IMG/VR virus record: IMGVR_UViG_3300037849_000043
Span: 1-36,519 of that record
Source: a virus
Reading direction: 5' to 3' (one strand)
Length of the DNA: 36,519 nt
Under the pieces are notes generated by a model that was not told where the DNA came from, did no database searches, and saw only the letters and a list, made by a program, of their open reading frames with translations. Of this stretch, positions 1 to 36,519 are shown piece after piece. The position numbers and the translations under genes were made by a program. Position 1 is the stretch's first letter. Each line of letters begins with the position of its first letter.

Positions 1-24
1 CGCTCTGACACTCAATGCTTTCAT
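1..24 (-). CDS. 5' end of a gene cut by the window edge; ASCH-domain-like start
   Basis: Only the first eight codons are inside the window (MKALSVRA). A strong SD (GAGGAGGGGGG) lies just upstream of the ATG, so the start is convincing. Many phage ASCH-domain proteins (small RNA-binding-like folds) begin with MKALSVR followed by QPWA or APWA, and this peptide matches that opening. The identity is an inference from eight residues. The gene would be the next member of the leftward operon after the Tad2-like gene. Confidence 0.45.
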
Positions 25-69
25 CTTTCTCCCCCCTCCTCTTCAGCGCCACGGTGGGCGGCTAGTGGG

Positions 70-279
70 TTACTCGACTATCTGCCAATCGTCGGCGAGA
101 AGTTGGGCGACAGTCATTCGGGCAAACCCACCAATTGAACCGCATCGACTCATCATCACAGCACCGTCGAAATGCTCGCTGGACGTGAATACCTCCAATG
201 GCTCAGACTTTCGGTTTACTGATTTGCCTTTCCGCTTCGAGTCGTCCATCCACTTCGCAGCCTGAATTATGTCAGCCAT
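70..279 (-). CDS. DUF2829/Tad2-like small protein (candidate anti-Thoeris)
   Basis: This 69-residue protein opens with a helix-forming segment (IIQAAKWM), then a basic GKSVNR stretch, and ends with LLADDWQIVE. The 'basic residue after GK' plus terminal (A/E)DDWxIV pattern is the hallmark of DUF2829, the family that includes Tad2, which sequesters the Thoeris signal molecule. The usual Trp-Gly pair after the basic patch is not seen, so the match is partial. The start codon follows directly on the stop of the upstream 38-residue gene, implying translational coupling. A function in counter-defence is inference from family likeness. Confidence 0.5.
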   Translation of the reverse strand: MADIIQAAKWMDDSKRKGKSVNRKSEPLEVFTSSEHFDGAVMMSRCGSIGGFARMTVAQLLADDWQIVE

Positions 280-396
280 TCATTCCCCTCCCTGCCCGCT
301 GTCGCAATGTTCCCATCCCTTATCGGGGCGCTTCATTTCGCCGGTCTGGTGAACTTCGTGGTTACATTCAGAGCAAATACACATTCCCCAACTCAT
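280..396 (-). CDS. 38-residue Cys/His-rich microprotein
   Basis: The protein begins MSWGMCICSECNHEVHQTGE and carries CxCxxC, two nearby His and a further Cys near residue 31, a pattern able to bind one zinc ion. It has an SD (GAGGAGAAGAGGG) before the ATG. Its start overlaps the stop of a 15-codon frame by four bases, and its own stop abuts the ATG of the Tad2-like gene. Too short to assign a family; the coupling and SD are the evidence that it is translated. Confidence 0.6.
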   Translation of the reverse strand: MSWGMCICSECNHEVHQTGEMKRPDKGWEHCDSGQGGE

Positions 397-440
397 CCCT
401 CTTCTCCTCTCGGTTGCGCCTCAGAACGAGGCTGGTTCAT
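393..440 (-). CDS. 15-codon frame bridging two microgenes (uncertain)
   Basis: A 15-residue hydrophilic frame whose ATG overlaps the stop of the upstream Pro-rich microgene (ATGA) and whose stop overlaps the start of the next gene (ATGA). It has no clear SD of its own. It may be a coupling frame that carries ribosomes to the next gene rather than a functional peptide. A longer in-frame extension upstream exists but would overlap two better microgenes, so it was not chosen. Confidence 0.25.
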   Translation of the reverse strand: MNQPRSEAQPRGEEG

Positions 441-553
441 GGTGCGGGTTGTGGGGCGTGCGGTTTCGGAGGGGGTTGACCCGCAGGGGCGGGCTTGCGA
501 AGAAGTTGCCCGCACCGATTCATGTAATAAATCCATCCATCTCCACTGCTCAT
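437..553 (-). CDS. 38-residue Pro-rich microprotein
   Basis: Starts MSSGDGWIYYMNRCGQLLRK and ends in a Pro/Ala tail (PPPKPHAPQPAP). A canonical AGGAGG SD lies 6-7 bases before the ATG and the gene begins shortly after the stop of the small membrane protein at 563-658. The function is unknown. The SD and position in a tightly coupled run support expression; the low-complexity tail gives no family clue. Confidence 0.5.
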   Translation of the reverse strand: MSSGDGWIYYMNRCGQLLRKPAPAGQPPPKPHAPQPAP

Positions 554-562
554 CCCATCCTC

Positions 563-658
563 CTAGTGAATCAAATACGCAACTAGTAGTACTGCGCCAA
601 TCGTCAGCACGGCTGCTGCAATCGAAGCGACTACCCACCATTCTTTAGACTTGCTCAT
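563..658 (-). CDS. 31-residue single-span membrane microprotein
   Basis: A short basic N-terminus (MSKSKEWW) is followed by about 20 hydrophobic residues (VVASIAAAVLTIGAVLLVAY), giving one predicted transmembrane helix with almost nothing on the far side. Phages use such proteins as holin-like, anti-holin, superinfection-exclusion or regulatory peptides; nothing here tells which. It lies 12 bases after the upstream CxxC gene in the leftward operon. Confidence 0.5.
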   Translation of the reverse strand: MSKSKEWWVVASIAAAVLTIGAVLLVAYLIH

Positions 659-670
659 TCCATTTCCGCG

Positions 671-844
671 CTACGGTTGCTGGTTTTCTAGAATATTGCT
701 CTTGGATGGAGTTGCCGTCGGTGTTGGACCGCACCATTTTCTCAGTGTCGGGTAATGCTTCCACGTAAATTCTGCGCTGTCACGGACAATGATCGTTCCA
801 CAGTGTGCGCAGATGGCACGTTCTCCAAACTTGTCTTCGCTCAC
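671..844 (-). CDS. 57-residue CxxC protein, GTG start
   Basis: The GTG start overlaps the TGA of the upstream gene (GTGA) and has a GGAGGGG SD 4-8 bases before it. The protein contains CAHCG at residues 12-16 and a single later Cys (WC, residue 38), suggesting a half zinc ribbon, then a Thr/Pro-rich tail. No family recognised. Its lone CxxC could bind metal as a dimer or together with the following His/Cys. Confidence 0.6.
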   Translation of the reverse strand: MSEDKFGERAICAHCGTIIVRDSAEFTWKHYPTLRKWCGPTPTATPSKSNILENQQP

Positions 845-1035
845 GATTTCCCCTCCAACTCCTTCACGCGGGCCTTTGTTTCATTGCACTCTTGAGTTAA
901 TTGGTCATTCATCTCAATCAAGGCTAGGACGGTAGCATCTGCCCAGCCGCCGACATTCATCCTGCCTCGCTTCGCTTTTTCTCGCATCGACTTTAGATCG
1001 ATCCCCACGCTCTTTGCCTGATCGGTCGCGCTCAT
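841..1035 (-). CDS. 64-residue protein with C-terminal coiled coil
   Basis: Start chosen at the ATG preceded by AGGAGG eight bases upstream, which also overlaps the stop of the previous gene (ATGA); a longer frame upstream lacks an SD. The C-terminal half (about residues 35-62) is rich in Leu/Glu/Lys with heptad spacing (ALIEMNDQLTQ...ARVKELEG), so a short coiled coil is likely. Function unknown. Confidence 0.65.
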   Translation of the reverse strand: MSATDQAKSVGIDLKSMREKAKRGRMNVGGWADATVLALIEMNDQLTQECNETKARVKELEGKS

Positions 1036-1196
1036 GGCTGGGCCTCCTGCTCCAATACTTCTTTCCAAATCTTCCCAGCGATGCGGACAGCGGCAGCGAT
1101 CTCGCGATCCTCGACGTGGCAACGATGCGGAATCGAAGCAATTGCTCCACCCAACAGGCTCGCTGCCATCAACGCTTTCAGCTCATTTAGTTTCAC
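1032..1196 (-). CDS. 54-residue hypothetical protein, GTG start
   Basis: GTG start with a strong GAGGAGG SD. The N-terminal half is moderately hydrophobic (LMAASLLGGAIASI) and the C-terminal half is a charged helix (REIAAAVRIAGKIWKEVLEQE), a composition common in small phage proteins of unknown role. It lies about 40 bases after the 109-residue gene and overlaps the next gene by four bases at its stop. Confidence 0.6.
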   Translation of the reverse strand: MKLNELKALMAASLLGGAIASIPHRCHVEDREIAAAVRIAGKIWKEVLEQEAQP

Positions 1197-1236
1197 CGTT
1201 CTGCCTCCTCGCCCTTCTGGGACGCTTGCCGCTCAC

Positions 1237-1566
1237 CTATCGAATCCGGCGCTGCCCCGATTCCAGATTTGTGATTGAGTTCCTGCCGACGCCTGAACTT
1301 TTCTTTTGGAAGACTGGCGCGGCGTACTGACGGCGCACGAACTCCGCGAGAAATCGATCCATGCAAGCGTAATCTAGATTGGCGGATCGGTTCGCAATCA
1401 GCCATAAATCATGTCGCAGACTAGCGGACAAGATGACGGGGTTCGCCGCCTGCCAGTCGAGGAACGCTTGCAGGCCATTCCGCAGGATTGTCCACTGTCC
1501 AGTTGTGATTCCAGGCGTTGCGTCAGCTGCCGCCTTCAGGCCGTCTTCAGGTACTTGGCTAGGCAT
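1237..1566 (-). CDS. 109-residue hypothetical protein
   Basis: A well-formed soluble protein with Trp- and Leu-rich helices (GQWTILRNGLQAFLDWQAANP) and a basic C-terminus. An AGGAGG SD precedes the ATG. Its first codons overlap the end of the upstream CxCGW gene by eight bases. No family is recognised. About 40 bases without coding separate its end from the next gene. Confidence 0.7.
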   Translation of the reverse strand: MPSQVPEDGLKAAADATPGITTGQWTILRNGLQAFLDWQAANPVILSASLRHDLWLIANRSANLDYACMDRFLAEFVRRQYAAPVFQKKSSGVGRNSITNLESGQRRIR

Positions 1567-1735
1567 GTGTGTCCTCCTGTGATTCGCGCCCTACTTCCTG
1601 CTTGTGAATCTTGAATGCGCTCAGTGCTTCGCTGTCATCGCGGCAACGCTTCGACCTCCAGCCACAGGCGCAAACCGCGCGCGAACCGTCTTGGAGAAAG
1701 TCACTCTCGAATTCTTTCAACCTATGCATACTCAT
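1559..1735 (-). CDS. 58-residue CxCGW zinc-finger-like protein
   Basis: Contains VCACGWRSKRC, then about 12 residues later AFKIHKQE. The order C-x-C-G-W ... A...H is a recurring small phage zinc-finger-like pattern in which two Cys and one or two His could hold a metal. An SD-like GAGGGAGACGGG precedes the ATG. Its end overlaps the next gene. Biochemical role unknown. Confidence 0.65.
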   Translation of the reverse strand: MSMHRLKEFESDFLQDGSRAVCACGWRSKRCRDDSEALSAFKIHKQEVGRESQEDTHA

Positions 1736-1745
1736 CCCGTCTCCC

Positions 1746-2057
1746 TCATCCTCTCCGTCCCCGCTGTCTGCGTATGTGTTCGGCCAGAAGGATCATCCTC
1801 TCAACGTCCATGGACGATTTCTTGACTAGCTTCTTCTTGGGCGACGACACCCGCTTTACCCCCTTGTGCTTGTTGATCCGTCCCTCTCCGACACCTAAGA
1901 GTATCCTCCGCGCCGAATCATCCGCACAGCCCTCAAGCATCCGGCAAAGTTCCGGGCCTGTCCTCAGATTGAAAAGGCCGCGTTCCTGCCACTTGGAAAG
2001 GCTGAACCGCACAGCCCACACGTTGCGCACTTTCCACTTCTTGCGGCCAGCCTTCAT
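1746..2057 (-). CDS. 103-residue basic protein, possibly nucleic-acid binding
   Basis: Highly basic: the N-terminus is MKAGRKKWKVRN and the C-terminal third has KKKLVKK and a final HIRRQRGRRG. The middle (SKWQERGLFNLRTGPELCRMLEGC) could form short helices. The start overlaps the previous stop by four bases (ATGA). The charge pattern suggests DNA or RNA binding, but no family is recognised. Confidence 0.65.
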   Translation of the reverse strand: MKAGRKKWKVRNVWAVRFSLSKWQERGLFNLRTGPELCRMLEGCADDSARRILLGVGEGRINKHKGVKRVSSPKKKLVKKSSMDVERMILLAEHIRRQRGRRG

Positions 2058-2311
2058 GCTTGGCGCCTGCGCGGGGTCACGCGCTTGACTCTTCGCGCCT
2101 CATTACGTTCCCGCACGCAATCATCACAGCCGAAGTTACTGGAGTTGCGAAATGTTTCGCAGGATACTCGATCCATACGAACAGACCACTTCTTGAAATC
2201 ACGCAAGTCTTTCAGGCAGCGCCCCGTCGTAAGAGAATCATCAACGGTCACCGCGAGGCATCTGTCATGCTTGCAAAACGCCCTGTAGCACATCGGTTCT
2301 TCTTCCGGCAT
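2054..2311 (-). CDS. 85-residue Cys-rich protein
   Basis: Contains CYRAFCKHDRC near the N-terminus and a second cluster further on (SCETF, FGCDDCVRERN), six to seven cysteines with His, consistent with one or two zinc sites. It has a GGAG SD and a basic tail. It is coupled to the next gene by an ATGA overlap. Family not recognised. Confidence 0.65.
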   Translation of the reverse strand: MPEEEPMCYRAFCKHDRCLAVTVDDSLTTGRCLKDLRDFKKWSVRMDRVSCETFRNSSNFGCDDCVRERNEARRVKRVTPRRRQA

Positions 2312-2340
2312 CTCTCTCCTTCCCGCTGCTGTCAGCCCCG

Positions 2341-2565
2341 CTACTGCGGGCCGGTTGCTACTGCGTCATCGGTTGCTGTCCAAGTTTCGTCGATTGGCTC
2401 TTTGCAGTCCTCACACCGGAATATGCCCCATTTGTCATCGCGCTCGGGATAAATGTATCGGTCGCCATTCTTCCACATCGTTGGGACTTCCGAATTCAGT
2501 ATCTTGGTGACCTTGCGCCCACATGAGCACGCGCCAGCAATTCTCGTTTCTGTCATCGTCTTCAC
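2341..2565 (-). CDS. 74-residue zinc-ribbon protein, GTG start
   Basis: Two Cys pairs, CSCGRK near residue 14 and FRCEDC about 40 residues later, give the four ligands of a zinc ribbon. The GTG at 2565 is chosen because GGGAG sits five bases upstream. An alternative GTG at 2586 overlaps the previous stop (GTGA) but lacks an SD, and an ATG exists at 2556. Role unknown; small ribbons of this kind can bind DNA, RNA or a protein partner. Confidence 0.7.
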   Translation of the reverse strand: MKTMTETRIAGACSCGRKVTKILNSEVPTMWKNGDRYIYPERDDKWGIFRCEDCKEPIDETWTATDDAVATGPQ

Positions 2566-2582
2566 CCTTGCTCCCTGCTGAA

Positions 2583-2921
2583 TCACTGTGTTAGCCGATA
2601 TTCAAAAGCATTGCTACCTTCCCTGCGCCTCTTCTCAATCGTGTGTGAGCCGTACTGGGGCTTGCGTAGATCGCGGATACGCGCCGTGCAGGAGGAATCG
2701 CTGATCCAAACGTCTTCGAAATATGCGAAGGAGTCGCAAATCTGGTGAGGCGTGAGCCAGTGACCTGATTGCAGCCGCTCAAGCACCATCTGGTTCAGTG
2801 TCTTCGCGCTCGGCTGCTTCGGCTCAAGCTGCAATCTCCCCTGCACATCCCCGCAAGCCACGCCGTCAACAATGGGCAGCATCTCGTCGCCGTGCCGGAG
2901 GTAAAGATCGAGTTGGGTCAT
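2583..2921 (-). CDS. Winged-helix DNA-binding protein (112 residues)
   Basis: Residues about 38-112 read as a winged helix: an N-terminal helix (TLNQMVLERLQSGHWLTPHQI), a recognition helix region with SDSSCTARIRDLRK, and a wing (HTIEKRRREG...FEYRL). This matches small phage proteins related to replication and recombination modules. It lies between a zinc-ribbon gene and the helicase-loader-like gene. The start has GAGAGG five bases upstream and overlaps the previous stop (ATGA). DNA-binding is inferred from the fold pattern. Confidence 0.7.
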   Translation of the reverse strand: MTQLDLYLRHGDEMLPIVDGVACGDVQGRLQLEPKQPSAKTLNQMVLERLQSGHWLTPHQICDSFAYFEDVWISDSSCTARIRDLRKPQYGSHTIEKRRREGSNAFEYRLTQ

Positions 2922-3346
2922 GCGGGCCTCTCATCGAACGTGATCCGCAAGTCGCTCGGGCAATATTCCCGTGCTGGTAGGCTGACGCGTTTGTCTTGTT
3001 CATCGCAGCGATATGGCGAATTGCAGATCGGAATGCGGAATTCAGCCAAAGTGAAATAGTGCGAGACTGTCGCGCCGCAGAGCGGGCACTGGAAGCACAC
3101 CAGGTACTTTTTCTCGCTTGAGCGCGCTTGCCGTTCTCGCTGCGCTTTTCCCGCCAGCGCTTTCAGCTCCGCAGGCATGGGGAACTTTATTTCCGTCTCG
3201 AAGTACCATGCGAGGGCCTGCTCCAAGTCTTTGCGTTCGCACCAGCCGAGAATCTGCTGCCAGATTTTCAACTGACCGTCATTCGGCTCGAAAGCCTTCG
3301 CCTGACAGCAAACCTCATAGATTCCGCGTAGCTCAGTCTTCGTCAT
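2918..3346 (-). CDS. Helicase-loader-like protein with C-terminal zinc finger
   Basis: The first 65 residues follow the plan of phage helicase loaders of the G39P type: two helices with conserved Trp (QLKIWQQILGWC), a third with the A-W-Y-F pattern, and a closing 'FPMPAELKAL' that corresponds to the FPP/FPT-x-AEI motif. The C-terminal half has CPLC (residues 87-90) and two later Cys, suggesting an added zinc finger. It directly follows the replication initiator and overlaps it by 14 bases, as expected if the two load the host or phage helicase at the origin. The loader assignment is inference; an unrelated helical protein is possible. Confidence 0.55.
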   Translation of the reverse strand: MTKTELRGIYEVCCQAKAFEPNDGQLKIWQQILGWCERKDLEQALAWYFETEIKFPMPAELKALAGKAQRERQARSSEKKYLVCFQCPLCGATVSHYFTLAEFRIPICNSPYRCDEQDKRVSLPAREYCPSDLRITFDERPA

Positions 3347-4124
3347 CGTCCTTATTCCTTTCGTGGAACTCTTTCCAGACGGCCTCTTGCTGCTTCGCCC
3401 TCTTGCTCTTCACGGGTGTCTGGGGCTTGTACTTCTGATCCGAGAACCAGAATCGCGTGATCGTCTCGCCGTCCGCTATCGCTTGCCTGCCAGCTTCGAA
3501 GATGTACCGCGTGGCGTCTTCGATGGTGCCGCCCTCTTTCGCCAGCATCCGAATCGACTCAGCCGCAACCTTGCGAACGCCGTTATCCGCCGGGATGCAA
3601 AGCTCCTCTAAAAGCCAGTTCGCGGCCATCAGTTCGGAACCGGCATCGGAAAGCTCTTTCTTCAGGGGGGACGGTAGTGGTCTCGCTTCCCCTTCCCTGT
3701 TCCCTGTTCCCTGTTCCCTGTTCCCTTCCGGCACGAAAGTTTCGGGAAGACTCACGAATTCTTCCGGAGAAGTTCCATAATCCTGCCACTTAATAGGTAA
3801 ATCCTTGATTTTGCTAGGAGTAGGGTGGCTTACCCTCTGGTGAGTTCCGAACTTTGCGATCTTTCCCCATTGCTTTCCATCTGGGGTATAGCCTAAGCAG
3901 ATGAAGCCTATTTCGCGGAGCCTCCGGAATATCTCCGGAACACCTGAAGAGGATTCTCTAATTGGGAATACCGCCGCCGCAGCCAGCTTCGGATTAGCGT
4001 TGAAATATCCGAAATCGTCTGAATAACAAAGCAACCCAGCAGCGAAAAGGTGAGTCTCAGCATCCAGGGCCGAGAGCTCTTCATGCGTAAAAAATTCCGG
4101 CTTTATTGTCCTAATTCTTCCCAT
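3333..4124 (-). CDS. Winged-helix replication initiation protein
   Basis: Begins MGRIRTIKPEFFTHEELSAL, the opening typical of phage O-like replication initiators with an N-terminal winged helix (about residues 1-100). The middle is a variable linker with a 7-bp DNA repeat, and the C-terminal third (AANWLLEELCIP...RKVAAESIRMLAKEGG) resembles the helical end of such proteins, which contacts the helicase or its loader. The start is set at 4124 by a GGAGG SD seven bases upstream; a frame extending to 4205 has none. The last codons (KDDDED) overlap the loader-like gene. Confidence 0.75.
   Translation of the reverse strand: MGRIRTIKPEFFTHEELSALDAETHLFAAGLLCYSDDFGYFNANPKLAAAAVFPIRESSSGVPEIFRRLREIGFICLGYTPDGKQWGKIAKFGTHQRVSHPTPSKIKDLPIKWQDYGTSPEEFVSLPETFVPEGNREQGTGNREGEARPLPSPLKKELSDAGSELMAANWLLEELCIPADNGVRKVAAESIRMLAKEGGTIEDATRYIFEAGRQAIADGETITRFWFSDQKYKPQTPVKSKRAKQQEAVWKEFHERNKDDDED
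3693..3726 (-). repeat. Heptanucleotide tandem repeat inside the replication gene
   Basis: Four complete units of TTCCCTG plus six of seven bases of a fifth (plus-strand reading; CAGGGAA on the coding strand). It encodes residues about 134-144 of the initiator, reading GNREQGTGNRE. Because seven is not a multiple of three, gain or loss of one unit would shift the frame. Confidence 0.9.
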
Positions 4125-4401
4125 GTCGCCTCCACGATTCACCTGTATAGTCCTTCTTTCTGCGGTTGCATCGTCGGCAAGCCAATGTGAGATTGTGAGG
4201 GTCACTTGACCCTCCTTTTGACTCTGGGATGATGTGGTCGAATTCTAGATCGCGGAGAGTTACCCACCGCGGCGTCATGCGGATTATGAATCCCGATGCG
4301 CCACAGTAAGCGCAACTGGCGGGGGTGCTGCCGATGGAAACGCATCCATAGCGCACTGCCAAAATATGTCTTGATTCCGATGGAATGGCCCGCTTCTTCA
4401 C
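4111..4401 (-). CDS. HNH endonuclease (96 residues), GTG start
   Basis: The order of motifs is CAYC (residues 30-33), LEFDHIIPESKGG (52-64) with the catalytic Asp-His, Asn at 70, and CRRCNRRKKD (75-84). This is a complete HNH domain with both structural Cys pairs. Such proteins nick or cut DNA; free-standing ones in phages are homing endonucleases or help packaging. This one sits just upstream of the replication initiator and overlaps it by 14 bases, far from the terminase, which fits an embedded nuclease or a replication role better than packaging. The SD is GAGAGG-like. Confidence 0.85.
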   Translation of the reverse strand: MKKRAIPSESRHILAVRYGCVSIGSTPASCAYCGASGFIIRMTPRWVTLRDLEFDHIIPESKGGSSDPHNLTLACRRCNRRKKDYTGESWRRHGKN

Positions 4402-4426
4402 GTCTCTTCCCTCTCAAAGCGACAGA

Positions 4427-4446
4427 GGGGAGGAGAGGGCCTCCCC
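4427..4446. other. Perfect hairpin upstream of the HNH gene
   Basis: GGGGAGG and CCTCCCC are perfectly complementary across a six-base loop. It lies in the 110-base gap between the HNH gene and the preceding CxxC gene, which otherwise shows no convincing gene. No T-run follows on either strand, so a terminator is unlikely; a processing or translation-control hairpin is possible. A second GGAG/CTCC pair lies near 4460-4476. Confidence 0.5.
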
Positions 4447-4511
4447 ACCTGTCTAACTCGGAGGAGCTACCTCCAAGCTGAATCATGCTGGGCGCGATGA
4501 CTGCCATAATT

Positions 4512-4685
4512 TTACTCCGGCGCGGAAACTTTGTCCATCTGAATCTCACAGGCGCGGCGATCTTCCCAACATTCCGGGCAGAAGAAAAACAGCACCTTCC
4601 GCATCACCCTTGAAACTCCTTTGACTGTCAAATGATTGCAGCCGCAGCAAAGAATCTTGCGCCCAATCAGAGGTCTACGTTGCAT
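4512..4685 (-). CDS. 57-residue Cys-rich zinc-finger-like protein
   Basis: Carries CCGC (residues 13-16), then CPEC (36-39) and another Cys at 46, enough for a treble-clef or ribbon zinc site, within a basic background (MQRRPLIGRK). An AAAGGAGAAGGACT SD precedes the ATG. It stands alone between the MAAKS gene and the HNH gene. No family recognised. Confidence 0.65.
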   Translation of the reverse strand: MQRRPLIGRKILCCGCNHLTVKGVSRVMRKVLFFFCPECWEDRRACEIQMDKVSAPE

Positions 4686-4733
4686 AGTCCTTCTCCTTTA
4701 CTCCACCTTCATGCGCCGAGCGCAAACGGGGGG

Positions 4734-4943
4734 CTAGTCTCCGTCGAAAGCTCCGTGCATCGCACGTCTCGCCAACATGACGGCCCCGCGCGCCTGCAAG
4801 TCGAGTACGAGTTGAATGGTTGGCATAGTAAGCGGAGACGTGAAATCGCCGTAATATCCGGCTTCCGCCCTCTCTACCAAGTCATGCAATCCCGCTTCGC
4901 GGAGCGCGTCCGCGAGTCTTTCTGCTGCACTCTTCGCTGCCAT
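4734..4943 (-). CDS. 69-residue hypothetical protein
   Basis: Starts at an ATG inside the repeated 38-bp junction (GGAGG five bases upstream). The sequence ERLADALREAGLHDLVERAEAGYYGDF...LVLDLQARG...LARRAMHGAFDGD has two helices and a short acidic end; similar small proteins occur in phages and bacteria without known function. A longer reading to 5015 runs through the junction and is rejected. Confidence 0.65.
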   Translation of the reverse strand: MAAKSAAERLADALREAGLHDLVERAEAGYYGDFTSPLTMPTIQLVLDLQARGAVMLARRAMHGAFDGD

Positions 4944-4975
4944 ACATCCTCCGCTCCGCCGTGGCGGGGCTACAG
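4938..4975 (-). repeat. 38-bp gene-junction repeat, copy 1
   Basis: Identical to 5216-5253. Read on the minus strand it contains, in order, the stop codon (TAG) of the upstream gene, a CCGCC-AC-GGCGG inverted repeat, a GGAGG SD and the ATG-GCA start of the next gene. It thus holds the whole intergenic junction. Confidence 0.9.
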
Positions 4976-5221
4976 CCGTTCGCTTACCAGCACAGGGATT
5001 ACGGGGAATAGCCATTTTTCTGCCGTCTCAGCCCATTTCCCTCCGCATTGGAAAGCGTGTAGGTCCGCGTCTGAGCGACGACTAAACAGAACCAATTCGC
5101 TGACTCTCATCGAAGTTCCGTGCCCTGATATGAATTCCCCATCCTTCACAAAAAGCCCAGATTCCGGCACAGCTATTACTGCGTAAGCGTGCTTTAGATT
5201 CAATCCTGGTTTGCGTGCCAT
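4970..5221 (-). CDS. 83-residue hypothetical protein between two junction repeats
   Basis: Begins MARKPGLNLKHAYAVIAVPE and contains beta-type segments (AYAVIAVPESGLFV, VSELVLFSRR) and a Trp-rich end (KWAETAEKWLFPVIP). It starts in copy 2 of the 38-bp junction repeat and stops in copy 1, so the gene plus one repeat forms a neat cassette of 278 bp. No family recognised. Confidence 0.65.
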   Translation of the reverse strand: MARKPGLNLKHAYAVIAVPESGLFVKDGEFISGHGTSMRVSELVLFSRRSDADLHAFQCGGKWAETAEKWLFPVIPVLVSERL

Positions 5222-5253
5222 ACATCCTCCGCTCCGCCGTGGCGGGGCTACAG
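5216..5253 (-). repeat. 38-bp gene-junction repeat, copy 2
   Basis: Same 38 bases as 4938-4975. It contains the TAG of the coiled-coil/winged-helix gene, the hairpin-forming CCGCC/GGCGG element, the SD and the start of the 83-residue gene. The flanks of the two copies differ. Confidence 0.9.
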
Positions 5254-5733
5254 TTCCTTGAGGCTCACCCTGCCATCGCGCTTGATGATGATCCCCGCCT
5301 TGTTCATTTTGTGGACCGTATCGTGGACCGTCTGCCTGCGGCTTGTGCGAAGGTGGATCATCATTTGGTCTGTACTGAGTTCGCCATGCAGCAACAGAGC
5401 GTCGATTGCTTTGGCTGCGAAACCACCGAGCCTGGTTTTCCAGTCCTCCCAAACCGCAGCCTTGCGGGGGTCTGTTCCTGTTGAAGCCGATGCCACCGAG
5501 CCAACGCCCATCGCGTCAATCTCCCCAAAGATGTGGCGAAGCCCTTGGTATACCGGCGCGAGGACCGTCCGCAACTCACTGACACCTTGCTCGATTATTG
5601 CCGTCCTCTGGCGTTCTGCTCTGAGCGCCGCTTCGGCCTCTTCCAGTTGCCGGTTGCGCTCGTATAAATCGCGCTGTAGCTGTTCAGCCTTCTGTCTCCA
5701 GTCGGGCAACGGTGCTAGGATTGACAGACTCAT
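5248..5733 (-). CDS. Coiled-coil plus winged-helix protein (161 residues)
   Basis: Residues about 13-52 form a coiled coil (QKAEQLQRDLYERNRQLEEAE), and residues about 105-161 look like a winged helix (IDALLLHGELSTDQMMIHL, then a helix SRRQTVHDTVHKMNKAG and a short wing IIIKRDGRVSL). This points to a dimeric DNA-binding protein in the recombination/replication block. The start overlaps the J-domain gene stop (ATGA). Function unknown. Confidence 0.65.
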   Translation of the reverse strand: MSLSILAPLPDWRQKAEQLQRDLYERNRQLEEAEAALRAERQRTAIIEQGVSELRTVLAPVYQGLRHIFGEIDAMGVGSVASASTGTDPRKAAVWEDWKTRLGGFAAKAIDALLLHGELSTDQMMIHLRTSRRQTVHDTVHKMNKAGIIIKRDGRVSLKEL

Positions 5734-6335
5734 GCCGCACCGCCGACCGAGGCAACCAGCTTCGCCCGGAACGCATTGAGGGTCTGTGCGAGGATTGCTG
5801 GCGCGCCCACGTCCTCAAGCCGCCGGATGTAGAAGAACGCCATCTGGAGCGCCTTCAGGTTCAGCCGCGCTTCGTTGTACTGATCGATGGCCATGACATG
5901 CTCATGCGAATGCCCATGAGTGCCCGTGATCCATGCTGTAGCCCGCTGCCGAGCCTCACTGAGCTTGTGATAGAGCGCCGGATCAGGTTGCGGGCCGTCT
6001 GGGTGACATTTTTTTACCCGTTCACGAAACGCCACGTCGATCTCTTCTTTCAATGGCGCGGGATTGTCGAGGCCGAGAATCTGCTGCCAACTGAAATCCT
6101 CCTTCTTCATTGAGAACCAGACAGCCACGCCGGTATCCTGCAACTCGTTGTCATGGCGAGAAATCAGGATCGAAGTTGCGCCCATGCGTTCAAGTTCCAA
6201 CACGAGGCGCTGTTTAGTCTCCGTCCAAGTCTCTTTCCAGCGGCCCTGCGCAATGCGCTCCTTGATGCGTGTGCGCTCACACCCATCCGGCCAACGCAAC
6301 TTAGTTTCTTCGACCACATCCGTCTTTTTCATCAT
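5730..6335 (-). CDS. J-domain (DnaJ-like) protein, 201 residues
   Basis: Residues 79-135 match a J domain: DFSWQQILGLD (helix I), KEEIDVAFRERVKKC (helix II), the diagnostic HPD at 111-113, then LYHKLSEARQRATAW (helix III). J domains stimulate Hsp70 (DnaK) ATPase and bring it to a client. The remaining N-terminal 75 residues (basic helices, then a beta-like ISRHDN...VAVWFS) and the C-terminal helices give no known substrate-binding domain. Position next to recombination genes suggests recruiting host DnaK to a replication or recombination complex, as lambda does with its P protein, but this is inference. Confidence 0.7.
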   Translation of the reverse strand: MMKKTDVVEETKLRWPDGCERTRIKERIAQGRWKETWTETKQRLVLELERMGATSILISRHDNELQDTGVAVWFSMKKEDFSWQQILGLDNPAPLKEEIDVAFRERVKKCHPDGPQPDPALYHKLSEARQRATAWITGTHGHSHEHVMAIDQYNEARLNLKALQMAFFYIRRLEDVGAPAILAQTLNAFRAKLVASVGGAA

Positions 6336-6349
6336 CCCCTCCGCGCCCG

Positions 6350-7084
6350 CTAGATGTAGCGGGCTATGTCTTCGTCGCTCAAACCCAATCCACTCAATAG
6401 CGGATCACTCTTTGCTGCCATTGCTGCCGGGATGCGGAACTCGCCCACGATATCCTTCAGCCGGGCGATCATTTCGTCGATTTCCTTGTTGAACTGAATC
6501 ACGCCCTCCTGCAATGCTTCGATCTGCGCCTGGTCGTACATGATCGGCCAGATGAACAGGTCCAAGGGCTCGGGCACCAACGGGCAAAAGCTGGCCAAAT
6601 CCCACCAATCTCTTTCCGCGCAGTCCATGTTTGCGTAGACCTGGGGCAAATGTTCCACTGGCGGAACCCCACTCATGATCCATTTCAGGTGCGTCGAGAG
6701 CTTAGGGCACTTAATCTCAAGCCCTCCCTCGGCCCCTATAAGCCCGTCAGGACTCGCGCCGTACCTCGGGATAGATGGATGCAGGACAAACCCCACCGTG
6801 TCCACCACGCGCTCTGTACGTAGTTCGTAGGCCGCTCGTGCTTGCGGCTCTCTGTCTTTGCCGTCCTTCATGCACTGGCTCAGGTAGCCTTCCATGTCCG
6901 GCGTGTTGCTCACAATCTCAGCTAACAGGGACGCTTGGTAGTCGTTTCTGGCTTCCAGGGGTTCGCCTTTCTTGTCGCCCCTCTTTCCAAAAGCCATGAC
7001 CTTCTTGACTTCCGAAGCCGTGACCTTCCCGGTGCGGGCCTGAAACCACTCCGATGTACCCTGTTTGCAATCGACGATCTTCAT
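6350..7084 (-). CDS. YqaJ/lambda-exonuclease-type recombination nuclease
   Basis: Shows the ordered motifs of this family: QGTSEWFQARTGKVTAS with Arg at 17, a REPQAR...YE helix (Glu 79), YGASPDGL with Asp 113, GLEIKCP with Glu 123 and Lys 125, and Gln 148 in LPQVYANM. These are the metal-binding and catalytic residues of the PD-(D/E)XK 5'-3' exonucleases that resect double-stranded ends. At 244 residues the length is normal. It overlaps the Erf gene by four bases, giving the usual nuclease-annealase pair. Confidence 0.88.
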   Translation of the reverse strand: MKIVDCKQGTSEWFQARTGKVTASEVKKVMAFGKRGDKKGEPLEARNDYQASLLAEIVSNTPDMEGYLSQCMKDGKDREPQARAAYELRTERVVDTVGFVLHPSIPRYGASPDGLIGAEGGLEIKCPKLSTHLKWIMSGVPPVEHLPQVYANMDCAERDWWDLASFCPLVPEPLDLFIWPIMYDQAQIEALQEGVIQFNKEIDEMIARLKDIVGEFRIPAAMAAKSDPLLSGLGLSDEDIARYI

Positions 7085-7821
7085 ACCGGCATCTTCCGTT
7101 TCTCTTCGTCTTTGCAGGCGATGATAGCCTTCATGGCGACATCATTCTTTGCGGTGTAATACACCTTGTAAATCTCGGTGTAGACCTTTTGGAGCTCTCC
7201 GGGTTCCTGACAGGCGCGAATACGCTTCAGATCGAATTCGAGCTTTTCAGCGTCGGCGGGACTGATCTTTTCGTCTGCGTCGATTCCCACGGCGATATTG
7301 AAGATCGCCAAAATCAAGTAGCGTTTCGCGCGGGAGTTGGCGATAGCATCCGCATCGGTTGCCGTGGCCATTACATTGCCCTTTGGCCCTGTCGTGCTTG
7401 GCATGATCTCCTTGAAGAATTCCTTCGACACGCCGGAACGAGAGAGGGTGGCTTTAATCCTAACCTTGCCTTCCGAGATGGGTTTCTCTTCTGAAAAAGC
7501 GATGCTGAATCCCTTGCCCGTGTAGATAGGGCGCACCGTGCGGTCCAGTTGAGCATAGTCGGCCCACCATGAACTCGTGTCATTGCGCTTCACATTAGGG
7601 GTGATGCGCTCGATTTCCGCTTGGCACTCATTGAGAGCGTTGTCGAAGTCAATCCTCGACTGCCGTTCCTGGGCCTCCCACTCAAAGCGCACCATCGACT
7701 GCTGAAGCGCCACAAGCTCTTTCAGCACTTCCGGCGCGACATTCTTGCTCAATGCTGCTTGGATCAACCCGAGCGGCGTAATCGCGCTTTCGGTCCTCAC
7801 TACTTCAATCTCTGCTGCCAT
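7081..7821 (-). CDS. Erf-family single-strand annealing protein
   Basis: The central region carries the family's signature order: WWADYAQLDRTVRPIYTGKGFSIAF, a beta segment with VRIKATL, then GNVMATATDADAIANSRAKRYL, corresponding to the Erf 'Q..GSA.SYAKRYxL' block. Such proteins anneal complementary single strands during phage recombination, using ends made by the adjacent exonuclease. The N-terminal helix (RFEWEAQERQSRIDFDNAL) and C-terminal tail are typical. The start has GAGGGAGACAGC as SD. Confidence 0.8.
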   Translation of the reverse strand: MAAEIEVVRTESAITPLGLIQAALSKNVAPEVLKELVALQQSMVRFEWEAQERQSRIDFDNALNECQAEIERITPNVKRNDTSSWWADYAQLDRTVRPIYTGKGFSIAFSEEKPISEGKVRIKATLSRSGVSKEFFKEIMPSTTGPKGNVMATATDADAIANSRAKRYLILAIFNIAVGIDADEKISPADAEKLEFDLKRIRACQEPGELQKVYTEIYKVYYTAKNDVAMKAIIACKDEEKRKMPV

Positions 7822-7921
7822 GCTGTCTCCCTCTTAAATGCTCGTTCATTCCTAAGCCCCAGAAAGTAAGGGCGGATTCTACTTTTTCCATCGCGGTCTT
7901 GCCCACGCGCACGGCCATCAT
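7805..7921 (-). CDS. 38-residue microprotein ahead of the Erf gene (tentative)
   Basis: An ATG overlapping the upstream stop (ATGA) with GGGGAGC before it opens a frame of 38 codons that ends 17 bases inside the Erf gene. The peptide (MMAVRVGKTAMEKVESALTFWGLG...) is weakly amphipathic. It fills an otherwise empty 97-base gap, which is the main argument for it; no homology is seen. Confidence 0.4.
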   Translation of the reverse strand: MMAVRVGKTAMEKVESALTFWGLGMNEHLRGRQHGSRD

Positions 7922-8376
7922 GCTCCCCGCTTGAGGCTATTGATGAACGTCTCCATATCGTGCTCTGCCTGCGCGCGTGCGAGTTGCGCGTCGGTAAGAT
8001 GCTCCTCGAACGCTTGCTCAGTAGCCTTCTTGATGTTCACGTCCGCGATGAGGTCGTATAGCTTCGCCACTTGCGTCTCACTCAGCGCCCCCGCAGGCGC
8101 GTCCGGCTGCTTCGGCTCCGGCTTGCTCTCGCGTGGCACCCAAGTACCTTTGCTGCGCCGCATGTGGCCGCAGTCGGAAAGGCCGTTCTTGCCGCGCCGG
8201 GTGATTTGCTTCTTACACACTTCGCAGGCCGCGTTAAATGTGTGAATGTCTGCAAATTCAAGCGGCTGCGCGTGGTTGGGGTCAACAACGACAGTTTGCG
8301 CCTCATTAGGCCTGTGCAGGATCGCATTCACTGTTGGCGTTCTGCGTTCCACGATTGCTTTCTCTTCGTCTGTCAT
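7918..8376 (-). CDS. 152-residue protein with a CxxC...C...H site
   Basis: The N-terminal half reads as beta-rich with AACEVCKKQITRRG and a following SDCGHM, giving Cys/His ligands for one zinc. After a Pro-rich linker (residues about 80-95) the C-terminal part is helical (LSETQVAKLYDLIADV, LARAQAEHDMETFINSLK). ATG at 8376 chosen on an AAAGGGA SD; the longer frame has none. The function is unknown. It overlaps the nuclease gene by four bases. Confidence 0.7.
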   Translation of the reverse strand: MTDEEKAIVERRTPTVNAILHRPNEAQTVVVDPNHAQPLEFADIHTFNAACEVCKKQITRRGKNGLSDCGHMRRSKGTWVPRESKPEPKQPDAPAGALSETQVAKLYDLIADVNIKKATEQAFEEHLTDAQLARAQAEHDMETFINSLKRGA

Positions 8377-8720
8377 AAAATCCCTTTCGGCTTTCTGCCT
8401 AGAATCTCCAGTACGTCTGCTATTGCTTCGCCGCTCGTCACCATGTCGGTGGTGTAGTGAAGCACGCGCCAACCCAGTTTGGCGGCGGCGTTGAATTTAC
8501 GAGCATCTTCCTTGTATCCGCCAATGGTTTGGTGCCGCCCACCCATGCCGTCGATCTCGATTGCCAGGTCAACGCTTCCGCCGTCACAAGCAAAGTCGAA
8601 TCTCCATTTGCGAGTGGGATGAAATCGGTATTCCCGCACCACAGATATCCCCTCCGCTCGACAATGCAACATGAACGCTTCGCCGCCGTCGCTCAACTTC
8701 TTCGGTGTCCGTGTCTTCAT
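8373..8720 (-). CDS. VSR-like PD-(D/E)XK endonuclease (115 residues)
   Basis: The core reads EYRFHPTRKWRFDFA with Asp 41, LAIEIDGMGG with Glu 54 and Asp 56, GRHQTIGGYKEDARKFNAA and LGWRVLHYT. This is the pattern of small phage endonucleases related to VSR/DUF559, which replace Holliday-junction resolvases or cut mismatched or branched DNA. The catalytic ExD takes the place of ExK. Start set by a GGAGAAAGC SD; it overlaps the next gene by four bases. Substrate specificity cannot be read from the sequence. Confidence 0.75.
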   Translation of the reverse strand: MKTRTPKKLSDGGEAFMLHCRAEGISVVREYRFHPTRKWRFDFACDGGSVDLAIEIDGMGGRHQTIGGYKEDARKFNAAAKLGWRVLHYTTDMVTSGEAIADVLEILGRKPKGIL

Positions 8721-8929
8721 GCTTTCTCCACTCGTACCCTGACCGCTTCTGGCAATCTCCAGCAATGCGGGTACGCTCTCAAATCTTCGCGCGTTCGGAT
8801 GTAGCCGAACTCCTTGTCGATCCACTCCCTTGCCTTCCGGCGCGTCCGAAACAGGGCAGGCAAGCAGTTGTTAAGGCACAGCAAATGCCGCCCCTCACGA
8901 TCCCGCCACTCTGCGCCCCATACGATCAC
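8717..8929 (-). CDS. 70-residue hypothetical protein, GTG start
   Basis: GTG start with AGGGAGCAGCC before it, overlapping the previous stop (GTGA). The peptide is rich in Arg and Trp (VWGAEWRDREGRHLLCLNN, RTRRKAREWIDKEFGYI) and begins like a short beta-sheet domain followed by a helix. Small phage proteins of this look are common; no family recognised. Confidence 0.6.
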   Translation of the reverse strand: MIVWGAEWRDREGRHLLCLNNCLPALFRTRRKAREWIDKEFGYIRTREDLRAYPHCWRLPEAVRVRVEKA

Positions 8930-9228
8930 GGCTGCTCCCTGGGCGGCTCCGGGAGGAACTGAGGCTCAATAACTGTGAATCCTGTCCAACCAGCGAGGTC
9001 ATACCCAGATAAATTCCCTTCAATTTCCCCGTTCACGATGTCCTCAAAGTGAGCCGCGATGTTCCACACCTTGTAGGCAGGGTAGAGAAAGCGGCGATAC
9101 GGTTCCCCTTCGCGGAATATTTCAACCAATGCGTCTGCCTTCGGCTCGGTCAGGTAAGAAGCTCTGACCGTGAATCCGCGATCTGGCTGCTTCGATTCAA
9201 AGCACAATTTTTCTATTGCTAAGTTCAC
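8926..9228 (-). CDS. 100-residue hypothetical protein, GTG start
   Basis: GTG at 9228 has GGCGGGG upstream and overlaps the previous stop (GTGA); a longer frame to 9336 lacks an SD and runs through the neighbouring gene. The protein is beta/alpha (FTVRASYLTEPKADALVEIF, then PAYKVWNIAAHFEDIVNGE, and a hydrophobic GFTVIEPQFLPEPP). No known family. Confidence 0.65.
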   Translation of the reverse strand: MNLAIEKLCFESKQPDRGFTVRASYLTEPKADALVEIFREGEPYRRFLYPAYKVWNIAAHFEDIVNGEIEGNLSGYDLAGWTGFTVIEPQFLPEPPREQP

Positions 9229-9458
9229 AACCCCGCCTTCTGCCACTTCCTGCCGGTGTGGTCGTCCATTAGTTTGGCAACAGTCTGCGCTTCGTTGCGC
9301 TGCGTCTCCAGGAACTCTTCCTCGCACTCTTCGCACCCATTTTCGAAACTGACGCCGTGTGCGCAGTGGGTCACATCGTAGAAGGGTGAATATGGGTCTG
9401 TGTGCGTTCTCATGTGGTCGTAAGCGTCCATCAGGCTGTCTTCATTCGGCGTAATCAT
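9225..9458 (-). CDS. 77-residue acidic CxxC protein
   Basis: The central HCAHGVSFENGCEECEEEF contains one His-Cys and a CxxC, a possible zinc site, in an acidic protein (calculated mainly Asp/Glu). ATG at 9458 has GAGGAAGC upstream and overlaps the previous stop (ATGA). Such Cys-rich peptides recur in this operon. Confidence 0.6.
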   Translation of the reverse strand: MITPNEDSLMDAYDHMRTHTDPYSPFYDVTHCAHGVSFENGCEECEEEFLETQRNEAQTVAKLMDDHTGRKWQKAGL

Positions 9459-9628
9459 GCTTCCTCGCTTTCGTGCGCGGCAATGATGGCAAGCTGCGCG
9501 GCGCTGAATGTGCGCGTGGACTCGTTTGCGATGCGGTCCGCCTCTTCGTCGCTGTATTCGGCTCCGCATACGCAGCAGTGAATCATCTCTTTCCACCAGT
9601 CGGAACTGTGCGTGCATTCGCGCTTCAT
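9455..9628 (-). CDS. 57-residue CxxC protein
   Basis: Starts MKRECTHSSDWWKEMIHCC and has CCVCG at residues 18-22, with Cys 5 and His 7 upstream, enough for a zinc finger; the remainder is an alpha helix (SDEEADRIANESTRTFSAAQ). It ends in an ATGA overlap with the acidic CxxC gene. No SD stronger than GATGAAG-like is visible, but codon use and coupling support it. Confidence 0.55.
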   Translation of the reverse strand: MKRECTHSSDWWKEMIHCCVCGAEYSDEEADRIANESTRTFSAAQLAIIAAHESEEA

Positions 9629-9650
9629 CGTCCACCCTCCCGCGCCGCGG

Positions 9651-10004
9651 CTAGGCGCTTTCCAGTGCTGCTTCTTCGGCTTTGCTCAAGATTGACGGGC
9701 AGTTGTAGACGGCAGGCTTGGCAGGCTCAACGATCTCGCAGACGACCGACCGCCGAATGCTTGCCTCGATCACCAGTGCCGGAGTCTCATGCTTCACTGT
9801 CAGCGAAGAGTACCCGTCCGTCGCGCTTCCCCAATCTTTCTTGGCTGGCCGAGGGATCAGGGCTACCTCGGTGAAGAATTGATCTTTCTCTGTCGTCCAG
9901 TGCCAAAAATTTAACACTGGCCGGATCGTTTCGGCGTCGGGTGATTTGTCGAGCGCATCAGCAAACTTGCGCAGTTCGATGGCTATTTCACTTGCTTTCG
10001 GCAT
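9651..10004 (-). CDS. 117-residue hypothetical protein
   Basis: GAGGAGAAACGAC precedes the ATG. The first 30 residues are an amphipathic helix (ASEIAIELRKFADAL), followed by beta segments (VLNFWHWTTEKDQFFTEVALI) and an acidic Ala-rich tail. No family recognised; it is well separated from its neighbours (about 25 bases on each side). Confidence 0.7.
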   Translation of the reverse strand: MPKASEIAIELRKFADALDKSPDAETIRPVLNFWHWTTEKDQFFTEVALIPRPAKKDWGSATDGYSSLTVKHETPALVIEASIRRSVVCEIVEPAKPAVYNCPSILSKAEEAALESA

Positions 10005-10031
10005 GTCGTTTCTCCTCGGTCTTGGTTGTGG

Positions 10032-10244
10032 TCAGTTCACGTCGCAGTAACGCATCGACAGTTGCAGCACTTCGTCGTAACTCTTCGCGTCGAGGCACTT
10101 GTCTCTATATGCGTCCGCTTCTGCGGATAATCCAGCATCCTTCAAAGCGCGGCGGCACTTGCTGATGATGCTGAACACGTTTCCGTCTGTGCCTATCAAC
10201 TTCACGACAGGCTTGCCGTCAATTAACTTGGCTTTTGCCATCAT
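10032..10244 (-). CDS. 70-residue hypothetical protein
   Basis: Reads (M)MAKAKLIDGKPVVKLIGTDGNVF, a beta-hairpin opening, then helices with DAGLSAEADAYRDKCLDAKSYDE. GAGGAG lies directly upstream of two tandem ATG codons; the upstream one overlaps the previous stop. Homologues of this type appear in phages with unknown role. Confidence 0.65.
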   Translation of the reverse strand: MMAKAKLIDGKPVVKLIGTDGNVFSIISKCRRALKDAGLSAEADAYRDKCLDAKSYDEVLQLSMRYCDVN

Positions 10245-10396
10245 CTCTCCTCGTGGTCAAACATTGGGTTATTGGCTGCGGCCTTCAGCGCCGCGCGGTC
10301 GCGTCTGTCCTGCTTGGCATCAAGGATGCAGGCGCAGATCATCAGAGCCACCCACAGGCCAAAAAGAATCGCTAACAAGATTACGTCTTCGTGCAT
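10241..10396 (-). CDS. 51-residue single-span membrane protein
   Basis: An N-terminal hydrophobic helix (ILLAILFGLWVALMICACIL, residues about 5-25) precedes a basic/charged tail (DAKQDRRDRAALKAAA). GGAGG lies six bases before the ATG at 10396; a longer frame is excluded because it lacks an SD and crosses the upstream microgene. Membrane topology looks like one span with a cytoplasmic C-terminus. Function could be lysis, exclusion or scaffolding. Confidence 0.6.
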   Translation of the reverse strand: MHEDVILLAILFGLWVALMICACILDAKQDRRDRAALKAAANNPMFDHEER

Positions 10397-10512
10397 CACT
10401 TGCCTCCAGTCTTTCGATACGCCTTCACCCACAGATAGCCGAACGGCACAACCCACGAGTACGCAGCCACGTTCCGCGCCCACACGGGCCAGGCTGAGAG
10501 CCAGTCGATCAC
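10396..10512 (-). CDS. 38-residue hydrophobic microprotein, GTG start
   Basis: The peptide MIDWLSAWPVWARNVAAYSW continues through a semi-hydrophobic aromatic stretch (VVPFGYLWVKAY) to a basic end (RKTGGK). GAGGGGTCGCT lies before the GTG, which overlaps the upstream stop (GTGA); the stop shares one base with the next ATG (TGATG). Possibly membrane-associated. Its tryptophans are unusual for a random frame. Confidence 0.55.
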   Translation of the reverse strand: MIDWLSAWPVWARNVAAYSWVVPFGYLWVKAYRKTGGK

Positions 10513-10709
10513 AGCGACCCCTCAGTGAGAACGGATACCTTGTTATTCAACGCCACTATCTCTTTCCTGAGCAGGGCATCTTCGTCGTGGAGTCTCATCT
10601 GCTCGGCGTAGATCTCATCGCGGCGCGCGGACAATCGCCCCACATCCTTTCGCGCCATCGCAAGCTCGACCCTTTGCGCCGGCGTCAATTTGCTTTTGAT
10701 ATCAGCCAT
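10509..10709 (-). CDS. 66-residue coiled-coil protein
   Basis: Residues about 6-62 are almost entirely helix-forming with hydrophobic heptads (RVELAMARKDVGRLSARRDEI, then EDALLRKEIVALNNKVSVL), so a coiled coil is expected. The ATG at 10709 shares one base with the upstream stop (TGATG) behind GGAGG. It sits between a larger coiled-coil gene and the membrane microproteins. Confidence 0.6.
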   Translation of the reverse strand: MADIKSKLTPAQRVELAMARKDVGRLSARRDEIYAEQMRLHDEDALLRKEIVALNNKVSVLTEGSL

Positions 10710-11110
10710 CACCCCTCCAGCCCAGCGAGTGCGTTTCGATTAATCACGACTTGATTGCCAAGCATCTCCGGTAGCAGTTGGTTAGAATACTTCGCGTCTT
10801 TGAGCACATTCAACATCGCCGTCGATTGCTCCAAGGCGAGTTTCAGCGTCTCCACCTGCCGAGCGAGGGCGTCGTAGTCCTTCGCCTTGCGCTCCTTCTC
10901 AGCTTCGCGTGCATACTTTTCTTCCAGCGCCTTGCTCTCTTCAGCCCACCGCGCCTCACGAACATACCGTGCTTTGGCGAGTCCTGCCGCTGAATGAAGA
11001 TTGCATAGCGGTTTTCCGTTCTCGATAACTTTCATCAGGCGAGTACACGAGTGGCCAAACATATCGGCTCTCGTTCCGTCGTAGATCTTGTATGAGCAGG
11101 TCTTCCTCAT
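10709..11110 (-). CDS. 133-residue Cys/His-N-terminal coiled-coil protein
   Basis: N-terminal region MRKTCSYKIYDGTRADMFGHSC and a further 'GKPLCNLH' carry Cys and His positions that could form a small zinc finger. From about residue 45 to 105 it is a long charged helix (REARWAEESKALEEKYAREAEKERKAKDY) with heptads. GAGGAG lies upstream of the ATG at 11110; a longer frame has no SD. Role unknown. Confidence 0.65.
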   Translation of the reverse strand: MRKTCSYKIYDGTRADMFGHSCTRLMKVIENGKPLCNLHSAAGLAKARYVREARWAEESKALEEKYAREAEKERKAKDYDALARQVETLKLALEQSTAMLNVLKDAKYSNQLLPEMLGNQVVINRNALAGLEG

Positions 11111-11199
11111 CACCAACTCCTCATCCACGGCCAGCACACAAAGGCCGCTACTTCCAACACGAACGCGATCACGCAGAACACTAGGTAGGCGCGGATCAT
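11110..11199 (-). CDS. 29-residue single-span membrane microprotein
   Basis: MIRAYLVFCVIAFVLEVAAF and then VCWPWMRSW: one hydrophobic helix with an Arg near each end and a Trp-rich C-terminus. Its ATG overlaps the previous stop (ATGA) and its stop overlaps the next ATG (TGATG). The SD (GAAGGAA) is moderate. Length and composition fit a phage membrane microprotein. Confidence 0.5.
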   Translation of the reverse strand: MIRAYLVFCVIAFVLEVAAFVCWPWMRSW

Positions 11200-11363
11200 T
11201 TGGGAGATTCCTTCTTCTTCGGAACATGTTGACAGCGTAGTGAATCCCGATCCTGAGAACAGTAGTAGCCTCCGTGTGGGGGCACTGCGTACCACATTTT
11301 CACGCCTGGGTCGTAGACAATGGCCCTGGAGCACCATCGGCATTCCCGCTTTACCATGCTCAT
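11196..11363 (-). CDS. 55-residue zinc-ribbon-like protein
   Basis: MSMVKRECRWCSRAIVYDPG shows CxxC at residues 8-11; later GYYCSQ and RCQH supply two more Cys and a His, forming a complete four-ligand site. The start is supported by an ATGA overlap with the preceding 28-residue gene. Basic C-terminus (PKKKESPK). Function unknown. Confidence 0.6.
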   Translation of the reverse strand: MSMVKRECRWCSRAIVYDPGVKMWYAVPPHGGYYCSQDRDSLRCQHVPKKKESPK

Positions 11364-11446
11364 TGCATCATCCTCACAATCTCCACCACCACCCCCAACG
11401 CAATCCCACTCACCACAGCGCACGCGGGCCACAGGAGGCGGGTCAT
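11360..11446 (-). CDS. 28-residue membrane microprotein
   Basis: MTRLLWPACAVVSGIALGVV followed by VEIVRMMQ: one hydrophobic segment flanked by Arg and a short polar end. Both ends overlap neighbouring genes by four bases (ATGA). No clear SD, so it relies on coupling. With the other minute membrane frames at 10241-11199 it forms a cluster. Confidence 0.45.
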   Translation of the reverse strand: MTRLLWPACAVVSGIALGVVVEIVRMMQ

Positions 11447-12132
11447 GCGGGCACGCCCAACAATGCGATGCCGGGGCTGTTGAGTTCGCGCAAGACTTCA
11501 AGCCCCATACCAGCCATCAGAAGCAGGTACTTATCGCTGGCTGCATCGCGGGCTGCATCGCTGGCTGCGCGGGCTGCATCGCTGGCTGCGCGGGCTGCGC
11601 TGGCTGCATAGCGGGCTGCATCGCGGGCTGCGCGGGCTGCATAGCGGGCTGCATCGCTGGCTGCATAGCGGGCTGCATCGCTGGCTGCACCGCGGGCTGC
11701 ATCGCGGGCTGCATCCTCAGACCCCTCTTTTTCGCAACGATCCGCCGCCGCCATGCACTTAGAGTCTTTGCCGGCCACTTCTCGCAGCAACATGGGCACC
11801 AACACGCGAATTGTTTTCTCCGCGATGCGGGTCGCAAACTCCACATCATCAACGACACCCTTAGAGCCAAGCTGAGCGAGGCCAAGATCACGCAATCCCT
11901 TGGCCCGCGCCTTTTCGCTGCTCCAGCTGGAATCGTTCAACGAAATCTTAAACGAGCGCACTACGGAAGCCACGCAACCGGGATCATCTCCGTGAGGGAG
12001 TCCAAGAACCGAGCAGATTGCTGCTTCGATGCACATCTGTCCATTGGTTTCGCCGAGTCCATAACTGAGCCCTCTGGCTAAGATCGCGTCGAACGCGCTC
12101 ACGTTAAAAGTGTTTACGTCGAATTGCTCCAT
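11443..12132 (-). CDS. Phage protein with Ala-rich helical repeat domain (229 residues)
   Basis: Residues about 12-120 form a compact domain (FDAILARGLSYGLGE, MCIEAAICSVLGLPHGDDPGC, FKISLNDSSWSS, GLRDLGLAQLGS) that I recognise from phage and bacterial proteins of unknown function, often followed by Ala-rich repeats. Residues about 139-200 here are AA(R/S)(D/Y) units with some missing one residue, predicted to form a long helix or coiled coil. A short ordered tail (LLLMAGMGLEVLRELN) follows. GGAGGAGAG lies before the ATG. The role is unknown. Confidence 0.7.
   Translation of the reverse strand: MEQFDVNTFNVSAFDAILARGLSYGLGETNGQMCIEAAICSVLGLPHGDDPGCVASVVRSFKISLNDSSWSSEKARAKGLRDLGLAQLGSKGVVDDVEFATRIAEKTIRVLVPMLLREVAGKDSKCMAAADRCEKEGSEDAARDAARGAASDAARYAASDAARYAARAARDAARYAASAARAASDAARAASDAARDAASDKYLLLMAGMGLEVLRELNSPGIALLGVPA
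11534..11716 (-). repeat. Ala-rich imperfect 12-bp tandem repeat
   Basis: About fifteen imperfect units of 12 bases, with 9-base variants, encoding AA(R/S)(D/Y) in frame. All length changes are multiples of three, so the frame is kept; copy number probably varies. On the other strand it reads as runs of GCIAGC, which is a shadow. Confidence 0.9.
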
Positions 12133-12370
12133 CTCTCTCCTCCGTTATGTGGGCTTCTTTGCCGGTTGTGGTTAGGCTGCCTTTGCTTTGGGATTTATAT
12201 ACATGACTCCCTGCGATGAATGCTTCGAAGTGACTCATAGACTCTTTTCCCATGTGCAATTTCAACTCGGCGCCATTTTCTAGCGGGAAAATCAACGTAA
12301 ATCGCTGCTCTCCCTCGACGGGGATTCGTCCCAGCGCTTCCGGGTCATCTTTGCATCTGTATTCAATCAC
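12104..12370 (-). CDS. 88-residue hypothetical protein, GTG start
   Basis: GTG at 12370 has GGAGGGAAACA upstream. The protein is beta-rich and looks like a small single-domain fold (EGEQRFTLIFPLENGAELKLHMG, then MSHFEAFIAGSHVYKSQ) with a basic tail. It overlaps the start of the Ala-rich gene by 29 bases. No family recognised. Confidence 0.65.
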   Translation of the reverse strand: MIEYRCKDDPEALGRIPVEGEQRFTLIFPLENGAELKLHMGKESMSHFEAFIAGSHVYKSQSKGSLTTTGKEAHITEERDGAIRRKHF

Positions 12371-12384
12371 TGTTTCCCTCCACG

Positions 12385-12525
12385 CTACTGCTTCGGCTCC
12401 AGAGCCGCCTTGATAGCGGCGATGACCCATCCCTTGAGTGTTTGTCCGTTCGCGTCCGCGCCAGCCTTAGCAGCCTTGTGAACGGGGCCGGGAAGTTCGA
12501 TGTTGATGCGCGTTGTCTTTGCCAT
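12385..12525 (-). CDS. Ribbon-helix-helix (RHH) protein, 46 residues
   Basis: AKTTRINIELPGPVHKAAKA has the beta-strand (TRINIEL) then helix A (VHKAAKAGADA), a Gly-containing turn and helix B (TLKGWVIAAIKAALE): the Arc/CopG/MetJ plan of a dimeric DNA-binding protein. CAGGAGACTGC is its SD. It lies near the head of the leftward operon and probably autoregulates or represses an early promoter. Confidence 0.75.
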   Translation of the reverse strand: MAKTTRINIELPGPVHKAAKAGADANGQTLKGWVIAAIKAALEPKQ

Positions 12526-12605
12526 GCAGTCTCCTGTGAGGTTCCGTACTCACCCCCGCTACCACGCGGGACGCATCGCTTACCGTGGAGACGGCGCGGC
12601 GAAGG

Positions 12606-12845
12606 TTAGGCGGCGAATCGCGGGACGAAGCAATTTTCTAGTCGCAACTTCTCGCGGTTGAAGTGCCTTTGGATTCCGCCGATGTCATGCGAGAAATTGA
12701 AGTCATCGGCTTCGAGCAGTTCTTTTAGGCGGAGTGGGCAGATTTTGTGAACATTGTCTATGTCCATGAAAATGTTCATTTTCTTTTCGCGGACGCTAAA
12801 CTTGGCAAACAGTTCGACGGCGCGATCCGCAATCTTCGAAATCAA
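12606..12845 (-). CDS. DUF6874-like protein with no normal start codon
   Basis: The C-terminal part, MNIFMDIDNVHKICPLRLKE, then LLEADDFNFSHDIGGIQRHF and FVPRFAA, matches the DUF6874 pattern of small phage proteins of unknown function. The N-terminal 'ISKIADRAVELFAKF' also belongs. The only start codons in frame are TTG at 12845 or ATG at 12779 (MNIF) and 12767, and the frame extends upstream through TTRKEEYEL to a TGA directly preceded by ATG. The real start is therefore unclear. It is the first gene of the leftward operon. Confidence 0.6.
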   Translation of the reverse strand: MISKIADRAVELFAKFSVREKKMNIFMDIDNVHKICPLRLKELLEADDFNFSHDIGGIQRHFNREKLRLENCFVPRFAA

Positions 12846-12910
12846 CTCGTATTCTTCTTTGCGTGTCGTTCACATCTCCATGAGGCTGGTTGCCTCTCAC
12901 TTGCAAATAC

Positions 12911-12939
12911 AGATTCGCACGCTTACTAATCGATGTCAA
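12911..12939 (-). promoter_or_regulatory. Putative leftward early promoter
   Basis: On the minus strand TTGACA (12934-12939) is followed after 17 bases by GAATCT (weak -10). An AT-rich stretch just upstream (around 12940-12965) could act as an UP element. It would drive the whole leftward operon beginning with the DUF6874-like gene. The -10 is poor, so the promoter may need an activator or may be misassigned. Confidence 0.4.
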
Positions 12940-13044
12940 GAAAATAATGCAATGATAAGCGATTTATTTTTCCGCTCGCCCTCAGCGCGTGCAGCAAGGC
13001 GCGTGAAGGCAATACGTGCTATAGTGTTACGGTGAGTAGCAGCC

Positions 13045-13158
13045 ATGCCCACCACCACCAAGATCGTCACCAAGGTAAGCGTGATCCACACGCCGAAGCC
13101 GAAGTGTGACTGGTCAGCATGGCGCAGGATTGGCCAGCAGTGGCGCAAGGTGGCCTAG
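13045..13158 (+). CDS. 37-residue basic ORF in the control region (tentative)
   Basis: MPTTTKIVTKVSVIHTPKPK then a Trp-rich, Arg-rich end (WSAWRRIGQQWRKVA). Upstream TATAGT at 13020-13025 could be a -10, but the SD is weak and a hydrophobic frame also runs on the other strand through here. Retained as a possible small regulator, not secure. Confidence 0.4.
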   Translation: MPTTTKIVTKVSVIHTPKPKCDWSAWRRIGQQWRKVA

Positions 13159-13240
13159 TGTTCGAGCGTGAACGGGCCACAACATCTAGTGTCTTGCGGC
13201 GTGTGCTACCCTAAACGAAAATTCTCAAGGCGACGATCTA

Positions 13241-13278
13241 TTGAAGACTGTTGACAACTGAATATACTGTGATACAGT
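13241..13278 (+). promoter_or_regulatory. Overlapping promoters with a palindromic operator
   Basis: Two -35/-10 pairs can be read: TTGAAG (13241)-16-TATACT (13263), and TTGACA (13251)-16-TACAGT (13273). The palindrome ACTGT-GAT-ACAGT (13266-13278) covers both -10 boxes and lies seven bases before the RHH gene. RHH repressors bind short palindromes of this kind, so autoregulation is likely. Both promoters start transcription almost at the ATG, giving a leaderless or near-leaderless mRNA. Confidence 0.5.
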
Positions 13279-13284
13279 GTGTGC

Positions 13285-13443
13285 ATGAGTAATACGACGC
13301 TCATCTCGCTTCGTATCCCAGACGCATTGCTGGCCGAGATTGACGCTGAAGCTGCACGCGAAGAGCGTAGCCGCTCTCAGGTCATCGCAATGCGCTTGCG
13401 GACGCCCGCCAAGCCACAACCAACCAAAGAATCGAAGGAGTAA
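13285..13443 (+). CDS. Ribbon-helix-helix repressor, 52 residues
   Basis: SNTTLISLRIPDALLAEIDA supplies the beta strand (LISLRIP), then helix A (DALLAEIDAEAARE), a turn with RSRS and helix B (QVIAMRLRTP), which is the CopG/Arc type. It has no SD; the palindrome and promoter just upstream suggest a leaderless start and self-repression. It is the first gene on the right of the control region and probably governs the switch between early and late genes. Confidence 0.72.
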   Translation: MSNTTLISLRIPDALLAEIDAEAAREERSRSQVIAMRLRTPAKPQPTKESKE

Positions 13444-13445
13444 CC

Positions 13446-13538
13446 ATGTTCACACTTCACCTCATCCTCAGCGCCCGAGCAATCGCCTGGGCTGCTCATC
13501 ACGCGCTGCCAGTGATCCTCAGACAGCTTGGCTTCTAA
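13446..13538 (+). CDS. 30-residue hydrophobic microprotein
   Basis: MFTLHLILSARAIAWAAHHA then LPVILRQLGF. An AAGGAG SD lies six bases before the ATG, overlapping the end of the RHH gene. It resembles a short amphipathic or membrane peptide. No homology assigned. Confidence 0.45.
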   Translation: MFTLHLILSARAIAWAAHHALPVILRQLGF

Positions 13539-13553
13539 GGTACAATTCGGTAC

Positions 13554-13610
13554 ATGCCAGCCGGTCGCCCAACTGATTATCGAGTGAATATGTTGACAAT
13601 TCAGCCGTGA
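13554..13610 (+). pseudogene. 18-codon fragment resembling the small terminase start
   Basis: MPAGRPTDYRVNMLTIQP stops at a TGA. Its GRPT(D/E)YR matches the first residues of the small terminase encoded 400 bases downstream, and most DNA bases of these codons agree. It is either a remnant of a duplicated or replaced terminase gene or coincidence. It overlaps a candidate promoter. Confidence 0.3.
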
Positions 13611-13641
13611 GGCATTACGGTAAGGCTATTCCTGCCTCACG
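13593..13641 (+). promoter_or_regulatory. Putative late promoter inside an inverted repeat
   Basis: TTGACA (13593-13598) and TACGGT (13616-13621) are spaced by 17 bases, the ideal for sigma-70. A 9-bp perfect inverted repeat (CGTGAGGCA at 13606-13614, TGCCTCACG at 13633-13641) brackets the -10. No T-run follows, so it is more likely an operator than a terminator. It would drive the late operon starting at 13674. Confidence 0.5.
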
Positions 13642-13673
13642 ACTCCGAGCGTCGATCTGGCTCGGCTCCCTGA

Positions 13674-13967
13674 ATGTCCAACAACACCCGTATCTTCCAT
13701 ACGCAGCGCAACTTCACCCTTAAGCACTCGCAGGCATTACGTGCGATAGCTGAGGGTGCGCTTATGTGGGTGGAACTTGGCGTGAGTGTTCGCAATGCAA
13801 CCCTTCCTGAATCCATCGCAGCCCGCAATGCTCAAGCCAAGGCTAGTGAGCCAATCGCGCAGGCTGAGATTCCAGGACTCACGTTCCAGCAACCGACAAC
13901 CGCAAGCGTATCAATGCACGAGAGATATGCGCTGATACAGCAGGCCAATCAGTTGTGCGAGGCGTAA
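13674..13967 (+). CDS. 97-residue hypothetical protein before the terminase
   Basis: A mixed helix protein (SQALRAIAEGALMWVELG) with a Gln/Pro middle and a helical end (MHERYALIQQANQLCEA). Small genes of this kind commonly precede the terminase in phage genomes. There is no clear SD at the ATG; its GTG neighbour follows after three bases. Function unknown. Confidence 0.55.
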   Translation: MSNNTRIFHTQRNFTLKHSQALRAIAEGALMWVELGVSVRNATLPESIAARNAQAKASEPIAQAEIPGLTFQQPTTASVSMHERYALIQQANQLCEA

Positions 13968-13970
13968 CTT

Positions 13971-14420
13971 GTGGGCAGGCCAACTGAATATCGCGCCGAG
14001 TATGTCGAACAAGCAAAAGAAATGTGCCTCACTGGCGCAACTAACCTCGATCTGGCTCATGCCTTTGATGTTAGCCTGCAAACGCTTCGTAATTGGCGCG
14101 CAACGCATCCAGAGTTTCTAGCCGCCCTAAAGGCAGGCAAGGCAGTGGCCGACGAGGAAGTGGAGCGCAGCCTCTTTGAGCGCGCAACTGGCTACTCGCA
14201 TGATTCGGTAAAAATCTTCTACGACTCCAAGAGTGGAAAAACGGTGGAAGTGCCCTTCATTGAGCATGTTCCGCCTGATTCAACCGCGATGATATTCTGG
14301 CTCAAGAACCGGAAGCCGAAGGAATGGCGGGACAAGATTGAGCATACCGGCCCAGATGGCGGTCCCATCCAAGCCGCGATCACTGTGGAGTTCGTGAAGA
14401 GTGGTAACAGCCAAGATTGA
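13971..14420 (+). CDS. terS: Terminase small subunit
   Basis: Reads MGRPTEYRAEYVEQAKEMCL then a helix-turn-helix (GATNLDLAHAFDVSLQTLRNW), which binds the packaging signal; the following part (ERSLFERATGYSHDSVKIF, then FIEHVPPDSTAMIFWLKNRK) is characteristic of this family. The GTG start is three bases after the preceding stop. It overlaps the large subunit by 20 bases. Function: recognises phage DNA and recruits the motor. Confidence 0.85.
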   Translation: MGRPTEYRAEYVEQAKEMCLTGATNLDLAHAFDVSLQTLRNWRATHPEFLAALKAGKAVADEEVERSLFERATGYSHDSVKIFYDSKSGKTVEVPFIEHVPPDSTAMIFWLKNRKPKEWRDKIEHTGPDGGPIQAAITVEFVKSGNSQD

Positions 14421-15669
14421 GATTCCCGAAAAGCTCGCCCCGTTGTTTGAGCCGCATCCCTACAAAGTGCTCTATGGAGGTCGCGACGGGTGCAAGAGCT
14501 GGTCGATTGCCCAGGCGTTGCTTATCCTCGGCGCGCAGAAGCCTTTACGCATACTCTGCGGTCGCGAAACTATGGATTCGATCCGTGAATCGGTCCACCA
14601 GTTGCTGAGTGACCAAATAGCACGCCTGGGCCTGGACGATTTCTATCAGGTCCTGCAATCGGAGATCAGGGGGTTAAATGGCACAGAATTCGTGTTCGCA
14701 GGTCTCCGCAAGCAGACGGTAAGCTCCCTCAAGTCTTACGAGGCCATCGATATTTGCTGGATTGAAGAGGCTTCGGTTGTATCGCGCCGCTCTCTCACGA
14801 TCCTACTTCCCACCATTCGTAAGCCGGGGTCAGAAATCTGGTTCAGTCTCAACCCTGACCTCGAAACAGATGCCGTCTATCAAGATTTCGTTCTTGACCC
14901 GCCGCCCGGCACATTCGTCTGCAAGATCGGGTACCGCGATAACAACTGGTTGAGTCCTGAGAGCAAACAGAAGATCGCAACGCTCAAGGAGCGCGATCCC
15001 GATACCTTTCATCACGTTTACGAAGGCGCAACGCGATCAACCGTCGAAGGGGCGATCTACAAGGCTGAGATTGCAGCAGCTGAGGTAGCAGGCCGCATCA
15101 GGGAAGTGCCTTACGACCCGATGAGGCCTGTCGATACATTCTGGGACCTGGGGTTTGCTGATCGCGTAAGCATCTGGGCAGCGCAGCGCACCCCGTTTGA
15201 AGTGAAGGTCATTCGATACTTCGAGGGCGACCACCAGGCGATTGATTACTATCTTCAGGAAATGCAGAAGTGGGGCTACGTGTTCGGTACCTGCTTTCTG
15301 CCGTGGGACGGTGGAACTCGCAGCCTGGGCACCGGCAAGTCGATTGAAGAGTTGATGCGGCTCAAGGGCTTTACCACTCGCGTCAATCGCCAGATGAGCG
15401 TGGCAGACGGGATCAACGCGGTCAGAACGCTATTCCCGCAGCTCTACTTCGATAAACTGTTGTGCGCTGATGGCTTGCAGTACCTGAGACGATACCAGTG
15501 GGGTCCTGCGACGGCGCTAGGCGTTCCCCGCAGTCAACCGCTGCACGACGATGCTTCACACCCGGCAGACGCGCTTAGAACGCTGGCGGTGGGCATCAAG
15601 GAACCAGAGAGAGCACCGAAACCGCTTCAACAGCAGAGCTATCAAGGCTCAGATGGGTGGATGTTTTGA
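14401..15669 (+). CDS. terL: Terminase large subunit (PBSX-type)
   Basis: The ATPase part has YGGRDGCKSWSI (residues 25-36) as a Walker A variant, IDICWIEEA (116-124) as Walker B, and SLNP (149-152) as motif III. The C-terminal nuclease includes FWDLGFAD, a conserved Asp in the WDGG stretch and DDASHPADALR near the end. At 422 residues it is of the shorter PBSX/Terminase_3 type. The protein drives DNA into the procapsid and cuts it to length. The Walker A differs from the usual GxxGxGKS by an Asp and a Cys. GTG start within the small-subunit gene. Confidence 0.9.
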   Translation: MVTAKIEIPEKLAPLFEPHPYKVLYGGRDGCKSWSIAQALLILGAQKPLRILCGRETMDSIRESVHQLLSDQIARLGLDDFYQVLQSEIRGLNGTEFVFAGLRKQTVSSLKSYEAIDICWIEEASVVSRRSLTILLPTIRKPGSEIWFSLNPDLETDAVYQDFVLDPPPGTFVCKIGYRDNNWLSPESKQKIATLKERDPDTFHHVYEGATRSTVEGAIYKAEIAAAEVAGRIREVPYDPMRPVDTFWDLGFADRVSIWAAQRTPFEVKVIRYFEGDHQAIDYYLQEMQKWGYVFGTCFLPWDGGTRSLGTGKSIEELMRLKGFTTRVNRQMSVADGINAVRTLFPQLYFDKLLCADGLQYLRRYQWGPATALGVPRSQPLHDDASHPADALRTLAVGIKEPERAPKPLQQQSYQGSDGWMF

Positions 15670-15827
15670 GTTGGACCGCTCCCAAGATTCAAGCGATGCT
15701 GCTGAAGGTTGCGCCTGCGAAGGCGGCGGCGAATATGCGTCCTGCGGCAGTCAAGATGGCCTCTCCTCGCGCGCCGTCGCCGCGCCAGTTTTCGGCCGAG
15801 TCGCAATCGAGCTACGGGAGGAAGTGA
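15666..15827 (+). CDS. 53-residue basic protein, TTG start
   Basis: The TTG overlaps the terminase stop (TTGA) with GGTGG upstream. The peptide MSWTAPKIQAMLLKVAPAKA continues through basic Ala/Pro-rich sequence (SPRAPSPRQFSAE). It could be a small virion or nucleic-acid-binding peptide. TGATG overlap with the next gene. Confidence 0.45.
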   Translation: MSWTAPKIQAMLLKVAPAKAAANMRPAAVKMASPRAPSPRQFSAESQSSYGRK

Positions 15828-15931
15828 TGCCTTGTGTTGTGATTTACGTTCTCATCATCAATATGATGCGGGCGCTTAGCGATCTTCCGCCATTGACTCG
15901 CGAGGAGGTTCACGCATTATGGCAAAACTAG
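15827..15931 (+). CDS. 34-residue hydrophobic microprotein
   Basis: MPCVVIYVLIINMMRALSDL followed by a charged helix (TREEVHALWQN). GGAGG lies before the ATG, which shares a base with the upstream stop. One short hydrophobic segment (about 13 residues), so membrane association is possible. Function unknown. Confidence 0.45.
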   Translation: MPCVVIYVLIINMMRALSDLPPLTREEVHALWQN

Positions 15932-16122
15932 ACGCCGCAGAACGCAAAGAGATTCCCAAGCGGGAGTTCGGCTTGCCGGGTTCGCGGAAGTATCCTATGC
16001 CTGATCGTTCTCACGCCGAGAACGCGAAGGCGAGAGCAACGCAAATGGTTCGCAAAGGCAAACTCAGCGCCGCAAGCGCGGCAAAGATCAGAGCAAAGGC
16101 AGATAGGCTACTGGAGAAGTGA
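15919..16122 (+). CDS. 67-residue DUF6582-like protein
   Basis: The central FGLPGSRKYPMPDRSHAENA is a hallmark of small phage and bacterial proteins where a K/RxYP(M/I)PD...HA.NA motif is followed by a basic helix (KARATQM...KIRAKADRLLEK). A GAGGAGG SD lies 12 bases upstream of the ATG. Biochemical role unknown; often found in late operons near terminase or portal. Confidence 0.65.
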   Translation: MAKLDAAERKEIPKREFGLPGSRKYPMPDRSHAENAKARATQMVRKGKLSAASAAKIRAKADRLLEK

Positions 16123-16289
16123 TGACCGTCAAGGAATTGATCGAAGAGCTTTTACTGCTCGACCAAAACGCTCAAGTGAAGATCGAATCTAGCCTTGGAG
16201 AATATTCTCCACGCTCGATAATTCGGATCGACAGCGATTTTGAGATTGTTTTGCACGCGGATTTAACACGGCTTTTGGCCGAGAAATAG
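16122..16289 (+). CDS. 55-residue hypothetical protein
   Basis: MTVKELIEELLLLDQNAQVK is a helix followed by a beta-rich segment (IESSLGEYSPRSIIRIDSDF, EIVLHADLTRLLAEK), a small alpha/beta domain common in phage proteins that begin TVKELIxxL. Start shares one base with the upstream stop (TGATG). No known activity. Confidence 0.6.
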   Translation: MTVKELIEELLLLDQNAQVKIESSLGEYSPRSIIRIDSDFEIVLHADLTRLLAEK

Positions 16290-16297
16290 GAGAGATT

Positions 16298-16711
16298 ATG
16301 GCAAGGTCAAACATCGCAGGCCAACCAGCAATCACGCGCGCCGGAGCTTACGACTCGGAAGCGGCCAAGCAAATGCAGAATGTCACCTGTAATGGAACCG
16401 TCGAGCATCTGACGGGCAGCGCCGATCCGATCCAGTTTCCAAGCATTGTCTCCATCGATTCCAGCGGGGTGGATGCTTGTACGCTGGCAACTCCGCTTTC
16501 AGGTGAGCAACCGGCAGGCGATGACGGCAAGACGCTCTTTATCCTCGATACCGGGGGTCACGCTCACACGATTACAACGGCTGCCAACGCCATCATTAAC
16601 TCCAAGCACATTCTCACGTTCAACGGCACCATCGGCAGCAACGTCGCATTGAAGGCTGTGGCCGGGGTCTGGGTTATCGTGGGTACTTCGCTCGGCGTGG
16701 CGGTGAGCTGA
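16298..16711 (+). CDS. 137-residue candidate virion surface protein
   Basis: Beta-rich, small-residue-rich sequence with repeated GxT/VxG-type stretches (HAHTITTAANAIINSKH, GTIGSNVALKAVAGVW). It lies between the terminase and portal genes, a place where minor head or decoration proteins occur. An ATAGGAGAGATT SD precedes the ATG. Function inferred only from position and composition. Confidence 0.6.
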   Translation: MARSNIAGQPAITRAGAYDSEAAKQMQNVTCNGTVEHLTGSADPIQFPSIVSIDSSGVDACTLATPLSGEQPAGDDGKTLFILDTGGHAHTITTAANAIINSKHILTFNGTIGSNVALKAVAGVWVIVGTSLGVAVS

Positions 16712-16995
16712 TGGCAGTCACGACTCTACAGGTCACACAGACCGGCTCAGCAAAGCAGGTTGCGCCTCTCGGGACTTATGCGCGTTGGATCAAGTTCGTC
16801 AACCTGGCCGCTGCTCAGATGACGGTGGGGGATGTCAACGTTTCGGCAACACGTGGAGACCCATTGGTTTCTTCCACCGGGGTTGCGCTGTATCCGGCTC
16901 TCGCCGACGTGTCCAATCACTACGATCTGGGTCAGTGGTGGACGATTGGCACCAACACGCAACTCCTCACTGTCGTTTACGACTCAATGACCTAA
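16711..16995 (+). CDS. 94-residue candidate virion protein
   Basis: A short beta-rich protein (TYARWIKFVNLAAAQMTVGDVNVS, then HYDLGQWWTIGTNTQLLTVVYDSMT), often seen in phage head regions with an unknown structural role. It shares a base with the previous stop (TGATG) and with the next start (TAATG). Confidence 0.55.
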   Translation: MAVTTLQVTQTGSAKQVAPLGTYARWIKFVNLAAAQMTVGDVNVSATRGDPLVSSTGVALYPALADVSNHYDLGQWWTIGTNTQLLTVVYDSMT

Positions 16996-17399
16996 TGCGC
17001 GACCATCCGCCAGAACGCGAACTGCTGTACGAAATCCTGGAGCTGCTACGTCGCAGACTCCCTGCGCCCAACGTGACTCATTTCAAATCGAGGAGCCTTA
17101 TGCCGTTTCAAGCAGGAGCAACCGTAGTAATCGACTTTACGCCCCAGCCAACCGGGGCCGAGCCCACAACCCCGCCAACCATTACCAGTTCCGATCCCAC
17201 CAATGCGCCCGTCACTGCTGATTCCACCGGCCTGATTGCCACCGTAGTCTTCGACGCCGCCGCAGCCGGCGAAAGCGTGACCATCTCCATCTCGTACACC
17301 AACCCCGATGGCACTGTGGCAACCGGCGATTATCAGGGCACCGTTGCCGCGCCAGCAGTCCCGGATGTAACCAGTTTCACCGCGACTCTGGTTAGCTAA
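16995..17399 (+). CDS. Ig-like virion protein with two possible starts
   Basis: From 17101 the sequence MPFQAGATVVIDFTPQPTGA continues as beta strands with Thr-rich repeats (ITSSDPTNAPVTADSTG, GESVTISISYTNPDGTVATG), an Ig-like domain of the sort displayed on phage heads. A start at 16995 (overlapping TAATG) adds 35 charged residues (MRDHPPERELLYEILELL...). The internal ATG at 17101 has its own GAGGAG SD, so two products of 134 and 99 residues may be made. Confidence 0.6.
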   Translation: MRDHPPERELLYEILELLRRRLPAPNVTHFKSRSLMPFQAGATVVIDFTPQPTGAEPTTPPTITSSDPTNAPVTADSTGLIATVVFDAAAAGESVTISISYTNPDGTVATGDYQGTVAAPAVPDVTSFTATLVS

Positions 17400-17545
17400 T
17401 GCCCTGGACGCGCAAACAGGTTCGGCTGCTGCTCAGCAAGTATTCTCCCCTTTCTGGGCAGCAGCGGACCAAAATGAAGGACGAGTTGCACGCTGACCCA
17501 AAAATGGGTCATGCGAAGAAGGGAAGCGAGGAGTTGAAGAAATGA
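17399..17545 (+). CDS. 48-residue basic protein
   Basis: MPWTRKQVRLLLSKYSPLSG then KMKDELHADPKMGHAKKG: a conserved small basic phage protein pattern (W-T-R-K-Q-V-R, Lys/Gly-rich end). Start shares a base with the previous stop (TAATG). Function unknown. Confidence 0.65.
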   Translation: MPWTRKQVRLLLSKYSPLSGQQRTKMKDELHADPKMGHAKKGSEELKK

Positions 17546-17691
17546 GCGCTACCAATGGAGATGGAAAGAGCATCTGGCCGTCCAACTACGACCGCGCGAT
17601 TGAAAAGATGCGCGAACAACTAATTCCGCCCGCGTCCCTTCCTCTCGGACCTTACGACTCGGAAAAGAAGAAAGAGGAGCCCTGTGGCTAA
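17542..17691 (+). CDS. 49-residue hypothetical protein
   Basis: MSATNGDGKSIWPSNYDRAI with a following acidic/basic helix (EKMREQLIPPASL) and KKKEEP at the end. Start overlaps the previous stop by four bases (ATGA). No family recognised. Confidence 0.5.
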   Translation: MSATNGDGKSIWPSNYDRAIEKMREQLIPPASLPLGPYDSEKKKEEPCG

Positions 17692-18037
17692 AATGAAGAA
17701 AGCGCAACATATCCACATCGAAATGGGCGATGGCGAGGGAAAGGGATTCCATGGAGCGGTGGTCCACGTCCAGCATCGTCCCAGCCAGCGCGAAGGCAAA
17801 CATGGCATGGTATCTATGCCGGTCGAATCAGATAGCAAGGTGTTCGGGGAAGACGACGGTTTGGACATGTTAGCTCACATTGCTAACCATGCTGAGATTG
17901 ACGAAAAGGAAAACGACAACCAGACGGACCAGCCAGAGAAGGGCGAGGGCGAAGACATGCCCGAGCCATCGAGAGCATCCGCCGCCGGTCGCATGACGAA
18001 GGAAAAGGCTGCGCGCGTGCGCGAGAAGGCTGCTTGA
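17684..18037 (+). CDS. 117-residue acidic protein, GTG start
   Basis: Begins MAKMKKAQHIHIEMGDGEGK and shows a beta-hairpin (GAVVHVQHRPSQREGKHG), an acidic middle with 'MLAHIANHAEID', and a Lys/Glu-rich end. The type 'VxHxH...VLAHIAxHxxI' appears in several phage proteins of unknown function. GAGGAG lies before the GTG. Confidence 0.6.
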   Translation: MAKMKKAQHIHIEMGDGEGKGFHGAVVHVQHRPSQREGKHGMVSMPVESDSKVFGEDDGLDMLAHIANHAEIDEKENDNQTDQPEKGEGEDMPEPSRASAAGRMTKEKAARVREKAA

Positions 18038-18189
18038 AAGACGAGACGCGCGGCAATGCAATCCGCAGGGTGATGAAGCTGAAGTCTTGGGATTTCAAGA
18101 CTGCGGCGGCGTTTGTCGATGAGCAGTTAGCGAAGATTCAGAAGCAGCTTGACCGCTTGCAGGCTGCGAGAAGGTTGCTCAAGCAATAA
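18034..18189 (+). CDS. 51-residue basic helical protein, TTG start
   Basis: The TTG overlaps the upstream stop (TTGA) and has GAGAAGG before it. Two helices (GNAIRRVMKLKSWDFKTAAA; DEQLAKIQKQLDRLQAARRLL) with many Lys/Arg, so a small helical-hairpin protein. Its stop shares a base with the portal start. Function unknown. Confidence 0.55.
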   Translation: MKDETRGNAIRRVMKLKSWDFKTAAAFVDEQLAKIQKQLDRLQAARRLLKQ

Positions 18190-20303
18190 TGGCTGAAGTC
18201 GAGAAAGACCCTGACCTCTCCGATTTCATGGGCACGGCACGCAAGCGGTTCGCCGCCGCCGCCGAGGATGAGAAGGACCTCCGCCTCAAGTTCGTGCAGG
18301 ACTTGAAACTGGCCTCGCCCGATGGCGATGATCAGTGGGACCCGGTTATCAAGCAACAGCGGGAGATGGCCGGTCGCCCAGCAATGGCGTTCCCCCGTTG
18401 CCATACATTCGTGCAGCAGGTATCGAACGAAGCGCGCCAGAATAAACCACAGGTCAAGTTCGCGCCGCGCCTCGACGCCGATAAGGACACGGCTGAGGTC
18501 TATGAAGGACTCGCAAGGTTCATTCAGTACGAATCGAATGCCCAGATCGCCTATGAAACGGCGATTGAATATAGTGCCGGTGGATCGTTCGGGTACTACA
18601 GGTTTCTGACTGAATACTGTGAAGACCCCGATTACGACGACGCGGACGAAGACTCAATTCCCCAGGACCTAAAGATTTGCCCGGTCATGGACCCGCTGAC
18701 TGTTTACGGGATTCTCGTTCCGACATGCTTCAATCGCAAGCCGCCTTTTGCCTTTGTGATCAAAGAGATGACCAAAGAGGAATACAAGGTCCTCTACGGC
18801 GATACCGAAATGGCCTCGCTTCCGTGGGTTGAGGCGGAGAAAAGGGCAGACGGATGGGTAGGGTCGGACACGGTTCGCATCGCTGAATACTGGTGGTGCG
18901 AGGAAATAAAGGTCAAAGGCAAGCGCAGGCCGAAATGCAAGGTGAAATTCTGCAAGATCAACGGCCTTGAAGAATTGCCCGATACTAGAACCGAGTGGGC
19001 GGGGTCGGAAATCCCCATTGTTCCGGTTCTGGGCAAGCAGATGATTATCGAGGGCAAGCCCCGCGTGTCATCCGTGGTACGGGCGCAGAAAGCGGCTCAA
19101 CAGCTCATAAATTACTCGAAGTCGAGGATCGCGGAAACGCTCTCCAACTCCCCGATTGCTCCTTACATGGTCGCAAACGGGCAGATCGCAGGGTTTGAGA
19201 ATATGTGGGCGCAACTCAACCGCAATCCCACGCCGTATCTGGTCTATAACGTGATCGATGTCGCCGGAAGGCCCGCGCCGCCTCCTCAAAGAGACGTGCA
19301 GGAGGCCCCGATTCAATCGCTCTCCGCGCTCGTAGCGCAGGAAATCGACGACATGAAGGCCACCACGGGCATTTATGACGCTTCAATGGGAGCGCAGAGT
19401 AACGAGACCTCAGCAAAGGCCATCGGAGCCCGCCAGCAGTCGGCAAACCTTACCACGATGCACTTTCTGGACAACCTAGAGAGGTCCTTCCGGCAGGCCG
19501 GGAAGATCATCGAGGAGATGATTCCGAAGATTTACGATACCGAGCGCGAAGTGACGATTCTTGGGCCAAACGAAGAGTCGAAGATCGTCACCATTAACGC
19601 CGAGCATCAGGACGAAGCCGGAAAGCCGCACCACTACAAGATTGCCGGTAACCGAGTTCCTTTGGTCGTCACAATGGGGCGCGCTTACGATACGAAGCGC
19701 ATGGAAACGGTCGATTTCATTCAGGAATTGATCAGGTCGGTCCCGACTTTAGCGCCGATTCTGGGCGATATTCTGATCAAGAACACAGATATGGCCGGAG
19801 CGGACGAGGCAGCCGAAAGACTGCACAAAATGCTGCCGCCACAGTTGCAGGACCAGGATGAACCGTTGCCGCCGCAGGCTCAGGCGCAGATCGCTCAGTT
19901 GACTCAGCAGATGCAGGTGATGCACGGCCAACTGGCGAAGTTCACGCTTGAGCGCGAGGCGAAAGTCTTGGAGCATCACGGCAAGATGGCGCAGATTTCA
20001 GCTCAGGCTCAGGCTGATATGGCGCTTGAGGATAAAAAACTGCTCACGGCGGTTACGGTCGCCGAAATCAATACGAAGGCTCAGAATGCGGCTGACCGGG
20101 AAGCTGATCGGCGCGAGTTGGAAGCGCAATTTCACACGCAAGCCCATGAGGTCGCGCTCCAGGCTATGCAGGGCCAGCAAGATCAGCAGATGGCCGCGCA
20201 GCAAGGGGCGCAGCAGAGTCAGCAGTCAGCACAGGACGCGGCGCAGGGTCAGCAGGCTACGGCGCAACAGGCGGCGTTACAGCCTCAGGCGGACGCGCCA
20301 TGA
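18189..20303 (+). CDS. P22-type portal protein
   Basis: 704 residues, close to the 725 of P22 portal. The order of regions fits: a helical N-terminal zone, a beta/alpha stem (FIQYESNAQIAYETAIEYSAGG), a CxD-rich region (EDPDYDDADEDS), and the long wing. The last 120 residues are Gln/Ala-rich helix (the barrel/crown). It forms the dodecameric ring at one vertex through which DNA passes. Located upstream of scaffold and coat as in P22. Confidence 0.85.
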   Translation: MAEVEKDPDLSDFMGTARKRFAAAAEDEKDLRLKFVQDLKLASPDGDDQWDPVIKQQREMAGRPAMAFPRCHTFVQQVSNEARQNKPQVKFAPRLDADKDTAEVYEGLARFIQYESNAQIAYETAIEYSAGGSFGYYRFLTEYCEDPDYDDADEDSIPQDLKICPVMDPLTVYGILVPTCFNRKPPFAFVIKEMTKEEYKVLYGDTEMASLPWVEAEKRADGWVGSDTVRIAEYWWCEEIKVKGKRRPKCKVKFCKINGLEELPDTRTEWAGSEIPIVPVLGKQMIIEGKPRVSSVVRAQKAAQQLINYSKSRIAETLSNSPIAPYMVANGQIAGFENMWAQLNRNPTPYLVYNVIDVAGRPAPPPQRDVQEAPIQSLSALVAQEIDDMKATTGIYDASMGAQSNETSAKAIGARQQSANLTTMHFLDNLERSFRQAGKIIEEMIPKIYDTEREVTILGPNEESKIVTINAEHQDEAGKPHHYKIAGNRVPLVVTMGRAYDTKRMETVDFIQELIRSVPTLAPILGDILIKNTDMAGADEAAERLHKMLPPQLQDQDEPLPPQAQAQIAQLTQQMQVMHGQLAKFTLEREAKVLEHHGKMAQISAQAQADMALEDKKLLTAVTVAEINTKAQNAADREADRRELEAQFHTQAHEVALQAMQGQQDQQMAAQQGAQQSQQSAQDAAQGQQATAQQAALQPQADAP

Positions 20304-20377
20304 GCATTACAGGGATGCGTCGATGGGAGCACCCCATCAGCCATTTACCAATCAGGAGTAACACATGCCAGAAGTAG
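20300..20377 (+). CDS. 25-codon frame between portal and scaffold (uncertain)
   Basis: A 25-residue frame overlapping the portal stop (ATGA) and running into the scaffold gene in another frame. No motif is seen. The scaffold SD (AGGAGT) lies within it. It may only be a chance frame in the 61-base gap. Confidence 0.2.
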   Translation: MSITGMRRWEHPISHLPIRSNTCQK

Positions 20378-21339
20378 AGACGCAAGCGGCTTCGTCACCC
20401 GCAGAAGCAGTAGACCCGTTTAACGGACAGCAGCCCAGCCTCCGCGAGTTTAGTGCATACCGCGCGACGGGCGAGGTCCCCGAGAGATTCAAGCCGGAAG
20501 CGGAATCGGCTCCCGCACCAGCCGAGGGTGAACAGCCCGAAAATGAGCCAGCATCGGCGCTGGAAGATGATCAGGAGTTACCCGAGGGCATCAGCAATAA
20601 AACCCGCAGGCGTATCGAGAAACTGCTCGGCGAAAAGAAAGAATTAGAGCGCCAACTCGCAGAGAGAGCTAAACCAGACGCAAAACCGGATTCGTCTCCC
20701 GCGCCAACTGTGCAGCAGGTTGCTCCAACTAGACCGGAACCCACACTCAATGACAAGAACCAGGATGGAACGCTGAAATATGCGGACTATGCTGCTTTCG
20801 TCAAAGATTTGGGGCGTTGGTCGGCAGAGCAGGGATATCACGAATTGCGCCAGCGGGAGCTTCAGCAACAGCAGACCCAGCAGGTACAGAAAAAGGTTGA
20901 GACGGATAGAGAGCGGTACGGCGAGGAGTTCGACAGCATCATCGAGCCGACCGCTGGCAAGATCATGAGCGACGCTTCCATTCCGATGGAAGTCAAGCGC
21001 ATGTTGGCAGCCTCCGACGTTCTTCCCGAGCTTGTTTACACGATTGGGACCGATCCAAAAACAATGGAGAAGTTGACTCGTGTGGCCAAATCCGACCCTC
21101 AACAGGCTATGTACTACATCGCTGAATTGTCCGCTGGGATCCGGCAAGAATTGGCTGCCGACGCTGCAAAGCCCTCGAAAGAACCAACTCCTGAGCCGAA
21201 GCGCACCAGTGCTCCGAAGCCTCCGACGCCTGTATCGGGTCCGAGTTCGCGGGCCTTTGACGTGAGCGATACCAGCTTATCCCCGGAAGAGTGGGCGCGG
21301 AAACGCAATGCCCAGCTTGCCCGGCGACAGCGCGGCTAA
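20365..21339 (+). CDS. Scaffolding protein
   Basis: 324 residues, strongly charged and helical, with an acidic/Pro-rich N-terminus (SAPAPAEGEQPENEP...EDDQELPEG) and a coiled-coil stretch (ISNKTRRRIEKLLGEKKELERQ). The C-terminus (SLSPEEWARKRNAQLARRQ) is basic, as needed for coat binding. P22-like phages place this gene between portal and coat. It directs assembly of the procapsid and leaves before DNA packaging. Confidence 0.75.
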   Translation: MPEVETQAASSPAEAVDPFNGQQPSLREFSAYRATGEVPERFKPEAESAPAPAEGEQPENEPASALEDDQELPEGISNKTRRRIEKLLGEKKELERQLAERAKPDAKPDSSPAPTVQQVAPTRPEPTLNDKNQDGTLKYADYAAFVKDLGRWSAEQGYHELRQRELQQQQTQQVQKKVETDRERYGEEFDSIIEPTAGKIMSDASIPMEVKRMLAASDVLPELVYTIGTDPKTMEKLTRVAKSDPQQAMYYIAELSAGIRQELAADAAKPSKEPTPEPKRTSAPKPPTPVSGPSSRAFDVSDTSLSPEEWARKRNAQLARRQRG

Positions 21340-21356
21340 GCTCTTAGGAGCTTGAC

Positions 21357-22562
21357 ATGGCGAACAGTTTTCTTTCACCCACCATCATCACGCGGGAAGC
21401 ACTGCGCATCCTGCACGCCAATTTGAATTTCATCGAGAACTGCGACAAGCAATACGATCCGCAGTTTGCCAACAGCGACGCCTCTCCTTCCGGCAAGATC
21501 GGCCCCTCGCTCACCATCCGTATGCCGAACCAGTTCACGGTAAGCACCGGGACTGCCCTGAGTACGCAGGACGTTGTTGAAACCAGCCAAGTCCTTACCG
21601 TGGCGACTCAGAAGCACGTCGATTTCGTCATGACCTCGCAGGACCTCACCTTGACCATTGACGAGTTTTCAGATCGCTATCTGAAGCCCGCAATGGCGGT
21701 TCTGGCCTCGAACATCGAAGCCGATGCTCTCTCGATGGTGCTGAATGTCTACAACGCCATTGACGACAACGCCAACACCCTGACCTACAAGGACGTTTCC
21801 CTCGCGCGCAGGATGCTGAATCAAAACCTCGCGCCTGACGACGGGGAGCGCGTTGGGATCATGTGTTCACAGCACGTCCCAAGCTACCTGGATGCGATCA
21901 AAGGACTCTTCAATCCCCAGGAAGGAATTGCGCGTCCCTACCTTACCGGCAAAATCGGCAAGGTGAACAACATGAACACCTATGAAAATACGGTGCTCAG
22001 CAACTTCCAGTCAGGCACAGCGGCAGCGGTCACGGGTTATACCGTAAGTGGCGCTTCCCAAACCGGCGCAGCGATCACTGTCACGGGGGGCACGGCAACA
22101 CTGCTTCTCGGCGATATCGTGACGTTCGCGGGCGCTTATGCGGTTCACCCTGAAACCAAGACGAATCTCGGCTATCTTCAGCAGTTCGTGTTGACGGCCA
22201 ATTCCGGGGCCAGCGCCACCAGCCTTGCGATCTCACCCTCCATTGTGGTCACTGGAGCGGCGCAAAACGTCAGCGCCTCACCAACCACAACCGGCGCGGT
22301 ATCGAAGATTGGCGGCGGGGCTTCCAGTCTGTACGCGCAGTCGATTCTCTTCCACCCGGAAGCGTTTGCCTTCGTCACTGCCGATCTGATCGATGTATCG
22401 AAGTTCGGCGCATGGGGTGGGCGCGAGGTCATGGACGGCATCTCGATGAGGATTGCGCGTCAATACTCCATCACCAATGACAACGTGCCGACCAGAATGG
22501 ACGTGCTGTACGGTTACAAGTGCATCCGTCCGCAGTTGGCCTGCCGCGTCATTGCGCAGTAA
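21357..22562 (+). CDS. Major coat protein (P22 gp5 family)
   Basis: 401 residues, near the usual 400-430. N-terminus MANSFLSPTIITREALRILH, then HVDFVMTSQDLTLTIDEFSDRYLKPA, match the P22 coat N-arm and E-loop region. The middle contains a variable insert (residues about 220-320, Thr/Ala/Gly-rich) resembling the I-domain position. The C-terminus ends with RMDVLYGYKCIRPQLACR. Forms the icosahedral shell. A terminator follows immediately. Confidence 0.85.
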   Translation: MANSFLSPTIITREALRILHANLNFIENCDKQYDPQFANSDASPSGKIGPSLTIRMPNQFTVSTGTALSTQDVVETSQVLTVATQKHVDFVMTSQDLTLTIDEFSDRYLKPAMAVLASNIEADALSMVLNVYNAIDDNANTLTYKDVSLARRMLNQNLAPDDGERVGIMCSQHVPSYLDAIKGLFNPQEGIARPYLTGKIGKVNNMNTYENTVLSNFQSGTAAAVTGYTVSGASQTGAAITVTGGTATLLLGDIVTFAGAYAVHPETKTNLGYLQQFVLTANSGASATSLAISPSIVVTGAAQNVSASPTTTGAVSKIGGGASSLYAQSILFHPEAFAFVTADLIDVSKFGAWGGREVMDGISMRIARQYSITNDNVPTRMDVLYGYKCIRPQLACRVIAQ

Positions 22563-22568
22563 CCCGGA

Positions 22569-22602
22569 GCGGGGCGTCAACCAGCGCCCCGCCTTTTTCT
22601 TG
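22569..22602 (+). terminator. Rho-independent terminator after the coat gene
   Basis: GCGGGGCG (22569-22576) pairs with CGCCCCGC (22585-22592) across an eight-base loop, followed by CTTTTTCTT. It lies seven bases after the coat stop, so it would end or reduce transcription and raise coat relative to downstream tail genes. Confidence 0.85.
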
Positions 22603-22609
22603 AGGTCGA

Positions 22610-22759
22610 ATGACACGAGCAGAGATTGAAGAAAAAAGTCCGCACGACATGAGCACGAACGCATGGCTCAGGGAGGTCTGTATTCAGTTGGCAATATCGA
22701 ATGAGAGAAAGACGCCCATCGTCGATAGATCGCAGTTTCAGCAGCCGAGGAGAAGCTGA
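22610..22759 (+). CDS. 49-residue hypothetical protein
   Basis: MTRAEIEEKSPHDMSTNAWL continues into a helix with REVCIQLAISNERK and a basic tail. SD GAGGTCG before the ATG. It is the first gene after the terminator and shares one base with the next start (TGATG). No family recognised. Confidence 0.5.
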   Translation: MTRAEIEEKSPHDMSTNAWLREVCIQLAISNERKTPIVDRSQFQQPRRS

Positions 22760-23844
22760 TGTCGATTATCCTGACCGACCAATCCGGCAATCAATACTGG
22801 CTTGCGGTCGGCACCGGCGGCGCGCTTTCTACGACTCCGGTTTCAAACACCGTTCCGTCCTACCTCGCCAGCGCTCCAAATGGCGTCATTGCGACCGATC
22901 AATCCGGGCTTCAATACATTCTCTCGGTCAACAGTGCCGATGGATCGCTCATTACCACGCCGAACCTGAATACCCCGAATCTGCCCAACGGTCCGGGGGT
23001 GGGTTTAGTCATTGCAGACCAGGCCGGTGACCTCTATTCGCTTTCGGTCAATGGAAACACCCTCCAGACAGAGAGCGTTCAAAATCTGACCCCATCGGCG
23101 GCTGACAACTCCATTGCGATCACGGTCCTTTCGCTCATCACCGGGGCCTTGCGCTTATTGGGAGTGACGGCATCCGGTGAGCTTCCCAGTTCGGATGAGT
23201 CGAACGATGCTCTTTCGGCGTTTCAGCAGTTGGTAGATTCGTGGAACTCTGACAGCTTGACGATCTTTTCCATCGGCTCGGCTGACTATCCTTTGATCTT
23301 GAACCGGCAGGCGTTTACATTGGGGCCTGGGGGGGATTTCAACACGAATCGGCCCGCGAGAATAGTGGGCATGAGCACGATTCTGCTCCTGAACCCGTCG
23401 AATCCGGTTGAAATCCCCATTGCCATGTACTCATGGGATGAATGGCAGAACAAGGTGCCCGTCAAGAGCGTGAATGGTTCTTTTCCGCAGGTGTGTTACG
23501 ACGATGGCGGAATGCCGCTAAGGACTTTGAACTTCTGGCCGATTGCGACCTTGCAACAGAACAACGTGAGGATCTACTCATGGGAACCATTGATCTGGCC
23601 CGCGACTCTGCAAACGCTTCTCAACTTCCCCCCTGGATATGCAAGGACTTTTCGCTATAATCTGGCGATTGAGATGGCCGCAGAATTCTCCGTCCCGGTC
23701 CCCGCCGAAGTTGCCGCAATTGCGGCCTCTACGTTAGCCGCCATCAAGACGATGAATGCGCCTGAACTGCACCTGGTTTCCGATCTTCTGCCGATTCCGG
23801 GCGGCTATAACTGGCGCGCCGACATGTTCGGGATTGGCTGGTGA
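22759..23844 (+). CDS. P22 gp4-like tail accessory factor with extra N-terminal repeats
   Basis: Residues about 115-361 show the head-completion/tail accessory pattern of P22 gp4: LITGALRLLGVTASGELPSS, then ALSAFQQLVDSWNSD and beta-rich C-terminal part. The first 110 residues are three repeats of about 35 residues (LTDQSGNQYWLAV; ATDQSGLQYILSVN; IADQAGDLYSLSVN), each followed by a Thr/Asn-rich hairpin. P22 gp4 lacks these; they resemble the surface-exposed repeats of tail proteins. Attaches to the portal and closes the head. Confidence 0.7.
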   Translation: MSIILTDQSGNQYWLAVGTGGALSTTPVSNTVPSYLASAPNGVIATDQSGLQYILSVNSADGSLITTPNLNTPNLPNGPGVGLVIADQAGDLYSLSVNGNTLQTESVQNLTPSAADNSIAITVLSLITGALRLLGVTASGELPSSDESNDALSAFQQLVDSWNSDSLTIFSIGSADYPLILNRQAFTLGPGGDFNTNRPARIVGMSTILLLNPSNPVEIPIAMYSWDEWQNKVPVKSVNGSFPQVCYDDGGMPLRTLNFWPIATLQQNNVRIYSWEPLIWPATLQTLLNFPPGYARTFRYNLAIEMAAEFSVPVPAEVAAIAASTLAAIKTMNAPELHLVSDLLPIPGGYNWRADMFGIGW

Positions 23845-24005
23845 TATTTTTCCCATTCGGCTCGGGATCGTTCAATTTCTATACATCGAACCCCAGGCTC
23901 CCCGCATTCCTGGCAGAACTTCGGAATGCCGTCGTATTGGTCAAACATAAATCTATGATTTTTGGGACAAATGGCTTGTTTTATTGTGGCCCTCGATGAT
24001 TCCAT
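23805..24005 (-). CDS. Antisense zinc-ribbon gene inside the late operon
   Basis: Sixty-six residues with AICPKNHRFMFDQYDG, FCQECG and VRCIEI, giving CxxxH and CxxC, a typical zinc ribbon. GAGGAG lies seven bases before the ATG. It is the only good gene facing left within the late arm, and its end overlaps the gp4-like gene tail to tail by 40 bases. Such inserted genes ('morons') often come from other phages. Promoter not obvious. Confidence 0.65.
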   Translation of the reverse strand: MESSRATIKQAICPKNHRFMFDQYDGIPKFCQECGEPGVRCIEIERSRAEWEKYHQPIPNMSARQL

Positions 24006-24036
24006 GACACTCTCCTCGGAGGAATTGTATACCTAA

Positions 24037-25551
24037 ATGGCTCGATTCGGCCTGATCGGAGGTTCGTACCAGAGTCAGTCTGTAATCGCAGACTGCCAGC
24101 GCACGATGAACTGGTATACGGAGACCATTGAAAGTCAAATGGGAGCGTCCGCGATGGCGCTCTATCCTACGCCGGGATTGACCCTTTTCGGCACGCTTCC
24201 GGGCGGCGTACAGCGGGGAATGCTTGAGATCAACGGCAGGCTTTTCGCTGTGGGTGGCCCGAATTTCTATGAGCTCAACTCATTCGGCATCCCCACCAGC
24301 TATGGATCAGTGGGAAACGATCTTCAAATGGTCACAATGGCCTCAAACGGGACGCTGGGAAACCAGATCGTCATTTGCTCGGCGGGGTCACTGTACATTT
24401 TCAATCTAAATACCAACACCTTGACGCAGATTGGCGGCCTGACCGGGATTCCGGCGATGGTGGTTTATTGCAGCAGCTACTTTGTGGCTCTCTTGCAAAA
24501 TTCCAACATCTTTCAGGTGTCCAATCTTCTGGACGGTTCCACGTGGAACCCCTTGAGTGTGCAGCAAAATGAGGTTTTCCCGGAAAACATAGCTTCGATT
24601 GTCTCGGCCTACGATTTCCTGTTTGTTCTGGGGCAGGACGGTCACTCTCAGGTCTACTACAACTCAGGCGCGAATCAGTTCACTCCGTTCAGCCCGATTT
24701 CCGGGGCATACATGGAAGAGGGATGCGGCGCTCCGAAGTCCCCGGTCGTCATGGATAACACGGTCATGTGGATTGGCGGAAGGCAGGGCAAGGGCGATAT
24801 CGCGTGGAGAGCGAACGGGTACACCCCTCTTAGAATCTCGACTTTCGCGGAAGAAACGGCGTGGGCGTCCTATCCGGCGAAAGGATCGGACGCCGTTGGG
24901 TACACCTACCGCGATCAGGGACATACGTTTTGGGTGCTCAGATACCCTTCAGCCAACAACGGCTTCGGAGCGACGTGGGTTTATGATGCCGCAGGCCAGC
25001 AATGGCACGAACGGGGCTTCTGGTCACAGCAAGGCCCTACTGGCTACAGTGCTCATCTCTCTACGTGCGCCGTCTTTGCCTTCGGGCAGCAGTTGGTCGG
25101 CGATTGGAACTCTGGCAACATCTATTCGCAGTCGATTTCAACGCTTACTGACAACGGCACGACCATCAGGCGGTGGAGACGGTCGCCTCATATCGCAGCG
25201 GAGCGCGAAAGAGTCTTTCTGCAAAGACTACAAATCGATGTTGAGGTCGGATTAGGTCCTCAGCCTCCGTTGCTTGACGGCTTCGGCAATCCCCGCGATC
25301 CTCAGTTGCAGTTGAGCATTTCAAGAGACGGCAGCAAGACGTTCGGAGTTCAATACACGCTGAATTGCGGGCAGGCCGGCGCCTACAAGAAACGGGCGAT
25401 CTTGAGGCGTTTGGGGCAGGCCAGAGACTTTGCATTCGATATCGTGGCCACCGACCCTATTCCGTGGCGAATCATTGAAGGCTACGTCGAGGGAACAGGC
25501 TTTAACACTCCATCTCAACGGCTTGTTAAGCAGATAGCGCAGGCTCAATAA
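24037..25551 (+). CDS. P22 gp10-like packaged-DNA stabilisation protein
   Basis: 504 residues (P22 gp10 has 472). MARFGLIGGSYQSQSVIADC starts the family; repeated beta-type motifs (GQDGHSQVYYNSGANQFTPF, MWIGGRQGKGDIAWRANG) fit its beta-propeller, and the end (RAILRRLGQARDFAFDI) is also typical. In P22, gp10 forms the hub connecting the gp4 ring to the tail needle and tailspikes. The SD lies 14 bases upstream, unusually far. Confidence 0.75.
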   Translation: MARFGLIGGSYQSQSVIADCQRTMNWYTETIESQMGASAMALYPTPGLTLFGTLPGGVQRGMLEINGRLFAVGGPNFYELNSFGIPTSYGSVGNDLQMVTMASNGTLGNQIVICSAGSLYIFNLNTNTLTQIGGLTGIPAMVVYCSSYFVALLQNSNIFQVSNLLDGSTWNPLSVQQNEVFPENIASIVSAYDFLFVLGQDGHSQVYYNSGANQFTPFSPISGAYMEEGCGAPKSPVVMDNTVMWIGGRQGKGDIAWRANGYTPLRISTFAEETAWASYPAKGSDAVGYTYRDQGHTFWVLRYPSANNGFGATWVYDAAGQQWHERGFWSQQGPTGYSAHLSTCAVFAFGQQLVGDWNSGNIYSQSISTLTDNGTTIRRWRRSPHIAAERERVFLQRLQIDVEVGLGPQPPLLDGFGNPRDPQLQLSISRDGSKTFGVQYTLNCGQAGAYKKRAILRRLGQARDFAFDIVATDPIPWRIIEGYVEGTGFNTPSQRLVKQIAQAQ

Positions 25552-25724
25552 TGGCTCAAACGATTCCAGTACCAGCCCCGATCAATGCGACGGTCCCTTT
25601 TACCAATCAGGGAACGCCGAGCGGACTAACTCAGTTCGGCGTCAAGCAACTTTCAGACACTCAAGCGGCGATTGCGGAGCTCATCGCGCAGGTTGCGGCG
25701 CTCAATGCAAAGGTAGGACTATGA
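25551..25724 (+). CDS. 57-residue protein with C-terminal coiled coil
   Basis: MAQTIPVPAPINATVPFTNQ is extended, and the remainder (QLSDTQAAIAELIAQVAALN) is a heptad-like helix that would trimerise. In the tail region such proteins may form a needle-like or fibre-attachment part (as P22 gp26 does on a larger scale). It overlaps both neighbours (TAATG and ATGA). Confidence 0.6.
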   Translation: MAQTIPVPAPINATVPFTNQGTPSGLTQFGVKQLSDTQAAIAELIAQVAALNAKVGL

Positions 25725-26920
25725 AGCGGACATTTATCGGGCTTTTATCGGGCTTTTGGCTGGCTCTCCCCTTGATGGGCCAGAATCCAGTCATCCCCTT
25801 TCGCTCCCCGCGGGCAACCTTCCAGACGGCTACAGGCCAGCCTCTATCCGGCGGCTGCATCTTCACCTATCAGGGCGGCACAACGACGCCGCAAGCCACC
25901 TACACAAGCAGCACGGGCGCAACTCCCAACTCTAACCCCGTGATTCTTGATTCGACCGGCTCTGGCGTCATGTGGTTCGGCGTGAACACCTACAAATTGG
26001 TTGCCTACAGCGCAGGGGGCACCAACTGCGCATCCGGTTCGCTCCAATGGACGGTTGACAACGTTCCTGGAGATGCTTTCCTAAATGGCACGATCTCGGG
26101 CGCGACGATCACGAATCCAGCGATCTCAGGCGGAACGGCAACGGGCCAAACTGTATCGAGTGATGTGATTACGGGGAGCACAATCAACTCTACGCAGATC
26201 GGAAATAGCATCCCATCATCGGGGAGTTTTACATTCACGGCGGGCGCGCTGAATGCGATGAGCTTTAGTGCGTCTCCCCTATTTGCATCCACGCTCTATA
26301 GCTATTTCGTGATGACGCTGACGGCCAATGTAACGTCTAGTTCGATCACTGGCGGTCAAGCGGGGCAGGCAATCACGCTGAAGATGTGCGAGAACAGTTC
26401 CGGCGGCTACACCTTTGCATGGCCTTCCGGCCTTCTCAATCCTCCAACGTTCAATACGGCTCCGAATGCCTGCACCATCGACTTTGCCTACTACGACACC
26501 ACGGTATCGGCATGGGTGACGGTTGCCACATACACAGGATTTGCGCCTCCAATTCTTCCGCATTCGATTGTGTTCGCCGACCTCTCAAATACGGTCTACG
26601 GAGCTTCCGCACTGGTTAACCTCTTCAATTCTCCGGTAGCGGGAACAATCCCGGCCGCTGGAACCGCGACATACAACGGGGTGGTGGCGACGAGCAAATG
26701 CACGTTGACGACCGCCGCGACTGCCTCGACAACCTTCACTCTCAAGGATGGAGCTACCTCAGTTGGAACCATCGCGTTTGCGGCCTCGGGGACGATTGGA
26801 GCTATTAACATTTCGGCGGCTTATCCCATCGTTTCTGGCGATCAGATCACGATTGTCGCCCCGGCGTCAGCAGACGCGACGGCAGCGGGCCTGAATTGCT
26901 CCCTGGCCTTTGGATATTGA
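25721..26920 (+). CDS. Tail fibre-like protein with N-terminal signal peptide
   Basis: The N-terminus MKRTFIGLLSGFWLALPLMG is a clear Sec signal peptide. Residues about 26-120 (ATFQTATGQPLSGGCIFTYQ..., ILDSTGSGVMWFG) recall P22 tailspike-like head-binding domains. Residues 120-399 are Thr/Ser/Gly-rich beta repeats. It contains six cysteines, e.g. GGC and NCASG. An exported phage tail protein is unexpected (see findings). Confidence 0.65.
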   Translation: MKRTFIGLLSGFWLALPLMGQNPVIPFRSPRATFQTATGQPLSGGCIFTYQGGTTTPQATYTSSTGATPNSNPVILDSTGSGVMWFGVNTYKLVAYSAGGTNCASGSLQWTVDNVPGDAFLNGTISGATITNPAISGGTATGQTVSSDVITGSTINSTQIGNSIPSSGSFTFTAGALNAMSFSASPLFASTLYSYFVMTLTANVTSSSITGGQAGQAITLKMCENSSGGYTFAWPSGLLNPPTFNTAPNACTIDFAYYDTTVSAWVTVATYTGFAPPILPHSIVFADLSNTVYGASALVNLFNSPVAGTIPAAGTATYNGVVATSKCTLTTAATASTTFTLKDGATSVGTIAFAASGTIGAINISAAYPIVSGDQITIVAPASADATAAGLNCSLAFGY

Positions 26921-26921
26921 T

Positions 26922-27293
26922 ATGAAAAAGCTGATTCTCATCTCACTTCTATTGTGCGCTTCTCAGGCGTGGGGAGCGTGTACCGTCGCCAGCATCTATG
27001 TGACCTATGGCGGGTCATATTCGCTGTCTACCTCAACGCCGACTGTCGTGATTACCGGACCCGGCAGCGGGGCAACCGCGTCTGTCAACATGGCAGCCAT
27101 AGGCTCGCCAGCCACGGGTCTGTATGTCACCAGCGCGCCGGTGTCCGCAGGCGGAAGCTATACGGGGCCGGTATCCATCATGTTCACCGGAGGCACCTAC
27201 ACGTCTCCTGCCACCGGCTATGCGATCATGAGCGGCTCGTGTGGCTCGGGGGGCGGCGGAGGGGGAAGAAAGAAATTCGCATGGCTGCTGTAG
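26922..27293 (+). CDS. 123-residue secreted-type protein with Gly-rich end
   Basis: MKKLILISLLLCASQAWGAC is a signal peptide ending in AWGA. The mature part carries two approximate repeats with GGSYS(L/T)...PTVVITGPGSGATASV and PVSIMFTGG, beta-prism-like patterns seen in tail proteins, and ends GGGGGGRKKFAWLL. It may be an adhesin or a virion-associated surface protein. The ATG at 26922 lies three bases after the preceding stop; an upstream TTG is unlikely. Confidence 0.6.
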   Translation: MKKLILISLLLCASQAWGACTVASIYVTYGGSYSLSTSTPTVVITGPGSGATASVNMAAIGSPATGLYVTSAPVSAGGSYTGPVSIMFTGGTYTSPATGYAIMSGSCGSGGGGGGRKKFAWLL

Positions 27294-27742
27294 TCCGCCC
27301 GGTCAGTTACGCTGAAATCCTCAACGCGCCCAATGCGGCTGAATTACTCAAGGAATACGCCGGAGAGTGCTCAATCCCAAAGATAGGCCAGATAAACCCG
27401 CAAGCCGAGCTTTATGCACAAATGGAGCAATCCGGCAGGTTCCAGGTATTCGGCGCGTTCGATGACGACGATTTAGCAGGCTTTGCCGCCGTTCTGGTTT
27501 ATCTGAATCCCCACTACGGCAAGATGATTGCCACCGTCGAGAGCTTGTTCCTCGCCCGCAATCGCCGCAACAGCCGAACGGGAAACAGCCTGATGAACGC
27601 CATTGAGAACTACGCAAAGGAGAAGGATTGCGAAGCGATCTTGTACAGTGCGCGGACAGGGAGCCAGTTCGAGAAGCTGCTGACTATCTTGATGCCCTAC
27701 CAACGGACAAACTCTGTCTTCCTCCGACGCCTCCAGCCGTAG
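27281..27742 (+). CDS. GNAT-fold protein (T7 gp13-like)
   Basis: 153 residues; FQVFGAFDDDDLAGFAAVLV and the following beta strand (MIATVESLFLARNRRNSRTG), then SLMNAIENYAKEKDCEAILY, follow the order of a GNAT acetyltransferase fold, including an R/N-rich turn at the acetyl-CoA loop position. T7 gp13, a phage morphogenesis protein, has the same fold. Whether it acetylates or only adopts the fold is unknown. It overlaps the previous gene by 13 bases. Confidence 0.6.
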   Translation: MAAVVRPVSYAEILNAPNAAELLKEYAGECSIPKIGQINPQAELYAQMEQSGRFQVFGAFDDDDLAGFAAVLVYLNPHYGKMIATVESLFLARNRRNSRTGNSLMNAIENYAKEKDCEAILYSARTGSQFEKLLTILMPYQRTNSVFLRRLQP

Positions 27743-27771
27743 AGAAACGCATTCGGGAAGCATCGGCGAAG

Positions 27772-28134
27772 ATGAAGCCCCACGAGCACGCCTTCTATTG
27801 CCTCATGGAGCACACTCTTCACGCCGGGATGTACGCTAGAACCTGCCGGGTAGCCCCTGGAATGGCCTTTACAAGCGTCCTGATCAAGATTCCCACCTTG
27901 CTCATCGTCCATGGCGACTGCGCGGTCCTTGCCGGCGAGAAATGGCAGGAATTGAGCGGCTACAACGTGATCGCGGCTTCGGCGCACAGGATTCAGGCTT
28001 ATGTGACATTCGGAGAGACGGAAATCACGATGATCTTTCCATCGCAAGCACAAACGGTGGGCGAAGCAGAGAAAGAATTCACCGACGAATGGGCGGATTT
28101 GCTTTCTAACAGGAGTGCAACGTGTCAGGGATAG
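27772..28134 (+). CDS. Cupin-like phage protein
   Basis: The core (GMYARTCRVAPGMAFTSVLIK, LIVHGDCAVLAGEKWQELSGYN, IQAYVTFGETEITMIFP, then TVGEAEKEF) matches a phage family with a cupin-type beta barrel encoded in the tail region. The ATG at 27772 is used; a TTG at 27628 with a GGAG SD would add 48 residues but overlap the GNAT gene by 115 bases. Function unknown. Confidence 0.65.
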   Translation: MKPHEHAFYCLMEHTLHAGMYARTCRVAPGMAFTSVLIKIPTLLIVHGDCAVLAGEKWQELSGYNVIAASAHRIQAYVTFGETEITMIFPSQAQTVGEAEKEFTDEWADLLSNRSATCQG

Positions 28135-29159
28135 CGACTGGAACGGCATTACTCATCGGCGGAGGTTTGGCGGCGGCTGGCGGCGTGGCCAGTGCCGCGA
28201 TTGGCTCGAATGCTGCCACGAATGCGGCCAATACCCAGGCCACGGCTGCGGAGCAGAACGAACAGACCCAAGGAGCGTTAGGGCAGGAGTCTTTAACCGC
28301 CGAAGAACAGCAGAACCAGCAGAATCAAGCCAATCTTCAGCCGTACTTGCAGGCAGGCGACAACTCCGAAGCCTCGCTGCAATATCTCCTTGGTTTGGGC
28401 GGTCAGAATCCGCAGTCGGGTGGTACTTCCACGGCTCCCGGACAGACGCTCTCGATTCCAGGCGTCAATGGTTCAGTCAATATCCCCGGCGTTACGACCA
28501 CTACTGGCACGGCAGCAACCAATCTGGGCGGTTACGGCTCACTGATGCAAGGCTATCAGGGCGGCCAGTTTCAAGCTCCCACGGCGGCACAGGCTCAAGC
28601 CACGCCGGGGTATCAGTTCGGCCTTCAGCAGGGCGAAGGGGCCTTGCAGGCGGGCGCGGCGGCGAATGGTTCTCTTCTGACCGGAGGCACACAGAATGCG
28701 CTCGATCAATACGCGCAGAACTATGCCGACACCAATTACAACAACGTCTACAACCAAGCCCTCCAGACTTACGGGACGAATTACAACGTGTGGGCGAATC
28801 AACAGGCCAGCGAGTACAACAAACTGGCTTCGTTGGCTGGCATGGGTCAGACGACCGCGCAGACCTTGAATCAGCAGGGTCTGCAATCGACGGGCCAGAT
28901 TGCCAACACGCTGAACAGCACAGGGCAGCAGATCGGCCAGCAGAACTCGAATGCTGCGGCTGCTACTGCATCGGGTTACATCGGCAGCGCCAATGCAATT
29001 AACGGCGGCATCGGAAGCGCAACCGGGAGTTTGAGTCAAATGGGAATGCTCTATGCGCTGATGAATCCGCAGCAGAACCAGAACTCCACTACTGCCGGTG
29101 GCGTCAACTGGGGATACACCAACAACGATCCAAACTACTATGAAGGGTCCACGGGGTAA
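28122..29159 (+). CDS. Ejection/DNA-transfer protein (Gln-, Ala-rich)
   Basis: 345 residues, no cysteines, with a Gly/Ala-rich hydrophobic N-terminus (TALLIGGGLAAAGGVASAAI) and Gln-rich body; blocks such as ATPGYQFGLQQGEGALQAGA and YNKLASLAGMGQTTAQT match the DNA-transfer protein type found in podoviruses (functionally like P22 gp7). It would be packaged in the head and injected into the host. GTG start. Confidence 0.65.
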   Translation: MSGIATGTALLIGGGLAAAGGVASAAIGSNAATNAANTQATAAEQNEQTQGALGQESLTAEEQQNQQNQANLQPYLQAGDNSEASLQYLLGLGGQNPQSGGTSTAPGQTLSIPGVNGSVNIPGVTTTTGTAATNLGGYGSLMQGYQGGQFQAPTAAQAQATPGYQFGLQQGEGALQAGAAANGSLLTGGTQNALDQYAQNYADTNYNNVYNQALQTYGTNYNVWANQQASEYNKLASLAGMGQTTAQTLNQQGLQSTGQIANTLNSTGQQIGQQNSNAAAATASGYIGSANAINGGIGSATGSLSQMGMLYALMNPQQNQNSTTAGGVNWGYTNNDPNYYEGSTG

Positions 29160-29161
29160 TC

Positions 29162-30691
29162 ATGGCTAGTATCCCTCTTCCGGCTCTCGATATTCGGCCT
29201 CCTCAGCAGCAGGATACGAACCTGCTCGGGCAGTATGCCCAGCTTCAGGCGCTCAAAAACCAGCAGGTCATGCAACCGCTTCAGCAACAGGCGGCACAAC
29301 AGCAAGTGCAAGAGGGCGCGGCTGACCTTCAGATCAAGCAACAGCAACTGAAGGATCAGCAGGCCATGAGTGCCACGATGCAACAGTGGGGCAAGAATAG
29401 CCAGCCGCAGAGCAATTCGGGGCAGAATGCGTCATCGCCGACCCCCAGCTACGATGATCTTGTACCGTTGGCCATCAAGAATGGCGCATCGTTTCAGGCT
29501 GTGCAGGGACTTCAGCAGCACGTACTCCAGATGAAGCAGCAAGCCTCCACCATTGCAATGAACGATGCTCGCGCAGGAGCTTCAAATGCCGATGCCCTCA
29601 AGAGCAAGAACGGCCTAATCATCAATTCGATCACGGGCATATTGAGTTCGCCGGATAACCAACTGCCTAATATGATTATGGAGTCAGCGCAGCATCTTTC
29701 GCAGGCAGGCTTATTCGACCCTCAGCATGTTCAGCAAGCCTCCCAACTTGCTCAACTAGCGCAGCAGAATCCCGCGCAGGCCCGCCAGCAGCTTGAAGTC
29801 ATGGCGAAGAGTATGGGCGGCTACAATCAAATGCTCGAAGAGGCGCAAAAGCAGGTTACGCTCAAGAACGAGCAAGGGAAAACCGATCCTAATAGCCCGC
29901 TGTATTCGCCTTCGGCTCAGTCTGTAGCAATGGGCACAGCTCCCGGTTCCGCCCAGATTCAGCAGGGGGAAGCGCAGCAGGCAGCAGGCAAGGCCGGAGC
30001 CGAAGAAAAGGCGAGAATGCCCGGCGAAATGGCTCTAGCGGCGCAGCGCCAAGCTCTCTCTCAGGGCGACCCGAACGCAGCCGGTAAGCTTCTCGTGAAT
30101 GGCGATGCAACGCTTTCGGAGTTGAAGGCGCGCGGCTCGACGCCCGAGTTCATTGCGAAGACTCTTCAGGCAGCACATCAATTGAGCGGCGGTCAATACA
30201 ACGCGCAGCAGGCCGATGCCCAGTTCCAGGTTGCCAAATCTCCGGCGAATGTAGCATTCTTTGGGTCAGCCAAATCGCTCACAGATAAAGGCGGCACGCT
30301 CGACCAGCTCGCGCAAACAGCCAAGACCATCCCCGACAATCAGATTCCGGTGTTCAACAGCGTCGCCGACTGGGAAAAGGCCGCTACGGGGAGCGGACCT
30401 ATCGCCAAATACGCATCCCAGGCGCTTGGGGTTGCAGACGATTACTCCAAGGTTATGGGTGGAGGCCAAGGAAGCGATACTTCGAGATTGCAGGCTCTCA
30501 ATCTTATCGGCGCGAAACTGAGTCCAGCGCAAAGAGCCGGAGCAATCGAGGGTATCCGTGGCGCTGTCGGCTCGCAAGTGCAATCGCGGGTTGGCAGCAA
30601 TCCAGTATTGCAGCGTATGTATGGAGCGCAGCAACCTAACCAATCGGGCGGCACTGATCCCTTCGCTCAATTCGGCGGGAAGGCTCACTAA
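29162..30691 (+). CDS. Gln-rich ejection-type internal virion protein
   Basis: 509 residues, no cysteines, rich in Gln/Ala (QQQAAQQQVQEGAADLQIKQ), with helical segments ASQLAQLAQQNPAQARQQLE. Such composition is typical for head-ejected proteins that form a channel (P22 gp16/gp20-like). The C-terminal end (SRVGSNPVLQRMYGAQQPN) is less repetitive. Position after the DNA-transfer gene supports the role; it shares its last base with the next start (TAATG). Confidence 0.6.
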   Translation: MASIPLPALDIRPPQQQDTNLLGQYAQLQALKNQQVMQPLQQQAAQQQVQEGAADLQIKQQQLKDQQAMSATMQQWGKNSQPQSNSGQNASSPTPSYDDLVPLAIKNGASFQAVQGLQQHVLQMKQQASTIAMNDARAGASNADALKSKNGLIINSITGILSSPDNQLPNMIMESAQHLSQAGLFDPQHVQQASQLAQLAQQNPAQARQQLEVMAKSMGGYNQMLEEAQKQVTLKNEQGKTDPNSPLYSPSAQSVAMGTAPGSAQIQQGEAQQAAGKAGAEEKARMPGEMALAAQRQALSQGDPNAAGKLLVNGDATLSELKARGSTPEFIAKTLQAAHQLSGGQYNAQQADAQFQVAKSPANVAFFGSAKSLTDKGGTLDQLAQTAKTIPDNQIPVFNSVADWEKAATGSGPIAKYASQALGVADDYSKVMGGGQGSDTSRLQALNLIGAKLSPAQRAGAIEGIRGAVGSQVQSRVGSNPVLQRMYGAQQPNQSGGTDPFAQFGGKAH

Positions 30692-32142
30692 TGGGAACCA
30701 CGATCACGATGCTATCGCCGGACGGTGTACCGGGTGAAGTTCCCATCGCCAATCACGATGCTGCGATGCAGGCTGGATTCAAAACCGCCGTCACGATGCA
30801 ATCTCCCGATGGAAAGACTGGCTACATCCCGGCGGATCAGGTGTCCGCAGCAGCCGGTAAGGGATTCAAGATGGCTCAAATTCCTTCACCGGAAGACGGC
30901 AAGGCGAGCTATTGGGATGCCCTTACGAATCCAGTTGGATCAGGTGGGCGCGACCAAGGGCTGCTTGGGGGAATCACTCAGATTGGCGGGCAGGCGATCA
31001 AGGCTCTTGTGCAGCCAGTCGCGCATCCCCTCGACACCATCGAAGGGCTATACAACACAGTCCGACACCCAGTGCAGACCGCGCAGGGAATCGTCCAGAA
31101 TGTTAAGAATGACTATCAGCAGGGCGGCGTTCCATTGGCAGCGGAGAACGTCGCTGGACAGGTGCTGGGCGCTGTAGAGAGCGGGAGAATCGCTGCTCCT
31201 GTCGCCAGCGCAGCCATGAAAGCCCTACCGTCTGCCGTTGGGCGGTCCGTCCTTCTCGGCAGGACCCCAGAAGGCGCTTATGAGAGCGCGATGAAGCCGT
31301 CAACTACTATCGGTCCAGCCGACCGCGCTGCGATGGTACAGACAGGACTCCAGAACTCTATTCCAGTGTCTCCTGCGGGCGTCGAGATACTAGGCGACCT
31401 GATTGACGACTTGAATCAGAAAATCAAGGGCACGATTGCAGCCGATCCGACGAGGCCGATTGACCCAAACGCGGTTGCGACGAGAGCGGATATCGCTAAG
31501 GCAAAATTCGCCCAACAGGTGAACGCGCAGCCGGATTTGAACGCAATCGATGGATCACGGCAGCAGTTCCTAAAGGAGCAAGGAGCGCCCACCGACGTGC
31601 AGGGGAATATAACCGGCCCCGCGCCTTCAATGAACGCAGCGGACGCCCAGGCAATGAAGCAGGGAACCTATCGCGTGCTCGCTGGAAAATATGGAGAGCA
31701 AGGCAGCGCATCGGTCGAGGCGCAAAAGGCGCTGGCGCGTGGGCTGAAAGAGGAAATTGCCACTCAGTTTCCAGAAGTAGGAGGCCTCAACGCCGCAGAA
31801 TCGAAGTTGCTCGATCTTCAGCCAGTTCTTGAGCGGGCCGTGAATCGCATTTCCAACCATCAACTGATAGGAATCGGAACTCCTGTAGCCGGAGCTGGCG
31901 CAGCGGCGGTAACTGGCAGCACCACGATTGGGAAAGTTGCTATGGTGGCGAAAGCTGTGCTGGATAATCCCGCTGTGAAATCGCGGCTTGCGATAGCGGT
32001 CAGTAAGGGCGGCGGGATTCCATTTTCCCAGGCTCTCGCTCGCGTTCAATCCTACGCAACATCGCTTGGATCAGCATCTTCCGTTTCTCAGGAGAACTCC
32101 CCCTCCGACAATCCCAATCAACCATCGCCCGCGCAGCAATGA
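30691..32142 (+). CDS. Third ejection-type virion protein
   Basis: 483 residues. The N-terminus has two repeats (MLSPDGVPGEVPIANHDAAM; MQSPDGKTGYIPADQVSAAA), a GF/K-containing pattern seen in phage internal proteins; then a long helical Ala-rich body with a hydrophobic Gly-rich stretch (IGIGTPVAGAGAAAVTG) near residue 400 that could insert in a membrane. No cysteine. Probably a component of the injection apparatus. Confidence 0.6.
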   Translation: MGTTITMLSPDGVPGEVPIANHDAAMQAGFKTAVTMQSPDGKTGYIPADQVSAAAGKGFKMAQIPSPEDGKASYWDALTNPVGSGGRDQGLLGGITQIGGQAIKALVQPVAHPLDTIEGLYNTVRHPVQTAQGIVQNVKNDYQQGGVPLAAENVAGQVLGAVESGRIAAPVASAAMKALPSAVGRSVLLGRTPEGAYESAMKPSTTIGPADRAAMVQTGLQNSIPVSPAGVEILGDLIDDLNQKIKGTIAADPTRPIDPNAVATRADIAKAKFAQQVNAQPDLNAIDGSRQQFLKEQGAPTDVQGNITGPAPSMNAADAQAMKQGTYRVLAGKYGEQGSASVEAQKALARGLKEEIATQFPEVGGLNAAESKLLDLQPVLERAVNRISNHQLIGIGTPVAGAGAAAVTGSTTIGKVAMVAKAVLDNPAVKSRLAIAVSKGGGIPFSQALARVQSYATSLGSASSVSQENSPSDNPNQPSPAQQ

Positions 32143-32171
32143 CGGCGATATAACTGAGGGCATAACCGACC

Positions 32172-35100
32172 ATGATCGTCTCAAACATGAAGATATTTTA
32201 CGCTAATCTATTCGCGCTCGTGATATTGAGCGCGCTGTTCCCGCTCGCGGTTCATGCTCAACAGAACAGGTTTCCTCCGATCAACTGGTACGGAGGCGAT
32301 CCTACGGGCGTCCCGTGTACTCAGGCCACTGCTCCGCTGTTGCAGAGCCAATCGACAGGATTAGTCTACGCCTGCAACCCGAATACCTCTGTCTATCAGC
32401 AAGTAGCAGCGGGAGGCGGTGGTTCCTCTTATCCTGGAGTGACATCGGCTGGCACAGGGGGCATCGCGGGTAACCCAGGCTCAGGGCAAACATGGGGAAT
32501 CGCTGGGAATGGCGACTACACTATTGTCGGTGCGCCGTCCGGTAGCTATCTCAAGGCTGACGGAACGGGATATGGAACACCGAGCGGCGGTAGCAGCAGC
32601 CTCTGCTCGACCTGTATCAACATCGCCGCAGCGCCCTACAACGCGGTAGCTGACGGAGTGACAGACAACACGACAGCGATCCAGAACGCGATCACGGCGG
32701 CCTGTGCGGCTAACACCGGAATCTACGTACCCGGGGGAGCTCACGGTTACAAATTCACCCACTCGCTGAATGCCACCAATACTAACGGCTGTAATGCCTC
32801 GTTTTCCATTGAGGGTGACCCGGGTTCTGGATTCCTCTGGAGCCAGTTGATCGCGGCAATGGCGGAAAATTATCCCCCTATAGATTTTGGCGGATGCGAT
32901 GGGTGCGTGATCCACAACATTCAAATCATCGAGCCCGCCGGATCATTGGCGACAACTCAGCCTGTAGTGCTGTGGGATTCGGGGACACGCGGAGCAGCGG
33001 GGGGATACGCCAACAGGTGCGAAAATACCACGATCACTATTGATCCATCTCTCACGAGTGCCTTTGGGCTCATTGGACAAGCGACGGATCAGAGCATCTT
33101 TTCTAACTGTCATGTGATCGGCGGGAATACGGCGGTGATCTACGGCGAAGGCGTGGGACGAGGAACCTCTGTAACATCGAAGTTCTACTCTTACCCTCCG
33201 GCGTCGGCAGCGGGAACGACCGAGGTTGATTTCGACAACATCGCCTTCACCAGCACGGGAGGCGGGCCGGGCCTTCAGTTAACTGGATCGCAGGCATACA
33301 CCTTCAGTGGGGAAAATTATATTAACACGGGCTCCACGGTATCCAACAGTGGCGGCGAATTGGAACTGACAGATACAGGGGGGCTTAACAATCAACTCAA
33401 CGGCTCGATCCGTACCGAAAATCAGGGCGGCGTGGCCAATGTCTGCGGGATCGATTTAGACGGCATTTATTCGTTTGTTTCCAGCGGGCATTTCTCTGGC
33501 ACCTTAGATGGGTCTCCCGTGATTTGCGGAGTAAGTGGGATCAATGTAGCCGGAGTAGTTTGGAACTTTGAAGCCAACGGCTCTACGGATTTCAATTTTC
33601 CCGGCCAATTTGGGGCAAATTCTCAGGTGACCATTCAAAACTCCGTTATCAGCGCAGCGTTCGGAACTCTTGGCAGCTTGAACTTCGGATCGACGCTGGC
33701 GGTCGATGGAGGTTTTGGATACAACACCAAAGCTATTATCCTAGCTGGAATCACGAATCCCCCTGCGTCTGGAAGCACAATCTGCGGCACTGACGGATGC
33801 ATGTCCACCGGGACAGTTTCGTCCAATTTCACAACTCCAGTAACGGTGAATGCCGGGAGCGGAAACGACACTCAGTTCCAAGCCATAGCCGGGACTTCAA
33901 CGGCGTCCTATGGTTCGGCGGTCTCGGGGGCGGCTGCGGTCACAGTGCCTACAGTTGGCTCTCAGTCTTTTCAGGTCGGCACCGCTTCCACTTCATTCTT
34001 TGAGTTGTTTCCGAATTTTGCGCTTTTTTTAGTTCCCTCAGTAGGTACTTTCGAGGGAAGTTTCAGTACTCTGGACAACACCGCAACAGGATCAGCGGTA
34101 CATCTCGTGGACTACGACGGGGGGGAGGGCGCTGGAACTGGAGCAACCGTCTCGTCGAGATTTATATTCAGCGGCGGCGATCTCAACTATCACATCAGCG
34201 GACCGCAGGCATATCTCGCTTGTCCTGAATCATTAAGCTCCGGCACTAGCAATTACTGCATCTACGACACAAGCGGCAATCCCAGTCTCATCGGCGGTCA
34301 GGTGACCATCGGTTCCAGCGGCGGATTGAATCTTCTCTCCCAAGCAGGCTCCACGGGATGCGCTCAGATCGCCATCACGACAGGGGCAGTCACGAACACC
34401 GGAACGCCGTGCGGTTCGGGCGGTTCCGGCACCGTCACCACCACCGGCTCCCCCGCATCTGGCAATATGACGAAATTCTCAGGCTCTACGTCGATCACAA
34501 ACGCGGCGGCGGCTGATGTCGTTAACCTATTCTCGACGTGCTCCGGTACTCAATACCTTGGCGCGGATGGGGCGTGTCACAACGCATCAGGCGCGGGCAC
34601 CGTGACGAGCGTAACCTTTACCGGCGATGGCGTGGTTGATTCCTCAACACCTAGTACGGCGGTAACAAGCAGTGGCACCGTCACGGCAACCGTCCTAACT
34701 CAAGCGGCGCACACCATTCTAGGCAACCACACCGGCTCTACGGCAGCGCCCACGTTCGCCACTCTCACAGCCGCAGATATCCCGGCGGGCTGTCAAGCTA
34801 TCACGTCTTCTTCAGGCGCGGCGACGGTCAACTGGGCAAGCGGGCCTTGTGCTGTGGTCACCGCTAACACAGGAGATACGGCAGTTGCCGTCACATTCAC
34901 CAACCCGGTTGCGGGATATCCGGGAGGCTACTTCCTCGGGCTTGTCAACAATGCAACTCCAAATACATGGTCTTTCAGTCCGACGCCTAACCAGTTAAAA
35001 ACACCTATTTACGCATCTGAGGCGGCCTACAATTACTACACCTACACAGGCTCGGCCTATAACGGAACTGGCTCCAACGCGACGCCGACGCTGATCTACG

Positions 35101-36458
35101 GCACTGAGCGTTCCACTCCTCCGACCTCAGTAGCGACCGCATTCGTGTGCCACTGGAACTCGACCACGCATCAAATGACTTGCAGCGACAACGGAACCAA
35201 CACCGGCAACATGGTGACGCCGCTCTCAAGCCAAGCCGCCCACGAATGGGTGCGTTACATCGACAACACAGGCTTGCAGAATTCGACGCAGCCTGCCTGC
35301 GGAGACATCTCTAACGCAGGTACGGCCTGCCAAGCGGCCACTGGCACAAGCGGCGCTACTGTGCCTCTGCTCAACGCCGCGAACACCTTTAGCGCATTGG
35401 ATGGATTCTCTGCGGGAATCAATCTCTCAGGCTCGACATCGCCTTTGCAGTTAGCGGGAAGTGCAGGCACTAGCGGTCAATGTCCGATCTCTGGAGGCGC
35501 GGGGGTCACGCCGGCATGGGGATCATGCGGTAGCGGTGGAAGCGGCGGCGCGGCTCTCAACCCGTCCTGCACATTCGCATCGCTGGCAACCGGATGCACG
35601 ATCAATGTGGCCAGCCTGTCCGTAGCAACTGCCAATGTGACCTCCTTGATTGTCCAGTGCGCCACTCTAACCGCTGGCACGTACACGAACCTCGTTGGAA
35701 CCTATACGGTAACTTCGTCTGGCGGAAACCTGGCTACCGTGGTAACTTCTTTCGGATCGGCAACGGCGGCTGGATCATGCACAGCGAACGCAACCAGCGG
35801 GAACATCATTGGAGATGGCGTGCTGTATCCTGCCAGTGCCGCATCTACATTGGTTCTCAATACTCAGACTGCCAACACTGGCCTCTACGGTCCAGCTTCC
35901 GGTTCCGCAGCCGCGCCGACCTTCCGGGCTCAGGTCGCAGCCGATCTTCCGGTTGGCACGGTGATTACCTCGACGCCGGTAATGGGATCGAGCGACACGA
36001 TCACCTGCGGCACGGGGACCACTCTCCAGACGTTCGCAACCACGATCTCGCGGCCAGCCTTCACACAGACGGCTGGGGCGATCTGGGAACTCAAAATAAA
36101 GGCGATAGAAACCTCAACCGCAAGCGCGCTCACTTTCCAGTTTGGAGTTCTAGACAATGGCACGAATGTTTACCTTAGCGGCAACCAGACTAACTCCCTG
36201 AGCACCGCAAACCTTCCTGTCAGCGCCACTGTAGACGAGGAGATTTCGGGATCAAATCTTGCTTCAGCGGCGCTCACGGTAACCAACGAAGGAAGCGTAT
36301 TTTCTAACACTGGTTTGCAGGCCCTCAATCACACCGCCCAGACGACCGGATACGCCTCGAATAATGCCAGGACCATCAGTGTGACGATGCAGTGCAGCGC
36401 AGCGACCGCAGGCAATACCGTTACGCTTCTGGGCCTGACAGAAACGAAGATTTACTGA
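32172..36458 (+). CDS. Giant beta-helix tail spike with signal peptide
   Basis: 1,428 residues. The N-terminus (MIVSNMKIFYANLFALVILS, then ALFPLAVHAQQN) is a signal peptide with VHA before the cut; a second ATG at 32187 is equally possible. Residues about 153-450 are a right-handed beta-helix of the pectate-lyase-3 type (YNAVADGVTDNTTAIQNAIT, IYVPGGAHGY). The remainder consists of tail-fibre repeats, with LLNAANTFSALDGFSAG near 1066 and GSAAAPTFRAQVAADLP near 1240. It has over thirty cysteines. It probably binds and degrades host surface polysaccharide. Confidence 0.75.
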   Translation: MIVSNMKIFYANLFALVILSALFPLAVHAQQNRFPPINWYGGDPTGVPCTQATAPLLQSQSTGLVYACNPNTSVYQQVAAGGGGSSYPGVTSAGTGGIAGNPGSGQTWGIAGNGDYTIVGAPSGSYLKADGTGYGTPSGGSSSLCSTCINIAAAPYNAVADGVTDNTTAIQNAITAACAANTGIYVPGGAHGYKFTHSLNATNTNGCNASFSIEGDPGSGFLWSQLIAAMAENYPPIDFGGCDGCVIHNIQIIEPAGSLATTQPVVLWDSGTRGAAGGYANRCENTTITIDPSLTSAFGLIGQATDQSIFSNCHVIGGNTAVIYGEGVGRGTSVTSKFYSYPPASAAGTTEVDFDNIAFTSTGGGPGLQLTGSQAYTFSGENYINTGSTVSNSGGELELTDTGGLNNQLNGSIRTENQGGVANVCGIDLDGIYSFVSSGHFSGTLDGSPVICGVSGINVAGVVWNFEANGSTDFNFPGQFGANSQVTIQNSVISAAFGTLGSLNFGSTLAVDGGFGYNTKAIILAGITNPPASGSTICGTDGCMSTGTVSSNFTTPVTVNAGSGNDTQFQAIAGTSTASYGSAVSGAAAVTVPTVGSQSFQVGTASTSFFELFPNFALFLVPSVGTFEGSFSTLDNTATGSAVHLVDYDGGEGAGTGATVSSRFIFSGGDLNYHISGPQAYLACPESLSSGTSNYCIYDTSGNPSLIGGQVTIGSSGGLNLLSQAGSTGCAQIAITTGAVTNTGTPCGSGGSGTVTTTGSPASGNMTKFSGSTSITNAAAADVVNLFSTCSGTQYLGADGACHNASGAGTVTSVTFTGDGVVDSSTPSTAVTSSGTVTATVLTQAAHTILGNHTGSTAAPTFATLTAADIPAGCQAITSSSGAATVNWASGPCAVVTANTGDTAVAVTFTNPVAGYPGGYFLGLVNNATPNTWSFSPTPNQLKTPIYASEAAYNYYTYTGSAYNGTGSNATPTLIYGTERSTPPTSVATAFVCHWNSTTHQMTCSDNGTNTGNMVTPLSSQAAHEWVRYIDNTGLQNSTQPACGDISNAGTACQAATGTSGATVPLLNAANTFSALDGFSAGINLSGSTSPLQLAGSAGTSGQCPISGGAGVTPAWGSCGSGGSGGAALNPSCTFASLATGCTINVASLSVATANVTSLIVQCATLTAGTYTNLVGTYTVTSSGGNLATVVTSFGSATAAGSCTANATSGNIIGDGVLYPASAASTLVLNTQTANTGLYGPASGSAAAPTFRAQVAADLPVGTVITSTPVMGSSDTITCGTGTTLQTFATTISRPAFTQTAGAIWELKIKAIETSTASALTFQFGVLDNGTNVYLSGNQTNSLSTANLPVSATVDEEISGSNLASAALTVTNEGSVFSNTGLQALNHTAQTTGYASNNARTISVTMQCSAATAGNTVTLLGLTETKIY

Positions 36459-36519
36459 TGCGGAAACTTCTCCTTCTCGCGTTTCTCTGCGCGTCTGTTG
36501 CGGGCGCGCAGACGTGCAA
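36458..36519 (+). CDS. 5' end of a signal-peptide gene, cut by the window edge
   Basis: The 20 residues visible (MRKLLLLAFLCASVAGAQTC) are a perfect Sec signal peptide: basic n-region, Leu-rich core, AGA cleavage motif. The ATG shares a base with the tail-spike stop (TGATG), so it belongs to the late operon. The mature protein is outside the window; a further tail protein is likely. Confidence 0.6.
   Translation, partial: MRKLLLLAFLCASVAGAQTC

Follow-up and report, generated by a model that had tools for sequence, protein, structure and literature searches.

Predicted Sec signal peptides precede head-binding domains in the tailspikes of a clade of P22-like soil podoviruses

Virions of tailed phages are taught as being assembled entirely in the cytoplasm. 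The window analysed here, a 36.5 kb fragment (36,519 nucleotides) of a P22-like podovirus, raises the question of what Sec-type signal peptides are doing at the start of genes in its tail block. Genes of the window encode a portal protein (PF16510, E=1.6e-124) and a coat protein (PF11651, E=4.1e-34), both of P22-like families, and a P22 gp10-like tail hub/head-closure protein (Hc3; 24037-25551; phrog_578, E=2e-86) without a signal peptide.

The genes located 3' of the tail hub (plus strand where coordinates are given) are arranged as follows: (i) a 57-aa ORF (25551-25724), (ii) a tailspike/fibre of 399 aa (spike 1; 25721-26920), (iii) a small protein of 123 aa (26922-27293), for which a search for a family match gave none, (iv) an acetyltransferase-like gene, (v) three ejection proteins of 345, 509 and 483 aa (28122-32142; the first matching phrog_598), which lack signal peptides, (vi) a large spike of 1423 aa (32187-36458), for which 32187 is a better start than 32172, and (vii) a gene of which the start only is present, since it is truncated by the end of the window (36458-36519). 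The large spike carries an N-terminal NRFPPIN motif common to relatives. It gave no match in phrog, Pfam or PDB, nor in a tblastn search against phages, and a search of viral contigs for relatives of the 1423-aa protein returned none.

The preliminary description had attributed Sec-type signals to four tail-block genes, and all four N-termini were found: spike 1 opens with MKRTFIGLLSGFWLALPLMG, followed after the predicted cut by QN; the small protein with MKKLILISLLLCASQAWG, followed by AC (signal 26922-26975); the large spike with MKIFYANLFALVILSALFPLAVHA, followed by QQ (24 aa, 32187-32258, cut between VHA and QQ); and the truncated gene with MRKLLLLAFLCASVAGA, followed by QTC. The starts at 25721, 26922 and 36458 are coupled to an upstream stop codon. 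The stop of the 57-aa ORF overlaps the start of spike 1 (ATGA), which fixes its start codon; 26922 lies 1 base past a stop, and 36458 forms part of a TGATG. The N-termini were scored under a strict and a relaxed rule with a von Heijne-type prokaryotic matrix, combined with hydrophobic core and charge rules. The scorer called 10/10 known E. coli signal peptides and 0/126 core structural proteins of relatives. The proteins starting at 26922, 32187 and 36458 passed the strict rule (a basic n-region and a hydrophobic core, with small residues at both -3 and -1). The signal of spike 1 (residues 1-20, 25721-25780, predicted cut after G20) passed the relaxed rule only, because its -3 and -1 residues are L and G (cut site L-M-G); its orthologs pass strictly. 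When the N-terminus of each window gene was shuffled, the relaxed rule was passed in 6-17% of cases; single genes are therefore weak evidence, and conservation in relatives carries the case.

Related loci were collected with the Hc3 tail hub gene as the anchor and checked for the same feature, which proved to be present in 34 of 40 distinct head-binding homologs. On the Hc3 tree, one clade of 34 consists mainly of signal-bearing loci, and two apparently signal-less loci of that clade are also signal-bearing on inspection (L227, whose signal was missed by the scorer, and L200, which overlaps a contig stretch of L046). L032 and L225, two of the three outgroup rows, have no signal; the third, L228, entered in the tree as signal-less, actually has one. 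In three clade members (L187, L189 and L203) the head-binding protein itself lost, or never had, the signal; most homologs outside the clade begin directly at the head-binding domain. Where a signal-bearing match has a named host, that host belongs to the Acidobacteriota, except for L119, a Betaproteobacteria MAG whose contig may be mis-binned, and 0/8 Pseudomonadota hits have a signal. In a 399-genome sample of one class, which took in genomes already found and thus gives no unbiased rate, 10 of 11 genomes with a match have the signal (nine called by the scorer and L162 recognised by eye), the eleventh being a broken fragment. A tblastn search with a self-composed generic fibre sequence matched E. 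coli phages only past its signal portion. Judged by this distribution of predicted signals, the trait belongs to a whole clade of P22-like podoviruses from soil, whose named hosts are mostly Acidobacteria.

Except in very close pairs, the identity of the signals between most orthologs is 15-56%, compared with 57-85% for the mature domains, and every ortholog in this comparison still scores as a signal peptide. Neutral drift simulated to 40-50% identity kept the signal in 10-34% of trials. The signals diverge yet remain signals, unlike in simulated drift, which argues for selection on signal character and not on letters.

The domain behind the signal of spike 1 (25781-26065) is of the P22 tailspike head-binding type. 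The spike 1 profile matches the head-binding domain of the cyanophage Pam1 tailspike (7eeq_A, E=1.3e-11) and the Pan3 tail spike (E=1.4e-9). An AlphaFold monomer model of the domain, built on an alignment of 72 homologs, reached a pLDDT of 89.3; in structure comparison with VIA, residues 1-96 of this model align with residues 6-106 of the P22 protein (1lkt_A, Z 9.6), and the Pan3 tail complex (9vyg_o) gave Z 11.5. For the whole mature protein encoded at 25721, AlphaFold yielded no usable model (pLDDT 41). Spike 1 shares with the tailspikes of P22, Sf6, Pam1 and Pan3 the fold across the whole domain, its position at the N-terminus of the (predicted) mature spike, and the genomic neighbourhood of P22-like portal, coat and tail hub genes. 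Those tailspikes start at the domain, have no signal peptide and fold in the cytoplasm. In spike 1, by contrast, a 20-residue Sec-type signal stands in front of a domain that in P22-type spikes usually lies at or near residue 1, and a cysteine pair has been added. Among the homologs, signal-less proteins begin 0-11 aa ahead of the domain and signal-bearing ones 19-47 aa, with one exception. As modelled, spike 1 is thus virion hardware with a signal peptide ahead of a complete P22-type head-binding domain, and across the homologs a predicted export signal has either been placed before a virion-attachment domain that is otherwise ordinary, or been lost from it. There is a fair chance that such signal-bearing spikes, as a variant of P22-type tailspikes, reflect a new assembly route.

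The second line of evidence concerns cysteines. The signal-bearing window proteins had been described as cysteine-rich, which suits the large spike (34 in 1428 residues; all 34 within the 1423 aa read from 32187) better than spike 1, whose content is modest (6 in 399 residues, 1.5%); the small protein has 3 in 123 residues, one of them inside the signal. The companion claim, that the ejection proteins are devoid of cysteine, held in full (0 in 1337 aa over the three proteins). Taken as a sign of export, total cysteine content carries less weight than had been claimed, and as proof of export it was ruled out, since tailspikes of Serratia, Klebsiella, Escherichia and Erwinia phages without signal peptides hold 1.0-1.9% cysteine. 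It is paired cysteines that track the signal. In spike 1, Cys 46 (25856-25858) and Cys 103 (26027-26029) form a conserved pair within the head-binding domain; C46 is accompanied by C103 in 23/23 homologs, and in the alignment the insertion carrying C103 is exclusive to signal-bearing homologs and missing from signal-less ones. Other signal-bearing lineages use different cysteine pairs, e.g. CxxC. Two or more cysteines in the head-binding domain were counted in 44/55 signal-bearing and 2/77 signal-less proteins (Fisher 4e-22, with related sequences dominating the counts), and an even number of cysteines in 25/30 complete signal-bearing proteins vs 26/46 signal-less proteins holding any cysteine.

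Among the ORFs downstream of the hub in the tail-hub loci, the median cysteine content is 1.98% with a signal and 0.00% without. In L189 and L203, a signal-less head-binding protein with 0-1 Cys stands beside signal-bearing genes with 4-22 Cys. Phylogenetically independent contrasts between signal and cysteine are underpowered, with only 1-2 pairs on supported branches, and with two supported contrasts at most the association could reflect few events. Disulfides are not a universal reason for export, as L228 shows: its protein carries a signal but no cysteine. Acidobacteriota genomes carrying such prophages encode DsbA (8/8) and VKOR (7/8).

The same layout occurs, in another fibre family, in two phages available in culture. 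These are Tunturi 1 and 2, podoviruses that infect the acidobacterium Tunturiibacter psychrotolerans X5P2 (PMC11924767), and each has five signal-bearing genes in one fibre/spike block. In Tunturi 1 these encode proteins of 1190, 675, 919, 149 and 1184 aa with 20, 10, 21, 2 and 32 Cys, respectively, the 919-aa product being annotated as a tail spike or pectin lyase. The portal, coat and probable hub of both phages have no signal, and two putative ejection proteins have neither signal nor cysteine. Behind the signal, the first of the five genes encodes the domain that opens the signal-less tailspikes of the Serratia, Klebsiella, Escherichia and Erwinia phages. Between the structural proteins of Tunturi 1 and 2 and the P22-like families, any relationship is distant or too weak to detect, so the signals are probably a separate occurrence, the export layout having arisen, as far as these sequences indicate, separately from that of the window clade. 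A search of viral contigs for relatives of Tunturi gp12 found none. The trait as one imposed by the host was ruled out: Tunturi 3, 4 and 5 share the host genus, Tunturi 3 even the host strain of Tunturi 1 and 2, and in the regions read of all three the fibres bear no signal. The paper describing these phages makes no mention of signal peptides or mass spectrometry (PMC11924767).

We consider that these observations are best explained by an export-dependent assembly route, to which we assign a probability of about 0.6. In the window phage and most of its clade, the spike/fibre receptor-binding proteins would be made with cleavable Sec signal peptides and exported via Sec into the periplasm of the host. 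Disulfide bonds would form there, and removal of the signal would turn the P22-type head-binding domain into the N-terminus. Capsids and tail hubs would meanwhile assemble in the cytoplasm without spikes, and lysis, by merging the compartments, would allow the mature spikes to dock onto the tail hub through the head-binding domain. Predicted Sec export is well supported. Cleavage and disulfide oxidation we infer from anatomy, since the conserved signals, the placement of the domain and the paired cysteines all point that way. Attachment to virions is argued more loosely, from the retained head-binding domain and from most genomes having no other spike candidate, and so is its timing: heads are packaged in the cytoplasm, which makes lysis the simplest meeting point for spikes and heads. 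P22 spikes can be added in vitro to spikeless heads. As a counter-point to docking at lysis, spikes diluted on lysis would need to find virions. The small (26922) and large (32187) signal-bearing proteins have no recognised virion-binding domain. The separate export route put forward in the preliminary description is thus retained as the best reading, its signals being real, selected and tied to paired cysteines.

That the exported spikes work off the virion, as secreted depolymerases or as factors that arose from spike genes and mask receptors or exclude superinfection, with a role like that of Lom or T4 Spackle, is unlikely, although it deserves attention, as the signals and cysteine pairs indicate export only. 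Exported phage proteins of such roles exist. Lom is an exported phage protein of another kind than spikes, and T4 Spackle (gp61.3), which acts in the periplasm, is likewise made with a cleaved signal sequence, of 22 residues (PMC7650644), but it is a small inhibitor, not a virion spike, and has no head-binding domain. A secreted host protein with a tailspike fold is also known: Pantoea WceF is a beta-helix trimer that resembles tailspikes and is destined for export (PMC7949094), but its gene lies in an exopolysaccharide cluster of the bacterium, its signal is of the Tat type, and it is not a phage component. Against an off-virion role, the predicted mature N-terminus retains the head-binding domain in full, and in most clade members the search turned up no signal-less protein with such a domain to act as virion spike in its place; moreover, Tunturi 1 and 2 are infectious though every large fibre/spike candidate in their block carries a signal. 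As to the fates previously suggested, the domain behind the signal favours attachment to the virion over a purely secreted depolymerase.

Dual localisation, in which inefficient signals or internal starts leave a cytoplasmic pool for the usual assembly, the exported pool having a secondary function, is distinctly improbable. The window spike (copy in L001) and seven other homologs do have an in-frame ATG no more than 5 codons from the start of the domain, which would give a form like that of the signal-less homologs. A conserved internal start yielding a cytoplasmic form was nevertheless ruled out: such an ATG occurs in only 8/33 signal-bearing homologs and is missing from the close relatives L007-L012, and the cysteine pairs suggest that the functional form is the oxidised one.

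It is very unlikely that the hydrophobic N-termini stay uncleaved and, as the particle is assembled, insert into the hub or into a membrane. They do sit right before the hub-binding domain, but a docking stretch should keep its sequence, and what is kept here, at the low signal identities given above, is signal peptide character, the small residues before the cut included; in addition, signal-less homologs with the same domain do without an N-terminal segment, and the cysteine pairing would be left without explanation. The notion that the stretches merely resemble signals, by chance or through wrong start codons, has next to no probability: some shuffled N-termini do meet the relaxed rule, but the frequency among the head-binding homologs stands against none in the core proteins, the starts are translationally coupled, and drift simulations lose the signal.

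Export during virion assembly has a precedent in filamentous phages, whose pIII and pVIII are virion proteins with cleaved signal peptides; those proteins, however, are inserted in the inner membrane and assembled on extrusion, in phages that are not tailed and do not lyse the host. No description of exported tailed-phage spikes or fibres was found in openly licensed PMC papers, in agreement with the earlier statement that no podovirus scheme of this kind is established.

Seen across the clade, assembly may be split, with heads and hubs made in the cytoplasm and spikes in the oxidising periplasm via Sec, the two being joined only at lysis, and the same arrangement having arisen separately in Tunturi-type podoviruses; we hold this wider proposition to have slightly better than even odds. 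The idea is testable now, as cultures exist of both Tunturi 1 and Tunturi 2, with Tunturi 3, which grows on their host, as a natural control. If it is true, the host Sec and Dsb systems would be part of virion assembly, and the phages would have disulfide-stabilised spikes for life in soil. When several phages infect one cell, their free mature spikes could mix, and in soil viromes such spike genes could be mistaken for those of secreted enzymes or for auxiliary metabolic genes.

In some members of the clade of P22-like podoviruses, the head-binding protein starts without a signal peptide and is poor in cysteine, and is followed by genes encoding signal-bearing, cysteine-rich proteins. This arrangement, comprising an SP-less head-binding protein and downstream signal-bearing genes in contigs L189 (10787-14472) and L203 (17299-21442), looks like a cytoplasmic adaptor combined with exported spikes. 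The head-binding spike of contig L228 (19467-20819) carries a signal peptide and contains no cysteine, and therefore the signal can occur without disulfides.

Contig L033 (1180-10844) contains the end of a clade-type tail hub (P22 gp10-like) and a truncated spike, joined to a second, different structural cassette, which also encodes two signal-bearing fibre-like proteins; the junction is possibly a misassembly. Tail-fibre head-binding domains were found in two contigs binned as Bathyarchaeota (L122 and L123), which are probably mis-binned phage sequences.

Between the fibre and ejection genes of the window lies a GNAT-like acetyltransferase gene (27281-27742), and similar genes occupy the matching position in relatives and in the cultured phages Tunturi 1 and Tunturi 3. 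Ejection proteins, encoded at 28122-32142 in the window and also at 33723-37339 in L165 and 24270-29886 in L166, are almost devoid of cysteine throughout the relatives, with values of 0.06, 0 and 0 per 100 amino acids. Their putative Tunturi 1 and Tunturi 3 counterparts contain no cysteine. The reason is perhaps that these proteins cross the periplasm on ejection.
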